This document shows, piece after piece, positions 1 to 64,000 of a stretch of 64,000 nt of DNA. A program made the translations under genes and the position numbers. Under the pieces are notes generated by a model. That model searched no databases. It was not told where the DNA came from and saw only the letters and a list, made by a program, of their open reading frames with translations. The DNA comes from Desulfobacteraceae bacterium (GTDB taxonomy: Bacteria > Desulfobacterota > Desulfobacteria > Desulfobacterales > JAABSP01). The stretch lies in assembly GCA_011390345.1 (NCBI GenBank), contig JAABSP010000010.1:1-64000 (forward strand), written 5' to 3'. Position 1 is the first letter of the stretch. Each line of letters starts with the position of its first letter.

Positions 1-55
1 CCTGAACCCGGCCTGAACCCGGCCTGAACCCGGTTTGAGCCCGGCCTGAACACGG
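1..55. repeat. Five tandem 11-bp repeats
   Basis: Five head-to-tail copies of an 11-bp unit with consensus CCTGAACCCGG fill the first 55 bases. Copies 1-3 are identical, copy 4 begins TTTGAG and copy 5 has one change. The array runs into the window edge, so the true copy number is unknown. It lies about 40 bp beyond the stop codon of the minus-strand amylosucrase gene. The unit is too short and has no spacers, so it is not a CRISPR. Confidence 0.9.
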
Positions 56-96
56 AATTTGCAGGAGAAGCCTCCCCGGACTCGCCTTCGGATATA

Positions 97-2061
97 TTAT
101 AATGGCCGGGTGTACTCGGTCGTCTCCAGCCAGACAAACCCATAGGGCCCCAGCTCCAGGGGCCGGCCCGCGGGAAAGGTGATCCCGGAGACATGATCCA
201 TGAACCGGTATCCGAGGCCGTAAACCCGCAGCCGGTTCTCCCCCATACTCTGAGGATGCTCTGAAAAGTTGTTGACGATCAGCATCCGCTGCCCCTTATT
301 ATGGCGGATATAGCCGAAAAGATGGGGATTTTCCGTGCTGATCACCTCCATGCCCCCGTTTCTCAATGCCGGCAGGCTCTTCCGCATCTTGATCATGGCC
401 GCGACCTCCTTGAAAAGACGCCGCTCCAACGCCTCCGGGTCGCTCCACCGGTCGGTTCCCCAGTGGATCTTGGGCCGGTGAACCCATCGGCTGTCCCCGG
501 CCTTCCGGGTGTCGGTGATGTAGGAGTAGTCGTTGAGCATCCCCCACTCCTCCCCGAGATAGATCAGCGGAATACCGCCGATGGAGAGGACGATGCTTCT
601 GAGCATTACGATTCTGCGGATCGCCATGTCGATGAGGAGCGGGTCGTTTGCCAGAAGGGCCTGCTCCAGCCCCGCGAGGGAGGCCAGGGTTCCCGAGACC
701 CGCTGGTCTCCGCTCTCGGCATTGAACTGGAACGGTATCCCCCGGGCAAAGGAGCCCGGAAACTGCCCCGTATAGAAATCGTTCAGAAACCGCCGGTGCG
801 CACCTGGATCGATTCCCACCTCCCACGCGTCGTTGTCGTCGAAGGTCCAGCCGATGTCGTCATGACACCGGAGATAGTTGACCCAGGAGCAGTCATTGGG
901 AATCCGGCTCCGCTTTCGCATGGCATGCTCGATGAGCCGGGTCCCCCGGGTGGCCAGGGCCTCCCATAGAAGGGCCATGAGCATGGGGTTGTAGGAGAGG
1001 CGGCATTCATCGGTGTCGATGTAGCGGATCACCTCGTCCGGGTGGACAATGGCCTCGGACTTGAAGAGCAGAGACGGGGCCGCGATCCGGCAGATGGCAT
1101 TGAAGGCCTGAATGATCATGTGGGCCTCGGGCAGGTTCTCGCAGTCGGTCCCCATCCGCTTCCAGATAAAGGCCACCGCATCGAGGCGCAGCACCTCCAC
1201 CCCGACATTGGCCAGGAAGAGCATCTCCTCGGCCATCGCGCGGAACACGGCAGGGTTGGCGTAGTTGAGATCCCACTGAAAGCTGTGAAAGGTGGTCCAG
1301 ACCCATTTCCGCATCCCCTCGTGCCAGGTGAAGCTCCCTTTGCGGACCTCGGGAAAGATATTCCTCAGATTCCGCTCATACTGATCCGGCAGGGTCCGGT
1401 CAGCAAAGAGATAGTAGAAATCCTGATATTCGGGCTCCCCCCCCTGGGCTCTCAGTGCCCACTCATGCTCGTCCGAGGTATGGTTGAAGACAAAATCGAC
1501 CACCAGGCTGATCCCCTCCTCTCGGAGACGATCCCCCAGTTCTGACAGGTCCTCCATTGTCCCCAGAGAGGGATCGAGCATCCGATAGCTGTTGACCGCA
1601 TAGCCGCCGTCGCTGTCCCCCGCAGGAACCGCAAACGGAGGCATCAGATGGACGTAGGTGAGCCCCAGCTCCTTGAAGTAGGGGATGTGCTCATGCAACT
1701 GGGTGATATTGTCGCTGAAGAGATCGGCATAGAGCACCCCGCCCACCATCTCCTGGGACTGGAACCACTGGCCGTCGGCCTCCCGGGCCTCGTCCAGAGT
1801 CTTCAGGGCTTCGGGCCGGTCCAGCCAGCTTCGGGCGGCCGTAAAGAGGATCTGTTCCAGGTGGTAGAAAAAATCATAACGGCTCCCGTAGAGCCGGATC
1901 AGGATGGCAAAGAGGCGGGGCCAGTGGCTGTCGAGCCGTTTTTCAAAGGCGTCCCAGTGCTGCGGCATGGATTCGGCGGCCTCTTTGAACTCGGCTCGGA
2001 GCCGGGGCAGCAGACGCTGAAGCGAAATCCGGGTCTGTTGTCGGATCCATTCATCAGCCAT
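97..2061 (-). CDS. Amylosucrase (GH13 family)
   Basis: Probable amylosucrase, which builds alpha-1,4-glucan directly from sucrose and releases fructose in the cytoplasm. The 654-residue length fits the family. The nucleophile Asp294 lies in [14 protein letters not shown], the acid/base Glu336 in [10 protein letters not shown], and the transition-state Asp401 in [10 protein letters not shown]. These stretches, and SCENLP/EAH-like segments between them, match amylosucrase rather than general alpha-amylase. There is no signal peptide. A promoter-like pair lies just upstream. No sucrose transporter, phosphorylase or other glucan gene is adjacent, so the gene appears to stand alone. A related sucrose hydrolase activity cannot be excluded. 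Confidence 0.88.
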
Positions 2062-2104
2062 AATTATCTTATTCTCCCTTCTCTCATGATTCCCATATCC
2101 GTAT

Positions 2105-2133
2105 AGTTTACCACCGATCCTTCAGCGATTCAA
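2105..2133 (-). promoter_or_regulatory. Candidate promoter of the amylosucrase gene
   Basis: On the minus strand TTGAAT (2128-2133) and TAAACT (2105-2110) are separated by 17 bp, about 45 bp upstream of the amylosucrase ATG. An AGGGAG ribosome-binding sequence lies further down. The match to sigma-70 boxes is moderate. Confidence 0.4.
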
Positions 2134-2202
2134 CCGCAACTGCGCGACCGGCCCCTTAAAAAAAATCGATCGATTGCCATAGCCGCGGGGCCTTGTCCAT
2201 GC

Positions 2203-2208
2203 TATAAT
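2203..2208 (+). promoter_or_regulatory. Extended -10 element before DUF2914-cdaA
   Basis: TATAAT preceded by TGC forms an extended -10 box about 100 bp upstream of the DUF2914 gene. No convincing -35 lies 17 bp before it. It is the best promoter candidate for the two-gene unit that includes the diadenylate cyclase. Confidence 0.45.
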
Positions 2209-2235
2209 CGTAGACCAAAAGGATGGAACCCCGAA

Positions 2236-2261
2236 ACAGAAGATATCCCAAAATCTTCTGT
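2236..2261 (+). promoter_or_regulatory. Perfect 9-bp hairpin in the DUF2914-cdaA leader
   Basis: ACAGAAGAT (2236-2244) and ATCTTCTGT (2253-2261) form a perfect inverted repeat around an 8-base loop. It lies about 30 bp downstream of the -10 box and 47 bp before the first ATG. There is no run of T after it, so it is not an obvious terminator. It could be an operator or an RNA stem in the leader. Confidence 0.5.
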
Positions 2262-2308
2262 AAAAGGATTTTCCCCGATATCATGTATCATGGCAGAAGA
2301 AAAGAAAG

Positions 2309-2740
2309 ATGCAGCGCATCATGAAAAGAATGACTTTCCTTCTCCTTTGCTTTCTGCTCTCCCTCATCCTCTCCCCGACATGGGGACAGGAAGTGGCGCA
2401 GGAGGTGACAAAGGAGAAACTGACCCTCTACCATTCGGTCATGTGTGAGGATGTGCAGGATCGGAAGCCCTTCAACCCGACAGTGGTCTTCCCCATCTCC
2501 CGGGGGAAGGCTTACTGCTATACGCTCTTCGAACCGGTTCCCGTAAAGACCTATATCTATCACAACTGGTACCGCCGGGACGTTCTCAGCTTCACCATCC
2601 GACTTCAGGTGCAGCCCCCCTCCTGGGCCACCTACAGCAACATCCAGCTTCGGGAATCGGATCGCGGGCCCTGGCGGGTGGAGATCACGGATGCAGAAGG
2701 AAATACCTTTCAAACACTACGCTTCAGCGTTACGGAATAA
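2309..2740 (+). CDS. Exported DUF2914 domain protein
   Basis: A 143-residue protein with a signal peptide: basic start, hydrophobic stretch at about residues 9-23, then a cleavage region near WGQE. The mature part has the features I associate with DUF2914, namely a small beta domain with YIYHNWYRRD and a closing GPWRVEITDAEGNTFQTLRF segment. The molecular function of this family is not established. The gene ends 6 bp before the diadenylate cyclase gene, so the two are probably co-transcribed. ATG codons also occur at residue 5 and residue 8, so the exact start is uncertain by a few residues. Confidence 0.7.
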   Translation: MQRIMKRMTFLLLCFLLSLILSPTWGQEVAQEVTKEKLTLYHSVMCEDVQDRKPFNPTVVFPISRGKAYCYTLFEPVPVKTYIYHNWYRRDVLSFTIRLQVQPPSWATYSNIQLRESDRGPWRVEITDAEGNTFQTLRFSVTE

Positions 2741-2746
2741 ATCGCT

Positions 2747-4180
2747 ATGAACAGCTTCTGGGAATTTCTGTCGGGAATCCGATGGCAGGATTTCGTTGAT
2801 ATCCTCTTGAACAGCTATATCATCTTCCGGCTCTATGTGCTTCTGAGGGGAACCACGATCCTCTATATGCTGATGGGGGTGGCCCTGCTCTGGTTCTTTC
2901 AGCGGATCGCGGTCTCACTGGGGCTGATCGTCACCAGTTGGCTCTCCCAGGGACTGACGGCTGTGGCCGCGCTCATCGTGGTGATCATCTTCGGCGGGGA
3001 GATCCGGGCAGCCTTTCGGGGGAAGGGACTGAAGGCAGTCTTCTGGGGTTTTCCGAAACACAATCCCCCGTCATCGGTGGAGGTGATCGCGGATGCGGTC
3101 TTTGACATGGCTCAGAAGCATACCGGCTCCCTGATCGTCTTTCCGGGAAAAAAGAGCCTCAAGGGGGTGGTGCAGAACGGTATCATCTGGAACGGAGAGG
3201 TCTCCAAGGAGATGATCATCAGCATCTTCTGGCACAACAACCCGGTCCATGACGGGGCTGCGATCCTGGATGGAAACCAGATCACGGAGGTGGGAACGAT
3301 TCTCCCGCTCTCCCAGCGGATGGATCTGCCCAAATACTATGGAACCCGACATCGGGCCGCGATCGGGCTGTCGGAGAGTTCGGACGCGCTGGTGGTGGCG
3401 ACATCCGAGGAGCGGGGGGTGGTCATTGCGGCCAAAGAGGGGGAAGTGAAGGTGATGCACAAACGGAGCGATCTTGCAAACCGGCTTCGAGAGCATCTCG
3501 GCATCTCTGTCAATCGTCCCCATTTCTGGGCAAAGGAACGGCTGCTTTTGACTGCAGCAGGGGTGCTGTCGGTTCTTCTGGTGACAGGCGTCTGGTTCAG
3601 CCTGACCCGTGGGTGGAACAGCCTGCTCATCACCATGGAGACACCCATTGAATATACGAACCGGGATTCCCGGCTGGAGATCCTCTCCACCTCCGCCAAT
3701 ACGGTCCGTCTCCACCTGAGCGGATCGTATATCCTGCTGAAATCCCTCCGGCCGGACCAGGTCCGGGTGCAGTTGAACCTCGAACCGGCCAAACCGGGCC
3801 AGAACGTCTTCTCCATCACCCGCAATCAGGTATCGGTTCCGCCGGGGATCATTCTCTCAAAAGTGGAGCCGTCCACTGTCGAAATGGAGATCGACCTCTC
3901 CGTCACCCGGACCCTGCCGGTTCAGGCTGACTGGAAAGGAGAACTGGCCAGGGATCTTCTCATCACCGATGTGAAGCTCTCCCCGCAGACCGTAAAGGTG
4001 GTCGGGAGCAGCAGGGAACTGGAGAAGATCAGCACCATCTACACACAGAAGATTCCCCTGGAAGATGTGGACAAGAGCGGCACCCGGTCGGTTCCACTGG
4101 CACTGGGCCGGCAGATTTCCGTAGCGACGGATACTCCCCGGCAGGTGACGGTCTCCTATAAGGTGGAGCCCAGAAAATAA
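2747..4180 (+). CDS. Diadenylate cyclase (CdaA type) fused to a YbbR/CdaR region
   Basis: Makes the second messenger c-di-AMP from two ATP. Hydrophobic helices occupy about residues 22-82. A DAC catalytic domain follows at about 105-245, with the DGA motif at 169-171 (HDGAAIL) and the RHR motif at 201-203 (GTRHRAAIGLSE). A single transmembrane helix (about 264-287) leads into an extracytoplasmic region to residue 477 that resembles YbbR repeats of CdaR, the usual CdaA partner. In Firmicutes cdaA and cdaR are separate neighbouring genes; here both parts are in one chain. Both catalytic motifs are intact, so an active enzyme is expected. The YbbR assignment rests on position and repeat character and is less certain than the DAC domain. 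Confidence 0.88.
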   Translation: MNSFWEFLSGIRWQDFVDILLNSYIIFRLYVLLRGTTILYMLMGVALLWFFQRIAVSLGLIVTSWLSQGLTAVAALIVVIIFGGEIRAAFRGKGLKAVFWGFPKHNPPSSVEVIADAVFDMAQKHTGSLIVFPGKKSLKGVVQNGIIWNGEVSKEMIISIFWHNNPVHDGAAILDGNQITEVGTILPLSQRMDLPKYYGTRHRAAIGLSESSDALVVATSEERGVVIAAKEGEVKVMHKRSDLANRLREHLGISVNRPHFWAKERLLLTAAGVLSVLLVTGVWFSLTRGWNSLLITMETPIEYTNRDSRLEILSTSANTVRLHLSGSYILLKSLRPDQVRVQLNLEPAKPGQNVFSITRNQVSVPPGIILSKVEPSTVEMEIDLSVTRTLPVQADWKGELARDLLITDVKLSPQTVKVVGSSRELEKISTIYTQKIPLEDVDKSGTRSVPLALGRQISVATDTPRQVTVSYKVEPRK

Positions 4181-4344
4181 GCTTCTCCGCCTTGGGTTGA
4201 AACAGGGGTGCGGGCGTCTCTATTAACCGGAAATCGTTGTTTTGAACCCAACCCGAGCGAACGCAAGGTGAAAAAGGTCGAAACGCGCAATCTCTCCCAT
4301 CCAAATTTTTTTTTGCTCCGGATAGGGCTTTCTTCAGTACAGCG

Positions 4345-5397
4345 TCAGGAGATCGCCCGCTGCCGCAGGAGATGATCGGCCAGCACCAGGCAGACCATGG
4401 CCTCGCAGACCACGTTGATTCTGGGGATCGCGCTGATGTCATGGCGGCCTTTGACGGAAATGGTTCTCTTCTCTCCGAAACGATCAACAGTCTCCTGGGG
4501 CAGGGAAATGGAGGGAATCGGCTTGACTGCAGCCCGCACCAAGATGTCGTCTCCATTGGAAATCCCGGCAAGAATCCCGCCGGAATGATTGGAGGCAAAG
4601 CCCTCCGGAATGATGGGATCATTGTTCTCCGATCCGAGGCGGCCGGCAACGGAAAAACCGTCGCCTATCTCCACCCCCTTGACTGCGCCGATGCTCATGA
4701 TCGCCTTTGCCAACTCCGCATCGAGCTTGTCAAAGACCGGCTCCCCCAGGCCCGCGGGAACGCCTTTGGCCACCACCTCCACAATGCCGCCCACCGAATC
4801 CCCTTTTGCCTTCACGGCTGCGATGCGCGCCTCCATCTCCTTAGCCGCGTCCGGGTCCGGTGAACCGTATGGGTTCTTCTCCACCTCGGCCCGAAACCGG
4901 TTTCTGGCCCGGACCCCGCCCAGCTCCAGGGTATAGGCCCAGACATCGATCCCCTCCGGCTCCAGCAGGGCCTTTGCCACCGCGCCTGCGGCCACCCTTG
5001 CGGCCGTCTCCCTTGCCGATGCCCGTCCCCCGCCGCGCCAGTCCCGGGCCCCGTATTTGGCCTCATAGGTGATATCCCCGTGGCCGGGCCGGTAGAGATC
5101 CTTATAGGACAAATAGGCTTCGGAGTTTGCATCCTTGTTTTTCAGCAGGATCGAGATGGGGGTTCCGGTGGTCAACCCCTCGAAGACCCCGGAGAGGATC
5201 TTTGCCGTATCCGGCTCTTTTCTGGCGGTGCTGGCGATTGAATTTCCCGGCTTTCTCCGGTCGAGCATGGCTTGAATCATGGAGGGCTCCAGCGGAATCC
5301 GAGACGGACATCCGTCGATGACGACACCGACGCCGCAGCCGTGAGATTCTCCCCAGGTGGTGATTTTGAAGAGCTGTCCGAAACTGTTTCCCGCCAT
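4345..5397 (-). CDS. aroC: Chorismate synthase
   Basis: Converts 5-enolpyruvylshikimate-3-phosphate to chorismate using reduced FMN, the last shared step of aromatic synthesis. The 350 residues carry the family signatures GESHG (16-20), RPGHGD (103-108), DWRGGGRASARET (119-131), NHSGGILAGISNG near 270 and a C-terminal RHD. It is the last gene of the seven-gene aromatic operon and begins one base after the stop of aroK. The 164-bp gap to the convergent cdaA gene holds no clear terminator, only a 7-bp inverted repeat. Confidence 0.97.
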   Translation of the reverse strand: MAGNSFGQLFKITTWGESHGCGVGVVIDGCPSRIPLEPSMIQAMLDRRKPGNSIASTARKEPDTAKILSGVFEGLTTGTPISILLKNKDANSEAYLSYKDLYRPGHGDITYEAKYGARDWRGGGRASARETAARVAAGAVAKALLEPEGIDVWAYTLELGGVRARNRFRAEVEKNPYGSPDPDAAKEMEARIAAVKAKGDSVGGIVEVVAKGVPAGLGEPVFDKLDAELAKAIMSIGAVKGVEIGDGFSVAGRLGSENNDPIIPEGFASNHSGGILAGISNGDDILVRAAVKPIPSISLPQETVDRFGEKRTISVKGRHDISAIPRINVVCEAMVCLVLADHLLRQRAIS

Positions 5398-5398
5398 T

Positions 5399-6001
5399 TC
5401 AGGCCTCCTTTTCCGTATCCTTTAACCATTTCAGGATTCGATCCGCAACAGCTTCGGGAGGAAGCAGATCCGTATCGATTTCCATATCGGCCGCGTCTTT
5501 ATAGAGGGGAAGGCGCTCTTTCAAGGTCTCCTCGATCTCATCCCGGATCTCATCCCCCATCTCATATCGGATCTCATCCCCGATCTTATCCTTGTTCTGA
5601 TTATCGGGAATTCCGCTGCTCCTGCCTTTTTTCAGCGCGGGGCGAAGATCTGCGGTAGCCTCGTCTCCAGCCATCCGGCTTCGAATCGTACCGATCTCGG
5701 CTGTCAGCCAGACTATCTTTCCGCTCTTCTTCATCGCAAAGACATTGGCCGGATCGAGGATTGCGCCGCCGCCGGTCGCGACCACCCCATCGGTTTTCCG
5801 GCTCAATCGGGCAATGGTCTCCTTTTCCAACCTTCGAAATGCGGGCCAGCCGTTTTTTTCCACCATCTGAGCAATGGTCATGCCGCACCTTTCCACGGCA
5901 TCGGCATCGGCATCATAGAACCTTCTGCCGAGCTGCCGGGCCAAAAGGTTCCCCACACTCGTCTTTCCCGTACACCGGTATCCGATTAGATAGAGGTTCA
6001 T
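5399..6001 (-). CDS. aroK: Shikimate kinase with an expanded internal segment
   Basis: Phosphorylates shikimate at the 3-hydroxyl with ATP. The start chosen is the ATG at 6001, which overlaps the aroA stop as ATGA and begins MNLYLIGYRCTGKT, placing the P-loop (GYRCTGKTSVG) where the family has it. An upstream in-frame extension lies inside aroA and is not needed. DADA (substrate/Mg binding) and the TGGGAI motif are present. The 200-residue protein is longer than the usual 165-175. The extra length is a low-complexity, Asp/Glu/Ile/Arg-rich insert after the RPAL lid-region motif, encoded by short DNA repeats (listed separately). Confidence 0.93.
   Translation of the reverse strand: MNLYLIGYRCTGKTSVGNLLARQLGRRFYDADADAVERCGMTIAQMVEKNGWPAFRRLEKETIARLSRKTDGVVATGGGAILDPANVFAMKKSGKIVWLTAEIGTIRSRMAGDEATADLRPALKKGRSSGIPDNQNKDKIGDEIRYEMGDEIRDEIEETLKERLPLYKDAADMEIDTDLLPPEAVADRILKWLKDTEKEA
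5533..5592 (-). repeat. Short repeats expanding the aroK lid region
   Basis: Imperfect copies of a GATCTCATCCC-like unit recur four to five times within about 60 bp. They encode a repetitive GDEIRYEM/GDEIRDEI peptide inside shikimate kinase, between the RPAL motif and the final LYKD segment. The reading frame stays open. Confidence 0.7.
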
Positions 6002-7260
6002 ACCCGGTACAGCCCCTCGAAGACCTTCCAGAAATCGGGAAAGGATTTCCCCACGCACCCCTCCCCCCGGATGAAGACATCCGGAACCCGAAGTCCGGCA
6101 ACCGCAAAGCTCATCGCTATCCGGTGGTCATTATAGGTGTCGATATGCGCACCCTCAGGAGCGCCGCCCCGGATCACCAGCTCCGCATCCCCGGCTTCGG
6201 CTTCGATGCCCATTTTTGAAAGCTCCGTCGCGACCGCGGCCAGCCGGTCGCTCTCCTTGGCCCGCAGATGGGCCACGTTCCGGATCACGGTCGTGCCCTC
6301 CGCGAAGGCTGCGACCACGCCTATTGTCGGGACCATGTCCGGCATATCCCCCATGTCCGCATCAATGGCCTTCAGAGGCCCGCCCGTGACACAGATACCT
6401 CCATCCGCGTCCGACACCGAACATCCCATCTCTTCAAACAGCTCCAGCAGGCGGAGATCCCCCTGGCGGGAATTTCTGGAAACCCCTTGGACGGTTACCG
6501 CGCCGCGGGTAATGGCCCCCGCAGCCCAGAAATAGCTCGCATTGGAGATGTCCGGCTCTACCGAATATTGGCCTGCGCGATAGACCTGCCCCCCGGGAAC
6601 CCGGAAATATTGATACCCCTCCCGTTCGACCTCGACCCCCAGCCGGGCCATCACATCCACGGTCATATCGATATAGGGCCGGGAGACAGGGCCGCGGGTA
6701 ACTTCGATCTCCAGACCCTCTTCGGCAAAGGGTCCGATCAGGAGAAGCCCCGACAGATACTGGCTGCTGAGACTACAGTCGATCTCAGTCCTTCCGCCTT
6801 TGAAATCACCCCCAGAAATCCGGATCGGGGGGCAGCCGTCCCCATTGGCCGAAACCCCCGAAACAGAAAGCTTTTCCAAGGCATTCAACAGCTCCCCAAT
6901 GGGACGCCGGCACATCCGCTCGGTTCCGGTGAGGGTGACCTCGCCGTTGCAGAGGGCAGCAACCGCAGCCAGCAGCCGCATGGAGGTTCCGGAATTGCCG
7001 AGAAAGACCGCTTTTCCCGGAGCAGAGAGTTTCCCACCGCTCCCGCTAACCGTAAAGCTCTTCCCTTCGGCTCGGATTTCGACGCCCATCGCGTGCAGTC
7101 CATCCCGGGTCAAAAGTGTATCCTCGCTCAACAGGGGATTTTCCACCGTACAGATCCCATCGGACAGGGCCGATGCTATGAGCATCCGATGCGTATAGCT
7201 TTTCGATCCCGGAACCGAAACCTGCACACTTCCGATCCTGTGGGGCTTGATCTCCTTCAT
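5998..7260 (-). CDS. aroA: 3-phosphoshikimate 1-carboxyvinyltransferase (EPSP synthase)
   Basis: Joins shikimate-3-phosphate and phosphoenolpyruvate to give EPSP. The 420 residues show PGSKSYTHR at 17-25 (Lys20), LGNSGTSMR at 87-95 in place of the more common LGNAGTAMR, the catalytic Asp308 in DMPDMVPT, RAKESDR at 333-339 and NDHR at 377-380. The glycine equivalent to the glyphosate-contact Gly96 of E. coli is kept. It sits mid-operon, 21 bp after aroE, and overlaps the aroK start by four bases, which suggests translational coupling. Confidence 0.97.
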   Translation of the reverse strand: MKEIKPHRIGSVQVSVPGSKSYTHRMLIASALSDGICTVENPLLSEDTLLTRDGLHAMGVEIRAEGKSFTVSGSGGKLSAPGKAVFLGNSGTSMRLLAAVAALCNGEVTLTGTERMCRRPIGELLNALEKLSVSGVSANGDGCPPIRISGGDFKGGRTEIDCSLSSQYLSGLLLIGPFAEEGLEIEVTRGPVSRPYIDMTVDVMARLGVEVEREGYQYFRVPGGQVYRAGQYSVEPDISNASYFWAAGAITRGAVTVQGVSRNSRQGDLRLLELFEEMGCSVSDADGGICVTGGPLKAIDADMGDMPDMVPTIGVVAAFAEGTTVIRNVAHLRAKESDRLAAVATELSKMGIEAEAGDAELVIRGGAPEGAHIDTYNDHRIAMSFAVAGLRVPDVFIRGEGCVGKSFPDFWKVFEGLYRV

Positions 7261-7281
7261 CTGATTCCTTTTTCCTGTTCT

Positions 7282-8127
7282 TTAGATTCGGCTCTGCAGG
7301 GCCTCGCGTACGGCCCCTTCCATGATCTCCAGCGGAGCCTTTTTTCCGGTCCACAACTCAAACTGAAAAGCCCCTTGCCCAATGAACATGGCAAGGCCGT
7401 CGATGATCATGCACCCTTTTCGGGCCGCGGCCTTTAAAAAGGCGGTCTTCAAAGGATTATAGACGATATCCATCACCACCATCTCCGGCTCCAGGACCGA
7501 TGCCGGAACCGGGACCGCATCCACATCCGGCGTCATGCCGACCGAGGTGGTATTGATCAGGATATCCACATTTTTCCCGTTGAAGTCATTCAGCGGAATA
7601 AAATCCGCATTCAGATCCCGGGCAAGGCGCTCACCTCTCTCCGGAGTACGGTTTACCACTGTCACGGAAGCCCCTTCTGCACGGAGGCCGAATCCGATGG
7701 CCCGGGCCCCGCCGCCGGAACCGAGCAGTGCAGCCCGCTTCCCCCTGACCCTTGTCTTTCGGGAAAGGGCAGAAATGGCCCCTGTACAATCGGAATTGTA
7801 TCCCAGAAGACGCCCATCGAGATTGACCACCGTATTGACCGCGCCGATCTCTGCCGCAAGCCGGTCCAACTCGTCCAGATGGGCCATCACCGCCTCTTTG
7901 TGGGGAATGGTGACGCTCAATCCGCCGATGCCCAACGCGCGCACCCCGCGGATCGCCCCAGCCAAATCCCGGGTTCCGAAGGCCGCATAGGCCCCATTGT
8001 ACCCGATTTGGGCAAAGGCCGCGTTGTGCATGACCGGGCTCAGGCTGTGGGAGACCGGATCGCCGATCACCCCGAAAACCCGGGTGTCCGCATCGGGAAA
8101 CAATCCCGCAGTTTCATCTATGGGCAT
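7282..8127 (-). CDS. aroE: Shikimate dehydrogenase
   Basis: NADPH-dependent reduction of 3-dehydroshikimate to shikimate. The ATG at 8127 was chosen: it lies one base past the pheA stop, follows a strong GGAAAGGGGGGAG ribosome-binding sequence, and gives a normal 281-residue protein. A longer open frame reaches back into pheA but its N-terminus is not family-like. Motifs: SHSLSP (26-31), catalytic Lys77 in SVTIPHKE, NTVVN (98-102), Asp113 in GYNSDCTG, and the nucleotide loop GSGGGARA (137-144). Confidence 0.96.
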   Translation of the reverse strand: MPIDETAGLFPDADTRVFGVIGDPVSHSLSPVMHNAAFAQIGYNGAYAAFGTRDLAGAIRGVRALGIGGLSVTIPHKEAVMAHLDELDRLAAEIGAVNTVVNLDGRLLGYNSDCTGAISALSRKTRVRGKRAALLGSGGGARAIGFGLRAEGASVTVVNRTPERGERLARDLNADFIPLNDFNGKNVDILINTTSVGMTPDVDAVPVPASVLEPEMVVMDIVYNPLKTAFLKAAARKGCMIIDGLAMFIGQGAFQFELWTGKKAPLEIMEGAVREALQSRI

Positions 8128-8128
8128 C

Positions 8129-9292
8129 CTACCGCTCCCCCCTTTCCTGTGTCTTGGGATAGGAGCCGAGCCACTTGAGAAAGAGGCAGAGTTCTCCCAT
8201 CCGGTCAATCGTCTCCGACACCCCCCGATCCTCCAGATGCCCCTCCACATCCGCAAAGAAGAAGTAGCTCCAGTTCTCGTGCTTGGTGGGCCTCGATTCG
8301 AGCTTTACCATGTTGATCCCCGAATCGGCAAGGGGTTTGAGCACTTTATAGAGCGCCCCTGGAATGTGGGAGGTGACGAACATGAGAGAAGTCTTGTCCT
8401 CACCGGTTCGATGAACCTCGTCATGGCCGATGATCAGAAAGCGGGTGGTGTTTCTGGCCGTGTCCTCGATCCTGGAGGCGAGCACCTGCAGGTGGTACAT
8501 CGCGGCCGCCTCGCTGCTGGAGATCGCGGCCGTATCCGGGGTGTTGGACGCTCTTCTGGCCGCATCGGAAGTGCTGTTGCATTCCACACGCTCCGCATCG
8601 GGAAGGTATTTCCGCAGCCACTCCCGGCACTGCGCGAAGGCCTGTGGATGGGAGAAGATGGTCCTGATCTCATTCAATGAAGAGGATCGGGAGAGCAGGT
8701 CATGGGAGATGGTCTGGTAGATCTCCGCACAGATCTTCAGATCCGACTCGAAGAAGAGATCCAGAGTATGGTTGACCGCGCCCTCGATGGAGTTCTCCAC
8801 CGGAACCACGCCGTAATGGCAGGCTCCTTTTTCCACCTCTTTGAAGACATCCCGGATGCTCGGCTGCGGGATCAAAGAGACCCCGAGGCCGAAGTGCTTC
8901 ATTGTTGCGATATGGGTAAAGGTCGCCTCGGGTCCCAGATAGCTCACCCGCTGGGAGGTCTGCAGATCCTTGGACGCGGCCATGATCTGGGCGAAGATCT
9001 GCTTTACCGCATAATCGGCAAGAGGACCCGCATTCCGCCCGGACAGCCGGTTCAGAATCCGGATCTCCCTTGCCTTGTCGATCACCTGTGAACCCTTCCG
9101 GGCCTTGGCCCTGCCGATCTCCTGCGCGAGGGTCAGCCGCCGATTGATCAATCCGAGGATCTCGTCATCGATGGCATCGATCTCCTCCCGCAACTGGGAG
9201 ATCGGAATTTCAGGGGCCGTTTCAGAACCATTTTCGGCCTCTATGCCTGGCTTCAAATCCGCTTCCTTATCATTAACCGGTAAAGATACCAT
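8129..9292 (-). CDS. pheA: Bifunctional chorismate mutase/prephenate dehydratase
   Basis: Turns chorismate into prephenate and then phenylpyruvate, committing carbon to phenylalanine. An N-terminal chorismate mutase helix bundle covers about residues 30-110, the dehydratase about 115-290 with the TRF motif at 283-285, and a C-terminal ACT domain about 300-380 with the ESRP motif (332-335) linked to phenylalanine feedback. The first 28 residues are an unstructured-looking extra tail. The only branch-specific gene of the operon is therefore the phenylalanine branch, which fits the Phe/Tyr-rich leader peptide found upstream. Confidence 0.95.
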   Translation of the reverse strand: MVSLPVNDKEADLKPGIEAENGSETAPEIPISQLREEIDAIDDEILGLINRRLTLAQEIGRAKARKGSQVIDKAREIRILNRLSGRNAGPLADYAVKQIFAQIMAASKDLQTSQRVSYLGPEATFTHIATMKHFGLGVSLIPQPSIRDVFKEVEKGACHYGVVPVENSIEGAVNHTLDLFFESDLKICAEIYQTISHDLLSRSSSLNEIRTIFSHPQAFAQCREWLRKYLPDAERVECNSTSDAARRASNTPDTAAISSSEAAAMYHLQVLASRIEDTARNTTRFLIIGHDEVHRTGEDKTSLMFVTSHIPGALYKVLKPLADSGINMVKLESRPTKHENWSYFFFADVEGHLEDRGVSETIDRMGELCLFLKWLGSYPKTQERGER

Positions 9293-9303
9293 AAGATGGC
9301 TGC

Positions 9304-10296
9304 CTATTTTTCGGTGATGGTTTCATCGATCCGATGCCCGAAATGGCGGCCGCAGGCTTCGCAGGCCACCAGCACACGATCCCCCTTTTGCAGCGACACC
9401 ACGGAGACCGGCTTCCCCTCGGGACTGGTGAGGCGGATGGTCTCGGCATTCTGAACGATGGTGCTGATGGATCTGCCGCCACTTATCGCGCGGATGTACA
9501 TCAGGGGCCGCTTCTCCATTTTTATCCGCCCCACCACCGAAGCTGTAGTGTTCCCCGCATAATCGACCACCAGTACCGAATCCCCGGCCGAAAGCTCGGA
9601 AAGGTACCGCGTCTTTCCGCCGGGAACACGTGTATAGGCGTGCAGAGGCCCCGCGTTGACCCGGAAGGGCCGCGGTGAGACATAAGGGTTTTCGATGCTC
9701 TCGGCATGAACCAGAAAGAGCGCGCCGCTGCTGTTGCCAACCAGCATCCCTTCCCCCAGCCCCATCGCGGTGCAGGTATCCACACAGATCCGATCCCCCA
9801 TCCCGACAGGCCGGATCTCGGTGATCTCGGCCTCCTCCAGCCGCGTTACTCCCTCGTTCCCCTTCAGGGTATCCAGGGCCTTTTTGAGATCCGCGGGATT
9901 CTTCGGATGGTAGAGGATACTGTTGACCCCCTTTTCGAGGATGCCGAACGCAGTCTGTGCATCATCGATGCTTTCCACCTGGGCCACCACATCCGCGCCC
10001 CTGGCAATGAGGTTTTCCAGTGGGATGATGCTCCAGTCGCTGCACTGGAGGACCACCCGCGCTTCCCGGCTCAACCGTAGGATCTCATCCTCGTCCGCGC
10101 CGCTCTGGATGGTGTAGAAGATCACATCCTGACCCGGCACGAGATCGCCGTCCTCGGCCACGGTCTCGATCTTACCGAGCTGCCGCACCTTCTCTGCATA
10201 CCCTGGAGGGATCACCAGCGCATCCGCGCCTCCTTCGAGGGCTGTGGTGACCACATCCTTGTCCCAGGGATCGATATTGACCCAGATCGTCCGCAT
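9304..10296 (-). CDS. 3-dehydroquinate synthase II (archaeal type)
   Basis: Oxidatively deaminates and cyclises 2-amino-3,7-dideoxy-D-threo-hept-6-ulosonate (ADH) to 3-dehydroquinate; it is unrelated in sequence to classical AroB. The start at 10296 gives MRTIWVNIDPWDK and 330 residues, the expected length; an open frame upstream runs into the previous gene and is not family-like. Features typical of the family are the QCSDWSIIPLENLIA segment, the NPADLKKAL region and GDRICVDTC followed by GEGMLVGNSSG. It follows the ADH synthase gene by 10 bp. No classical aroB was seen in the window. Confidence 0.93.
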   Translation of the reverse strand: MRTIWVNIDPWDKDVVTTALEGGADALVIPPGYAEKVRQLGKIETVAEDGDLVPGQDVIFYTIQSGADEDEILRLSREARVVLQCSDWSIIPLENLIARGADVVAQVESIDDAQTAFGILEKGVNSILYHPKNPADLKKALDTLKGNEGVTRLEEAEITEIRPVGMGDRICVDTCTAMGLGEGMLVGNSSGALFLVHAESIENPYVSPRPFRVNAGPLHAYTRVPGGKTRYLSELSAGDSVLVVDYAGNTTASVVGRIKMEKRPLMYIRAISGGRSISTIVQNAETIRLTSPEGKPVSVVSLQKGDRVLVACEACGRHFGHRIDETITEK

Positions 10297-10306
10297 GATA
10301 TTCCCC

Positions 10307-11104
10307 CTATTCCAGAATCCGAAGGGCTTCGGCCACGGTCGCCTCTTCATGGACGATCGCGGAGATGGCCTGCACCATCTTTGTCGGGTCCCGGTGCTGG
10401 AAGACATTTCTGCCGATGGAAACCCCGGAGCCGCCCGCGTCGATCGAGCCCTTGACCATCTGCAGAATATCCCCATCCGAATCCATCTTGGGCCCTCCCG
10501 CGATCACCACGGGGACCTCGCACCCCTCCACAACCTCCCGGAAGGTCTCCGGAGATCCGGTGTAGGAGACCTTTACGAGATCCGCGCCCATCTCATATCC
10601 GACCCGCGCCGCATGTTTGACCACGTTCACATCGTATTCGTCTTTGATCTTCTCTCCGCGAGGATACATCATGGCCAGCAGCGGCAGCCCCCAGTTGCGG
10701 GTCTCATAGCTGATCCGGCCGAAGTCTGCAAGCATCTCCTTCTCCTGTCCGTTGCCGAGGTTGACGTGGATGGAGACCGCGTCCGCGCCCAGCTTGATGG
10801 CCTCCTCCACCGAGCAGACCAGGGTCTTGGCATTGGGGTACATGGATAAAGAGGTGGAGGCGGAGAGATGTATGATGAGCCCGATGTCGGTCCCCTGCCG
10901 GCGATGGCCTTCGGCAATCAGCCCCTTGTGCTCCACGATCGCGTTGGCCCCGCCCTTCGCGATCTTGGCAATGGTGGTCTTCATGTCCCGGATGCCGTCG
11001 ATGGGACCCACGGATATGCCGTGGTCCATTGGAACGATGACGGTCTTGCGGGTGTTTCTGTTGATGATGCGCTCCAGCCGGATCTGTTTGCCCAAAATGG
11101 TCAT
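10307..11104 (-). CDS. ADH synthase (2-amino-3,7-dideoxy-D-threo-hept-6-ulosonate synthase)
   Basis: First enzyme of the alternative aromatic route: it condenses aspartate semialdehyde with a 6-deoxy-5-ketofructose phosphate to give ADH, replacing the DAHP synthase entry. The 265-residue protein is a DhnA-type class I aldolase. Residues matching those known from the Methanocaldococcus enzyme are Asp27 (MDHG), Tyr147 (MMYPRG) and the Schiff-base Lys178 (DLVKVSYTG). An AAGGAGG ribosome-binding site precedes the ATG. It is the first structural gene of the aromatic operon and lies directly behind the attenuator-like leader. A plain fructose-bisphosphate aldolase role is less likely given the DHQ synthase II neighbour. 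Confidence 0.93.
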
Positions 11105-11119
11105 AATGCTTCCTCCTTT

Positions 11120-11150
11120 TAAGGATACTTTGATTATAAGGATACTTTGA
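11120..11150 (-). repeat. Direct repeats in front of the ADH synthase ribosome-binding site
   Basis: Two identical 14-bp copies of TAAGGATACTTTGA (plus-strand reading; 11120-11133 and 11137-11150) are spaced 17 bp apart. They sit between the second terminator hairpin and the ribosome-binding site. Their core GGATACTTTGA resembles the 19-bp repeats at 11402-11439. Confidence 0.9.
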
Positions 11151-11152
11151 GC

Positions 11153-11195
11153 AAAAAAGGCCGGGAAGGTCTCTTTTCAGCCCCCCGGCCTTTAA
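11153..11195 (-). terminator. Second leader terminator hairpin (T2) of the aromatic operon
   Basis: Read on the minus strand, AAAGGCCGGG pairs with CCCGGCCTTT and is followed by a run of T ending in TTTTTTGC. It is an intrinsic terminator shape lying 49 bp before the ADH synthase ATG, so it must be bypassed for the operon to be expressed. Confidence 0.85.
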
Positions 11196-11200
11196 AAATC

Positions 11201-11242
11201 AAAAAGCCGTGGGAGCTTTTTCGGTCTCCCCACGGCTTTTTT
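11201..11242 (-). terminator. First leader terminator hairpin (T1) of the aromatic operon
   Basis: Minus-strand AAAAAAGCCGTGGGGAG pairs with CTCCCACGGCTTTTT in a long stem, followed by a T-rich stretch. It begins about 23 bases after the stop codon of the leader peptide. A segment of the leader-peptide region, GCCTGGGG (11274-11281), can pair imperfectly with the distal arm (11206-11214), and CGGCTTTTTT (11311-11320) is complementary to the proximal arm (11233-11242). Confidence 0.88.
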
Positions 11243-11265
11243 GCTATGTTATGGACTTCAGCCCA

Positions 11266-11349
11266 TCAGCGCGCCCCAGGCAAACCTCCGGCGTAAAAAT
11301 AGTAAAAGTAAAAAAAGCCGAAAAAGTTACCTGTGATGTGATGAGCCAT
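11266..11349 (-). CDS. Phe/Tyr-rich leader peptide of the aromatic operon
   Basis: A 27-codon reading frame starting ATG at 11349 and ending TGA at 11266. Eleven consecutive residues, FFGFFYFYYFY, hold six Phe and four Tyr codons; the rest of the peptide is unremarkable. Upstream ATGs of the same frame lie at or before the -35 box, so this is the only start of the frame on the predicted transcript. There is no good Shine-Dalgarno sequence; the region before the ATG is AT-rich. The stop codon is followed at once by a six-pair hairpin (11251-11266) and then by T1 and T2. The layout matches transcription attenuation by ribosome stalling at Phe/Tyr codons. Function is inferred; the sequence pattern is directly visible. 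Confidence 0.8.
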   Translation of the reverse strand: MAHHITGNFFGFFYFYYFYAGGLPGAR

Positions 11350-11401
11350 TATAAATTTTGGATATCGTTTAAATTGCTGTTCCGTAAAAAAATCAAAGAA
11401 T

Positions 11402-11439
11402 GAATACTTTGAAAAACAGGGAATACTTCGAAAAACAGG
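11402..11439 (-). repeat. Tandem 19-bp direct repeats in the operon leader
   Basis: GAATACTTTGAAAAACAGG (11402-11420) is followed directly by a copy with one mismatch (11421-11439). The pair is downstream of the predicted start of transcription. The core GAATACTT(T/C)GA recurs as GGATACTTTGA twice at 11123-11150. The second copy overlaps a small hairpin, ACAGGT-TTTTT-ACCTGT (11435-11451). Confidence 0.9.
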
Positions 11440-11473
11440 TTTTTTACCTGTAGTTGTCAAACTGATACGACAC

Positions 11474-11501
11474 CTTATATCCGGCCACTTCCCCTTGTCA
11501 A
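11474..11501 (-). promoter_or_regulatory. Promoter of the aromatic operon
   Basis: On the minus strand a perfect TTGACA (-35, 11496-11501) and TATAAG (-10, 11474-11479) are separated by 16 bp. Transcription would start near 11467, giving a leader of about 360 bases that includes the repeats, leader peptide and both terminators before the first structural gene at 11104. Confidence 0.75.
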
Positions 11502-11549
11502 GCATTTTTTTCATCCCGTTCAAAAAAACAGAAATGATTCAAGAAGAGC

Positions 11550-11577
11550 TTGACAATGATCCTCAGATATATAATAG
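11550..11577 (+). promoter_or_regulatory. Promoter of the outer-membrane protein gene
   Basis: Perfect TTGACA at 11550-11555, followed by overlapping -10 candidates TATAAT (11570-11575, 14-bp spacing) and TAATAG (11572-11577, 16-bp spacing). It is divergent from the aromatic operon promoter 50 bp away. Confidence 0.6.
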
Positions 11578-11614
11578 GATAAAGAGTAAGAAGACGACCG
11601 AAGGAGAGGATCGG

Positions 11615-11653
11615 ATGATATCTGAAATCCCCAATGAATGGTTTACCACCTGA
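11615..11653 (+). CDS. Twelve-codon upstream reading frame coupled to the next gene
   Basis: An AAGGAGAGG ribosome-binding sequence at 11601-11609 precedes an ATG at 11615 that opens a 12-residue frame (MISEIPNEWFTT). Its stop TGA (11651-11653) overlaps the ATG at 11653 of the outer-membrane protein gene as TGATG. This is the only good ribosome-binding site in the region, so the large gene is probably translated by re-initiation. Alternatively it is a remnant left by a frameshift at the gene start. Confidence 0.5.
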   Translation: MISEIPNEWFTT

Positions 11654-12591
11654 TGAATCTGCAGATATGCAAAAGAGTTCGAAGCCGATTATTCATAGTG
11701 CCTGCCGTTTCAGCGATATTTATCCTGATGGGCTCATGGGCTTGGGCAATCGATCTGGGCAACTCTCTTATACGAGATTATCCCATATCCCTCACCCTTC
11801 CGCAGAAGTGGGTCGAAGTCGGTCTCGACGCCATGCGGATCGACAATAATCTCGTATTGAACGACGCCCCCCGCGGAACGACCGGGCTCTCCGGCCTTGA
11901 GGACATGAACCGCTTCAGAGGGCTGTTGAACTACGGCCTCTTTGACAGGACCACGATCCATGCGTCTCTCTCCTATACGGATATCGATTTCAGAAGAGAG
12001 GGGATGACGGTGAAGGCTGCAGATATCTCGGTGAAGCAGAATCTCTATAACGAGATATATGGCCTGATGCCGTTTCTCGCGATCGACTTCGGAATGCGGA
12101 ACAACTATGGAGATGATCTGCCCGGATACAGAGATCTCCAGGATCAGACCTTTTACGGACGAATGACCGCGGGGAAGATCTTAGGCAATATCTATCCCAA
12201 CCTTTTTCTGGAGTACGGCCACAGCTCCATAGATATCCACGGGGATAATGCCCAAATCCCGACAGGACCCATGGACAAGAACTACGATCAGCTCAAAGGC
12301 GGCATATCAATGCTGATCAAATTTCCCTATAAGGCCATCGCGGCCCTTGAATACAACTACCTCAGAATTCTTGAGGATGACATCGATGGGGTCGAATCCA
12401 ATCACATCGCCCGGGCCGAGTTCAACTATTTCTTTACCCCGCAGTTCATCCTCAATGTCGGGGCGACATACTACCACCGGGGGTTGAATGGAACGATCCC
12501 ATTCCTGACGCCGTTGAGCCGTCAGGAGGATAATGAGGAACATTATATCGGGGTACATATCGGCGGAACCTTCCTGTTTCAGGGAGATTAG
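11653..12591 (+). CDS. Probable outer-membrane beta-barrel protein
   Basis: I do not recognise the family. From the ATG at 11653 the protein has 312 residues: a basic N-terminus (CKRVRSR), a hydrophobic stretch to about residue 31 ending in SWAWA as a likely signal-peptidase site, then alternating polar/aromatic strands of the kind seen in transmembrane beta barrels, such as KFPYKAIAALEYNYL and FFTPQFILNVGATYYHRG. It closes with IGGTFLFQGD, with Phe close to the end. A role as a porin-like or sensor-like outer-membrane protein is inference only. An in-frame ATG exists five codons upstream (11638), but the coupled start at 11653 is preferred. Confidence 0.65.
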   Translation: MNLQICKRVRSRLFIVPAVSAIFILMGSWAWAIDLGNSLIRDYPISLTLPQKWVEVGLDAMRIDNNLVLNDAPRGTTGLSGLEDMNRFRGLLNYGLFDRTTIHASLSYTDIDFRREGMTVKAADISVKQNLYNEIYGLMPFLAIDFGMRNNYGDDLPGYRDLQDQTFYGRMTAGKILGNIYPNLFLEYGHSSIDIHGDNAQIPTGPMDKNYDQLKGGISMLIKFPYKAIAALEYNYLRILEDDIDGVESNHIARAEFNYFFTPQFILNVGATYYHRGLNGTIPFLTPLSRQEDNEEHYIGVHIGGTFLFQGD

Positions 12592-12642
12592 CTTTTCTGG
12601 TGTGTATGCGCAAAAAGAATATCTCATTCCATGCAAATTGTA

Positions 12643-12670
12643 TTGACATTTATGGGCGCAGGATTTATAA
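12643..12670 (+). promoter_or_regulatory. Promoter of the small lipoprotein gene
   Basis: TTGACA (12643-12648) and TTATAA (12665-12670) are separated by 16 bp, about 150 bp before the lipoprotein ATG. An AAGGAGG ribosome-binding site lies just before that ATG. Confidence 0.6.
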
Positions 12671-12819
12671 GAGGATACCACAAATGATCGTTTTTCCATC
12701 GGGAGGGATTGAATACCGTTGACGCTGGGTGAATATTTTTATTGACGGGGAACCCAGAAAAGATAAAGATATGAGGATAAAGAAGGTTTTTTACAACAAA
12801 AAAGAAGGAGGAAAAGAAG

Positions 12820-13611
12820 ATGAAGAGAAAAAAGAGTTTGGTAAAGGTCTTGTGTCTGATCACGGCGCTCATGATGCTGTTTTTTGTGGCGGCGTGTGAT
12901 GACAGTGATGATGATGCCCCAATAGTCACTGGCCCGGTAAATGATTCCACAACTGTAACAAAAACCATTAATGCAGGGGATACTGTCAACACGTTTGGCG
13001 ATGATATGCAGGATGTGCAGACGGATATAGTGGTGAGCATACCGGCGGGAACACAGGCCATTCTGGAAGATCAAGCGCTGTCGGATATGTTTCCGCTGGA
13101 CATTCAACTGGAGGTCAGCGACCCGGGTTCCGAGGCAACCTTTGAGAATGCTGATTTCGACATTAAATTGAGCGATGGAACCGATGTGGAGTTCGACTCA
13201 TTGGGCCATGTCAAAGTCGTATCCATTCAAGATGCAAATGGAGATGGCGTAATCGGCCTGACGCAGCCCGTCACAATTGTCATATACTTTCAGGACGGAC
13301 TGGTAAATCCCTTGACAGGAGGCGGACTTGCAGCAGGGGATACTGTCCAGATTTGGAGTTGGCAAGACGAAAGCCCTATAGCACTTAAGAGCGTTGCCGT
13401 TGTCAAAGCAGATGCAGACGGCCGTCTTTATGCTCCTGTAGTGGTGAATTCTTATGCAGCTACTATCGCCCAAGCCAGGGCTATGTCTGCTGCTGCTCAA
13501 GCTGCCTTACTAGATGTGGGTACCATTCCGGGGCTCGGTGTAGCCGCCGCGGTAGCAAAAGAAAAGGGAACAGGCGTGCCCGTGACCGGAGGCAGCGGCG
13601 GGACGATCTAA
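12820..13611 (+). CDS. Hypothetical lipoprotein
   Basis: A 263-residue protein of unknown family. The N-terminus KRKKSLVKVLC leads into a hydrophobic helix and a lipobox ending FVAACDD with the acylated Cys at about residue 26. Asp residues at +2 and beyond leave membrane sorting ambiguous. The mature protein is acidic and threonine-rich at first, then predicted beta-rich, with a DANGDGVI loop that resembles a calcium-binding loop. The last 50 residues are rich in Ala and Gly. Promoter, ribosome-binding site and a strong terminator make this a complete single-gene unit. Confidence 0.75.
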   Translation: MKRKKSLVKVLCLITALMMLFFVAACDDSDDDAPIVTGPVNDSTTVTKTINAGDTVNTFGDDMQDVQTDIVVSIPAGTQAILEDQALSDMFPLDIQLEVSDPGSEATFENADFDIKLSDGTDVEFDSLGHVKVVSIQDANGDGVIGLTQPVTIVIYFQDGLVNPLTGGGLAAGDTVQIWSWQDESPIALKSVAVVKADADGRLYAPVVVNSYAATIAQARAMSAAAQAALLDVGTIPGLGVAAAVAKEKGTGVPVTGGSGGTI

Positions 13612-13640
13612 ATAGAATCAAATCGCTGTCGATAATAGAG

Positions 13641-13673
13641 AAAAGGCCGGGGAAAAAGTTTCCCGGCCTTTTC
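13641..13673 (+). terminator. Terminator after the small lipoprotein gene
   Basis: AAAAGGCCGGG pairs with CCCGGCCTTTT around a short A-rich loop, 30 bp after the stop codon. It is nearly symmetrical and could work in both directions. Confidence 0.9.
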
Positions 13674-13712
13674 TATTTATGATGACTTGTAGAATGTTTT
13701 ATATTTCCCAGC

Positions 13713-13836
13713 AAATCCAGTTAGGGACTCAGAAAATATTGGCATCCCGTTTTTGAAAGATGAATCGATGCACTTAGTTGGAGGCAAAGACACAATTAAT
13801 GGCATATCGGAAAACACCGAGTCCCTTACAGGATTT
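13713..13836. mobile_element. MITE-like inverted-repeat element
   Basis: An 18-bp end AAATCCAGTTAGGGACTC (13713-13730) recurs inverted at 13819-13836 with two mismatches, bounding a 124-bp AT-rich element that encodes nothing. It lies in the convergent gap between the lipoprotein gene and the yjbH-like gene. No clear target-site duplication is seen. The shape suits a non-autonomous transposable element or a decayed insertion-sequence end pair. Confidence 0.5.
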
Positions 13837-13854
13837 CATGCATAGCATCTTCAA

Positions 13855-15942
13855 TCAGAAGCCTTTCAGTTTCAAGTAGGCTTCCCGCAGCCGCAGAAGA
13901 TGCTGCCGGATATACCGCTCATTCAGCCGATCCTCATTATAATAGACCCATTCCAACCCGTGCAGTTCCCGCGGAATCACTGCAATCTCCGGGTTGATAA
14001 TGTTCCGTTCTCCCTCCTCTGCAATCGCGGTCTGATGCTCATATGTCCAGTGATCCGATCCCGTCACCTGAACATATTTCGGCTTCATATCCTTCCGGGG
14101 CGTTAACGGCAGCGTGATCCGGATGCCGCCGGACCGCTCTCCGGTATCGGTTCCGATATGCCGGTAGAAGAAGGTGATGGCCGTATCCCCGAAAAACCGC
14201 TTCATCTCCAGCGTCACGCCTTTATCCTGATACCAGTATTGTCCGTAGGTCCCCTCCAGAAACAGATCGAGCCGCTCCCAGTAGAACCGATAAGATCCGA
14301 GCCATATCTCCCTTTCCAGATCGGTCGCATCATCCTCGAAGTATCCCAGCCGCAGCCCCAGCCGATGCCTTCCGTTGCCGGGGCTCCAGAAGGTCTGGTT
14401 CATGACGCCGGTGTTGTCTTCCAGATACTGTCCGACGCTGAACTGGGTCATCAGATCCGGTGAGATCTTCACCGCCTGATGGAGCATCACCCGCTCCAGT
14501 TTTGCATCGTCCCGATAAGGCTCCCAAGGCTCCCCGTCATCGAAATTCTCGCTCCAGAAGATCGGGATATCCCACCTCGCGGCAAGAACACCGCCATACC
14601 AGAGATGCACCCATGCATCCGGCTTCAAAGAGACCAGATAGTCAAAGGCGCTGATCTCGGTTCCCAGAAATGTCCGCAATCCAGGATAGAGTGCAATTCT
14701 CGGAATGAAACGGCTCGAATTGAGCTTATCCCCGATAAACAGGACATCTTCGACACCGGAGGAGGCATCCGCGGAAATGGCAAGCGCCTCTGAAAAGGTT
14801 TTTTTCTGCCCCGAACCCACCCGCTCTGCCAGCAGGAAGTCCCGGGCCTGTTCCACAGGTACTTCCACTTTGATCATGGGGATGCTCCGCTTTTTCAATA
14901 CCACCATCATCCGACCCATCTCTTCCGGAGCCATTCTGGCGGCAAATCCCATCACCAGCCCCAGCCCGTCCAGTTCATTATGATTGTATCGGTTGTTTTC
15001 ATATTCGATATAAAGGGTATCTTCACCGACAATGCCGGCTCTGACATTTTCAAATCCCAGCTTCACGAGAAAATCCTTGAGCCGGACAATTCGATCTGCG
15101 GCCGTCCCCATATCCGATTCTTCACCATCCCCATCTGCAGGAGATCTATCCCACATCTGACGGGAAGGCGCGACAGGTTCATATCCGGCCGAAGAAATGG
15201 ATTCTCCATCATCCAGCATATCTTCATCCCTCTGACTGTACCCCAGCGGAATCTGAAGGCTTACCGCCAGATCCAGTTCACCCGGCTCATGATCCAGAGA
15301 GGTCTTTGCCGTAAGGCCGAGCTGCGCGGGATAGCCGAAAATATGCGGCGTCAGCAGCCGGATACCCAGGTTCTCCTCATCCGTATCATGTTCGGCCAGA
15401 AGATAGAGCCAGTCGAATACCCGGACCTCCGCGCCGCCGAAGATCCCATCGAGCCGGTCCGGCCCCGTGCCATATCCGAAACTGAGCCGAAGCGGCGCGA
15501 TCTCTTTTGAAAATACGAGGTATTTCGTCTCGAAATGGGTCGAACCGCCGCCGATATCCTGAATGCCCAGAGCGATATCGGGAAAGTATCGGCTTTCAAA
15601 AGGCAAGGGTATCTGCACCTTTGCATTCGCGGAGAGGTCTCTGATGCCGTCCGGATGCTCCTCCGTAAACCGGCCCCCGATCTCGAAGTAGGGGAGGAAA
15701 CCGATGGAAAAGAGATAATTCTCTGCACTATCCTGCAGATGGCGCCGATACGGCTCCACCTGATCGGAAAAGAGCATGTAGAGCCGACCGTTCTGCGTTA
15801 CCTCGGCATTGGGAGTATTCAGCAGTCCCGTATACCCCTGGAGTGACAGCGCATTGTGCAGCTCTTCGGCATGTCCTGATGAAGAGAGCAATAACCCCGC
15901 AATAACCCCGATAAAAATTCCAAAGCGCCCGATGGATCTCAT
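13855..15942 (-). CDS. YjbH-like outer-membrane protein linked to exopolysaccharide
   Basis: A 695-residue exported protein of the YjbH type. The ATG at 15942 is chosen because AAGGAAGG and AAAAGG sequences precede it and it starts directly with a signal peptide (MRSIGRFGIFIGVIAGLLLSS...GHA); an ATG 18 codons earlier is possible. The mature protein opens with LQGYTGLLNTPNAEV, typical of this family, followed by a barrel-like half, a soluble acidic middle, and a second barrel-like half. YjbH proteins accompany exopolysaccharide export. It is divergent from the SLBB export gene, which supports that role. Confidence 0.75.
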   Translation of the reverse strand: MRSIGRFGIFIGVIAGLLLSSSGHAEELHNALSLQGYTGLLNTPNAEVTQNGRLYMLFSDQVEPYRRHLQDSAENYLFSIGFLPYFEIGGRFTEEHPDGIRDLSANAKVQIPLPFESRYFPDIALGIQDIGGGSTHFETKYLVFSKEIAPLRLSFGYGTGPDRLDGIFGGAEVRVFDWLYLLAEHDTDEENLGIRLLTPHIFGYPAQLGLTAKTSLDHEPGELDLAVSLQIPLGYSQRDEDMLDDGESISSAGYEPVAPSRQMWDRSPADGDGEESDMGTAADRIVRLKDFLVKLGFENVRAGIVGEDTLYIEYENNRYNHNELDGLGLVMGFAARMAPEEMGRMMVVLKKRSIPMIKVEVPVEQARDFLLAERVGSGQKKTFSEALAISADASSGVEDVLFIGDKLNSSRFIPRIALYPGLRTFLGTEISAFDYLVSLKPDAWVHLWYGGVLAARWDIPIFWSENFDDGEPWEPYRDDAKLERVMLHQAVKISPDLMTQFSVGQYLEDNTGVMNQTFWSPGNGRHRLGLRLGYFEDDATDLEREIWLGSYRFYWERLDLFLEGTYGQYWYQDKGVTLEMKRFFGDTAITFFYRHIGTDTGERSGGIRITLPLTPRKDMKPKYVQVTGSDHWTYEHQTAIAEEGERNIINPEIAVIPRELHGLEWVYYNEDRLNERYIRQHLLRLREAYLKLKGF

Positions 15943-16054
15943 AAGCCTTTTGCCCTTCCTTGATGATTGTGTTCCTGGGTAGATGTCTGTAAACATTGAT
16001 TTAAGATAACTTCCGCATATAACAGGTGTTTCTAAATACCAGAATTAAAACCAT

Positions 16055-16083
16055 TTGACAAATGCTTATTTTACCGATAGAAA
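16055..16083 (+). promoter_or_regulatory. Weak promoter candidate of the export operon
   Basis: TTGACA (16055-16060) is followed after 17 bp by TAGAAA (16078-16083), about 70 bp before the chosen start of the SLBB gene. The -35 is perfect and the -10 is poor. Confidence 0.4.
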
Positions 16084-16154
16084 TCATTCTCCTACAGGAA
16101 TACTGTTTTTCAAACGATCACCGAATAACCGCAATACAGATCATGCAGGGAATT

Positions 16155-19100
16155 ATGAAAAGACACAGCACAAATATTGTAAGAATGATCACATGTATGG
16201 GAATCCTTCTTCTGGTTTCGGTCTTCCAGACAGATGCTCAGGCACAGCGAAGAACCCTCCCGCTGAAGATTACCAATGCCACACAGCTTCAGCAGGCTCT
16301 CCAGTCGGGGAGATTAAGCGAGGAAGATCTCAAAAAAGCCATTGAAGAAGGACGGGTGAGTCCGGAGGCCGTGGATCTTTATCGGAAACAATCGGCCGGC
16401 GGCATGGGCAAGCTTACCCCGGAAGAGATTGAAGCCGGAAAGCGGCTGATCGAGAAGGAAAAGGAAAAGGAAAAGCCTTCAGCAGAGAGCCCTGCTGATA
16501 CTCCCCGTGAAAAAAGAGATGAAGCAAAGAAAGAGGTTCAGCCTGCCGACGCGGAAAGAGAACCCTCCGAAGAAAAAATAAAGGCCGAAGAAAAGGATAA
16601 GGAGGAGAAACAGAAGCTCACCAGGAAAGAGGAACTAAAGGAAATGGTAAGGCCTGAGGATTTGGAAATCTTCGGCCACAATCTGTTTGATGAGACGCCA
16701 AGCACATTCGCTCCGATTCAGGCGGTCCCGGTCTCCAATGACTATATCATCGGTCCGGGAGATGAGATCATTGTCAATATGTGGGGCCGTCTCGATGAAA
16801 GCTACAGCCTCGAGGTCAATAATGAAGGGGTACTCAATTTCCCGAAGATCGGCCCCCTGACCGTTGCCGGCCTTACCTTCGGAGAACTCAAGGAGTTGAT
16901 CCGCCACAAGGCAGAAGCCATCACCGGCGTCAATGTCAATGTTTCCATGGGGAAGCTGAAAACCCTCCAGGTCTTTATTCTGGGAGAGGTGAAAAATCCC
17001 GGCATCTATACGGTAAGCTCTCTTTCAACAGTGATGAACGCCCTCTTTTCCGCGGGCGGCCCAACGGAACTGGGCTCATTGAGAACCGTTCAGCTCAAAC
17101 GGCAGGGGGAGATCGTTGCGGTCATGGATCTTTATGATCTTCTGCTCTCCGGGGACACCTCGAGGGATACCAGCCTGATGTCGGGAGATGTCATCTTCGT
17201 TCCGCAGGCAGGTTCCATGGTTTCGATCACGGGAAATGTCAAACGGGAAGCGATCTATGAGTTGAAAAATATCAAGACGCTGGAATACGCATTGAATCTC
17301 GCCGGGGGTCTGGCGCCAAGTGCATACAAGCAGCGGATTCAGATCGAAAGAGTCTCCCGGAATACGGATAAGATAGTCATGGATATCTCTTTTGATCAGT
17401 TGCAGCAGGATGCCCCGATTCCGCTGCAGGACGGAGACCTCGTCCGGGTCTTTACCATACTTCCCGATGCGATCAATGCGGTCTATCTCTATGGCAATGT
17501 CCGCCGCCCAGGAAGGTATGCCTATAAATCGGGGCTCCGCATCGGTGATGTCATTGAAAACCTCGATGAACTCCAAAAAGACACCTATCTGGATTATGCG
17601 CTCATCAAAAGATACCGGTATGAAGATTCCAGAGCCGAATTGATTCCCTTTGATCTGGGAAGACTTCTGATCGCAAAGGATGGAAGCCAGAATATCCGTC
17701 TGATGCCCCGGGATGAGATCTACATCTTCAATCAGGAGATGTTTCAGGACGAGGCATATGCCGTGGTGGAGGGGCAGGTTCGAAAGCCGGATCGGTATCT
17801 CATCGATGACATGACGATCAGGGATCTGATCCTGAAGGCCGGAGATCTGGCACCGGATGCCTATCTTCCCCGGGGAGAGCTGATCCGAATCGATAAGGAC
17901 CGGAACCGCCATACCATCTATTTCGATGTCGCTGCGGTCATGGACAATGATCCCGCTCACAATATCAGGGTCCAGAACGAAGACATCCTCGTTATCCATT
18001 CGGTGCTGGACGAACAATGGGAGGAGGTCGTCACCATCCAAGGGGAAGTCAAAGCTTCGGGTGAATATCTGCTGACCGAAGGGATGCATCTGAAAGATCT
18101 CTTCTTCAAAGCCGGCAATTTCACCCGGGACGCCTATATGGAATTGGGCCATCTCCGCCGGATCGATCCCCGGACCAAAGAATCGACCATTCATACCTTT
18201 GATGTCCGAAAAGCGATCCAGGGAGACCCCTCTCATAACCTGCGCCTCACGGATCAGGATGAGGTGAAGATTCACAGCATCTGGGATTATCAGGAAAAAT
18301 ATTCGGTCTCGATTCGGGGATTGGTCCGAAATCCCGGGGAGTATCCCTATGCGGTCAATATGATGGTGAACGACCTGATCCTGCTGGCCGGGAATGTCAG
18401 GGACGCCGCGTATATGAATGAGGCAGAGCTTGTCCGCTTTTCCATTGAAGATGGCAAAGCGGTTGAGACGAAGATCATCCGCTTCAATATCGAACTTGCG
18501 CAGCAGAACCATCCGGAACACAATCTCAAATTGGAACCGATGGATGTTGTCACCATCAAGATGATCCCGGACTGGTGGGATGAAAAGCGGTCGGTTACCG
18601 TCTCAGGGGAGGTCTATTTTCCGGGGACATACCAGATCCGGAAGGACGAACGGCTCAGCGATATCATTGCAAGAGCCGGTGGATATACGGAATATGCCTA
18701 TCTTCGGGGTGCGGTGTTTACCCGGGAATCGGTAAAAAAGATCCAACAGTCCAGGCTCAATGAAATGATCAATGAACTGGAACTGGAGATGGCCAGGCTC
18801 ACATCGGAAGAGGTGATGGAATCCCTCTCTGAAGAGGACCTTGCTGCCCAGACCGAATATATGAAATCCCAGAAAATATTGATCCGGAAACTTCAGGAAG
18901 CCAGAGCCACAGGGCGGGTTGTCGTTGATCTGGAACCGCTGGCTCAATTCAAGGGAAGATCGACAGATATGATTCTGGAACATCAAGATGAACTCTATGT
19001 TCCGAAGCAGATGAACACTGTCAATGTTCTCGGTGCTGTTTACAATCCGACTGCACTGATTTTTGACGAGAGCCGACCCGAACTTGAAAATTATCTCAGT

Positions 19101-19352
19101 ATGACCGGCGGCCCGACGGAAAGTGCGGATGTGGATCTGATGTATGTGATTCGAAGCGACGGTACGGTCGTCAGCAAGATGAGTGAAAGATCCTGGTGGC
19201 AGAAGTTCGAAAATGTCCGGCTCTATCCCGGTGATACCATCCTCATACCGGAGAAGGTGGTCCGAACCAGCTATATGCGGGATGCTAAGGATATCACCCA
19301 GATCCTCTACCAGATTGCCACCACCGCAGGCGTTACTGCGGCGCTGTTTTAG
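16155..19352 (+). CDS. Large polysaccharide-export protein with eight SLBB repeats
   Basis: Wza-like outer-membrane export component, unusually large. The ATG at 16155 starts MKRHSTNIVRMITCMGILLLV, a signal peptide, giving 1065 residues; earlier in-frame ATGs lack one. A Lys/Glu-rich linker covers about residues 100-165. The polysaccharide-export domain begins at YIIGPGDEIIVNMWG (about 197). Eight SLBB units follow, each recognisable by a G-x-V-x-x-P/x-G-x-Y start and a later AGG/AGN (for example ILGEVKNPGIY, ITGNVKREAIY, IQGEVKASGEY, VSGEVYFPGTY). Typical Wza has about 380 residues and two such units. The wzz-like gene follows by 10 bp. A C-terminal amphipathic helix could cross the outer membrane, as in Wza. 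Confidence 0.88.
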   Translation: MKRHSTNIVRMITCMGILLLVSVFQTDAQAQRRTLPLKITNATQLQQALQSGRLSEEDLKKAIEEGRVSPEAVDLYRKQSAGGMGKLTPEEIEAGKRLIEKEKEKEKPSAESPADTPREKRDEAKKEVQPADAEREPSEEKIKAEEKDKEEKQKLTRKEELKEMVRPEDLEIFGHNLFDETPSTFAPIQAVPVSNDYIIGPGDEIIVNMWGRLDESYSLEVNNEGVLNFPKIGPLTVAGLTFGELKELIRHKAEAITGVNVNVSMGKLKTLQVFILGEVKNPGIYTVSSLSTVMNALFSAGGPTELGSLRTVQLKRQGEIVAVMDLYDLLLSGDTSRDTSLMSGDVIFVPQAGSMVSITGNVKREAIYELKNIKTLEYALNLAGGLAPSAYKQRIQIERVSRNTDKIVMDISFDQLQQDAPIPLQDGDLVRVFTILPDAINAVYLYGNVRRPGRYAYKSGLRIGDVIENLDELQKDTYLDYALIKRYRYEDSRAELIPFDLGRLLIAKDGSQNIRLMPRDEIYIFNQEMFQDEAYAVVEGQVRKPDRYLIDDMTIRDLILKAGDLAPDAYLPRGELIRIDKDRNRHTIYFDVAAVMDNDPAHNIRVQNEDILVIHSVLDEQWEEVVTIQGEVKASGEYLLTEGMHLKDLFFKAGNFTRDAYMELGHLRRIDPRTKESTIHTFDVRKAIQGDPSHNLRLTDQDEVKIHSIWDYQEKYSVSIRGLVRNPGEYPYAVNMMVNDLILLAGNVRDAAYMNEAELVRFSIEDGKAVETKIIRFNIELAQQNHPEHNLKLEPMDVVTIKMIPDWWDEKRSVTVSGEVYFPGTYQIRKDERLSDIIARAGGYTEYAYLRGAVFTRESVKKIQQSRLNEMINELELEMARLTSEEVMESLSEEDLAAQTEYMKSQKILIRKLQEARATGRVVVDLEPLAQFKGRSTDMILEHQDELYVPKQMNTVNVLGAVYNPTALIFDESRPELENYLSMTGGPTESADVDLMYVIRSDGTVVSKMSERSWWQKFENVRLYPGDTILIPEKVVRTSYMRDAKDITQILYQIATTAGVTAALF

Positions 19353-19362
19353 GGAGAAACCG

Positions 19363-20385
19363 ATGCATCCAAAGGAAAAAAACATCGACAACGATCATCC
19401 TCATCCGCCGATTCCCCAGCCGCTTCACGGGCAGACGCAGCCGCAGCCTCCGTGTGCAGATCCCCCCCAGTATTCAGATGAGGACGAGATCAATCTTCTT
19501 GATCTCTTTCTGGTACTACTGAGGCATAAATGGCTGATCATCGGAGTCGTCTTCCTGGCCGGGTTTCTTGCTGTGATCTACAGCTTGAGCCTCGAAAACA
19601 TCTATAGATCCGAGGCAACCCTCGTTCCCCGGGGAGAGGAGAAGAGCGGCCCTTCTTTGTCTGCACTGGGAGGACTTGGGGGAATGGTCGCCGGTCAATT
19701 GGGGATGGGCGGCGGCGAGAACCTGCAAAAGATGGAAGTTGTGCTCAACAGCCGGGAATTGACCACGAAGATCATCAGCAAATATGATCTGATGCCAATC
19801 CTGTTTGAAGATATCTGGGATGCGGAAAAAGGAGGCTGGTCTTCCGAAATTGAAGAGCCCCCGACGATTCAGGACGGCCTGAAGGTCATGAAAGAGGGGA
19901 TGCTGAAGGTCAGTTCGGATATCGAGAAAAATGTCCTTAAAGTCGGTTTTGAGCATAAAGATCCGAATACAGCGCAGCGGATCACCCAGTACTACATTAC
20001 TGAGCTGAGCCAGACCTTGCGGGAGGCCGTTCTCGTGGAAGCCACCGAGAACCAGCGGTTTTTCCGGGAACAGATCGATCGGACCGGCGACGCGCTGTTA
20101 AAGGAAAAGATCTATGGCCTGCTGGCCCGGGAGATCGAAAAGGAGACCTTTGCCAGAGCCCAGAAATTCTACGGCTTTCAGGTGCTGGACCCGCCGATCG
20201 TGCCGGATCTGAACAAAAGGGTCGCGCCCAAGCGAAGCATCATCTGCATTCTCTCGGTCTTTGTGGCTTTCTTTATGGCGGTATTCCTGGCCTTCTTCAT
20301 CGAATTCGTCCGTCGGATCAAGCAGGATGACCCGGATCGGTATCAGCAGATCAAAGACGGCCTGAAACCCTGGAAGGGGATATAA
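19363..20385 (+). CDS. Wzz-like chain-length determinant protein
   Basis: Inner-membrane co-polymerase/export partner. The ATG at 19363, 10 bp after the SLBB gene and behind GGGAGA, gives 340 residues; the longer open frame upstream is inside the SLBB gene. A Pro/His/Gln-rich cytoplasmic tail (about 1-40) precedes the first transmembrane helix (about 55-75, KWLIIGVVFLAGFLAVIYSL). A Wzz-type periplasmic region follows, with VLNSRELTTKII, a coiled middle, and the family's VLDPPIVPDLNKRVAPKRS before the second helix (about 290-310). There is no C-terminal tyrosine-kinase domain. Confidence 0.88.
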   Translation: MHPKEKNIDNDHPHPPIPQPLHGQTQPQPPCADPPQYSDEDEINLLDLFLVLLRHKWLIIGVVFLAGFLAVIYSLSLENIYRSEATLVPRGEEKSGPSLSALGGLGGMVAGQLGMGGGENLQKMEVVLNSRELTTKIISKYDLMPILFEDIWDAEKGGWSSEIEEPPTIQDGLKVMKEGMLKVSSDIEKNVLKVGFEHKDPNTAQRITQYYITELSQTLREAVLVEATENQRFFREQIDRTGDALLKEKIYGLLAREIEKETFARAQKFYGFQVLDPPIVPDLNKRVAPKRSIICILSVFVAFFMAVFLAFFIEFVRRIKQDDPDRYQQIKDGLKPWKGI

Positions 20386-20392
20386 GAACGCC

Positions 20393-21595
20393 TTGCCGGA
20401 CTGCATCCGTACCGGTTTAGAAGGTTTTCTCGATTCACCGCGGCCGGATATTGCCGAATGCCGGATGGGGTTGCTCTGCAATCCGGCATCGGTAGATCAT
20501 CGATTCCGCCATGCCCGAAAGCGGATATCGAATCGCTTTCCCGGGCAGCTTAGGGCTCTTTTCTCCCCGCAGCACGGCTTTTTCTCCGAAAAGCAGGACA
20601 ATATGGTGGAATCGGATCATTTGCACGATCCGATGACCTGTCTCCCGGTCTTCAGCCTCTATGGAGAAACACGGATTCCGACAGAGGAGATGTTCGATCC
20701 CATCGACATTCTGCTCGTTGACCTTCAGGATGTGGGAACAAGGGTCTATACCTTCATCTACACGCTATCCTACTGCATGGAGGCCGCAAAGCAGTTCGGC
20801 AAAAGAGTGATCGTTCTGGATCGCCCCAATCCCATCGGCGGTATCCAGGTGGAAGGAAACCTCCTGCTTCAGGAATATGCCTCCTTTGTGGGCCGTTTTC
20901 CGATCCCGATGCGCCACGGGCTGACCATCGGAGAGATCGCAAGGCTCTTCAACGATTATTTCGGCATCGGCTGCGATCTTACTGTAATCCCCATGAAAGG
21001 ATGGCGGCGGAGTATGTATTTCTCCGATACCGGACTGCCGTGGGTCGCGCCCTCCCCAAATCTTCCCACGCCGACCGCTGCAATGGTCTATCCGGGCCAG
21101 GTGCTTCTTGAAGGGACAAATCTCTCCGAAGGGCGGGGAACGACGCAGCCTTTTGAATTCTTCGGCGCGCCCTTCATGGATACGGAAAAAATCCTTTCGG
21201 CCTTTCTTAAAATTGTTAAAATTGATAAAGCAGATCCGGAGGGGATGGTTTTACGGCCTCTGGCGTTTGAGCCGATGTTCGGGAAATGGAAGGGGCAGTT
21301 GTGCAGAGGCTTTCAGATCCATATCATTGATCGGTGGAAATACCGCCCCTACCGGACGACGCTGGCGCTGTTGCGGGCAGTTTTGGGCCATCACAGAGAT
21401 GAATTTGCCTGGAAGCCGCCGCCCTATGAGTATGAGTTCGAAAAAACCCCCATCGATCTGATCACGGGCGATCCTGAGATCCGGGAGATGATCGAAGGAT
21501 TCGCGCCGGTTGAGGAGATGGAAGCCCTTTGGCAGGATGATCTTTCCGCTTTTCAGGAGATCAGCAGGAGCTGTCGGCTCTACGAGGATATCTGA
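20393..21595 (+). CDS. DUF1343/NamZ-family exo-beta-N-acetylmuramidase
   Basis: Resembles NamZ, which removes terminal N-acetylmuramic acid from peptidoglycan fragments. Family hallmarks are LCNPASV, FSPQHGFF, DLQDVGTRVYTFIYTL, LDRPNPIGG, GLTIGEIARLFNDYF and EGRGTTQPFEFFGAP. The frame opens with TTG at 20393, seven bases after the wzz-like stop; the next ATG (residue 26) would cut into the conserved N-terminus. There is no signal peptide, so it is probably cytoplasmic and acts on imported fragments. It looks co-transcribed with the export genes. It ends one base before the convergent ade gene. Confidence 0.83.
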   Translation: MPDCIRTGLEGFLDSPRPDIAECRMGLLCNPASVDHRFRHARKRISNRFPGQLRALFSPQHGFFSEKQDNMVESDHLHDPMTCLPVFSLYGETRIPTEEMFDPIDILLVDLQDVGTRVYTFIYTLSYCMEAAKQFGKRVIVLDRPNPIGGIQVEGNLLLQEYASFVGRFPIPMRHGLTIGEIARLFNDYFGIGCDLTVIPMKGWRRSMYFSDTGLPWVAPSPNLPTPTAAMVYPGQVLLEGTNLSEGRGTTQPFEFFGAPFMDTEKILSAFLKIVKIDKADPEGMVLRPLAFEPMFGKWKGQLCRGFQIHIIDRWKYRPYRTTLALLRAVLGHHRDEFAWKPPPYEYEFEKTPIDLITGDPEIREMIEGFAPVEEMEALWQDDLSAFQEISRSCRLYEDI

Positions 21596-21596
21596 T

Positions 21597-23330
21597 CTAA
21601 TCCGTAAAAACCGACACGAATGAAAATCGGGAGACATCCACAAGCCCCTTGTCGGTGATTTTGAGATCCGGAATTACCGGGAGTGCCAGGAAGGATAAGG
21701 CCATAAAAGGATCAAGGAGATGGGTCCCCATGTCATGGGCCGCTTGAATCAGCCGATCCATCTTCTTTCGAACCGAATTCACCGGCTCCGGAGACATCAG
21801 CCCGGCAATGGGAAGGGGCAGCCTCACATCCAATTGATGCTTCTGCTCCCGGCATACTGCGGCCAGCCCTCCTCCCATCTCGATAACAGCTTTTACCGCA
21901 GCCCGCATATCCGCTTCCTCTACGCCTGCAACAATGATGTTGTGGGAATCATGGGCCACGCTTGAAGCCAATGCCCCCCGCTTCAACCCCAATCCCTTCA
22001 CGAATCCGATCCCTTTCCCGCCTCTTCCGGTATATCTTTCGATGACTGCAATTTTGAGCAGATCCCGCCCGGGGTCCGATACGGCAAAACCATCGAACAC
22101 CGATACCTCCATTATCCGCTCATGGGTGATGAGCTGACCCGGAACCAGTTCCATCACTCGGACACTTTTTCCCTCTGCCGGCAGCGAGAAATCGATTTCC
22201 GCGTCCGGAATATGCATAACCGTCCGCGGAATCTCCGAATGAGAAGAGATAGCCGCGATGGTTTTCCCCTCTTCCGCAACCCGTTCTCCCCGATGAAAGA
22301 CCTGCTCGATCCGCAGATCCGTCAGATTTGAAACGACCAGAAAATCGGCCTGCCGCCCCGGAGCCAAAGCTCCCAGTTGATGAAGGCCGAAGTATCGGGC
22401 CGGATTCAGGGTGCCGATACGGATGGCCGTTACCGGATCGATGCCGGAGCGGATCGCCTCCCGAACCATTGAATCGATATGCCCCTCATCAATCAGATCA
22501 TGGGGATGCCGGTCATCGGTACACCACAGAATTCGATGCCAGTTCCGTTCATTGATCAGCGGTAGAAGCGTCTTCAAATTTTTGGCCCCGGTTCCCTCCC
22601 GGATCATTATGTGCATTCCGGCAGCGAGTTTTTCCTCTGCCTCCTCCAAATCCGTGCATTCGTGATCGCTGGAGATCCCTGCGGTAATGTATGCGGATAG
22701 ATCGGAGCCCCTCAGTCCGGGGGCATGACCGTCAACCGGCTTTCGATGTTCCCGGGCTAGCCGGATCTTCTCCAGCACATCCAAAGCCCCATGAATGACG
22801 CCGGGAAAATTCATCATCTCGGCCAGCGCACAGATCCGCTCCTCTCCCATAAAGGGTTTCAGGTCACTGGCCGAAAGTTGGGCGCCTGATGTCTCCAAAT
22901 CGGTGGCCGGAACGCAGGATGGGAGAGTAAAGAAGATGTTCATGGGAAGGTTGCGGCTGGTCCGGAGCATATACTGAATGCCTTCGGTGCCGAGGACATT
23001 GGCGATCTCATGGGGGTCCGCCACGACTGTTGTGGTGCCATTGGGCAGAACAGCCCGGGCAAATTCGGGCACGCCGGCCATGGAACTTTCGATATGGACA
23101 TGGGCGTCGATGAAGCCGGGGCAGACGAAACGCCCTTTTAGATCGATCCGCTTTCGACAGTCGTATTTTCCGAAGCCGATGATATGGCCCGAAGCCACAG
23201 CGATATCCGTCGAAACGATCTCTGCCGAAAAGAGATTCACGAGCCGTCCATTCTCCAGGAGCAGATCCGCGGGAACATCTCCGCGGGCCACACAAAGGAT
23301 GGATTCAAGGGGAAAATCGGATGGTGCCAT
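21597..23330 (-). CDS. ade: Adenine deaminase
   Basis: Hydrolyses adenine to hypoxanthine and ammonia. The 577 residues match the amidohydrolase-type Ade family: GRFVCPGFIDAHVHIESS with metal-binding His77 and His79, GTTTVVADPHEIANV, VDGHAPGL, SSDHECTD, and the C-terminal AHDSHNIIVAGV and MGGGLAAV segments that are specific to Ade. It lies 15 bp behind mtaD, so the two probably form one transcript, consistent with salvage of adenine and methylthioadenosine. Confidence 0.93.
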   Translation of the reverse strand: MAPSDFPLESILCVARGDVPADLLLENGRLVNLFSAEIVSTDIAVASGHIIGFGKYDCRKRIDLKGRFVCPGFIDAHVHIESSMAGVPEFARAVLPNGTTTVVADPHEIANVLGTEGIQYMLRTSRNLPMNIFFTLPSCVPATDLETSGAQLSASDLKPFMGEERICALAEMMNFPGVIHGALDVLEKIRLAREHRKPVDGHAPGLRGSDLSAYITAGISSDHECTDLEEAEEKLAAGMHIMIREGTGAKNLKTLLPLINERNWHRILWCTDDRHPHDLIDEGHIDSMVREAIRSGIDPVTAIRIGTLNPARYFGLHQLGALAPGRQADFLVVSNLTDLRIEQVFHRGERVAEEGKTIAAISSHSEIPRTVMHIPDAEIDFSLPAEGKSVRVMELVPGQLITHERIMEVSVFDGFAVSDPGRDLLKIAVIERYTGRGGKGIGFVKGLGLKRGALASSVAHDSHNIIVAGVEEADMRAAVKAVIEMGGGLAAVCREQKHQLDVRLPLPIAGLMSPEPVNSVRKKMDRLIQAAHDMGTHLLDPFMALSFLALPVIPDLKITDKGLVDVSRFSFVSVFTD

Positions 23331-23345
23331 TATCAGCAGCTCCTG

Positions 23346-24653
23346 TCAATGACGCTTTACGGAGTCGGCCAGTTTTTCCATCTTCCGGAAAATCTCGTCC
23401 GGCTCCAGCGTCAGCAAAATTCTATCTCTCAGAAGAAAACGGCCGGCAACCATTACATGGGTGACATCGGCTCCTCTTGCAGCATAGACGATATGGGAGG
23501 CAGGGGAATAGAGCGGCTGCAGATGCGGCTTTTCCATATCCAGAAGAATGATGTCCGCCTGTTTCCCCGGCTCCAGAGAACCTGTCAATTGACCGAGTCC
23601 GATCGCTTCGGCGCCCTCTATGGTGGCTATTCGTATGATGCTCTCGGCATCTGCGGCAGTGGGGTCCAAAAGATGAACCTTTTGAAGTTTTGCGGCAAGA
23701 TCCATCGCCCGAAAAAGGTCGAGCGTATTGCTGCTGGCCGGGCCATCCGTACCCAGACCGACCTTTATGCCCCTTTTTTGAAATCTCGGAACCGGAGAAA
23801 CCCCGGAGGAGAGCTTCATGTTGCTGGCCGGATTGTGGGAGATCGCGGCCCCGCATCGGACGAGAATATCATCCTCTTCCGCATCGATCCAGACCCCATG
23901 AACCAGAAGGGTCTGCCGGTCCAGACCCCCGGCTTTTTCAAGATAGGCCACAGGAGTCATTCCATGATTCGCCAATATTTTTTCCCGCTCCTGCACTGTC
24001 TCGGCCGCATGTATCTGAAAAAGGTTATCTCCCGCGGCAGATTTTGCCGCGTTCAGCGTCTCTTCAGTGCAGGTATAAGGGGAGTGACAGAAGATGGAAG
24101 GGGTGATCAAAGGGGATTTCTCTTTCCATTCCTGCAAAAAGGCTTGAGCCGTTCGGATATTTTTGGCCGGATCAGGGACACCGGGCGCGGGGAAATCGAT
24201 CACCCCTTGCCCGAGCACCGCTCGCAGGCCCGCGGCATTGACCGCCTCGGCTACACAATCCTCATGGAAATATCCGTCACAGCAGGTCGTGGTTCCAGAG
24301 AGGATCATCTCCGCACAGGCCAGCAGGGAACTCCAATATACTGACTCCGGGTTGATGTGAGCGGCTTCGGCCGGAAAGATATGATCGTTGAGCCAGGTCA
24401 TCAGGGGGAGGTCGTCGGCGAGCCCCCGAAAGAGCGTCATCGGCAAATGGGTATGGGTATTTACAAGCCCCGGCATGACGATACCGCCCTTTGCATCGGT
24501 TCGATTCCGGGCATCGGGCAGATCCGCATCATCTTTTCCTTTCCCGATGCAGGAGATCCGGCCATCTTCAATCCCGATATAGCCGTTGTCGATGATTTCG
24601 AAATCCGCGTTGACCGTGACGAGGACCGCATTGTAAATCAGATGATCGAGCAT
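23346..24653 (-). CDS. mtaD: 5-methylthioadenosine/S-adenosylhomocysteine deaminase (MtaD type)
   Basis: Amidohydrolase that deaminates 5'-methylthioadenosine or S-adenosylhomocysteine to the inosyl forms. The 435-residue sequence shows the metal ligands His67 and His69 in VNTHTHLPMTLFRG, then FQIHAAET, LLVHGVW, HNPASNMKLSSG and the catalytic LGTDGPASSN. These are the MtaD/SsnA-type signatures; other substrates such as guanine or chlorinated triazines are less likely. It heads an mtaD-ade unit behind the dnaK terminator and a 7-bp inverted repeat. Confidence 0.85.
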   Translation of the reverse strand: MLDHLIYNAVLVTVNADFEIIDNGYIGIEDGRISCIGKGKDDADLPDARNRTDAKGGIVMPGLVNTHTHLPMTLFRGLADDLPLMTWLNDHIFPAEAAHINPESVYWSSLLACAEMILSGTTTCCDGYFHEDCVAEAVNAAGLRAVLGQGVIDFPAPGVPDPAKNIRTAQAFLQEWKEKSPLITPSIFCHSPYTCTEETLNAAKSAAGDNLFQIHAAETVQEREKILANHGMTPVAYLEKAGGLDRQTLLVHGVWIDAEEDDILVRCGAAISHNPASNMKLSSGVSPVPRFQKRGIKVGLGTDGPASSNTLDLFRAMDLAAKLQKVHLLDPTAADAESIIRIATIEGAEAIGLGQLTGSLEPGKQADIILLDMEKPHLQPLYSPASHIVYAARGADVTHVMVAGRFLLRDRILLTLEPDEIFRKMEKLADSVKRH

Positions 24654-24732
24654 GGCCGGATTCTCTTTGTACTATCTTTTTCTTGTGGCCTTTCAAAAAT
24701 ATGGCAAACCTTTCACCCGTGACATAATGGCC

Positions 24733-24751
24733 GACAGGAGAGATTCCTGTC
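24733..24751 (-). promoter_or_regulatory. Inverted repeat overlapping a -35-like box before mtaD
   Basis: GACAGGA and TCCTGTC form a perfect 7-bp inverted repeat with a 5-base spacer. On the minus strand it overlaps TTGACA (24748-24753), about 80-100 bp before the mtaD ATG. No good -10 box is at the right distance, so promoter status is uncertain, but the arrangement suits a repressor site. Confidence 0.4.
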
Positions 24752-24777
24752 AACCCATATCCAATGCCGGCAGAAAG

Positions 24778-24815
24778 AAAAATCCCGCGTACCGGAACCG
24801 GTACGCGGGATTTTT
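24778..24815 (-). terminator. Strong terminator after dnaK
   Basis: A near-perfect hairpin, AAAAATCCCGCGTACCGG against CCGGTACGCGGGATTTTT with a 2-base centre, ends in a T run about 30 bp after the dnaK stop. It is symmetrical. Confidence 0.95.
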
Positions 24816-24844
24816 CTCCTGCAACTGCAAAACCGGGAAGGTTT

Positions 24845-26782
24845 CTACTTCTTGTCCTCGTTCACCTCTTCGAAATCGGCATCCACCACATCCTCATCCG
24901 CAGAAGATTTGCCGCCCGATGAACCGCCGCCGGCCTCGCCCCCCGGCTCTCCTCCCGATCCCGCCTGCTGATCCCCCGAGGCCTGCTGGTACATGGCCTC
25001 AGCCAGCTTATGGGATGTCTGGGTCAACTCTTCGCTCAACCGATTGATCTCCTCCGGGTCATCCCCGTCCATGGCAGTTTTCAGACGGGAGATCGCCTCC
25101 TCCACATTGCTTCGGGTCGCGCTGTCGATCTTATCCCCCAGATCCCGCATCGATTTTTCAGTCTGGTAGATCAGCGAGTCGGCATTGTTTCTCGCCTCGA
25201 TCATATCCCGCTTCCTCCGGTCCTCTTCGGCATGAGACTCGGCATCCTTCACGAGCCGGTCGATCTCCTCCTTGGAGAGACCGCTGGAGGCGGTGATCCG
25301 GATCGATTGTTCCTTGCCGGTGGCCGTGTCCTTGGCAGAAACATTGACGATGCCGTTGGCGTCGATGTCAAAGGTCACCTCGATCTGCGGAACGCCTCTC
25401 GGCGCCGGGGGAATACCCACCAGTTCGAATCGACCCAGGGTCTTGTTGTCGCCCGCCATCTCCCGCTCGCCCTGGAGAACATGGATGGAGACCGCAGGCT
25501 GATTGTCCGCAGCCGTGGAAAAGACCTGGCTCTTCCTTGTGGGAATGGTGGTATTCTTCTCGATGAGCTTAGTCATGACGCCGCCCAGGGTCTCGATGCC
25601 CAGAGAGAGCGGAGTCACATCCAGCAGCAGCACATCCTTGACATCTCCTTTAAGTACGCCGCCCTGAATGGCCGCGCCGATGGCCACCACCTCGTCCGGG
25701 TTGACGCCCTTGTGGGGCTCTTTTTCAAAGATCTTCCGCACCCGCTCCTGCACCGCAGGCATCCGGGTCATCCCGCCCACCAGGATCACCTCGTTGATCT
25801 CACTGGCGGCAAGCCCCGCATCCTTCATGGCCATCCGGCAAGGGCCTTCGAGATTGTCCAGCAGATCGCTCACCAGAGATTCGAGCTTTGCCCGGCTGAT
25901 CTTGATGTTGAGATGCTTGGGGCCGCTGGCATCTGCCGTGATAAAGGGAAGATTGATATCGGTCTCCCGGGAGCTGGAGAGTTCCATCTTGGCCTTTTCG
26001 GCCGCCTCCTTGAGACGCTGCAGGGCCATTTTGTCGTTTCTCAGATCTATGCCCTGATCCTTTTTGAACTCATCGGCCAGAAAGTCGATGATCCGAAGGT
26101 CGAAATCCTCGCCGCCGAGATGGGTGTCGCCGTTGGTGGCCTTGACCTCGAAGACCCCTTCACCGATCTCCAGAATCGAGATGTCGAATGTTCCGCCCCC
26201 CAGATCGAAGACCGCAATCTTCTCTTCGCTCTTCCTGTCCAGACCGTAGGCCAGCGAGGCCGCGGTCGGCTCATTGATGATCCGCAGCACGTTTAAACCC
26301 GCGATTTTGCCCGCATCCTTCGTGGCCTGCCGCTGGCTGTCATCGAAATATGCCGGAACGGTTATCACCGCATCCGTGACATTCTCTCCGAGATACTCCT
26401 CGGCCGTATGTTTGATGTTGGCCAGAATAAAAGAGGAGACCTCGGCCGGGCTGTACTGTTTGCTCCGGATGCTTATCCGGATATCGCCATTGGATGCCTC
26501 TTCAATTTTATAGGGGAGGATCTTGGCATCTTTCTGCACCTCGGGAGAGGAGAATTTCCGGCCGATCAGCCGTTTGACGCCAAAGACCGTGTTCTCGGGA
26601 TTGGTGATGGCCTGCCGTTTGGCGATCTGCCCCACCAGCCGCTCACCGCTTTCCGATACCGCGACACTGGAAGGGGTGGTCCGCCCCCCTTCCGGGTTGG
26701 TGATCACCTTTGCTTCACTGCCCTCCATCACAGCGACGCAAGAGTTTGTCGTGCCGAGATCTATACCGATTACCTTACCCAT
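24845..26782 (-). CDS. dnaK: Chaperone DnaK (Hsp70)
   Basis: ATP-driven Hsp70 chaperone. The 645 residues include the phosphate-binding start [53 protein letters not shown], the [13 protein letters not shown] loop, [11 protein letters not shown], and the interdomain linker [19 protein letters not shown]. The substrate-binding domain is followed by a Gly/Ser-rich tail and an acidic C-terminus ([12 protein letters not shown]). It follows grpE by 57 bp. No dnaJ or hrcA is present in the window. Confidence 0.98.
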
Positions 26783-26839
26783 TGCATTCCTCCTTGATCC
26801 TCAATAATCCTTGAATTATTTCTTCGCCTTCGCTGTTTT

Positions 26840-27520
26840 CTAAGCTTTACCACTCGATACGACAACCATGGACGGCCGCAGCAGCCTGTCATGGAGCAGA
26901 TACCCCTTTTGAAATTCCCGCGCGACCGTATTCTCCGGATATTGATCCGAAGGCTCCTGCATCGCTGCCTCGTGAAAGTTGGGATCAAAGGGTTTTCCAA
27001 CAGAATCGATCGACTTTACACCGAATTTTTCCAGCACCTTGAGCAGTTCCTTCCGGGTCAGCTCCACCCCTTCCAATATGCAACTGCTTCCGCTCTTCTC
27101 CTCCCCTGAGGATTGGATCGCCAGTTCCAGATTATCCATCACCGGCAGAAGCGCCTTGAGAAGGGATTCGTTTGCATATTTCCGGAAGCTGTCCGTCTCC
27201 CGTGCCGAACGCTTCTTGTAGTTTTCGAACTCGGCCGATACGCGCAGAAGACGATCCTGCAAGGATTTCGTCTCCTCCTGAGCCGCCTTCAGCCGCTCTT
27301 CGACGGCATTGACCGCATCTGGCTGTTCCACCTCCGGTTGAGGGTCCTGCGGTATACCATCATCATCCTTTGCTTCGTTTTTGGGCGCATCCGGTACAGC
27401 TTCAGGTGTCTCTGTTTTCAGGTCTTTTTTCTCCTGATCCGCCTTTTCCTCGGTCATGCCGGCATCAGGATTCACCTCGGCCTCTTCTTTCCGGCTCTGC
27501 TCTTTCTCTTTGTCCGTCAT
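26840..27520 (-). CDS. grpE: Nucleotide-exchange factor GrpE
   Basis: Releases ADP from DnaK. The 226-residue protein has a long acidic, Lys/Glu-rich N-terminal region (about residues 1-65), a coiled-coil (about 65-115, RLKAAQEETKSLQDRLLRVSAEFENYKKRS), and the beta-domain with GVELTRKELLKVLEKFGV and FDPNFHEAAMQEPSDQYPENTVAREFQKGYLLHDRLLRPSMVVVS, the GrpE signature, here with the usual variations. It is the first gene of the grpE-dnaK unit. Confidence 0.96.
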   Translation of the reverse strand: MTDKEKEQSRKEEAEVNPDAGMTEEKADQEKKDLKTETPEAVPDAPKNEAKDDDGIPQDPQPEVEQPDAVNAVEERLKAAQEETKSLQDRLLRVSAEFENYKKRSARETDSFRKYANESLLKALLPVMDNLELAIQSSGEEKSGSSCILEGVELTRKELLKVLEKFGVKSIDSVGKPFDPNFHEAAMQEPSDQYPENTVAREFQKGYLLHDRLLRPSMVVVSSGKA

Positions 27521-27615
27521 CAGTCGATACGCTCTCCAGGTTCGATTAAAAATTTTACGGTCCTTTATCCTTAAATCTCTTATTTTAATTGAAAAATCAG
27601 CAAGAATAGAAAAGC

Positions 27616-27629
27616 ACTGCTAAAGCAGT
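27616..27629 (-). promoter_or_regulatory. Palindrome in the grpE-dnaK leader
   Basis: ACTGCTAAAGCAGT is a 6-bp inverted repeat with a 2-base centre, lying about 12 bp downstream of the -10 box of the grpE promoter. It is not the CIRCE element bound by HrcA. It could be an operator for another heat-shock regulator. Confidence 0.4.
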
Positions 27630-27640
27630 ATCCGTAAAAG

Positions 27641-27668
27641 AAAATAATACGATCTGGTAAGTTGTCAA
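27641..27668 (-). promoter_or_regulatory. Promoter of grpE-dnaK
   Basis: TTGACA (27663-27668) and TATTTT (27641-27646) are separated by 16 bp on the minus strand, about 120 bp before the grpE ATG. It resembles a vegetative promoter, not a sigma-32 promoter. Confidence 0.55.
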
Positions 27669-27744
27669 GCAGGCGAATCTTTAGAAAAATGGTCGGTAAT
27701 GAAGGAAGATTGGTTGGATGTAAAATTGGGAAAAAAAGAAGAAA

Positions 27745-28000
27745 CGGTTGTGCACCCCCTGGTCGAATCCGTATCCCGACGGATCAGGACCATATAAATG
27801 ACCGGGATCGATCCGCGACACAGACGCCATCACTTATCGCTGCTTCCTTCCGGATCTGACGAGGTTCGCGAGTGTCTGTTGCACGGCGGCCGGTCAAAAT
27901 GGCCGAAGATCGCCGGGTCTGAATCCTCGAGGGGGATTTCAGCCCCGCATAAGCGGATTTCGGGTTCAGGGCACCGCTAGCTCCCCGCTTAGCACAACCG
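27745..28000 (-). ncRNA. ffs: Large bacterial signal recognition particle RNA (with Alu domain)
   Basis: The RNA of the signal recognition particle, about 256 bases. The S-domain loop is unmistakable: GTCAGATCCGGAAGGAAGCA on the minus strand near 27842-27861. The 5' end carries the Alu-domain sequence GTGCTAAGCGGGGAGCTAGC and GGTGCCCTGAACCCG, which matches the long Bacillus-type scRNA and not the 4.5S RNA of E. coli. The ends pair: CGGTTGTGC (27992-28000) with GCACAACCG (27745-27753). An inner helix TGACCGG/CCGGTCA (27890-27896 with 27799-27805) also forms. A T-rich tract follows the 3' end. Short open frames overlapping it should be ignored. Confidence 0.93.
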
Positions 28001-28007
28001 AACCTTA

Positions 28008-28035
28008 ACTATAATGCATTTGAATTCTTTTTCAA
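28008..28035 (-). promoter_or_regulatory. Promoter of the SRP RNA
   Basis: TTGAAA (28030-28035) and TATAGT (28008-28013), 16 bp apart on the minus strand, place the start of transcription at about 28000-28001, exactly at the 5' end predicted from base pairing of the RNA ends. Confidence 0.75.
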
Positions 28036-28046
28036 GGGTTTTTTTA

Positions 28047-28075
28047 TTGACATCCCGGATGTGAACCGATATTTT
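28047..28075 (+). promoter_or_regulatory. Promoter of the tilS-ftsH-folP operon
   Basis: TTGACA (28047-28052), 17-bp spacer, TATTTT (28070-28075). The predicted transcription start falls at about 28082, next to the tilS ATG at 28083, so the message may be leaderless. It is divergent from the SRP RNA promoter. Confidence 0.6.
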
Positions 28076-28082
28076 TTCGACA

Positions 28083-29504
28083 ATGAGCCCGGACCCACGG
28101 ATAGCGATAGTTGAAGAGACCCTACGATCCCATCAGATGATCTTCCCTTACGACGCGGTGTTGACAGCCGTATCCGGAGGGCCCGATTCCGTAGCTCTTC
28201 TCCACATCCTCCATTCTCTTGCCCCGGCCATTTCCATCCGATTGGGAGTGGCGCATCTCAACCATCAATTGAGAGGCCATGAATCGGAAAGGGATGCATA
28301 CTTTGTCGAATCCCTTGCAAAAAAGCTCGATCTGCCGTATCATGGCGGGAATATGGATGTGGGCGAATATCGAAGATCGCAGAAGCTCTCCTGGGAGGAG
28401 GCGGGGCGACTGCTTCGATATTCCTTTTTTGAAATAACTGCAAAACAATATGGTTACAACAGAATCGCCACAGCACACCATGCCGATGACAATGCGGAAC
28501 TGGTTCTCATGCGCCTGATCCGGGGAAGCGGCCCGGCCGGTTTTTCAGGCATTCCGCCGGTGCGGGAGGGATGGATTATCCGGCCGTTGATCCGGCTCTA
28601 CCGGTCCGATATCATGGAGTACCTGAAGGAAAATGGCCTCGACTATGTCACGGATGCCTCGAATCAGGAGTTGAAATACCTCCGCAATCGCATCCGCCAC
28701 CGGCTCATCCCCGAGTTGTCCAATGATTATAATCCTTCCGTCCGCCGGCATCTCAACCGTTTTGCCGAGATCATTCGGGATGAAGATCATTTTATGGAGG
28801 AGATCATTGACGAGTGGTTCGAAAAAGCGGCAGATCCGGCCGAAAAGGGAGGAACCGCGCTTCGAATCTCCTCTTTAATGCCCCTGCACCGGGCCCTCAT
28901 CCGAAGAATTCTTCGCAGAGCCATAAAAGAGACCAAAGGAGATCTCCGGAAGATCACCTTTGACCATATTCGATCAGCCATGAACCTGTTGCCCGAGACA
29001 TCCGTCGGGAACCATCTGGACATGCCTGACGGCATCGGAATCGATCGGACAAAGGATCATCTCCTGATCACAAAGGGAAAGCCGGAGGAGAGCGATTATG
29101 AATATCGGATCGATATCGATCTTCTTTATCATCATCGCCGTCTCTTTCTTCCCGAAGCAGGGGCTGCGATCCGGTTTTCGATCATCGAATCTTCAGCGGT
29201 TCCTCCTTCCGGGTCAATTGACCGGAATACGGCCTTTTTCGACCTTGAAAAGATCCGCTTCCCCCTGCTGATTCGAAACCGGAGGCCCGGAGATCGTTTT
29301 GCTCCCTTTGGGATGCAGGGCCGCCAGAAGGTCAAAAAATATTTTATCGATCACAAAATCCATCGGGAGGCCAGGGTACGGTGTCCGCTGCTCCTTTCGG
29401 CCAATGGCCAAATCCTCTGGATCGCCGGCCATAGGAGAAGCCGTGAGGCTCCGCTCCGTCCGCACAGCCGAAAAGCCCTCAAAGCCGAACTTTTACTTGC
29501 CTGA
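28083..29504 (+). CDS. tilS: tRNA(Ile)-lysidine synthase
   Basis: Adds lysine to C34 of the CAU-anticodon isoleucine tRNA so that it reads AUA. The 473-residue protein has the ATP-binding PP-loop SGGPDSVALL at about residues 31-40, HLNHQLRGHESERDAYFVE, the family segment WEEAGRLLRYSFFE, and ATAHHADDNAELVLMRLIRGSG. The C-terminal substrate domain includes RNRRPGDRFAPFGMQGRQKVKKYFIDHKI. No ribosome-binding site is visible before the ATG at 28083; the next ATG is at residue 19, still before the PP-loop. It leads a tilS-ftsH-folP unit. Confidence 0.95.
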   Translation: MSPDPRIAIVEETLRSHQMIFPYDAVLTAVSGGPDSVALLHILHSLAPAISIRLGVAHLNHQLRGHESERDAYFVESLAKKLDLPYHGGNMDVGEYRRSQKLSWEEAGRLLRYSFFEITAKQYGYNRIATAHHADDNAELVLMRLIRGSGPAGFSGIPPVREGWIIRPLIRLYRSDIMEYLKENGLDYVTDASNQELKYLRNRIRHRLIPELSNDYNPSVRRHLNRFAEIIRDEDHFMEEIIDEWFEKAADPAEKGGTALRISSLMPLHRALIRRILRRAIKETKGDLRKITFDHIRSAMNLLPETSVGNHLDMPDGIGIDRTKDHLLITKGKPEESDYEYRIDIDLLYHHRRLFLPEAGAAIRFSIIESSAVPPSGSIDRNTAFFDLEKIRFPLLIRNRRPGDRFAPFGMQGRQKVKKYFIDHKIHREARVRCPLLLSANGQILWIAGHRRSREAPLRPHSRKALKAELLLA

Positions 29505-29565
29505 ACCTTCAGAATGGTTAATATTATAATTTGTTCATTCAACCTTTTTCAGGAGGTATTTTCGA

Positions 29566-31443
29566 TTGAATCCGTTTTATAAGAATCTGGCATTATGGCT
29601 CGTCATCACCCTGATGATGATCATGCTCTATAACCTCTTCAACCAGCAGGCTACTCCGGATACGAGCATCAGCTATACGGAATTTCTGAGCATGGTGGAA
29701 AACGACCGGGTCTCGGAGGTGGTGATTCAGGATCAGGAGCTGTTTGTCACGGATGCCAACAACAGCCGCTTCAAGATCTACGCGCCCGAAGACGAGGACC
29801 TGGTCCGAACCCTTCGCAGCAAAGGCGTCTCCATCAAGGCCAAACCACCGGCCGAATCCCCCTGGTTCATCTCGGTACTCGTCTCCTGGTTTCCGATGAT
29901 CGTCCTCATCGGCGTCTGGATCTTCTTCATGCGCCAGATGCAGTCCGGCGGCGGAAAGGCCCTCTCCTTCGGCAAAAGCCGGGCAAGGCTGCTGTCGGAT
30001 CAGGCTGAAAAGGTCACCTTCGAAGATGTCGCGGGGGTGGACGAGGCCAAGGAGGAGCTGGAGGAGATCGTCGAATTTCTGAAAGATCCCAAGAAGTTTA
30101 CCCGTCTGGGGGGCCGGATCCCTAAAGGAGTTCTTCTGATGGGCCCTCCGGGAACCGGAAAGACCCTGCTGGGCAGGGCCATTGCCGGAGAGGCAGGGGT
30201 TCCCTTCTTCAGCATAAGTGGCTCCGACTTTGTGGAGATGTTCGTGGGCGTCGGTGCATCCCGGGTGCGGGATCTCTTCGTCCAGGGGAAAAAAAATGCC
30301 CCCTGCATCATTTTCGTGGATGAGATCGACGCGGTGGGCCGACACCGGGGAGCAGGTCTCGGCGGAGGCCATGACGAGCGGGAGCAGACCCTGAACCAGC
30401 TCCTGGTGGAGATGGACGGTTTCGAGTCCAATGAAGGGGTCATCCTCATCTCGGCCACCAACCGGCCCGACGTTCTCGACCCCGCGCTGATGCGCCCCGG
30501 CAGATTCGACCGCCAGGTGGTGGTCTCCCTTCCGGATGTCCGGGGCCGGGAGATGATTTTGAAGGTGCATATGCGGAAGACCACTGTTGCCGAAGATGTC
30601 AACACCCTGAACCTTGCCAAGGGAACACCCGGTTTTTCGGGCGCGGATCTCGAAAACCTTGTCAACGAAGCTGCGCTCCTCGCGGCCAAGCGGAACAAGG
30701 AGAAGGTGGACACGAAGGACTTCGAGGATGCCAAGGACAAGGTCTATATGGGGCTGGAGCGGAAATCCAAGGTCATCTCCGAAGAGGACAAGAAGATCAC
30801 CGCATACCACGAGGGGGGCCATGCACTGGTGGCCCGATTCCTGCCGGAGACGGATGCGGTCAACAAGATCACCATCATTCCCCGGGGCCGCGCGGCCGGC
30901 GTCACCTGGTTCCTGCCGGAAGAGCGGGATTTCAAGTTCAAGGATCAGTTGCAAAGCGAGCTTTCGGTTGCCTTCGGCGGGAGAATTGCCGAGGAGATCA
31001 TCTTCGGAAGGATCAGCACCGGTGCTGCCAATGATATCAAGCAGGCAACGAACATCGCCCAGCGGATGGTGCGCTCCTGGGGCATGAGCGAGGAACTGGG
31101 GCCCCTTTCCTATGCCAAGGGGGAGGAGCAGATCTTTTTGGGCCGTGAGATATCACAGCAGCGGGATTATTCCGAGGAGACCGCCAGGAAGATCGATGAG
31201 GAAATCAACAAGCTGGTGAAAAACTCCTATCAAAAGGCCAAAAAGGTTCTCCAGGAGAATCTGGATATCCTTCACAAGCTGACGGAGCTGCTTCTGGAAA
31301 AAGAGACCGTGCTGGGTGCGGAGCTGGATGAACTGATCCATACCATGCGGCCCGGAATCAGACTTCCCTCGGCCAAACCCTCGGAAGAAGCCCCAGAGCC
31401 TGAACAGGAGCCTGAAGAGGATGCGGATCTGAAATCGAAATAA
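29566..31443 (+). CDS. ftsH: ATP-dependent zinc metalloprotease FtsH
   Basis: Membrane-anchored AAA+ protease that degrades unstable and membrane proteins. The frame starts with TTG at 29566, nine bases after a perfect AGGAGG; 625 residues. Transmembrane helices lie at about 7-24 and 103-121 with a periplasmic domain between. The AAA module has Walker A GPPGTGKT (193-200), Walker B IIFVDEID (248-255) and [21 protein letters not shown]. The zinc site HEGGH (415-419) has Gly where HEAGH is usual; the HExxH ligands are intact. A Pro/Glu-rich tail ends the protein. Confidence 0.97.
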
Positions 31444-31463
31444 AAAGAGAAACGACCACTCCC

Positions 31464-32339
31464 ATGCGAACGCTGTTTCGAATCGAATGGAAGGATCATC
31501 TGCTGGAATTGGGCAGACGCACCTGCGTGATGGGGATCTTGAATGTCACCCCCGACTCCTTTTCGGACGGGGGGCATTTTTTTGATCATGGCATGGCCCT
31601 GGCGCACTGTGAAGAAATGGTTGAACAAGGGGCGGATATTATTGACATCGGCGGAGAATCGACCCGCCCCTTTGCCGAATCCGTAGATGCGGAGGAGGAG
31701 ACCCGAAGGGTCGTACCGGTCATTGAAAAACTGGCGCCCCGGATAAAAGTACCCATTTCCATCGATACCTTCAAATCGACAGTGGCCCGTCGCGCCATCG
31801 ATGCAGGCGCATCCATCATCAATGATATCACTGCCCTCGACGGAGACCCGGATATGGGAGCCGTGGCCGCGCATTATGATGTTCCTCTGATCCTAATGCA
31901 TATGAAGGGCACGCCTCGAACCATGCAGATCGAACCGGTCTATGAGAACCTGATGGGGGAGATCTGTACCTTTCTAGAACATGCCCTGCAGCGCGCAAGA
32001 GCAGCGGGCATCTCCGATTCAAAACTGATTGTCGATCCCGGTATCGGATTTGGAAAAAATCTTTCTCATAACCTGGAATTAATTGCAAGGCTTCATGAAT
32101 TCAATGGCCTTGGCGTACCGATTCTCATCGGATCATCACGAAAGGCTTTTATCCGAAAAATCCTGACACAGAAAAGAAATATGGAAATGTCGCCGGATCG
32201 GCCCGAAGTGGAGATCGGTTCCCAGGCGGTTGTCGCCGCATCGATTCTGAACGGCGCACATATGGTGCGTGTCCACAATGTTGCCAATACACGATCGACA
32301 GCAGATATCATTGATGAGATTCTGGCACAACAAGCATAA
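31464..32339 (+). CDS. folP: Dihydropteroate synthase
   Basis: Condenses the pterin pyrophosphate with p-aminobenzoate in folate synthesis. The 291 residues contain GILNVTPDSFSDGG (about 24-37), IIDIGGESTRP, ISIDTFKSTVA, INDITAL, LMHMKGTPRTMQ, DPGIGFGKN and a C-terminal RVHNV. p-Aminobenzoate derives from chorismate, made by the aromatic operon in this window. The gene follows ftsH by 20 bp, a common arrangement. Confidence 0.97.
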   Translation: MRTLFRIEWKDHLLELGRRTCVMGILNVTPDSFSDGGHFFDHGMALAHCEEMVEQGADIIDIGGESTRPFAESVDAEEETRRVVPVIEKLAPRIKVPISIDTFKSTVARRAIDAGASIINDITALDGDPDMGAVAAHYDVPLILMHMKGTPRTMQIEPVYENLMGEICTFLEHALQRARAAGISDSKLIVDPGIGFGKNLSHNLELIARLHEFNGLGVPILIGSSRKAFIRKILTQKRNMEMSPDRPEVEIGSQAVVAASILNGAHMVRVHNVANTRSTADIIDEILAQQA

Positions 32340-32358
32340 TGGATTAGAGGGAAAATTC

Positions 32359-33129
32359 ATGCAGAGCAAAGTATGGAAGGCCATTGCAGTCATATTGCTT
32401 CTTTCAGCAGCCCTTATTTCCTGTGCAGGGAAAAAAAAAGAAGCCTTGCAAGGACAGGCGGAAGCCTCTATAAATCTTGGAGAAGCCTATATGAATCAGG
32501 GGAATTTTACAGCCGCTTTGCGGGAGTTTTTAAAGGCGGAAAAACTGCATTCGGAAGATTCATACCTGCACAATAACCTTGGGATTGTGTATATGGCAAA
32601 AGGCAAGCTGGATATAGCCATCGAGCACTTCAAACGATCTCTGGAGCTGGATCCTTCCTATTCTCAGGCAAGAAACAATCTCGGGACCACCTATCTTGTA
32701 AAAGAAGAATGGGATGCCGCCATTGAAACCTTTGAACAGGTCGCCGAGGACATATTGTATCCAACCCCTCATTATCCCCTTACTAATATGGGGTTTGCCT
32801 ACTACAATAAAGGTGAGTATGAGAAATCGGAAAAATATTATAAAGAAGCGCTCGATCTTCGTCCGGATTTTGTCATCGCCTTAAAGGGATTGGCTCGAAC
32901 CTACATAACAATGGCAAGATATGCGGAAGCGATCAATAAACTGGATGCGGCCATTCAAAAATCCCCGAAAAATCCCTCCCTTCATCTCGATCTCGGGAAA
33001 GCATACCTGAAGATCAATAATCGCCTGAAAGCAGTTGAAAGCTTTAAAACGGCAATTGCGCTTGCCCCGGATTCGGAGATTGCAACAGAGGCTGAAAAGG
33101 AGATACTGCAGGTAAGGAATCAGCGGTAA
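32359..33129 (+). CDS. TPR lipoprotein resembling PilF/PilW
   Basis: The ATG at 32359 starts a lipoprotein signal (MQSKVWKAIAVILLLSAALISCAGK; lipobox Cys at about 22). An earlier in-frame ATG lies inside folP and lacks a signal. About six tetratricopeptide repeats follow, such as SYLHNNLGIVYMAKGKLDIAIEHFKRSLELDP. The pattern of a lipoprotein with TPRs and a YYNKGEYEKSEKYYKEALDLRPDF stretch resembles PilF/PilW, which stabilises type IV pilus secretins. Pilus genes lie nearby on the other strand, but a general scaffold role is also possible. AT content rises slightly here. Confidence 0.7.
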   Translation: MQSKVWKAIAVILLLSAALISCAGKKKEALQGQAEASINLGEAYMNQGNFTAALREFLKAEKLHSEDSYLHNNLGIVYMAKGKLDIAIEHFKRSLELDPSYSQARNNLGTTYLVKEEWDAAIETFEQVAEDILYPTPHYPLTNMGFAYYNKGEYEKSEKYYKEALDLRPDFVIALKGLARTYITMARYAEAINKLDAAIQKSPKNPSLHLDLGKAYLKINNRLKAVESFKTAIALAPDSEIATEAEKEILQVRNQR

Positions 33130-33315
33130 AAAAACCTCTGCACGCCACCCACAATGCGAGATCAAGAGATGCCCCATTACCTTCGCCTCCTGTCACCTCT
33201 CCCTCATTACCGACTATATCTGATCGATGGATTATGGGATTATTATGGAGAGCGTCGGTTCCTCTGACTCCTGTTTAAGCCAAACAAACCGCAACTAACT
33301 TCTATCATCTTCAGT

Positions 33316-33367
33316 AAAAAAAAGCACCCTCCTCATTTTGCAACCAAAAATCGGAGGGCGCTTTTTT
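33316..33367. terminator. Bidirectional terminator between convergent operons
   Basis: AAAAAAGCACCCTCC pairs with GGAGGGCGCTTTTTT, with one internal mismatch, giving A and T runs on both sides. It can end both the tilS-TPR transcript and the pil-giant lipoprotein transcript. The rest of the 256-bp gap holds nothing that I recognise. Confidence 0.9.
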
Positions 33368-33385
33368 CATCAATTTATCTCGATC

Positions 33386-36300
33386 TTAGAACAAGAAGGA
33401 TGTAGTTCTTTCGCTCTGGATAACTTCTCCTGCAGAATTTAACAGATCTAAGACGATCACATCTCCACTTGAAACAGATATGGTTCGGGTATAGGGATAT
33501 CCGGTCCATCCGGGAATCATAGGATGTAGGCGAGAATCGAGGAAAGTGTAGTTCTGCAACACCTCCGGTTCGGTTGCATCATCACTCTCCCGCATCACTC
33601 GAAGCACCGTTCCGCTGACAGGCGGATGACCGTATTGGTCTTCGATTGTCATGACAAATTCCACCTGACCTCTGGATACCATCTCAGAAACCACATTCAT
33701 CTGCAGGGTATTCTCGTCACTGACGACGATCGGGATTCTGGCCATGATGGTATTGGTCAGCCCCTCTTCGTTCTTTATCCATTGGGGGGAGCCCTCGGCT
33801 ACACCGTTTATTGCCCGATGGAAACTGATGCCCTGCCCGCCGATATACAATCTAGTATCCCCTAGATAATCCGCTGTCATGGCCATGGCATGCTGCGGCG
33901 GAACGGTTCCGGGGAATTCTTCATCCGTCAGCGTCTCCGTATTTGCGACCTCCCAGAAGCCACTGTCGGCCAAATATCCGGAGCCATCGCCTGTGAGCTG
34001 AAAGACAAAGACATTTCCATCTCCGTAGGGAGAATTCTCTTTGCGGAAATAGGTCAAAGCATAGAGGTTGTCATTGATCTCATCCACGAGGACATCCTCT
34101 ATGGCCAGCAGCGGCAATTCCTCCATGGTCATGCCTTGCTTATAGTTTTTCCAGCTCTGGCCGCTGTCGATGCTCACCCAGACCCCTGCATCCTCTGTAC
34201 CGGCATAGATGACATCGCTGATACCTTCAGTAGCCGGGCTCGGATAGATGGCCAGAGTCGTGATGGAATTACCGGCAAAAGCAGTCGTTGGACTCCATCT
34301 TTGGCCGCCGTTCGTACTCCGGTATACACCGCTTGAAGTCCCTGCATAGAGGATGGCGCTTTCACCGTGGGTATCCCGGCCCCGAACGATATCGCGGACT
34401 TGATGCCCGTTCCCCAAATCGATGCTCTGTTCGAATTGGGGCTTCGGCTCCTCATTGCTGTTTACCGTATAATAGACGCCTCTCCCGTTGGTTCCGATCC
34501 AAAGGTAAGGAAAATCATCTATAAAGGGGGATGGACTATGGTCTACGAGTACAGTCAGTACCGCAGCATCGAAGGATTCCAATCCATTCCACTGGGAGGC
34601 ATCATTGCTGTTCCAGGTCAATCCGCCGTCGAGGCTTCGGTAGAGGTTTCCCTTGCCGGCATATCCGGTGGCCGCATACACGACATTCATATGGTCCGGA
34701 TCGATGGCGACATCGTTGACATAAGGATCGATCCAGTTCTGCCCCTTGATCTCCGATGAACGGCTGACGTTTCTCCATGTCTGGCCGGAGTTTGAAGATT
34801 TGTAGACTCCGCCTCCGTCGGTTCCGGCGAACATGATATAATTGGCCTTGGCATAGGGATCTTCAGGGGCAAGTGTCAGAGAGGTAATTCGGGTTGTCGG
34901 TCCTCCAGTAGTTTCTGCGGTTACAGATATGACCCCATTCAACGGAACTGCGCCGGCCGAAGGATCGAGTGTTCCGGTCGCCACTCCCGCGCTGTCTGTA
35001 AATGCATTGCCGGGATAGACAAGTCCGCCGGTATTGTAGGTCTTGAAAAAGACCGGTGTTCCCTCTGGAACAGGGTTTCCGAATATATCACCGACATTCA
35101 CAGTGATCGGTGTTGTATCCGAGTACGGCAGGTTTAGACTTCCGGAATCGATGCTGAATTCCTCGCCTACCGGAAGCCCGGCTTCAATGATGATCTGGGG
35201 CGAGATTGTTGTGATCACTTCCTGGGTATCCGGGTCGGTATAGGTTGCCTTCACCGTAACGGTTCCGGGTTTGGAACCACTGTATACCACCGTTCCGACC
35301 TGTCCACTACCATCGGTTTCAACCGTAGCCGGAGAAAGTGTGGCATCGATATTTCCGGCAGCTGCTTCTGGAAGTGAAAAGTTGATTTCAAAACCAGCGC
35401 CGACAGGCGAGCCTACAGCATCCTGCACGACAAAAAACACCTGAGATGCCGTCTGTCCGACACCACCTCTTTGGACACGGATGGTTTTGGGCTCCGGCCC
35501 TCCGGACAACAGAATAATGGCCGGTTTCGGTACAACCTCCTTGGTCAGTTCAACCATTGTCGAATTGCTGATATTACCGGCGGCTGCAATAATCGTCGTC
35601 ATCCCCGATTCCTCTCCGGAAATCATGGATATCGTAACGGAACCGCTGGCATCCGGTGTTCTTACCGTATAAGTCGTCTCCTCATTGGAGAACCTTGCAC
35701 CGATATCGGAAGGCTGAACGGTAAATGTCACCGGCGTGCCTTGGGCAACGGCCTGGTTGCTCAAGTTATTGACAGTTGCAGTGATTGCCGATGAGCTGTT
35801 GCCATCCGCCGGGATGCTTTGCGGGTTTGCCTGGACTGTGATGGCACCAATCTGCTCTTCGGTCTCCTCCGTGAAGACCAGCGTCGTCTTGTTGGTAATG
35901 CCGCCGGATTCGGCGATGACCTCAACAGCTCCGGGAGTCTCCCCGGCTATCACGGGAACATCTATTGCCCCACTTTCACCCGGCAAGTTTACCGTAATGC
36001 TGCTCTCGCCATTTCTGAAGGCTGCACCGATATCTGCGGGCGACAAGGAAAAATTGACAGTCGTACCTTGGGACATCGGTTCTCCGGAACTGTTCATCAG
36101 CTCTGCCGTAACGACTGAAGAACTGGTTCCGTCTGCAGGTATGACTTCCGGATTTACACTGACGGAGATGGAAGCGACCTCATTCTGCGCAGTCCCCGTC
36201 AAGATGATGGATGTCTTATTTGTAATTCCACCCGCCTCGACGACGACATCTGCCGTTCCTGGTGTACTTCCTGCGATGACAGGAATGGTAATTGTTCCAT

Positions 36301-39300
36301 CATCCGTAGGAATACTCTTTGATAATGTCGTACCTCCCCCGCTAAAATGCGCACCTGTTTCATTCGGCTGAAGGGTAAAAGTGACTGGCGTACCTCTGGA
36401 CATCGCTTCCCCAGTACTGCTGGTGAGGGTTGCGGTTACAGCCGAAGAACTGGCTCCGTCGGCAGGAATCGTTTTGGGAGCCGCCACAACCGAAATTATC
36501 GCCACCTCCTCATCGATCAGATTTAAGGAGACTTGCGCTGACAATTCATCTTCCGTTGTGGCTGTGATATTGACAGCGCCGCCCTCTCGGCCCGACTGGT
36601 AAGTAGCGGTAACGGTTCCTCCACTGGCAAATGTGGTATAAGTTTTCTGGCCACTTTCGGAAAATGTTCCCCCGCCGGAAATGGTAAACGTAATTCTGGT
36701 ATTTCCAGAGGCGGGTTGGCCGCTGACATCCACAAGAGTTGCGGTAATCGTACTCGTACTGTTGCCGTCTGCCAGCATTTCATAGTCAGATGCACTTAAT
36801 GACAACTGTCCCCGGCTCAATTCGATCTCCACCGAAGCCGTCGCATCACCAGACAATGCTCTCGCCCTTATAACAATTGGATTTTGATCCGGAGTCGGTT
36901 GATTTCCGGCCCGATAAATGATCGATGCAATACCGCTGGAGGTGTATGCTTTAGTCGTAGTCGCGTAGGGAAAACCGCCCCATCCGCCGGTATCATTAGG
37001 CGGTACCAATGTAAATTCGATCGCGGTTCCGTCATTGACTATATTCCCCTCTGCATCCAGCACAATGGCCTGAATCGTGCTTATGCTCTGGCCATCGGCG
37101 GTCAGACTTTCCGGCTCCGCAGTGAGGGTGATTTCCGCGGCCGGTTTGGTCTGATTATACGGAGAATGTGGGAGGACACAACTCTGGGAATCAGATGCTG
37201 CCCAAGGGAGCCAGAATGTATAAGTAGATTGTGTCTCCGACCCGGCGACTGTGGTCGTAGCCGTTATTTGATCCCTGATCCATCCGGCCGATTCCTTGAC
37301 ATATACCAAGTCGAATTCGGCAACTCCATTTTCTGCGGTTGTCACCGTACTGGGGAAGAGAGAACCGGCAGCAGTGCTTGGGGGTGTAAGTCTGCCGTCA
37401 TTATCGTCATCCTCTCCTGGATCCAAAATCAGGTTTCGGTTTTCATCTTCATTGTCCAGTACATCAATTCTATTTATGCAACAACCTTGACCATTGATGC
37501 AGGATGCCCAAAAGCCAGTAGCATATTGAACTGGCCAGGTGCCAAGTGTAACTTTGGCATTGGGTACCGGATTACCGTTGGCATCAGTAACTAGAACCGA
37601 CATGGTCAACTCATAAGCTGTCTCGCTGTTGACCGATTCGATCACGGTACTCTGACCGATGATCACCGAGCCGGCTGTTCCGCCGATGATGATGTTGATA
37701 TCGTCGGATATGGTCGGCTTTCCCACAACCGTTGCAACAGCCTTAACCCCTTCTGCTCCGGAACTCAGGGACCCGGAGGTGAAGGTGGCTCTGGCGATGC
37801 CGAAGCTGTCACTCAGCACCACCACCGGGGAAATGAACTCTCCTCCGCCGGTTGTATTCTGCAGAGAAAAGGCCACGGCCGCGCCGCCAACCACCTGATC
37901 ATTCGCGTTTTTGACCACTGCTTTGAGATCAACGATATTGCGGTTCTCCGGGTCAAAGGTTGGAGCCACCACAGATGAACTTGCCTGAAGGGTAAGCTTG
38001 GCGGCCTGATCCGAAGGCGCAGATACCGCAACTGTCAGCAGATCAAACGTCAGCACATCCGCAGCATCTGAAACCTGAACCGTTGCGATGCCGGCCTGGG
38101 TGGCTGTCAAAATCGCAGAAGCCTGCTGATTGGCAACAGGAACCTCGATGACCTGGGGCGTCTCACCGGCCGGGACAGTTCCGCCTTTCCAGTGACCAAA
38201 GGTTGTGGAAAAGTAGACCCGCTGCTGAGTGGGGGCATTGATAGTGACAATCAGATCCTGACCGATTCCCAAGGCCACCGGGTCCGTCTCCGGCACGATA
38301 ATCCGAAATGCCTCTCCGATAGAGCTGATCGAATACTCCTGCTGTGCCCGGGCGCCCAACGATTCGACAACCAACTGAACCTCTTCCCCCACTTGATTGC
38401 CATGCACATTGATTCTCAATGTCCCGTTCACATCGGTACGGCAGACCAACTCTCCCGTTTCATTTACAGGGCAGGAGCCGTATCCTTCTTCAGGCTCCCA
38501 TCTCAGTGCTTCCCGGGGATCAGAGGTAATGATCACCGGCGCATCATAGATCGGCTCTTCGCTGGCATCCCGGACAGTGATAGTCAGCTCACTCTCATTA
38601 TCGCCGCCAATCTCTAAATTCCTTGTATCTGTCGACAGGGACACTGTGTTGCCCCGGATCAGAATCGGAATCGACTTCGCCATCTCCTCGTTGATGGTAG
38701 CGGTGATCGTGACAATCTGATTTCTTCTATCCACATTGCCGGCCGAAAAGATGACTTGGGCCTGACCGTTCTCGTCCGTTACCGCTCTGGCTGCGCTGAG
38801 CTGACCGCCTGTCGCATTGAAATTGATCGTAACTTCTTGAATAGGCACATTGTCGGCATCCAGCACCGTTGCCGTAATGGTTGCGCTGTTGGAATTATCG
38901 GTCAGCACCGAAGGTTGAGATGTTGTCAGAGAAAAGCTCCGGGCAGCGGGAACGAACTCAATCTCTGTCTGCCCAGTAATGCCGCCCGCCCTTGCGGTCA
39001 CCGTTACAGATCCCACTTGTGTCGAACTGGTCAACGTGGTCTGTACGCGGCCGTTTGCTGTGGAAAGAGTGGTACTCTCCAGTGTACCACCTGTGGTGGA
39101 GAGAGAGACCCGGATACCGTCTGGCACAGGTGCGCCGGACGCATCTCTGACATTCACCGTAATGGAGGTTGTGGATATGCCGTTGGCAAAAAGGGAACCT
39201 GTTCCGGCACTGACATCCACGGAACCGACTTCGATCTGGGAAAGATCGAGCATGACCACGGCTCCCGGCTGGAGGGATACGCTGTTTTGAATCATGGAAC

Positions 39301-40303
39301 CGGTATCCGGGTCAAGAGCCACCACCTGAAGGGTTCCTTCGGGAGGAATGGCAACCTCTTCGATATAGAAACTGCCATCGGCCGGAACTCTTATCACCTC
39401 GTCCCCTGCAAAAATAAGGGTCCGAGGAGTAGCTGTCCCCCGGATAGTGCCAACCTTAGGCTCCTCATAGAATATGCCATATACCCCTCCCTGAGTTACT
39501 GCCAGAGCTGTCCCGTCTGCAGGGGTTTCATCAGTGACGGCTCCGGTATCCACCCAACGGTGCTGATTCGGAGAAAAGTAGAGGATTCTGACACCGGTCA
39601 ATCCATGCGGATTGGGAAGAATGAGGGTTGCCGGCGTCTTCATGCTCAAAAGCGCCGGACTGATGCTGACCAGAACACTTGGCGCCTGTTTTCCGCCAAT
39701 ACGAACATCTCCTGCTTCCAGTGTATCGGGAGAGGGTAAGGGAACCGGCAAGGGTTTATTGATATCTATATATTCCAAGCGAATATTCACATTTGTCAGT
39801 CCATTCTCATCCCCCCGCTGAAACGGAGTTTCCTGGGGCGGGATTTCGAGCCGGGCATTGGCTCCATTGATTGTATTGGAGGTCAACACCTTTCCGCTGG
39901 CAGACAAAACATTGAATGGAGTGGCTGCTGCAGGCTGCAGCAGGAATGACTGCTGCAGAGTGGCTCCGGGCGAAAGATCTACCAAATGGTATGCATCTAC
40001 AAAGCCTTCCCTGGAGGCAAGTACCGTATGGAGTTCCTCGGAAATGTTCAGGGAGAACTGCCCCAGTGCATTGGTGACAGCGGTCTGATACGGGCTGAAG
40101 ATGTAGACCGTTGCACCGGATATGGAAGATCCGCTTTCGCTGTACATGGTTCCGGTGAAATTATAGGTGGGTTTGGGGGGCGGCTCCGGCTCTCCGCCGC
40201 CGCCATCTCCAATATCCATCCCTCCTTTTTCACCACATGCGGCAAAAAAGATAATTCCCATCATCATCAACAGCAGACTTATATAATTCCATTTCCTTCT
40301 CAT
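33386..40303 (-). CDS. Giant lipoprotein with Ig-like repeats and an Asp-box propeller
   Basis: A 2305-residue surface-type lipoprotein in the pil operon, 49 bp after pilQ. The signal ends in FFAAC (Cys23). A Gly/Pro linker leads to a carboxypeptidase-regulatory-like domain (about 45-115). About twelve bacterial Ig-like (Big_1/invasin-type) repeats follow; three near-identical ones of about 100 residues, beginning IPADG-SSS, cover about 1275-1590. One unit contains DNEDENRNLILDPGEDDDNDGRL near 950-970, an EF-hand/dockerin-like calcium loop, beside a CINGQGCC cysteine cluster. From about 1820 to 2170 there are at least four Asp-box motifs (SNSGQTW, SLDGGLTW, STNGGQRW, SIDSGQSW) of a beta-propeller. 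Probably an extracellular adhesin or pilus-linked binding protein; the ligand is unknown. Confidence 0.82.
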   Translation of the reverse strand: MRRKWNYISLLLMMMGIIFFAACGEKGGMDIGDGGGGEPEPPPKPTYNFTGTMYSESGSSISGATVYIFSPYQTAVTNALGQFSLNISEELHTVLASREGFVDAYHLVDLSPGATLQQSFLLQPAAATPFNVLSASGKVLTSNTINGANARLEIPPQETPFQRGDENGLTNVNIRLEYIDINKPLPVPLPSPDTLEAGDVRIGGKQAPSVLVSISPALLSMKTPATLILPNPHGLTGVRILYFSPNQHRWVDTGAVTDETPADGTALAVTQGGVYGIFYEEPKVGTIRGTATPRTLIFAGDEVIRVPADGSFYIEEVAIPPEGTLQVVALDPDTGSMIQNSVSLQPGAVVMLDLSQIEVGSVDVSAGTGSLFANGISTTSITVNVRDASGAPVPDGIRVSLSTTGGTLESTTLSTANGRVQTTLTSSTQVGSVTVTARAGGITGQTEIEFVPAARSFSLTTSQPSVLTDNSNSATITATVLDADNVPIQEVTINFNATGGQLSAARAVTDENGQAQVIFSAGNVDRRNQIVTITATINEEMAKSIPILIRGNTVSLSTDTRNLEIGGDNESELTITVRDASEEPIYDAPVIITSDPREALRWEPEEGYGSCPVNETGELVCRTDVNGTLRINVHGNQVGEEVQLVVESLGARAQQEYSISSIGEAFRIIVPETDPVALGIGQDLIVTINAPTQQRVYFSTTFGHWKGGTVPAGETPQVIEVPVANQQASAILTATQAGIATVQVSDAADVLTFDLLTVAVSAPSDQAAKLTLQASSSVVAPTFDPENRNIVDLKAVVKNANDQVVGGAAVAFSLQNTTGGGEFISPVVVLSDSFGIARATFTSGSLSSGAEGVKAVATVVGKPTISDDINIIIGGTAGSVIIGQSTVIESVNSETAYELTMSVLVTDANGNPVPNAKVTLGTWPVQYATGFWASCINGQGCCINRIDVLDNEDENRNLILDPGEDDDNDGRLTPPSTAAGSLFPSTVTTAENGVAEFDLVYVKESAGWIRDQITATTTVAGSETQSTYTFWLPWAASDSQSCVLPHSPYNQTKPAAEITLTAEPESLTADGQSISTIQAIVLDAEGNIVNDGTAIEFTLVPPNDTGGWGGFPYATTTKAYTSSGIASIIYRAGNQPTPDQNPIVIRARALSGDATASVEIELSRGQLSLSASDYEMLADGNSTSTITATLVDVSGQPASGNTRITFTISGGGTFSESGQKTYTTFASGGTVTATYQSGREGGAVNITATTEDELSAQVSLNLIDEEVAIISVVAAPKTIPADGASSSAVTATLTSSTGEAMSRGTPVTFTLQPNETGAHFSGGGTTLSKSIPTDDGTITIPVIAGSTPGTADVVVEAGGITNKTSIILTGTAQNEVASISVSVNPEVIPADGTSSSVVTAELMNSSGEPMSQGTTVNFSLSPADIGAAFRNGESSITVNLPGESGAIDVPVIAGETPGAVEVIAESGGITNKTTLVFTEETEEQIGAITVQANPQSIPADGNSSSAITATVNNLSNQAVAQGTPVTFTVQPSDIGARFSNEETTYTVRTPDASGSVTISMISGEESGMTTIIAAAGNISNSTMVELTKEVVPKPAIILLSGGPEPKTIRVQRGGVGQTASQVFFVVQDAVGSPVGAGFEINFSLPEAAAGNIDATLSPATVETDGSGQVGTVVYSGSKPGTVTVKATYTDPDTQEVITTISPQIIIEAGLPVGEEFSIDSGSLNLPYSDTTPITVNVGDIFGNPVPEGTPVFFKTYNTGGLVYPGNAFTDSAGVATGTLDPSAGAVPLNGVISVTAETTGGPTTRITSLTLAPEDPYAKANYIMFAGTDGGGVYKSSNSGQTWRNVSRSSEIKGQNWIDPYVNDVAIDPDHMNVVYAATGYAGKGNLYRSLDGGLTWNSNDASQWNGLESFDAAVLTVLVDHSPSPFIDDFPYLWIGTNGRGVYYTVNSNEEPKPQFEQSIDLGNGHQVRDIVRGRDTHGESAILYAGTSSGVYRSTNGGQRWSPTTAFAGNSITTLAIYPSPATEGISDVIYAGTEDAGVWVSIDSGQSWKNYKQGMTMEELPLLAIEDVLVDEINDNLYALTYFRKENSPYGDGNVFVFQLTGDGSGYLADSGFWEVANTETLTDEEFPGTVPPQHAMAMTADYLGDTRLYIGGQGISFHRAINGVAEGSPQWIKNEEGLTNTIMARIPIVVSDENTLQMNVVSEMVSRGQVEFVMTIEDQYGHPPVSGTVLRVMRESDDATEPEVLQNYTFLDSRLHPMIPGWTGYPYTRTISVSSGDVIVLDLLNSAGEVIQSERTTSFLF

Positions 40304-40352
40304 TGTTCACCTTCCCTGCACGAAAAGAATTTGTTCAAAGTACCAGTCTCGT

Positions 40353-43300
40353 CTATAACTGTGATCGCCGCTGCTCGAGCTGGACAATTTTGGGTGTAAT
40401 GAATATCAGCAGTTCCTGTTTGGTAGTAGCATTGGTTCTCGATTTGAAAAACCATCCGAGGATAGGAATCTTAGATAGTCCGGGAATCCCCTCATTTTCA
40501 ATCGTTTCGTTCTCCCGGATGATCCCGCCGATCACAAATGTATCTCCGTCATTGACGAGAAGCTCCGTAGAGGCCGATTTGGTGGTAAGGGCCGGGCCGT
40601 CGGCCGTCTCTCTGAATATATCGTTTTTATTGATCACCACCCGCATTGAGATCCGGTTGTCCGGCGTAATATGTGGGGTGACATCAAGGGTCAGATCGAC
40701 ATTTTTAAAAGCGATCTCTGTCTGCCCGTCCTCATCTCTGGTCTGATAGGGATATTCAAAGCCCTGGCTGATCTGGGCAGGCTTGTTGTCCAGCGTCAGC
40801 ACCCGGGGAGCGGAGACGATTCTGCCCTCGCTTCTCGATTCCATAGCCATCAGCATGGCATTGAGAATAAACGGGGTTCCCGCGATCCGGGTAAAATTGA
40901 AACCCAGGGTTCCGGCACTCGCCAACGGCAGGTTCATGGCCATGTCCCAGCCATAAGTACCGCCGAGGACATTGTATCCCCGCTGAGGGCCCACCCCCTG
41001 ATCCGCTATAGCGCCGGACGCTTCTGTATCATTGGTAAGGCCGCCGCTCATGTTCCAGTCGGTACCGAAGGATTTGGAAAAATTGACATTCGCCTCCACA
41101 ATCCTTGCTTCGATCAGCACCTGGGGCGTCACCCGATCCAGCATTTCAACGATCTCCTTGGCTTTGTCAATCGTAGAGGCCGTATCGGTGATGATGACCA
41201 TGTTGGTTCGTTGATCAACGCTCAGTGTGCCCCGATCTTTGGTGACGATCTTATCGAGATGAGGACGAATTTCGCTTCCAGCATCCGAATAGTTGACCGG
41301 AATATATTCTGTAATCAGCGGTTCAAGAGCCTTCTCCTGCTCCTGAACCGATCTTTCCGCAATCAGTCGCTCCTGTCGCTCCTGTTCCTCCTCGTTGAGG
41401 GTCTGCCGGGTCGCGATCCGGATAATGTTTCCCTCCATTGTCTTGCCGAGCTGATTCATCTTCAACACCAGATCCAGCACCTGATCCCAGGGAACCGGAT
41501 GTTCGAGGGTCAGCGTAACTTTGCCGGTGACATCATTATCAACGGCAAAATTCATTCCACTGACCTCACGCAGAATCCGGAAGACGTTTTTTATATCCGT
41601 CTCAAAAAAATCAAGGGCAATGGGCTCTCCGGTGTAGGTTGGCCCTGTCACATCAGGCAGCGCATCTCCGGCAGCCAGCTCATCCGGCAGGAAGTCATCA
41701 TCGGGAAATGCTTCGGGCGGTGCATCAAAAACGGGCGGAGTCGGTCGTGATGAAGGTGCGGATTCCGGGGCAGGTGCTTCAAAGGTTAACGGCTCTTGGG
41801 GCGACGGGGTCGATTCGGCCTGAGAAGGGGGATCGGCCGGCGGCGGAGGTGGAGTTGATTCGGCATCCGCTTCAGCGATCACAACATCCGAATCGGCCGG
41901 CGGAATGGGGGAGATGGAGGAAGCCTCAAAATTGACCGTAAGAATCCCATCCTTCTGCTCGACAAAATAGGGCACAGATTCCCGAAGATCTATTGTAAAG
42001 ATGGAAACATTCTCCCGGCCGATCTTCTCCTGCCTGGGAACAATCTTGTCCACCGCACTCTCAAAACGATTCGTTATCAGTGGACGCTGTCGGTAATCCG
42101 GCGTTTGGGTCTCATATAATTTCAATTGAAGCTGGCGGTCTCCAACAGCATCGATTTCATAGGAGACAGGAGCTGTTGTTCCGACAATCAAAGTCGATTT
42201 ACCGGCATCTTCACTCAGAAAATCGATCCGATTGACCCAAGAGGGCTCTCCACCTTCCCTGGGGAGAGTTACACTTTTTTCTGCAGCCAGAGATTCTGCC
42301 GGAACGGGCATTCCAGTGCCCGGTCCCTTTTTGGGCTGGGCAATAACAGGCCCCTGCGCATCCATGCCATCACCCCTGCCGACATAGACGATCAGCCCGT
42401 TCTTATCCGGATATACGGAAAACTGGTTCAGGAATTGTGGTTTTGTCTCGATATACATCCTCACCTTATCGGGAAAGGTTTCATGCCGGACACGCTCGAT
42501 CCATCGGGTATCCACCGGAAAGGCATTTTCAGGCTCATAGGGGTTTTGCAGACCATACAGATCGACAACAATTGTCGGAGGGGCAGACATTGTCGAAATT
42601 TCATAGTCGTGAACGGTTCCATTCCCCCGAACGGTTACCATGGTGCTGTCATCAAGTTGAGTGGCATAAATCGATTGAAGGCGTCCGGCAGAAGGGACTC
42701 CCGGGAAGGCTGCGCCCCCGTTTCCGGCGGCCGTTTCAGGCCTTTGCCCATCTCCTGCATAGGACTCGCCGGCACCCACATTGATCATCAGCCCATTGTC
42801 CACGGGGTATGCAGAAAAAGAGGAGAGATATTGACTATCCGTCTCCAGTACCAGGCGAAGTCGATCCGGATAGCCGAAATAACGGATTTTCTCCACCCAA
42901 TGCGTATTTACCGATACCTGCTTTTCGGCATCATAGGGACTGTCGACATTGAAGATGTCAAATACGATGCGAGGAGGGCTGTCGATAGTGAAAGTTTTAT
43001 AATTGGTGATGGCCCCGTCTGCGCCGATAAAAACTTTCAATCGCTCTTCCAGCGCTGTTGCATAGATCGACTGAAGCCGGGTGGCTGTCTGAGCAGCATA
43101 AGAGAGAGTGGGTTCTGTCTTTCCCTGTCCATCCTCTGATAGAGCGGAATCCGCAAAGGATACAATGACATCCGTACCCTCCCGGGTAATCTGATAGGGC
43201 GTCTCCCGCGCAAGACGGATTTCTACCCGAGTGGTTTTCGGCTCTCCTTCCTGCTCTTGAACCTCTATGGCATTTATCGATCGAACGATTTTTCCCCGCG

Positions 43301-43640
43301 GCGGATCAATCTGATACAGATCGGCAGGCCGGTTCGGATCGAGTCTGGTGTTTGTAAAATAGAGCAGTACAGCAGGCGGGAAGGGCTGTTTGACAGAGGT
43401 GTAGGCAAGAGATTGATTGCCTGAGATATGGACACGGTCCATCATCGGCCCTTCGACAACTCCGATATCGGTCAATTGCTTCGGCGACGAGATTTTCAAT
43501 CCCCGGTCAGCATCATTCCCGCTGTCAACAGCTTCCTTTCCAGTGACGCATCCGACAAAGATTACCGCCAAAATGAGGAGAAATACGGCACCATCTCGAA
43601 TCTGCCACGACCTTGCCTTTTTTACCCATTCATACGCCAT
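40353..43640 (-). CDS. pilQ: Type IV pilus secretin PilQ
   Basis: Outer-membrane secretin through which the pilus emerges. The 1095 residues are longer than many PilQ proteins. The N-terminal signal ends in VIFVGC, so the protein may be lipid-anchored. About three to four AMIN domains, which bind peptidoglycan, cover roughly residues 75-570 (repeated LQSIYAT... and GLMINVGAGE/GLIVYVGRGD segments). A Pro-rich spacer (about 590-660) leads to the STN/N-domain (PIALDFFETDIKNVFRILREVSG) and the secretin core (about 830-1090, with VLIEARIVEANVNFSKSFG and ELLVNDGDTFVIGGI). It starts 2 bp after pilP. Confidence 0.95.
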   Translation of the reverse strand: MAYEWVKKARSWQIRDGAVFLLILAVIFVGCVTGKEAVDSGNDADRGLKISSPKQLTDIGVVEGPMMDRVHISGNQSLAYTSVKQPFPPAVLLYFTNTRLDPNRPADLYQIDPPRGKIVRSINAIEVQEQEGEPKTTRVEIRLARETPYQITREGTDVIVSFADSALSEDGQGKTEPTLSYAAQTATRLQSIYATALEERLKVFIGADGAITNYKTFTIDSPPRIVFDIFNVDSPYDAEKQVSVNTHWVEKIRYFGYPDRLRLVLETDSQYLSSFSAYPVDNGLMINVGAGESYAGDGQRPETAAGNGGAAFPGVPSAGRLQSIYATQLDDSTMVTVRGNGTVHDYEISTMSAPPTIVVDLYGLQNPYEPENAFPVDTRWIERVRHETFPDKVRMYIETKPQFLNQFSVYPDKNGLIVYVGRGDGMDAQGPVIAQPKKGPGTGMPVPAESLAAEKSVTLPREGGEPSWVNRIDFLSEDAGKSTLIVGTTAPVSYEIDAVGDRQLQLKLYETQTPDYRQRPLITNRFESAVDKIVPRQEKIGRENVSIFTIDLRESVPYFVEQKDGILTVNFEASSISPIPPADSDVVIAEADAESTPPPPPADPPSQAESTPSPQEPLTFEAPAPESAPSSRPTPPVFDAPPEAFPDDDFLPDELAAGDALPDVTGPTYTGEPIALDFFETDIKNVFRILREVSGMNFAVDNDVTGKVTLTLEHPVPWDQVLDLVLKMNQLGKTMEGNIIRIATRQTLNEEEQERQERLIAERSVQEQEKALEPLITEYIPVNYSDAGSEIRPHLDKIVTKDRGTLSVDQRTNMVIITDTASTIDKAKEIVEMLDRVTPQVLIEARIVEANVNFSKSFGTDWNMSGGLTNDTEASGAIADQGVGPQRGYNVLGGTYGWDMAMNLPLASAGTLGFNFTRIAGTPFILNAMLMAMESRSEGRIVSAPRVLTLDNKPAQISQGFEYPYQTRDEDGQTEIAFKNVDLTLDVTPHITPDNRISMRVVINKNDIFRETADGPALTTKSASTELLVNDGDTFVIGGIIRENETIENEGIPGLSKIPILGWFFKSRTNATTKQELLIFITPKIVQLEQRRSQL

Positions 43641-43642
43641 GA

Positions 43643-44779
43643 TTATCCTTCCCCCGGAGGTCTTTGTATTTTAAGTTCTCTTGTTCGGGTAATCATTTTC
43701 CCATAAGGATCCTCATACTCCTCCTCAACGATAATCCTGTCTTTTAAGATATCGATGACACGACCGGAGTGGATACCAATATAGGTTCCTTCCGTAATAA
43801 TATAGCCTTTCCCGGAGGCCTCCTCTACAAGGGCTTTGTTTCCGCTCTTGGCCCGGATAACGCCCACCAGCTTCAACTGTTCCAGATCCATCTTCTCAAG
43901 GGGAGTGCGCGGAATCCGACGTTTCTTCTTCACTGTCTGGCCGGGCTCCGGCTCTTCGACCACCTCATCCTCCTCCTTCTCGGGCTCCTCTTCTTTGAAC
44001 AACGGTTCAAACGGATCGATTTTACCGGCCGGATTATACTCCTCACTTTCCGCTTCCTCTTTTGCAGAAGAGCCAATAAGGGCGGCCAGTGTATTTTCTC
44101 CGAGCCCTGGGGATTCATCTTCCGGCTGCGCGTCATCTTCGGCTATATCATCTGCATCAGCAGCCCGAGCCGGTTCTTTTTCCGTTTCTTTCACCGTCTC
44201 CTTTTCCGGTTTTGCCTCTGCCAATTTATCCTCTGTTTCCTCCGTCTCTGAAGGATCGGTGATTTTCGGTTCTGACGGCTCAGGAATCTCTATGGATTTC
44301 CGGACAACGCCCTCATCTTCGTTAACCGTTTCTGTATCCGGGATTGATTCTTCAGCTTCCGGTTCAGGCTCGATTTGAGCCTTTACCGGTGCAGGAGACG
44401 CCTCTGTATCGTCAGATACAGGCTTTTCAACAACGGATGGGGCTTTTTTCCCATCTTCGGATTGTTCGGTGCCCCCTGGAGATTCGACTGAAGCAATGAC
44501 CTGATCTATTTTATCAGAATCCCCGGAAGTTTCACCCTCTCCTTTTGAGGCATCATCCCTTTTTTCCTCCGCGGGTTGTTGGGTCTCTTCTGCTCCGATT
44601 GACGGCTTTGCTGCAGAAAGGGGTCCGGTATCAGACGGCGGCGGCGGAACTTTCTTTCGCACCGGAATTTTTTTCTGGACGATTTCTGTAGATGTTGGCT
44701 CCGAAGGGTCTTCACCGCATCCTGTAAAGACCAGAACCGCGAAAATACAACAGATCATTATGATAAAATGCTTTTTCAT
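43643..44779 (-). CDS. pilP: Type IV pilus lipoprotein PilP
   Basis: Inner-membrane lipoprotein that links PilNO to the secretin. The signal ends in VFTGC (Cys about 21). A very acidic, low-complexity linker of about 230 residues follows, rich in Glu, Pro and Ser. The PilP beta domain is at the C-terminus, beginning near RTPLEKMDLEQLKLVGVIRAKSGNKALVE and closing with TRELKIQRPPGEG. At 378 residues it is about twice the usual PilP length because of the linker. Confidence 0.92.
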   Translation of the reverse strand: MKKHFIIMICCIFAVLVFTGCGEDPSEPTSTEIVQKKIPVRKKVPPPPSDTGPLSAAKPSIGAEETQQPAEEKRDDASKGEGETSGDSDKIDQVIASVESPGGTEQSEDGKKAPSVVEKPVSDDTEASPAPVKAQIEPEPEAEESIPDTETVNEDEGVVRKSIEIPEPSEPKITDPSETEETEDKLAEAKPEKETVKETEKEPARAADADDIAEDDAQPEDESPGLGENTLAALIGSSAKEEAESEEYNPAGKIDPFEPLFKEEEPEKEEDEVVEEPEPGQTVKKKRRIPRTPLEKMDLEQLKLVGVIRAKSGNKALVEEASGKGYIITEGTYIGIHSGRVIDILKDRIIVEEEYEDPYGKMITRTRELKIQRPPGEG

Positions 44780-44794
44780 AAGCTCAAATTATCA

Positions 44795-45400
44795 TTACTT
44801 TCCCTGAGCCGGATTCGGCTCAGTTTCCATGAATTTATAGGTCACCGCGGTACAGGAGATGGTCAACTGATCCTGCTTTTCCTTATTCCTCCCGGCTTCG
44901 ACCCGGATATCCTTGATGTTTACAATTCGGTTCAACCGGGAGACTTTATAGAAGAAATCGACAACCTGATGATAAGTTCCCAATACGCGCATGGAAACCG
45001 GTATTTCAGCATAAAAACCTTTGGCCTTTTCCGGTCTCGGCTGGAAGAGCAGAAATTCGAGCCCGGCATCCTGTCCTGCATGGGAGATACTGGTCAATAA
45101 TGTCGGAATCTCCTCGCTTTCCGGAAGAGCCCGTTTGGCCTCGTCAAATTCAGCTTGAGCCGCGGCCATCTCTCTTTCGACTTCTTTGAGTTTGCTCGCC
45201 TTCCGTTTCGCGATCACGAGTTCCTGTTCGAGCTTGGACAACTCATTGCTTAATCTGTCGATCTCTTTATGTTTTGGCAGAAAAGAGAAATAGACAAAAG
45301 GGCCGATCAGAATAATTGCTGTCCCTACACAGATCAATATCTTATGAAGCCGGGTAAGTTTTTCGATTTTTTCGAAAAGCGGCTGTAGATTCAGTTTCAT
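44795..45400 (-). CDS. pilO: Type IV pilus assembly protein PilO
   Basis: Inner-membrane alignment-complex protein. The 201 residues have one transmembrane helix (about 20-40, ILICVGTAIILIGPFVYFSF), a coiled coil (about 45-95) and a ferredoxin-like fold with PTLLTSISHAGQDAGLEFLLFQP and YHQVVDFFYKVSRLNRIVNIKDI. The ATG overlaps the pilN stop by four bases. Confidence 0.95.
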   Translation of the reverse strand: MKLNLQPLFEKIEKLTRLHKILICVGTAIILIGPFVYFSFLPKHKEIDRLSNELSKLEQELVIAKRKASKLKEVEREMAAAQAEFDEAKRALPESEEIPTLLTSISHAGQDAGLEFLLFQPRPEKAKGFYAEIPVSMRVLGTYHQVVDFFYKVSRLNRIVNIKDIRVEAGRNKEKQDQLTISCTAVTYKFMETEPNPAQGK

Positions 45401-46104
45401 CCTTTCCTGGCCTCCGGTTTTTCGTCCGTTTCAGAGTCTGCAAGCTTAATTGGCGTCTGTTGAAAGGTGATCTGAAAACGCATCAGATTGATCTCCGGCT
45501 GCGCCTGGCTCTGCCGGAATTTTTCCTGTTCCAAGGTCACCAGCCGCACATCGGAGAAAAGATTTATGCCGCCGGTTTCATCGCCTGCAAGATTGAATGC
45601 GGCCTCCTCCAGACGGGTCATGAAATCGGCAACCGTTTTGCTGTCTAAGGCGATCCCTCGAACAGCGATATTGACCTCAACCTTTTCCTCCCTTTCAGCC
45701 TGCTTACCCTTCCCTTTGGTTATGACGGTGATCTTTTCAATGGCTTCAAACTGGGTCAGCCACATCTTCTTTTCTATGACCATCCGGGTCAGGGTATCCA
45801 TCAGTCGGTACGAGCTTTCACGGCTGGCATTAAGGGTTTTAATGACCTCAAGCTTCTGGCGCAGAATCTCAAGCTGCTTCCGAATCTCCTCAACTTTGGC
45901 AACGATCTTGTTGTATCGGTCAAGCTCCTTTTTGGTGAAGTCGATCCTGGCATTGAGATCTTCGATTTTTCCGTTGAGGTTGGATTGGTACCAGAGGAGC
46001 CCGGCGAGCAGAAGGATAACAAATACGATAAAGATCAGGATCTGGCTCTTTGCTTTTTCCTTTTTTCGAACATGGACATAGGGAAGCAGGTTTATCCGAA
46101 TCAT
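45397..46104 (-). CDS. pilN: Type IV pilus assembly protein PilN
   Basis: Inner-membrane partner of PilO and PilM. It begins MIRINLLPY, the conserved cytoplasmic motif that binds PilM, then has a transmembrane helix (about 21-42), a coiled coil and a C-terminal ferredoxin-like fold; 235 residues. Both ends overlap neighbours by four bases, indicating tight translational coupling in pilMNO. Confidence 0.96.
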   Translation of the reverse strand: MIRINLLPYVHVRKKEKAKSQILIFIVFVILLLAGLLWYQSNLNGKIEDLNARIDFTKKELDRYNKIVAKVEEIRKQLEILRQKLEVIKTLNASRESSYRLMDTLTRMVIEKKMWLTQFEAIEKITVITKGKGKQAEREEKVEVNIAVRGIALDSKTVADFMTRLEEAAFNLAGDETGGINLFSDVRLVTLEQEKFRQSQAQPEINLMRFQITFQQTPIKLADSETDEKPEARKG

Positions 46105-47159
46105 TTGTCACCCGCCCTTCTCAGCCCCAGTCCCAGGCAGATGGCCGCCTGGGGTGCAATCCGTTCCAGGTAGGAGCGATCGAAATCATTTCCCGTCTGA
46201 ATATTGTCAAAAGGATTGATCACTTCGACCTGGGAGGAGGTCTCTTCGGACAGAACCTCCTGGAAAGGCTTGATATTGGCGCCGCCGCCGCTCAAGACGA
46301 TCTTTCGGATATGCTCTCCGGGGTAGGTGGAATAAAAAAAGTCGAGGGCTCTGCGGATCTCAGTGGCCCAGTCGGTCACAACAGCAGAGACGATCTCCAC
46401 CAGCTCCTTGGAGGGGATCTGATCCGACTCTCCGCTGTGATAGAGCTGTTCTGCCTCTTCCAGAGTCCCGCCGATCTTGGTGACGATCTCCTGATTGATC
46501 TGGCCGCAGCCCATGGTTACGTCCCGGATCAGAACCGAATAGGGGCCCCGCAGGATATTGAGGGTCGTTTTACTGGCGCCGACATCAATTAACGCAATGC
46601 TGTCGTTTTCAAAACCATAATTGACTTCATAGATGTTCTGCAGTGCAAAAGCATCTACGTCGATAACCAGAGGGTTTAAATCCGCCAGTTGGATCAGACT
46701 CTCATAGTCGTTAATGATCTCTTTTTTGGCGGCAACCAGTATGACACTCATCTGATTGGGATTGGATTCGTCTTCGCCGACGATCTGAAAGTCGAGGTTG
46801 ACATCACTGATGTCAAAGGGGATATACTGTTCGGCTTCAAAATGAATGGTTTCCTGAAGCTGGTCTGCCGGCATATTCTGAACCGAGATGGTCTTGACGA
46901 TGATGGCAAATCCACCGATGGAAACCGCCACATTCTTCTCTTTGACCTTGTACATTTTGAAGAGCTGGCGGATACCGTTGGCTACCTCTTCGGGATTTTT
47001 GATGGTTCCATCTTCGATGATCCCCGGAGGAATGTCGCTCATTCCAAATTTTTTCAGGAAATATCCCCCCCCCTTGGTCTGTTCGACCTCGGCCACCTTC
47101 AGGGTTCGGGTACCAATATCAAGTCCGATGATGCTGCCCTTTTTCTTTCCGAAAATCAC
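46101..47159 (-). CDS. pilM: Type IV pilus assembly protein PilM
   Basis: Cytoplasmic actin-like ATP-binding protein of the pilus alignment complex. The 352 residues have the FtsA/actin-type IIGLDIGTRTLKVAEVE near the N-terminus, IALIDVGASKTTLNIL in the middle and IVLSGGGANIKPF toward the end. The start codon is GTG at 47159. It heads the pilMNOPQ-lipoprotein operon. Confidence 0.95.
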   Translation of the reverse strand: MIFGKKKGSIIGLDIGTRTLKVAEVEQTKGGGYFLKKFGMSDIPPGIIEDGTIKNPEEVANGIRQLFKMYKVKEKNVAVSIGGFAIIVKTISVQNMPADQLQETIHFEAEQYIPFDISDVNLDFQIVGEDESNPNQMSVILVAAKKEIINDYESLIQLADLNPLVIDVDAFALQNIYEVNYGFENDSIALIDVGASKTTLNILRGPYSVLIRDVTMGCGQINQEIVTKIGGTLEEAEQLYHSGESDQIPSKELVEIVSAVVTDWATEIRRALDFFYSTYPGEHIRKIVLSGGGANIKPFQEVLSEETSSQVEVINPFDNIQTGNDFDRSYLERIAPQAAICLGLGLRRAGDK

Positions 47160-47300
47160 GGCTTACCCTGTTGATTTTTGAATGGGTTAAGGTTACAACA
47201 TATGATAAGTTGACTACGCTGCCGGCTGGATATCCGGCCTTCATGAATGTAGCATACCTCTTCTGGAAATGGAAACATTTTTAAGCTCCGCAAGTCCCTA

Positions 47301-47327
47301 TTTATAGCATATGCTGCGACCTGTCAA
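47301..47327 (-). promoter_or_regulatory. Promoter of the pil operon
   Basis: TTGACA (47322-47327) and TATAAA (47301-47306) are separated by 15 bp on the minus strand, about 140 bp before the pilM start. A GCCGG/CCGGC inverted repeat around 47220-47237 lies in the leader. No sigma-54 -24/-12 site is seen, despite the neighbouring NtrC-type regulator. The rest of the 323-bp gap before the kinase gene holds nothing that I recognise. Confidence 0.5.
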
Positions 47328-47482
47328 TAAAAATGGAAAGTTGGACACTAACAGAGGCATAGGGACACTGATCTGATTTATTCCATATCCAGAAACCGAC
47401 CGTCAATGGGGCTAAAAAGGTAATAAGGGGTAGAATTATCCTACCGGGAAGAACGATTACAATCGATATCGAGAAGATACCC

Positions 47483-48919
47483 ATGCACGATTCATCATCA
47501 GCGGAAAAGGAAAAGCCTTTTCGGCTTGTCAAATTTTTCACCTTCGCCAGTCTCGGGGTGATCTTTATCGGGACAATGGTTCTGGCTCTGCTCAACACGC
47601 ACTGGGCCAGAACCATGCAGATCAAGAAGAGCGAAGATTATGCCCTGCTGCTGGTGGAGAACCTCAACCACCAAGTCTTCATGCAGTTCATCATACCGGT
47701 GGCCCTGAAATTCGGCAAGATCCAGTTGAGAAACCCGGAGCAGTTCGAGCGGATGGACAAGATCGTCCGGAGTACCCTGCACAGCTTCAATGTGGAGATG
47801 GTCAACATCTACGACATGAACCATATCATCTCCTACAGCTTTGATCCGGAAAAGGTGGGCCGGAAGAACATCGGCGGAGCCGGGTATGAGAAGGCGGTGG
47901 CGGGACAGCCCTTTTCAAAGCTGATCCAGCGGGGGAACTTCTGGCAGCTCTTTTTCGGCTTTCCCGAAAGGAGCCGGATCATTACCTTCGCGCCCCTGCG
48001 CGCGGAAAAGCCCCTCTCCCGGATCTCGGGGCCCGTGCTGGGGGTGGTGGAGATCACCCAGGATCTCTCCGATGATTACAAGGCCATCTTCCGGTTTCAG
48101 ATCCGGGTGATCCTCACCTGCACCGGGGTCATGGGTTTTCTGCTGCTGGCGCTGATCTATGTGGTCAAAAAGGGGGAAGGAATCATCCATCAGCGGAACC
48201 TGGAGCGCATCAAACTCAAGGAGCAGCTCGAACAGGCCCGGCGGCTGTCGGCCATCGGAGAGATGGTTGCGGGGATCTCCCACGAGATCCGGAATCCGCT
48301 GGGGATCATCCGGAGTTCCGCGGAGCTGCTGAAGAAGAAGATGGCCCATTCGGAGCCGGAAAACACCATTCCGGACATCATTGTGGAAGAGTCCACCCGG
48401 CTCAACCATATCATCACCGATTTTCTCGATTTTGCCCGGCCAAAATCCCCCAATCTGGTCCCCTGCAGGGTGGAGAAGATCCTTGGCAAGAATCTCGACT
48501 TTCTGGCCCCGCAGATCAATGACCAGGGATATGAAATCCATACCCGGAACAGGGAGCCGCTGCCGGAGATCATGGCTGACGCGGATATGCTCTACCAGGC
48601 ATTTTTGAACATCTTCATCAATGCCATGCAGGCGATGCCCGGCGGAGGGCGCATCGATGTGGTGATGGAGGCCGGAAACCGCGATGTGGCCATCAGCTTT
48701 AATGACCAGGGAAGCGGTATTCCTCAGGAGATCGCAGATAAGCTCTGGGACCCCTTCTTCACCACCAAGGATTCGGGAACGGGGCTGGGGCTGGGCATTG
48801 TCAAGAATATCATCGAATCCCACCGGGGAGCTGTTGAGATCATCAACCGCACTGGCAAAGGCGCGAGGGTTTCGGTTCGCCTTCCGGTGGAGAAAGAAGA
48901 GCAGTCACAAGGAGCATAA
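47483..48919 (+). CDS. Membrane sensor histidine kinase (NtrB/PilS-like)
   Basis: Sensor of a two-component pair. The 478 residues have transmembrane helices at about 17-38 and 207-228 around a periplasmic sensor region of about 165 residues. The HisKA box GISHEIRNPLG has the phospho-accepting His267. The ATPase lobe shows N-box NIFINAMQAMPGGG, G1 DQGSGIP, F-box WDPFFTTK and G2 GTGLGLGIVKNII. The regulator gene follows by 9 bp. Its place divergent from pilM suggests a PilS-like role, but the signal is unknown. Confidence 0.9.
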   Translation: MHDSSSAEKEKPFRLVKFFTFASLGVIFIGTMVLALLNTHWARTMQIKKSEDYALLLVENLNHQVFMQFIIPVALKFGKIQLRNPEQFERMDKIVRSTLHSFNVEMVNIYDMNHIISYSFDPEKVGRKNIGGAGYEKAVAGQPFSKLIQRGNFWQLFFGFPERSRIITFAPLRAEKPLSRISGPVLGVVEITQDLSDDYKAIFRFQIRVILTCTGVMGFLLLALIYVVKKGEGIIHQRNLERIKLKEQLEQARRLSAIGEMVAGISHEIRNPLGIIRSSAELLKKKMAHSEPENTIPDIIVEESTRLNHIITDFLDFARPKSPNLVPCRVEKILGKNLDFLAPQINDQGYEIHTRNREPLPEIMADADMLYQAFLNIFINAMQAMPGGGRIDVVMEAGNRDVAISFNDQGSGIPQEIADKLWDPFFTTKDSGTGLGLGIVKNIIESHRGAVEIINRTGKGARVSVRLPVEKEEQSQGA

Positions 48920-48928
48920 GATAAAGAT

Positions 48929-50326
48929 ATGGAGACCATTCTGATCGTTGATGACGAAAAGAACTACCCTCTGATATTGAGCGCGGTACTCGAAGAGGAG
49001 GGATTTGAAACCCTCACTGCAAACAGCGGCCAGAAGGCTGTTGAGATTCTGGAAAGTGCGGAGGTGGATCTCGTGCTGACGGATATGAAGATGCCGGTCA
49101 TGGACGGCATGGAGCTGCTCAACCGGATCAAATCCCGCAATCCCGACCTGCCGGTCATCATGATGACTGCCTACGGAACCGTTGAAAAGGCCGTGGAGGC
49201 CATGCAGAAAGGGGCATACAACTATATCCTGAAGCCTTTTGACAATGAAAGCCTCATTGTATATGTCAACAAGGCCCTTGACATGTATCGGATGATCAAG
49301 GAGAACCGACGGCTGAAAAATGCGGTCTCCACCCATTACAGCTTCGGCAACATCATCGGCAGAAGCAAGCCGATGCAGGCGGTATTTGAAACCATTGCAA
49401 AGATCGGACCAACCGGCGCGACGGTTCTGATCGAGGGGGAGAACGGAACGGGGAAGGAGCTGGTGGCCAAATCGATCCACTTCAACAGCCCCCGGAAGGA
49501 GAAGCCCTTCATTGCCGTCAACTGTGCAGCTCTTTCGGAGAACCTGCTGGAAAGCGAGCTTTTCGGCCATGAGAAGGGGGCCTTCACCGGAGCGGTCGCC
49601 GCCAAAAAAGGAAGATTCGAACTGGCGGACAGGGGAACCCTGTTTCTGGATGAAATCGGTGAACTGCCCCTAAACCTTCAGGTCAAACTTCTCCGGGTAC
49701 TCCAGGAGAAGATCTTCGAGCGGGTGGGGGGAACCCGATCCATTTCCGTGGATATCCGGATCATCGCGGCCACCAACAAACATCTCAAGAAGGAGGTGGA
49801 GCAGAGTCGATTCCGTGAGGATCTCTACTACCGGCTCAATGTCCTCCATATCGTATTGCCGCCGCTGCGGGAGCGGATCGAAGACATCCGCCCCCTGGTG
49901 GCTCACTTCATCAAAAAATATGCACATGAGCGCCATTCCGACATTCCGGTCACAGGGCTGGACCAGGACGCGGAAAAGCTGCTCTATGAGTACGACTGGC
50001 CCGGGAATATCCGGGAACTGGAGAATGTGATCGAGCGGGCACTGATCCTCTCTCCCAATGAGAAAATCGATGTCTCGGATCTTCCCAAACCCCTGACCAG
50101 AGGGGCGGAAAATGTCCTGCGCCTGGATGATATTCCGCCCAATGCAAAACTCAACAAGACCCTTGCCCAGGTGGAGCAGACAATGATCCGGCGGGCCTTG
50201 AAGATGACGGGAAATGTCCAGTCTCACGCCGCGCAGATCCTCGGTATAGGGAAGAGCGGCCTCAACCAGAAGATCAAAAAGTATAAACTCGATGCGGGAC
50301 CAAACAGGCTCGAAAAGAGCAGATGA
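48929..50326 (+). CDS. NtrC-family sigma-54 response regulator
   Basis: Receiver, AAA+ and DNA-binding regulator, 465 residues. The receiver holds the acidic pocket at Asp8/Asp9 and phospho-acceptor Asp52 (VLTDMKMP). The AAA+ domain has Walker A GENGTGKE (170-177), GAFTGA (217-222), which contacts sigma-54, Walker [13 protein letters not shown], and the [15 protein letters not shown] segment. A Fis-type helix-turn-helix lies at about 420-455. It should activate sigma-54 promoters when phosphorylated by the upstream kinase. Targets cannot be read from the window. Confidence 0.94.
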
Positions 50327-50334
50327 TAGATTGT

Positions 50335-51021
50335 TTATCCGGCAGTCTTCTCCCGAACCATTTCGGCATAGGGGGAATCCTCATGTTCCGCCAGCAGCTT
50401 TTCAAAGGCCGCACGGCTCTTCTTTTCATCGCCGGTGCGAGCGTAGATCTCACCGAGGTGAAACAGGGCGTCGGCCTTCAAGACCGGCTTTTCCCCGCTT
50501 GTCACCCGCTCGAAAAAGCCTGCGGCCCGGCCGTATTCCTCCTGGCGCTCATACGCGTAGCCTAGGCCGCTTAAAATCATGTTGCGGATGGCCGGCTCAT
50601 TTTCAAAATCCCGCAGTGCCGCCTCATAGTTATCGATGGCCTCCGGGGTCCTGCCGGCCCCATAAGCGATGTTGGCATAGATGACCCGGCCCAGCCGGCC
50701 CCCCTGAGTATCGCCGTACTTTTCCAGCAAATCCTCGAAATCCTTCTGCACTTCATCATAGGCCGCATCCGCATCTTTCTCCTCAACCACGGCTTCATAC
50801 CGGTCCCGGACATTTTCCAGAAGCACAAAGGAGCGGTCTTCGGAACGGATGGAAAAATACTTGAGTCCGGAAAGGAGGATCAGCACCAGCAGCAGACCGC
50901 CGATGGCGCCGACGACCTGCCCCTTGTGATCCATGATATACAGAAAAAGCTTTCTGGAAAAGGTGAGAAACTCATCCGGCTCCTTGAGCAGCTCCTTGCG
51001 CGAGACCTTCTTTTTGGCCAT
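50335..51021 (-). CDS. Membrane-anchored TPR protein (YfgM-like)
   Basis: A 228-residue protein with a Lys-rich cytoplasmic N-terminus, one transmembrane helix (about 36-54, VVGAIGGLLLVLILLSGLKY) and a tetratricopeptide region (ANIAYGAGRTPEAIDNYEAAL, LFHLGEIYARTGDEKKSRAAFEKLL). The layout matches YfgM-type periplasmic chaperone-linked proteins. A role at the Sec translocon is inference. It ends 8 bp from the convergent regulator gene. Confidence 0.7.
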   Translation of the reverse strand: MAKKKVSRKELLKEPDEFLTFSRKLFLYIMDHKGQVVGAIGGLLLVLILLSGLKYFSIRSEDRSFVLLENVRDRYEAVVEEKDADAAYDEVQKDFEDLLEKYGDTQGGRLGRVIYANIAYGAGRTPEAIDNYEAALRDFENEPAIRNMILSGLGYAYERQEEYGRAAGFFERVTSGEKPVLKADALFHLGEIYARTGDEKKSRAAFEKLLAEHEDSPYAEMVREKTAG

Positions 51022-51061
51022 CTCTCCTCCCGATCAATTCAATTGAGATTTTTTTACAGCT

Positions 51062-51502
51062 CTACCAGACCAGCATCTGATGAATCCAGCCCTTGTCCCC
51101 GTCAGAATGCTGGATCTGTATCCAGTTTCCTTTTCGATCCAGCACCCTGAAAGGGACACCCCTTTCCACGGTAAAGAGGATATCCTCGTCCGTACCAGGG
51201 CCGGAGCGGACATTGCATTTATCCTTGACCACGATCACCGAATTGACATTCTTGAGCAGATCCGCATAGATCCAGCCCTTATCCCCCTCGTAATCCTTGA
51301 AGTAGGCCCAACCGCCGCTCTTTTTGATCACATCCACAGGGTGGTACCGCTCCACCTGCCAGAGGACATCATATTTCGTACCCGGGCCCGAACGGATGTT
51401 GGCCGTGGGAACATCCACTGTCATACGATCGGCCAGTGCAGCGCCGGCCGTCACAAGTGCAAAAAGGATGATGATAAATGTGTAGCCATAGACTCTTTTC
51501 AT
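51062..51502 (-). CDS. Exported protein with two bacterial SH3 domains
   Basis: The ATG at 51502 follows an AAGGAGG ribosome-binding site and starts a signal peptide (MKRVYGYTFIIILFALVTAGAALA). The 146-residue protein then has two SH3b domains, each opening with a NIRSGPGT or NVRSGPGT motif and closing with DKGWIYADLL or DKGWIHQMLVW. Such domains usually bind peptidoglycan or peptide ligands in the periplasm. No enzyme domain is attached. Confidence 0.82.
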   Translation of the reverse strand: MKRVYGYTFIIILFALVTAGAALADRMTVDVPTANIRSGPGTKYDVLWQVERYHPVDVIKKSGGWAYFKDYEGDKGWIYADLLKNVNSVIVVKDKCNVRSGPGTDEDILFTVERGVPFRVLDRKGNWIQIQHSDGDKGWIHQMLVW

Positions 51503-51590
51503 GCGCAACCTCCTTGGCCCTGTTTTATTTGTGGCTATCATAAAAGAAAATGCAAGAGATTTCAAGGCGCGGATGGTATAAGAGCGTTTT

Positions 51591-52235
51591 TTACACGCTG
51601 TAGAAGAAGAGATCGGGAAGTCGAACGCAGGTGAGGCGGTTGCCGTAGACCGCGCCCGTATCGATGCCGATCTTGTTGCGCGTCACCAGGGGCTCTGAAA
51701 AGGGGGTATGGCCGAAGACCACCCGCTTTCCGAAATCATGGTCAGATAAAACGAATTTATCCCGCACCCAGAGCAGCTCCTCGGGCCCCTGCATGTTCAG
51801 AGGGATCTCCGCACTGAGGCCCGCATGGACGAAGATGTAGCGATCCGTCTCATGGTAGAGAGAAAGGGAACCCAGAAAGTCGAGGTGATCGGCCGGGATA
51901 GGGTAAGATCCTTCCCCTCCGTGGTCCCTGTAGCTTTTGAGGGTATGGCCCCCACCATTGACCAGAAAGGTGGTGCGATCGATATCCGAAAGATAGTTCT
52001 CCAGCATAAGCTCATGGTTTCCCTTGAGAAAGCAGACGTTGGAATGGTGCTCTTTCAACCCCATCAGATATCGGATCACCTCATAGGAGTGCGAGCCCCG
52101 GTCGATATAGTCTCCCATGAAAACCAAAGAATCGGCATTGAAATCGATATCGATGATCTCCATCAGCTCCCGAAGCTTGTCATAGCAGCCGTGAATGTCC
52201 CCGACGGCAAATATTCTCCCTTCCGATTTTTCCAC
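51591..52235 (-). CDS. PPP-family metallophosphatase
   Basis: Serine/threonine-type phosphatase or related diadenosine tetraphosphatase-like enzyme. The 214 residues keep all metal and phosphate motifs: GDIHG (12-16), GDYIDRG (about 41-47), GNHE (about 71-74), VFVHAG-like IFVHAG, and FGHTPF. It begins one base after the stop of the radical SAM gene, so the two are co-translated. The substrate is not evident. Confidence 0.88.
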   Translation of the reverse strand: MEKSEGRIFAVGDIHGCYDKLRELMEIIDIDFNADSLVFMGDYIDRGSHSYEVIRYLMGLKEHHSNVCFLKGNHELMLENYLSDIDRTTFLVNGGGHTLKSYRDHGGEGSYPIPADHLDFLGSLSLYHETDRYIFVHAGLSAEIPLNMQGPEELLWVRDKFVLSDHDFGKRVVFGHTPFSEPLVTRNKIGIDTGAVYGNRLTCVRLPDLFFYSV

Positions 52236-52236
52236 T

Positions 52237-53172
52237 TTAAAAAATCCTGAAGACGCGGCGGGGCAGATCGAGACGGGTCAGCCCCTCCTCTTTTGCGGCG
52301 TCTCTGGCCTCCTGGATATCCGTTTTGGAGGGATACCCAGCGATCTCCGCCACCTTGTCCGCACGTCCCAGGGGACGATACTGGCCCATGATGTTGATGT
52401 ATGTCTCCTTTGAGATCTCCTGTGCGAGAAAGCGCATGATCTCCGCGGTTCCGGCAATCGGGCCGGGCAGGACCAGATGGCGGATCAGAAGTCCCCGCCG
52501 GGCAATCCCCTCATCATCGATGAGAAGATCCCCGACCTGCCGATGCATCTCCATGACGGCCGCCTTTGCCTTCTCCGGATAGTCCGGAGCATCGCAGGTT
52601 TTTTGGCCCAGATCCGAATGCCAGAATTTGAAATCGGGCATATAGATATCGACGATCCCGTCGAGCAGTTTCAGGGTCGAAACATTCTCATATCCGCCGC
52701 AGTTATAGACCAGCGGGACTTTGAGTCCTTCCGGAATGGCTGTCTCCAGTGCCGCCAGAATCTGCGGAACCACATGGGAGGGGGAGACGAAATTGATATT
52801 GTGACACCCCTGGCGCTGCAGATCGAGCATCATGGCCCCCAGTTCCGCATGGGAGACCGGACGGCCTGCGCTCTCATGGCTGATATCATAGTTCTGGCAG
52901 AAGATGCACATCAGGTTGCAGTGGGTGATGAAGATCGTTCCCGACCCGTGGGAGCCCACCAGCGGCGCCTCTTCACCGTAATGGGGGGAATAACTCGACA
53001 CCCACGCCCGCTCTCCGGTTTTGCAGACACCGGTCTCCCCGGAGAGTCGATCCACCTTGCACTTTCTCGGGCAGAGAATGCAGGATTTCAGGATCTTGAA
53101 CGACTGCTCCCTTTTATCGGCCAGTGCTCCATTCTCAAAGGCTTCGATATAGGCCGGTCGAAAATCTCCCAT
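52237..53172 (-). CDS. Radical SAM protein of the PflA-like COG1313 type
   Basis: The ATG at 53172, behind GGAAAGGAGG, gives 311 residues; a longer frame reaches into feoB and is not needed. The radical SAM cluster motif is CNLMCIFC in ITHCNLMCIFCQNYDIS. An N-terminal set of cysteines (CILCPRKCKVDR...GVC) may hold an extra cluster or zinc. Proteins of this type are annotated as pyruvate formate-lyase activating enzyme-like, but the true substrate is unknown. It lies 20 bp behind feoB. Confidence 0.85.
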   Translation of the reverse strand: MGDFRPAYIEAFENGALADKREQSFKILKSCILCPRKCKVDRLSGETGVCKTGERAWVSSYSPHYGEEAPLVGSHGSGTIFITHCNLMCIFCQNYDISHESAGRPVSHAELGAMMLDLQRQGCHNINFVSPSHVVPQILAALETAIPEGLKVPLVYNCGGYENVSTLKLLDGIVDIYMPDFKFWHSDLGQKTCDAPDYPEKAKAAVMEMHRQVGDLLIDDEGIARRGLLIRHLVLPGPIAGTAEIMRFLAQEISKETYINIMGQYRPLGRADKVAEIAGYPSKTDIQEARDAAKEEGLTRLDLPRRVFRIF

Positions 53173-53192
53173 GAATATCCTCCTTTCCGCCT

Positions 53193-55379
53193 TCAGGCAA
53201 AACCTGAAAGCCGTCCTCCCTGATAGACCAGGAAGGAGACGAGCCAGGCAATCGCGGTGGTATAGGCGACATCGAATAGCATCCATTTGACGGAGCCGGT
53301 CTCCCTGCGAATCGCGGCAACGGTTGCCAGACAGGGGACGTAGAGCAGGACAAAGACCATCATGGAGAGAGCGGAAAGCGGTGTCATGTCCGATTCCTGA
53401 AGAGCGGTCTTCAATGCCTCGGAGGCCTCCTCCTCCACAGCATAGAGGATGCCCATAGTGCTCACCACAATCTCCTTGGCCGCAAATCCGGTCAGCAGCG
53501 CCACGCTCCCCCGCCAGTCGATGCCGATGGGCGCAAAAATCGGCGCGACCGTTTTTCCGATCCTCCCCATATAGGAACGCTCCGCATGCTCGGTCTGTCT
53601 TGCCCGCTCCACCTCCGTTAGCCGCTCCGTCTGTTCCTGAAGCAGCCCTTCCTGATCTTCTGTTTCAGCCGCTTCGAGCCGTCGGGAGTACTCCGCCTGA
53701 ATCTCCTCTTTCATGGCGGCATAATCTCTGCCATACTCCGGGTGAAGCGGAAACGCGGACAATGACCAGACCACCACCGAGCCCGCGAGAATCACGCCGC
53801 TCATCTTCTTCAAAAACATCTTGCTCCGATCCCACATGTGGATCAAGAGGCTTTTGAGCATCGGGATTCGGTAAGGCGGAAGCTCCATCACAAATGGAGC
53901 GTCCGCGCCCTTTAATATGGTGGTGCGGAGAAGACGGCCCGTTGCAATGGAGAGAACGATTCCCATGAGATAAATCCCGAAGATCACCGAGCCAGCCTGT
54001 GCCCCGAAAAAACTTCCGGCCAGCACGATATAGACCGGCAGCTTTGCGGAACAGGACATGAAGGGGGTGATCAAAATGGTGAGGATGCGGTCCTTTTCAC
54101 TCTCCAGGGTCCGGGACGCGACAATGGCCGGCACATTGCAGCCAAAGCCCATGAGCATGGGGATGAAAGATTTTCCGTGGAGGCCGATCAGGTGCATGAT
54201 CTTGTCCATCAAAAACGCGGCACGGGCCATGTATCCGGTATCTTCGAAGATCGCGATGCAGAAGAAAAGGATCAGGATGTTGGGCAGAAAGACGATGACG
54301 CTGCCGACCCCGGCGATGACGCCGTCAAGCAGAAAGGCTTTGAAAAGACTTTCTGGCAAGATCGAATCCAGACCCGCCGAGAGAAGGCTCACCCCCCACT
54401 CGATCGCGGCCATGGGATAGACTCCCAGCTTGAAGGTGAGCTGGAACATTGCCCAAATGAAGAAGACGAAGATGGGAAAGCCGATAAACCGGTCCGTCAG
54501 CACCAGGTCGATATTTCTGGAGATATCGACCCGCTTCCGATTGGAGGTGGTGACGGCCTCCTTGACCAGCCCCGCGATAAAGCCGTACCGCTCATCGGTC
54601 ATGACGATCTCGGGATCATCGTCAAAAAGCCTCCGCAGATGCTCCCGCTGGTTTTCCACCTCCCGGAGCAGCTCCTCCCGGCTACGGCCGGCAAGATCCG
54701 CGATCCGATCCCGCACCACCTGGTCGTCCTCCAGCAGCTTGATCGCTGTCCAACGGAATTTATAGGGAAGTCTGGCCTCGCCGATAGAGATCCGGAGCAG
54801 ATCCTCGACCGCCAGGATCGAGACCTCGATATCCTTGCTGTACTGGACCTTTCGGGTTTTGGGGATATGGACATCGCTTTCGGCCAGCTCCACGGCCTTT
54901 TCCAGAAGAGTCTCGATCCCCTCGTTCTTATTGCCAACGGTGAAGACCACCGGAAGCCCTAAAAGCTCAGAAAGCTTGTCCACGTCGATCTTGATGCCTC
55001 TCTCCCGGGCCAGATCGGCCATGTTGAGGGCAAAGAGGACCTTGCAGTCCAGCTCCCGGATCTGGGTGGCCAGATAGAGGCTCCGCTCCAGATTGGACGC
55101 GTCGATAATGTCGATCACCAGGTCCGGCGCGGTCTCGAGGACGAAGTCTCTGGCAACGATCTCCTCGATGGAGAAGGGTGTGAGGCTGTAGGTTCCGGGC
55201 AGATCCACGATCTTCAGCTCATGGCCGAATTTGTGGATCGTTCCCTCCTTCTTCTCCACGGTGACGCCGGGCCAGTTGCCCACCTTCTGGCGGGTTCCTG
55301 TGATGTTGTTGAAGATGGTGGTTTTGCCGGAGTTTGGATTTCCGGCCAGGGCAATGGTGAGGTTATTTTTACGAGGCAA
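53193..55379 (-). CDS. feoB: Ferrous iron transporter FeoB
   Basis: Inner-membrane Fe(II) transporter with a cytoplasmic G domain. The 728 residues have G1 GNPNSGKT (13-20), G3 DLPG (59-62), and ALNMAD as the G4 region. The transmembrane part begins at about residue 290 and carries the two Gate motifs, seen around [26 protein letters not shown] and the CSAKLPVYI cysteine segment. An EYSRR-to-RARQTEH coiled insert lies before the last gate. It starts 4 bp after feoA. Confidence 0.97.
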
Positions 55380-55383
55380 GGGA

Positions 55384-55611
55384 CTATCTCACATCTTCCA
55401 CGGTGATCTGTGCGGCCTCCTCCACCCGCAGGGAGATATGATACCCTTTGACGATCAGCTCCATCGGGTCCTTTAAAGGCGCATATTTTTCCACATAGAC
55501 ATCTGTTCCCCGGACGATACCCATCTCGAGAATCCGCCTGCGCAGGGCTCCGTTACCGCCCACCCGCACCACCCGGGCCTTCTGGGACTCCCGCAGATCA
55601 CTTAACTGCAT
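55384..55611 (-). CDS. feoA: Ferrous iron transport protein FeoA
   Basis: Small SH3-like cytoplasmic partner of FeoB. The ATG at 55611 follows a GGAGG and gives [19 protein letters not shown], 75 residues, the normal length; upstream in-frame codons lie in the Fur-FeoA gene. Core motifs are [17 protein letters not shown] and the closing [15 protein letters not shown]. Its start overlaps the end of the Fur-FeoA gene by 14 bp. Confidence 0.94.
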
Positions 55612-56368
55612 GGATGCCTCCGGATGCGGAACGCTCCTCTTTCCCGCTGGATTTGCCATCGGAGTTTTCCGTATCCTTCCCATGGACCGGCCCATGAACC
55701 GGCTCCACCAGAATCTTCTGGGCAAGCCCCCGTCCCAGGGCATACCGGTGATAATCGACCGATATCACCACCTGCCCCTGATGGATGTTGGTCAGGACTT
55801 CGATCTCATCTCCGATCCGAAGCCCCATGGTCAGCAGGCGCATTCGGGCGGTAGATCCGCCGATGAAATCCCGGATGATCAGCCGCTCCCCCTGAGGGGC
55901 CGCAACCAGCGGCATCCGGTGGACCTGCTCTTCGAGACAGTCAGAACAGATCCCGTAGATCTCCATCCGGTGCTGAAGTATGTGAAATCCGTGGGAATTG
56001 GCGATCTGCCGCTGTAGAGCCTCCATCTGATCGTTTTCGAATTCGACGATCTTTCTGCACTTGGTGCAGATCATATGATCATGGTGCTGACCCAGGTGGC
56101 GGTGTTCGTACCGCACCTGTCCATTATCGAACCGATTGGCCTGGGCAAAGCCGTAATGGCACATCATGTCCAGGGTATTGCGCACGAACTCCAAGTCCAG
56201 GGAATGGCCGTCGTTCCGGAGGCGTTCGACAATCTCTGCATCGGTGAAATGATGCTCGCTCTGAAGGAATGCCTCCAGCACCTTGTACCGGTCCTCGAAC
56301 CGGTCGATGTTCTCCTGATTGAAGAGCTTTTTGAACTGCTCTTTTTCCTGATGGTGAATCTGTTTCAT
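55598..56368 (-). CDS. Fur-family regulator fused to a FeoA domain
   Basis: A 256-residue chimera. Residues about 1-150 are a Fur-type metalloregulator: winged helix with HHFTDAEIVERLRNDGHSLDLEFVRNTLDMM, the histidine-rich HRHLGQHHDHMICTKCRKIVEFEND metal region, and a second CSDC pair. From about 150 to 225 the chain becomes a FeoA domain (MPLVAAPQGERLIIRDFIGGSTARMRLLTMGLRIGDEIEVL...ALGRGLAQKILV). A low-complexity tail ends the protein. It is the first gene of the feo unit, next to stand-alone feoA, and a candidate Fur-type palindrome lies just upstream. The reading frame is uninterrupted, so the fusion is not a sequencing join visible here. Confidence 0.9.
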   Translation of the reverse strand: MKQIHHQEKEQFKKLFNQENIDRFEDRYKVLEAFLQSEHHFTDAEIVERLRNDGHSLDLEFVRNTLDMMCHYGFAQANRFDNGQVRYEHRHLGQHHDHMICTKCRKIVEFENDQMEALQRQIANSHGFHILQHRMEIYGICSDCLEEQVHRMPLVAAPQGERLIIRDFIGGSTARMRLLTMGLRIGDEIEVLTNIHQGQVVISVDYHRYALGRGLAQKILVEPVHGPVHGKDTENSDGKSSGKEERSASGGIHAVK

Positions 56369-56395
56369 ATCTCTTTCCGCATCCTTTAATTAGCT

Positions 56396-56413
56396 ATAAT
56401 TTTTAAAAATAAT
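56396..56413 (-). promoter_or_regulatory. Candidate Fur operator before the fur-feoA gene
   Basis: The 18-bp AT-rich sequence ATAATTTTTAAAAATAAT is nearly palindromic and lies 28 bp before the Fur-FeoA ATG. Its symmetry and composition fit a Fur-type box, though the match to the classical GATAATGATAATCATTATC is limited. Autoregulation is inferred. Confidence 0.45.
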
Positions 56414-56436
56414 GGTGCAGGAGAGAGTTGTCAATT

Positions 56437-56685
56437 TTATTTGGGCCCCGGGATCTCATAGGTGGTGCAGGAGCCGCCGGAACAGGTTCTGGACTGGGAC
56501 TGGACCCCGGAAGATGATCCGCCCGGAGCACCGCCGTGCATCGCATAGTTGGTGGTGCTCATCACCCGCTCGAACTCCTCGGATTGGCATTTGGGGCAGG
56601 CGGTCTCGGTCTTCTCGTCTCCGCCCAGGATCAGCAGTTCAAAAAGTTCTTCGCACTTCGTACATCTGAATTCATAGATCGGCAT
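56437..56685 (-). CDS. FmdB-type zinc ribbon protein
   Basis: Small putative regulatory protein, 82 residues from the ATG at 56685, which begins MPIYEFRC as the family does and sits nine bases behind AAGGAG; a GTG three codons earlier abuts that site and is rejected. The zinc ribbon is CTKC...CPKC. A Gly/Ser-rich tail with two further cysteines follows. Its function is not established. Confidence 0.9.
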   Translation of the reverse strand: MPIYEFRCTKCEELFELLILGGDEKTETACPKCQSEEFERVMSTTNYAMHGGAPGGSSSGVQSQSRTCSGGSCTTYEIPGPK

Positions 56686-56832
56686 TTGGATCACTCCTTA
56701 TATCCGTTATCTTTTTCGAATATATAAAAAGGGCAAATATCGGCGATTCCGGGCCAAATGTCAAACGGAAATTTTCCGGTCGGCCCGGGATCCTGCTCCG
56801 TCGGACCCAGAGATGGCCGACTTCTCCGGAGG

Positions 56833-58560
56833 CTATTCCACCCGGAAGAGGTGGAGATGCTTCGGGTCGAGATACCCCTGGGCCACGGCTCCGTATTCGC
56901 TTTCGATCTCCCGGAAGATCTCTTCGAGCCCCTCCCCTGCCCTTTCGGAAATGGTCGCAGCATCCACGCCGCTCCTCCGGGAGAGCCAGTCGAGAAAAGA
57001 GTGCCGGGCAGCATCCGTGATCTCCCTCGACTGGGCTTGGCCTGCCCAGAGGGTTTGAAAAAAATTCGAAAAATCCTTCATTGGAATCGGTTCAAGCGTA
57101 TCTTCGAGACCGATCTGATCCCTTGCCCAGAGGGTCAACAGCATCTTTTTATAGGTGAAGAAGCCGTCAAAATCGATCTCCAGGGGCAACTGCATCCTCG
57201 ACAGCAGCGCATCCATCGCCATGACCCGATCCAGCAGAAGATCGGTTCTGTGGAGATCGGCAAGGGAGGCAAAATCCCGGTAGAGCATCCCGGTCTCGTA
57301 GTTGTCATAGTACATGGGCCTGGGAATCAGCAGTCCGCCGAGAACGCCGGTGAACTTTTCATCCCAAAAAGAGATGGGCAGCCCCCACCGCTCAAACCAG
57401 CAGCGCTTCTGCCACCGCTGAACCTTCCATTTGAGCTTCATGGCACGACCAAACCCCAACCGGAAGATGTCGGAAAGGGGATATCGGCGGATAATATCGG
57501 CCATGCGTGTGACCAAATCGGCCCCTTTTTTGCCCCCGGAAAGGATTTCCAGGCCGATGCTCAGATATCCGCTGGCCTTGTCCACCACGACAGAGAGCGC
57601 CTCCCGGCTTCGGATCGTCTGCTCGTCGGCCGAGATGATCTGATTGCTCAGCCCCGCAAATTCGATCTGAAGCTGCTCATAGACCACCGTTTCATCCACG
57701 GCATGGAGGGCAATGGTAAAAAGGTTCTCTTCATCGAGCCCCTGAAAGGGATAGAGAGGAACCGGCACAAAGTTATCCCCGGAGACCTCCTCACGGGAAA
57801 CGTATTTGTGCCGCTTCTTTTTCAGATCTTTCACCGACATCGGCTGATAGATGCCCACGGCCTCATGAAAGGGAAGAAACCCCTTTTCCGCAAGGCGGAC
57901 ATTGCGCATTCGGAAGGCATCCTCCTCGTACTCCGCGGAGATGAAATTTTTAAACTCCAGCATCATCTTCTGATAGATCTCATAATCCTGGTCCGCAAGG
58001 CGCTCTAAAAAATTGGAGAGAAAAAGATCCCGGATCTCGATATCCTCCTCCCCGTGGGAAGGCTCATCGGTAAACCGGTTGTAGAAGACCTCATCGATGG
58101 TGAAATAGCCATCCCCGAAATCCGATGGGTCCTGATCGTGCATCCGGATGCCCGCGTCCATGTTTTTGTGCATGTAGAACTCGATGAACTCGGTTTTTTC
58201 TTCCAGCAGCCAGCGCACCAGACGAGGCGCGTCGGCCCTGGCCAGCAGATCGAGCCAGTGAGTCAGGGTCTTCAGGCAGAGCCGGTCCCGCTTCCAGACC
58301 TCGATGTCCAGCAGGTATTCCCACTGCCGGCCCGAGGCCAGCGACAGGATCTCCAGGGCATCCCCGGTTCCGATCTCATGAACCAGGAAATAGAAGTCCT
58401 CTTCCGGAAAGGAGTGGACAACTGCCGCGGGATGCTTCTCATCCAGGATGGCATCCACAGCATTTTCCGGATTCATGGAGAGGATCTCCCGGCGCTTTTC
58501 CGCCAGATCTCTTGCCCGCTGCAGCGCGATATCGTTTTTTATTGTCTCGTCTGTCATCAT
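56833..58560 (-). CDS. DUF6178-like protein
   Basis: A soluble 575-residue protein with no signal peptide or membrane helix. I associate the overall sequence (NPENAVDAILDE, PEEDFYFLVHEIG, WLDLLARAD, LEFKNFISAEYEEDAFRMRN) with the DUF6178 family of Desulfobacterota, from memory. Its role is unknown. It is rich in acidic, aromatic and Leu residues, and probably largely helical. It is flanked by a terminator upstream and 138 bp of unassigned sequence downstream, so it is likely a single-gene unit. Confidence 0.65.
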   Translation of the reverse strand: MMTDETIKNDIALQRARDLAEKRREILSMNPENAVDAILDEKHPAAVVHSFPEEDFYFLVHEIGTGDALEILSLASGRQWEYLLDIEVWKRDRLCLKTLTHWLDLLARADAPRLVRWLLEEKTEFIEFYMHKNMDAGIRMHDQDPSDFGDGYFTIDEVFYNRFTDEPSHGEEDIEIRDLFLSNFLERLADQDYEIYQKMMLEFKNFISAEYEEDAFRMRNVRLAEKGFLPFHEAVGIYQPMSVKDLKKKRHKYVSREEVSGDNFVPVPLYPFQGLDEENLFTIALHAVDETVVYEQLQIEFAGLSNQIISADEQTIRSREALSVVVDKASGYLSIGLEILSGGKKGADLVTRMADIIRRYPLSDIFRLGFGRAMKLKWKVQRWQKRCWFERWGLPISFWDEKFTGVLGGLLIPRPMYYDNYETGMLYRDFASLADLHRTDLLLDRVMAMDALLSRMQLPLEIDFDGFFTYKKMLLTLWARDQIGLEDTLEPIPMKDFSNFFQTLWAGQAQSREITDAARHSFLDWLSRRSGVDAATISERAGEGLEEIFREIESEYGAVAQGYLDPKHLHLFRVE

Positions 58561-58576
58561 CTGTCTTTTGAGTCTT

Positions 58577-58630
58577 TAAAAAAGGCTTTGCCGGAAGATC
58601 CTCAATATAAGGATGAGTTCCGGCAAAGCC
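58577..58630 (-). terminator. Long hairpin terminator between DUF6178 and the nuclease remnant
   Basis: GGCTTTGCCGGAA (58584-58596) pairs perfectly with TTCCGGCAAAGCC (58618-58630), with an additional inner ATCCT/AGGAT stem. Read on the minus strand the stem is followed by a T run. It would end the pckG-permease transcript. Confidence 0.9.
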
Positions 58631-58716
58631 GTCCTTTTATGAGCACAATTTATATTCCGCAGGCGGAAATGTCAATGCGGCGCGGAAAGCGCATCACAGG
58701 GGCCGCTGTAGGGAGT

Positions 58717-59028
58717 TCAAACCGTTATTGTGTTCAAAATCTTTATGAATTCATTGATCGATTTTACCGTAATGGCCTCATGGAAGAGCGTCTTCAAAAC
58801 CGATGTGTCGTCTGTTTTCTCCACCGCCGATATGACGGAATGGGGAACGGTTTCGAATCTTGTCTCCAGGATCTCGATGACGGCTTCTCTGGATCTTAGC
58901 TGAACACCCTTTTCGATTCCCACTCGCTCGATACTGCTGATATACGGCATCTTCTTCTCCTCCTCATATGCATAAACGGTCCGGCGAAAGTCCGCTCCGT
59001 CATAGATCGCTTCGATGATAATGGGCAT
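58717..59028 (-). pseudogene. Remnant of an Rpn-type nuclease/transposase-like gene
   Basis: About 104 residues from the ATG at 59028. The segment YEEEKKMPYISSIERVGIEKG, then a region like REAVIEILETRFETVPHSV...FHEAITVKSINEFIKIL, matches in style the C-terminal tail of Rpn/DUF4351-type proteins, which are usually about 300 residues with an N-terminal PD-(D/E)XK nuclease. That nuclease part is absent; just upstream is the intact permease gene. No ribosome-binding site is evident. A short functional protein is possible but less likely. Confidence 0.55.
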
Positions 59029-59032
59029 CTTC

Positions 59033-60322
59033 TCAGGGGCTTCCGTTCTGATAACCGTCTTCTTCTGCGGCTGCTGCATCACCGTCGATCTTTTCTTCAG
59101 GCGGAGAGAGTTTGAACAGAAGCAGCAGACCCGGGATGGCCAGCAGGGTACAGGCCACAAAGAAGCCGAACCAGTCCATATGCTTGGCAAGATAGCCGCT
59201 GGGTGCGGTGATCAGATCCCGGGAAAGCCCCATGAAGCTGGTGAGCAGAGCATACTGGGTAGCGGTGAAGCGCCGGTCCGTGAGGCTGGCCATATACCCC
59301 ATGAACGCGGCTGTGCCCATGCCGGCCGTCAGGTTTTCAAACGCGATCACACCGCCGAGTGCCGGGATGCTGTGGCCGATCCGGCTCAGCAGGACAAAGC
59401 CAGCAGTGCTTGCGGCCTGGAGCAGGCCGAAGAGGAAAAGGGAGCGGTGGATGCCCATCTTCAGCATGATCATCCCGCCCAATCCTGCGCCGGCGATGGT
59501 GGCCCAGAAGCCGAAGAGCTTCACCACCGCGCCGATCTCGGTCTTGGTGAAGCCGATGTCGAGGTAAAAAGGGGTTGTCATGGTCGCGGCCATCTGATCC
59601 CCGATCTTGTAGGCCAGAATGAAGACCAGGATCAGCAGCGCCTCCCGGCGCCGGAAATACTCTACAAAGGGGTCGATGACAGCGGCCTTGATGGTTCCCG
59701 GCTGACCCGGGGCCGGCGGCGGCTCTTTCGTGAAAAGGGTGGTGGCGATCCCCACAAACATACATCCGGCCATGAAGAGATAGACCCCGGTGAAGCTCAT
59801 CTGATCGGCCAGAATCAACCCGCCGCCCGAGGCCAGCAGCATTCCGACCCGGTACCCGTAAACGTAAAGAGATGAGCCCAGCCCCAGCTCCTCGTCGGCC
59901 AGATCCTCTCTCCGGTAGGCATCGACCACGATGTCCTGGCTTGCAGAGAAGAAGTTGACCATGAGCGCGGCCATTGCCACCAGAAATAGGGATTTTCCGG
60001 GATCAGCCAGCCCCAGCAGCGCGATGGCAAAGGTCAATGCGATCTGGATGAGCAGGAGCCATCCCCGGCGACGGCCAAGAAAGGGCAGGGTGTAACGGTC
60101 CAGAAAAGGAGACCAGAAGAACTTCGTGGAATAGGGGACTCTTGCCAGGGCCATCAGGCCGATGACCGCAAGATCGATCCCCTCCTCCTGCATCCAGGCC
60201 TGAAGAACCGAAAGGGTGAGCAGCAGCGGAAGGCCGCAGGAAAAGCCCATGAGCAGGGACACGGACATCCTGCGGCTGAAGAGAACCCGCAGAAAGGTGG
60301 GCCGGCTAGCGCCGGCCATCAT
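59033..60322 (-). CDS. AmpG-like muropeptide permease (MFS)
   Basis: A 429-residue major-facilitator protein with about twelve hydrophobic helices. AmpG-like marks are FSCGLPLLLTLSVLQAWMQEEGIDLAVIGL, VPYSTKFFWSPFLDRYTLPFLGRRRGW and NFFSASQDIVVDAYR, which match the family of anhydromuropeptide importers. It follows pckG by 9 bp. The NamZ-family gene elsewhere in the window could act on imported muropeptides, but the two are 38 kb apart. Confidence 0.88.
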   Translation of the reverse strand: MMAGASRPTFLRVLFSRRMSVSLLMGFSCGLPLLLTLSVLQAWMQEEGIDLAVIGLMALARVPYSTKFFWSPFLDRYTLPFLGRRRGWLLLIQIALTFAIALLGLADPGKSLFLVAMAALMVNFFSASQDIVVDAYRREDLADEELGLGSSLYVYGYRVGMLLASGGGLILADQMSFTGVYLFMAGCMFVGIATTLFTKEPPPAPGQPGTIKAAVIDPFVEYFRRREALLILVFILAYKIGDQMAATMTTPFYLDIGFTKTEIGAVVKLFGFWATIAGAGLGGMIMLKMGIHRSLFLFGLLQAASTAGFVLLSRIGHSIPALGGVIAFENLTAGMGTAAFMGYMASLTDRRFTATQYALLTSFMGLSRDLITAPSGYLAKHMDWFGFFVACTLLAIPGLLLLFKLSPPEEKIDGDAAAAEEDGYQNGSP

Positions 60323-60331
60323 CGACTTCCT

Positions 60332-62302
60332 TCATCCATTGTATTCCATCAACTGCGCGGGCGTGACCAGAGCGCCGTACTTCTCTTTCAAAGCCAGCAA
60401 CCCTTTTTTCTGGGTCTCCAGGATCGTAAAGAGCTGCTCCGGAATCCCCGCGGTCTCCTTCCGGTAGGCGTCGATCTGGAGATCGACCCGTGAGAGGATA
60501 TTGTCGATATAGAGGGAGAAGTGCTTGTTATAGAGTTCTTCGGGGTAGTCCTTTTCGATAGTCTCTTTGAACAATTTTTTGAGATCCGCGTACTTGGGCA
60601 GGTATCCGACAGGGGATTCGATGGCCTCTACGTCGCCGTGGGTCCGAAGCTCCAGCCAGGCCATCCAGGCCTTGACATCCTTTTTCTCCCCCAGCAGTTT
60701 CTCGGTCTCTCCGCCTCTTGAGGCATCGGTGAGAAAATAGTTGAGCCCGGCCATCACAGGCCGCTTTTCCGGCTCGATCTTGTCGCTGCCGAAGAATTGG
60801 AACTGGGCCTCCATATACCGGCCCAATGAGCCGGGAATGAAGGGCGCATTGGCCCAAGGCTGCCGCTTGACGCCCTTTGCCCCGACCTCGGTGGCTGTGG
60901 CCGCGGAGACGATGCAGGCCCCGATCACCACCCCCTCTTCCGGGGACCGGCCCACCCAGATGGGCGGCATGGTGTCGCTGTCCCGGCCGCTGTAGGTGAT
61001 GACCCGGGTCTCGACGCCGGCCGGGTTTTCAGCCTCCTGGGAATAGTTGGCCAGGGCCGTCGAGGAGATGGTGCAGCGGGCATTGGGGTGGGAGATGGGA
61101 ACCGGCTTCCCCTTCTCGTCCTTCATCCCTTTGTGCCATTCCCCCTGGAAGTTGACGCCCTTTTCAGGGGTCGGCTCTCCGTTGCCGACCCACTGGGGGA
61201 CACCCTTTTCGTCGATCAATACATTGGACCATATCACCTCGTGCCCGGGATTCCGGAGGACCTCCATCAGCTTCGGGTCCCCGTCCCAGTTGACATCCTC
61301 GACAATCCCGAAGATCCCGCACTCCGGGTTGACGGAGCGGATGGTTCCGTCCTCGGCAATCCACATCTGGGCCAGATCATCCCCGACAAAATGGTTTCCC
61401 GCCATAGCGGTGGTGGTCTTTCCGCATCCGCTGGGGGCTGCCCCGGCAAACCATGTCACCCGGCCTCCGGGCCCATCGATGCCGGTGATGAACATGTGCT
61501 CTGCGGACTCGACCCCTTTGCATTCGTAGACGGAGCGGTCTACAGAGAAGCGGTGATTCCCCTTTTTGAGCAGCAATGTGTTGCCGGCATAGGTGCAGTT
61601 GAAACTGAAGGTTGTGCGGTGGCTTCGATCCATCATCACCCGTGCGTCCGGCAGATCCTCGGGCCGGTTCTTTCCCTCGCTGTGGACATTGGTGTAGAAG
61701 TGGCCCAGCCGCTCCACCTCTTTGTCAAAAGCCTCGAACGCGTTGCGGTAGAGAATCTCAGCGCTGTGGGACACATATGTGGAGCTGGTGATCTCCAGGG
61801 CCGGGTTGGAGACCGGCGATCCCACGGGCCCCCTGGTGTAGCAGCCGACGATCATGATCATCCCCTCCATGATCCCTGCCATCTTCTCCCGGACAACTTC
61901 GATGCCCGCCTCCCGATCCATCTGAAGGCCAAGAGAGCTGATCTTCTCCTCGGGATTGGCGATGTAGTATGTCCGATCCACGATCCGGCCCTGCTCCTCC
62001 TTGAGATCGTAGTGGATCGTGTGCCCCTCCATCGGCAGGCTCTTCTCCTCCCCTTTTTTCAGGGAAAGCTCCCGGATGAACTGCCGGTCTTCTACGGAGC
62101 CGGTGTTGACATAGACCGAGTCGGGTCTGCACATTGCAATAGCATTTGCAATCTTTAAGGTGGCACCCGGGGTGCCGATTTTTCGAATCCGCTCGAGATG
62201 AACTTTATCCATCTTCTCCGTAAAAAGTTTGTCCGCCGCCTCCGGTGTACTGATTCCACCGACCGTCTCCAGAATATCGATCCCTTTTTCAAATCGCAGC
62301 AT
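60332..62302 (-). CDS. pckG: Divergent GTP-type phosphoenolpyruvate carboxykinase
   Basis: Converts oxaloacetate and GTP to phosphoenolpyruvate and CO2, or the reverse. The 656-residue protein has the P-loop GAAPSGCGKTTT (287-298) and the metal/kinase-2 motif FVGDDL (305-310), and the overall domain order of GTP-type enzymes (NTGSVEDRQFI near the start, GRSPEEGVVIGACIVSAATATE, VGYLPKY near the end). The P-loop differs from the common SACGKTNLAM, so it belongs to a divergent branch. Phosphoenolpyruvate supplies aroA in this window. Confidence 0.88.
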   Translation of the reverse strand: MLRFEKGIDILETVGGISTPEAADKLFTEKMDKVHLERIRKIGTPGATLKIANAIAMCRPDSVYVNTGSVEDRQFIRELSLKKGEEKSLPMEGHTIHYDLKEEQGRIVDRTYYIANPEEKISSLGLQMDREAGIEVVREKMAGIMEGMIMIVGCYTRGPVGSPVSNPALEITSSTYVSHSAEILYRNAFEAFDKEVERLGHFYTNVHSEGKNRPEDLPDARVMMDRSHRTTFSFNCTYAGNTLLLKKGNHRFSVDRSVYECKGVESAEHMFITGIDGPGGRVTWFAGAAPSGCGKTTTAMAGNHFVGDDLAQMWIAEDGTIRSVNPECGIFGIVEDVNWDGDPKLMEVLRNPGHEVIWSNVLIDEKGVPQWVGNGEPTPEKGVNFQGEWHKGMKDEKGKPVPISHPNARCTISSTALANYSQEAENPAGVETRVITYSGRDSDTMPPIWVGRSPEEGVVIGACIVSAATATEVGAKGVKRQPWANAPFIPGSLGRYMEAQFQFFGSDKIEPEKRPVMAGLNYFLTDASRGGETEKLLGEKKDVKAWMAWLELRTHGDVEAIESPVGYLPKYADLKKLFKETIEKDYPEELYNKHFSLYIDNILSRVDLQIDAYRKETAGIPEQLFTILETQKKGLLALKEKYGALVTPAQLMEYNG

Positions 62303-62357
62303 GGTCGTCTCTCTCCTTCAGATATTGTTGGCACGGCATCCATTGGCCGATGAAACC

Positions 62358-62386
62358 ATTATAGGCAATCTAAGGCGATATCGGAA
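62358..62386 (-). promoter_or_regulatory. Promoter of pckG
   Basis: TATAAT (62358-62363) with a weak TTCCGA (62381-62386) 17 bp away. It partly overlaps the end of the DUF39 gene and lies about 55 bp before the pckG ATG, which has a GAAGGAGAG ribosome-binding site. Confidence 0.5.
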
Positions 62387-63542
62387 GGGTAAATTGCGGC
62401 TCTCCCAGCAGAAATTCTCCTTTGCCGATCCACTCCTTCAGGGTCTGCGCAATCTCCCGGGCTTTTACCATGCTGGAGAGGGGAACCGTGGGCACTTCCT
62501 CTCCATCGATACGGATAAAGCCGCTTTTAAGTTCGGCATAGCTCACCTGGCCGTAGCTTTTGGAGATTCCGTTGGGATAATCGTGGCCGTAATCGACCAC
62601 CTGGGTGAAGATCTCCTCGTCGGAGATGGCCGTAAACTTCACCATCTCTTCATTTAAAATGGGAATGGGAATCCCGAGCCCCACGGAAAGGGAGCTGCCG
62701 TACCCCTGGATGCTCACCCCGATCAGCCAGTCCGGATGCATTCCTTTGAGATCCCCCATTAGAAAGAGCGTGCCGGCCGGCGTCAGCGGAACCCCTTTTT
62801 CAGATCTTGCAGCGGACGGTTTGTGCTGGGTTCCGCTCCAGGTGACGTAACCGACGCCGCCGCCCAGAAAGATCCGGGTCCCAAGGCCGATGGTCTTGTA
62901 ATAGGGGTCATTGAAGAGGGGGCTCAACTGGCCTGCGGAGCAGTAATTGGCATTGCCGATTTTCGGCTTGAGGGTCCCCATATAGGTGTAGACGGTCCGC
63001 TTGGTGGCATTGATCGCGCAGTTGTAGTTCTGATACCCGTTTCTGGGGTTGCAGAGAACCGCGTAGGGAAGGGATGCAAGGTCGATCCGCTTTTCAAAGG
63101 CGCGGCTCGGATAGCAGTCCGTGCCGTAAGCGGTGGCCTTCAGATTGACCCTTCTTCCGGCCAGCAGATCGTTGATCACATGCCCCCCGCCATAGTTGAA
63201 CTCCCCGGGCCGAACCCGGTTCAGCGGATCATCCTCGCACAGCTCCGTGGCCCCGATGTAGCAGTCGACCGCGGCAATCCCCGTATAGGCCGGCACATTG
63301 TTGAGCCAGACCTTGGATGCCTTGATCCCCGGAACCGCATGGCCGAAATTGATGAATGCGCCCGAAGAGCACATCGGGGCAAAGGTTCCGGTCGTGACAA
63401 CATCCACCCGCTCCGCCGCGGCCTCGGCCCCTTCGTCTTTTACGATATCGATGATCTCCTCGGCTGTTACCACCACAGCCTCTCCGGAGCGAATCCGGTC
63501 GTTGATCTGCTGGTATGTCTTTTCGATTTTATGTCTGCTCAT
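62370..63542 (-). CDS. Homocysteine-biosynthesis protein (DUF39)
   Basis: DUF39 proteins of anaerobes are implicated in making homocysteine from aspartate semialdehyde and sulfide. The ATG at 63542 overlaps the upstream peptidase stop as ATGA and gives 390 residues. Conserved stretches include VTTGTFAPMCSSGAFINFGHAVPGIKASKVWLNNVPAYTGIAAVDCYIGAT, with cysteines at CSSG and CYIG, then FNYGGGHVINDLLAGR, LFNDPYYKTIGLGTRIFLGGGVGYVTWSGTQH and MHPDWLIGVSIQGYGSS. Related proteins may carry C-terminal CBS or ferredoxin domains; this one has neither, so an electron-carrying partner may be encoded elsewhere. Confidence 0.88.
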   Translation of the reverse strand: MSRHKIEKTYQQINDRIRSGEAVVVTAEEIIDIVKDEGAEAAAERVDVVTTGTFAPMCSSGAFINFGHAVPGIKASKVWLNNVPAYTGIAAVDCYIGATELCEDDPLNRVRPGEFNYGGGHVINDLLAGRRVNLKATAYGTDCYPSRAFEKRIDLASLPYAVLCNPRNGYQNYNCAINATKRTVYTYMGTLKPKIGNANYCSAGQLSPLFNDPYYKTIGLGTRIFLGGGVGYVTWSGTQHKPSAARSEKGVPLTPAGTLFLMGDLKGMHPDWLIGVSIQGYGSSLSVGLGIPIPILNEEMVKFTAISDEEIFTQVVDYGHDYPNGISKSYGQVSYAELKSGFIRIDGEEVPTVPLSSMVKAREIAQTLKEWIGKGEFLLGEPQFTLPISP

Positions 63543-64000
63543 CCCTGTTCCCTGCTCTCCAGACCCCGCGCCCGGAGTTCCACGCGCACGGTTTCGATCT
63601 TGTCGGTGATATTGTTTTCGATCCATTTTCGGTCCCACCACTCCACAGGATCGACAAAGATATTTTGAATCATCATTCCGAAGTGGAGATGATCGCCCCC
63701 GGCAAGGCCGGTGATGCCGGTGCGGCCGATGATCTCCTCCTTTTCAACCATCTGCCCCTCGGCCACATCAATGCCGCTGAGATGGGAATAGGTGCTGCAG
63801 AGGCCGAAGCCGTGGTCGATCACCACCGTCTTTCCGTAGATCCCCACAGGGCCGGCAAAGAGCACCTTTCCATAATTTGCGGCCGGCACCGGGGTCCGGC
63901 TCAATGCCGCGAGGTCGATGCCGAGATGAACCTGGTGATCGATGATCTGCCCATCGTACTGGTATGCCCTGTGATCCGCAAAGGAGGACTGCCGGGCCGA
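63539..64000 (-). CDS. M23-family peptidase, partial (window edge)
   Basis: The C-terminal part of a LytM/M23 peptidase; the reading frame continues beyond 64000, so the N-terminus is missing. About 153 residues are visible. The zinc ligands are HxGxD in QVHLGIDLAA and the HLHFG of GDHLHFGMMIQ; GKTVVIDHGFGLCSTYSHLSGIDV and GRTGITGLAGGDHLHFG are typical. It should cleave peptidoglycan cross-bridges or act as a division-amidase activator. It overlaps the DUF39 start by four bases. Confidence 0.9.
   Translation of the reverse strand, partial: SARQSSFADHRAYQYDGQIIDHQVHLGIDLAALSRTPVPAANYGKVLFAGPVGIYGKTVVIDHGFGLCSTYSHLSGIDVAEGQMVEKEEIIGRTGITGLAGGDHLHFGMMIQNIFVDPVEWWDRKWIENNITDKIETVRVELRARGLESREQG

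Follow-up and report, generated by a model that had tools for sequence, protein, structure and literature searches.

The analysis of the 64,000-nucleotide stretch of Desulfobacteraceae DNA (contig JAABSP010000010.1, positions 1 to 64,000; hereafter the window) indicated that an aromatic operon on its minus strand is very probably controlled by a ribosome-mediated transcription attenuator, in which pairing of two leader segments (2:3) is predicted to sense Phe and Tyr, and in most relatives Trp as well. Seven genes, from ADTH synthase to aroC, lie 3' of the leader and its terminators: ADTH synthase, the first gene of the operon (10307..11104; NCBIfam TIGR01949 above cut-off), 3-dehydroquinate synthase II (DHQ synthase II; 9304..10308), chorismate mutase/prephenate dehydratase (pheA; 8129..9292), and aroE, aroA, aroK and aroC, which form the remainder of this compact operon (4345..8256). 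The operon thus serves the synthesis of the same amino acids whose codons fill the leader, as is expected of an attenuator. DHQ synthase II directly follows ADTH synthase in 164 of 165 relatives, the nearest named ones, according to the ADTH synthase protein, being Desulfonema magnum and Desulfobacterales metagenome genomes. Elsewhere on the minus strand of the window, a large protein with a YjbH domain (exopolysaccharide-related, Pfam PF06082) is encoded at 13858-15996.

The elements of the leader region are all located on the minus strand, upstream of the ADTH synthase gene. A good sigma-70 promoter had been proposed at 11474-11501, and a putative sigma-70-like promoter sequence, TTGACA-16-TATAAG, was indeed found there. 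A stock promoter and terminator scan of the window returned nothing at the promoter or at either terminator; the promoter was missed because the scanner requires a T at position 6 of the -10 element, and the terminators because its loop limit is 8 bases. The putative leader open reading frame of 27 codons (MAHHITGNFFGFFYFYYFYAGGLPGAR-stop; 11266..11349) has no recognisable Shine-Dalgarno sequence ahead of its ATG and contains the control codons in the run FFGFFYFYYFY, with 6 Phe and 4 Tyr in 11 residues (11293..11325). Segment 1 (CACAGGTAAC; 11326..11335) is predicted to pair with segment 2 when the leader carries no ribosome. Segment 2 (GGTTTGCCTGGGGC; 11273..11286), the candidate 5' half of the antiterminator, is located within the reading frame, ahead of its stop codon, which is overlapped by a small hairpin (ATGGGCTGAAGTCCAT; 11251..11266; -5.4 kcal/mol) that caps the antiterminator in the predicted starved folds. 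Terminator 1 (T1, segments 3:4; 11201..11241; -20.7 kcal/mol) has a U-tract made of U5 inside the stem end followed by GATTTTT; its ascending arm and the start of its loop constitute segment 3 (GCCGTGGGGAGACC; 11223..11236), the candidate 3' half of the antiterminator, and its descending arm is segment 4 (CTCCCACGGCTTTTT; 11201..11215). Terminator 2 (T2, segments 5:6; 11153..11193; -23.3 kcal/mol, U6) begins with segment 5 (AAAGGCCGGGGGG; 11181..11193), its ascending arm, which is complementary to segment 4. Both terminators were recovered by folding and both stems showed covariation, while the folding z score of the 361-nt leader RNA of the window was -4.0. Sequence and folds therefore confirmed the Phe/Tyr-rich leader, the hairpin at its stop codon and both terminators where the original prediction had placed them. 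An exact TATAAT is present at 11138-11133, between T2 and the ADTH synthase gene and 29-34 bases before the gene start, and as a sequence motif it could be a source of unregulated transcripts. It is included in a tandem direct repeat (TCAAAGTATCCTT; 11115-11149) between T2 and the ribosome-binding site, and words similar to this repeat (AAGTATTC) occur near 11400-11425.

Conservation of the leader was analysed in regions upstream of ADTH synthase orthologues from across the order. The search among relatives called for by the original prediction revealed a leader reading frame rich in Phe and Tyr (and often Trp) in 84 of 90 orthologues, and 4 of the 6 exceptions were cut by contig ends. The other two, L032 and L033, had full upstream sequence yet no clear leader; in G001, the closest family member that has a homologue, this homologue was merely a paralogue of 58% identity, and the 236 nt at hand contained no leader of this type. 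At least 6 Phe or Tyr in 11 residues were found in 83 of 86 real upstream regions of 400 nt and in only 9 of 430 (2.1%) dinucleotide shuffles of these regions. For the window region, none of 1000 dinucleotide shuffles reached 8 or more Phe or Tyr in 11 residues (maximum, 7), as compared to 10 in the window itself. In the named GTDB collection, whose species overlap with the main set, 72 of 75 regions passed the leader test; of the three that failed, L191 (MNENISGRFWYYFSTGLPGVR) was clearly a leader by eye. The consensus leader approximated M--xFSGRFYFWYYYFSTGLPGVR-stop; the 768 control codons of the 84 leaders comprised 308 Phe, 400 Tyr and 60 Trp, the latter being present in 52 leaders. An alignment of 61 leaders (A1) showed conserved blocks in segment 1 (CAGGCAGA, Ser-Gly-Arg codons) and segment 2 (GGTCTGCCTG, Gly-Leu-Pro codons, plus GCGCT at the stop), followed by AGCGC, segment 3 (GCCGTGGGCAGACC), segment 4 (GCCCACGGC and a U-tract), segment 5 (GGCCGTGGAG) and segment 6 (CTTCACGGCC and a U-tract).

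The C-terminus TGLPxVR is conserved in the leaders upstream of ADTH synthase (ADTHS leaders), as might be expected if the short frame encoded a working microprotein or an arrest peptide and the terminators were ordinary ones. However, GGTCTGCC encodes GLP in ADTHS leaders but, with the frame shifted by one base, Val-Cys-Pro (VCP) in many DAHP synthase leaders, and 74 of 75 ADTHS leaders use CTG or TTG for the Leu of GLP. This indicates conservation of the RNA rather than of the peptide. In the ADTHS leader L019, moreover, a one-base gap alters the peptide while most of the pairing nucleotides are kept, and third positions as well as the complementary RNA segments are likewise conserved. A functional peptide is thus a highly improbable explanation.

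Across the relatives, the GGT-CTG-CCT codons near the leader stop (segment 2) are complementary to the ascending arm and loop of T1 (GGCAGACC, segment 3). The complementary sets are 1:2, 2:3 and 4:5, plus the terminator stems 3:4 and 5:6, and they constitute two mutually exclusive and fully nested states, one for stop (1:2/3:4/5:6) and one for go (2:3/4:5). In a partner-swap test, the duplex energy of each genome's own partners was compared to that of partners exchanged among genomes. The z values were -12.0 for 1:2, -9.9 for 2:3 (own -22.2 vs swapped -19.5 kcal/mol), -18 for 3:4, -8.2 for 4:5 and -18.7 for 5:6, while the non-partner controls gave -0.3 (2:5), -0.2 (2:6), -1.7 (3:6) and -1.6 (1:4); since these controls have the same genealogy, relatedness alone yields small z values. 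Repetition of the test with 52 other loci of the phylum resulted in z values of -12.7 for 2:3 and -5.3 for 4:5, with controls from -2.3 to +1.2. Changes on both sides of a pair were also more numerous than in shuffles for the stop state (130 vs 37) and the go state (47 vs 24.5), as well as for 2:3 alone (8 vs 3.5) and 4:5 alone (18 vs 6.2). The control helix 3:6, a wrong pair, slightly exceeded the shuffles too (10 vs 4.7), so that part of the 4:5 signal reflects the similarity between the cores of the two terminators, and 4:5 is supported rather than proven. Taken together, the partner-swap and covariation tests, which draw on sequence comparison, argue strongly for the predicted pairing 2:3 and moderately for 4:5. 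In the window, the 2:3 helix includes one mismatch and G-U pairs.

A different competitor of T1 had initially been suggested, in which GCCTGGGG would pair with the T1 distal arm (2:4). This pairing was weak (own vs swapped, -11.3 vs -10.9 kcal/mol; z -2.3) and was rejected, the better-supported partner being the proximal arm and loop of T1, as in 2:3.

Folding in order of transcription was performed with a masked ribosome placed at the central control codon (starved fold) and with the transcript folded just before segment 4 emerges. This ribosome-masked folding, also proposed at the outset, yielded 2:3 in all 84 leaders, the window included, where the starved fold has approximately 12 pairs and an energy of -27.5 kcal/mol with the stop-codon hairpin included. 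Just before segment 6 emerges, 4:5 was present in 88% of the starved vs 19% of the replete folds, and 3:4 in 13% of the starved vs 79% of the replete folds. The same masking procedure recovered the expected antiterminator of E. coli pheL. Once T1 was complete, equilibrium folding favoured T1 in most starved folds too, and in the window at full length the terminator state was more stable (-65 vs -52 kcal/mol); relief would therefore have to be kinetic. The initial concern that T1 is too stable for its competitor holds at equilibrium, but not in transcription order, because 2:3 is predicted in all 84 leaders at a point where the distal arm has yet to be transcribed. The replete equilibrium fold of the window, taken before segment 6, likewise contained 4:5 (8.7 vs 12.9 pairs). 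With this feature, its imperfect 2:3 helix and the lack of a visible Shine-Dalgarno sequence, the window copy is among the less regular ones.

The conservation of the leader, its codon content, the mutually exclusive pairings, their co-variation and the folds in order of transcription were all established computationally, and conservation, codon content and alternative pairings give strong support to the proposed Phe/Tyr attenuation of the ADTH synthase operon. From these patterns we infer that the leader is translated, that termination occurs and is relieved, which signal is sensed, and that the step 4:5 takes place in vivo. When aromatic amino acids are plentiful, the ribosome would reach the leader stop and cover segment 2, so that T1 (3:4) would fold and transcription would halt, with T2 (5:6) catching the polymerases that pass T1. 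When charged tRNA-Phe or tRNA-Tyr is short, the ribosome would stall in the codon run and leave segment 2 free while segment 3 is being made; 2:3 would then form before segment 4 exists, and T1 could therefore not form. Segment 4, thus freed, would capture segment 5, so that T2 could not form either and the operon would be read. In a leader without a ribosome, 1:2 would shield segment 2 and the terminators would prevail.

The relay pairing 4:5 as a means of disarming T2 is considered likely from the sequence comparisons and folds, and it fits with the second terminator, whose role the original prediction had left unexplained. An ordinary four-segment attenuator, in which T1 alone would be regulated via 2:3, T2 would be a leaky unregulated backup and 4:5 a by-product of similar GC-rich terminators, appears unlikely by comparison, even though the core GCCGTGG is common to both terminators, the control pair 3:6 likewise exceeds the shuffles, and T2 is preferred to 4:5 in the full-length equilibrium. 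Against it stand the both-side changes, which are more numerous for 4:5 than for 3:6 in relation to their shuffles (18 vs 6.2 and 10 vs 4.7, respectively), and the energy gain, which is larger for 4:5 (z -8.2) than for 3:6 (z -1.7). Moreover, a strong unregulated T2 would stop most of the induced transcription. Natural variants of the terminators bear on the same question. Seven ADTHS leaders (L031, L062, L063, L068, L077, L082, and L087) have few U after T1, and all of them keep the T2 U-tract and still present 4:5 in the starved folds. T1 also lacks a U-tract in 11 of the 52 other phylum loci, including the ADTHS loci L113, L116, L118, and L119, and these 11 loci keep the T2 terminator. From their sequences, some lineages seem to have lost the T1 U-tract and thereby silenced T1; in such loci, control could reach a terminator only via the relay, whereas a four-segment attenuator would leave these lineages without any regulated terminator. 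About nine of the 84 leaders have no clear T2, as the four-segment reading would allow, and at least one hairpin with a U-tract was present in every leader examined.

A covariance model (R1) built from alignment A1 was searched against the window's own genome and the phylum. In the own genome, R1 matched with E < 1e-6 at the present site and at two further leaders, both on the minus strand and both with two terminators: a Trp-rich leader (CWWCWW) with the same GGGTCTGCC segment before trpE (L094, C25:32210-32352), and a Phe-rich leader (FFFGFFGGFYFF; MASSQNFFFGFFGGFYFFMGCP) before the phenylacetate-CoA ligase gene paaK (L093, C195:79986-80196). The latter suggests, from its codons, that paaK is used here for the synthesis of Phe from phenylacetate. 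Weaker matches, each with one terminator, were an F/Y/W leader (MEQKTLYFSFFNYFWCWQHSTRLEGCSEPMAE) before a DAHP synthase of the TIGR01361 type (L096, C140:24232-24397, plus strand) and an Ile/Leu/Val-rich leader before ilvD (L097, C60:13385-13567, minus strand). In the phylum, R1 matched at E <= 0.01 in 140 of 247 genomes. The model also matches the palindromes of terminators from the other strand (L095, E 3e-4), and distant loci were therefore interpreted only at E ~1e-6 or better. At this level, 36 of 40 examined matches lie before DAHP synthase, TrpE, ADTH synthase, PaaK or a PRK06836 aminotransferase, and their leader codons fit the product, with Trp before trpE, Phe before paaK and a mixture before DAHP synthase. 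Both the ADTHS leader and the trpE leader are present in Desulfonema magnum. In this species, another Trp-rich leader with terminators (L250, 3087962-3088165) is followed by a transposase-like reading frame, possibly because an insertion displaced the target gene.

Two conserved hairpins and mutually exclusive structures would be compatible with a riboswitch, a T-box or an RNA-binding protein as sensor in place of the leader ribosome. The leader codon content, however, follows the downstream pathway, and Rfam covariance models, including Phe_leader, matched nothing in the window at E up to 1 and no leader among eight related loci at the gathering score, where the sole match was a tRNA elsewhere in L097; the probability of such a sensor is accordingly very small. 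With sensing by the leader ribosome as the preferred reading, we lean slightly towards a broader proposal, namely that a single modular 'double-gate' cassette is a main control of aromatic amino acid synthesis in Desulfobacterota. Segments 2-6 and the serial terminators would be kept, the codons (F/Y/W, F/Y, F or W) would be swapped before ADTH synthase, DAHP synthases, trpE, the aminotransferase and phenylacetate-CoA ligase, and both gates would be disarmed by one ribosome via 2:3 and then 4:5. The set offers more than 100 naturally occurring versions of an attenuator that has its two terminators in series, some with the first seemingly silenced, so that the control of two terminators by one ribosome event, and its mode, can be put to the test. 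Control of amino acid synthesis is further predicted for uncultured sulfate reducers and for cultured ones such as Desulfonema magnum and Desulfobotulus alkaliphilus.

No leader-peptide attenuator for the ADTH synthase route, or for this phylum, was found described in the open-licence literature. The original prediction had compared the layout with pheA-type leaders, which holds as an analogy but not as a class assignment, given the absence of an Rfam match at E up to 1 and the presence of Phe, Tyr and often Trp in the leaders of relatives. The E. coli pheL-pheA system (Rfam Phe_leader type) likewise has a Phe-rich leader peptide, an antiterminator 2:3 opposed to a terminator 3:4, and chorismate mutase/prephenate dehydratase in the controlled operon. 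It differs in that segment 2 is located after the stop codon, and not in the last leader codons, and in having one terminator instead of two; in the present set, moreover, the leaders mix Phe, Tyr and Trp, and the operon begins with ADTH synthase and DHQ synthase II. The his operon attenuator of Salmonella and E. coli consists of six segments, with A:B, C:D and E:F opposed to B:C and D:E, and its only terminator is E:F. The predicted relay of six segments and two exclusive helix sets follows a similar logic here, whereas the central hairpin 3:4 of most species is an intrinsic terminator in its own right, and those without a U-tract on 3:4 represent a his-like form. Tandem terminators with a candidate antiterminator have been described in the rimP-leader of some gammaproteobacteria (Naville and Gautheret 2010, PMC2965389), which concerns another gene and bacterial group and is not an aromatic leader-peptide system. 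The arrangement predicted here from sequence and folding is therefore a layout of six segments similar to his, with a putative terminator at each gate, used phylum-wide for aromatic amino acids.
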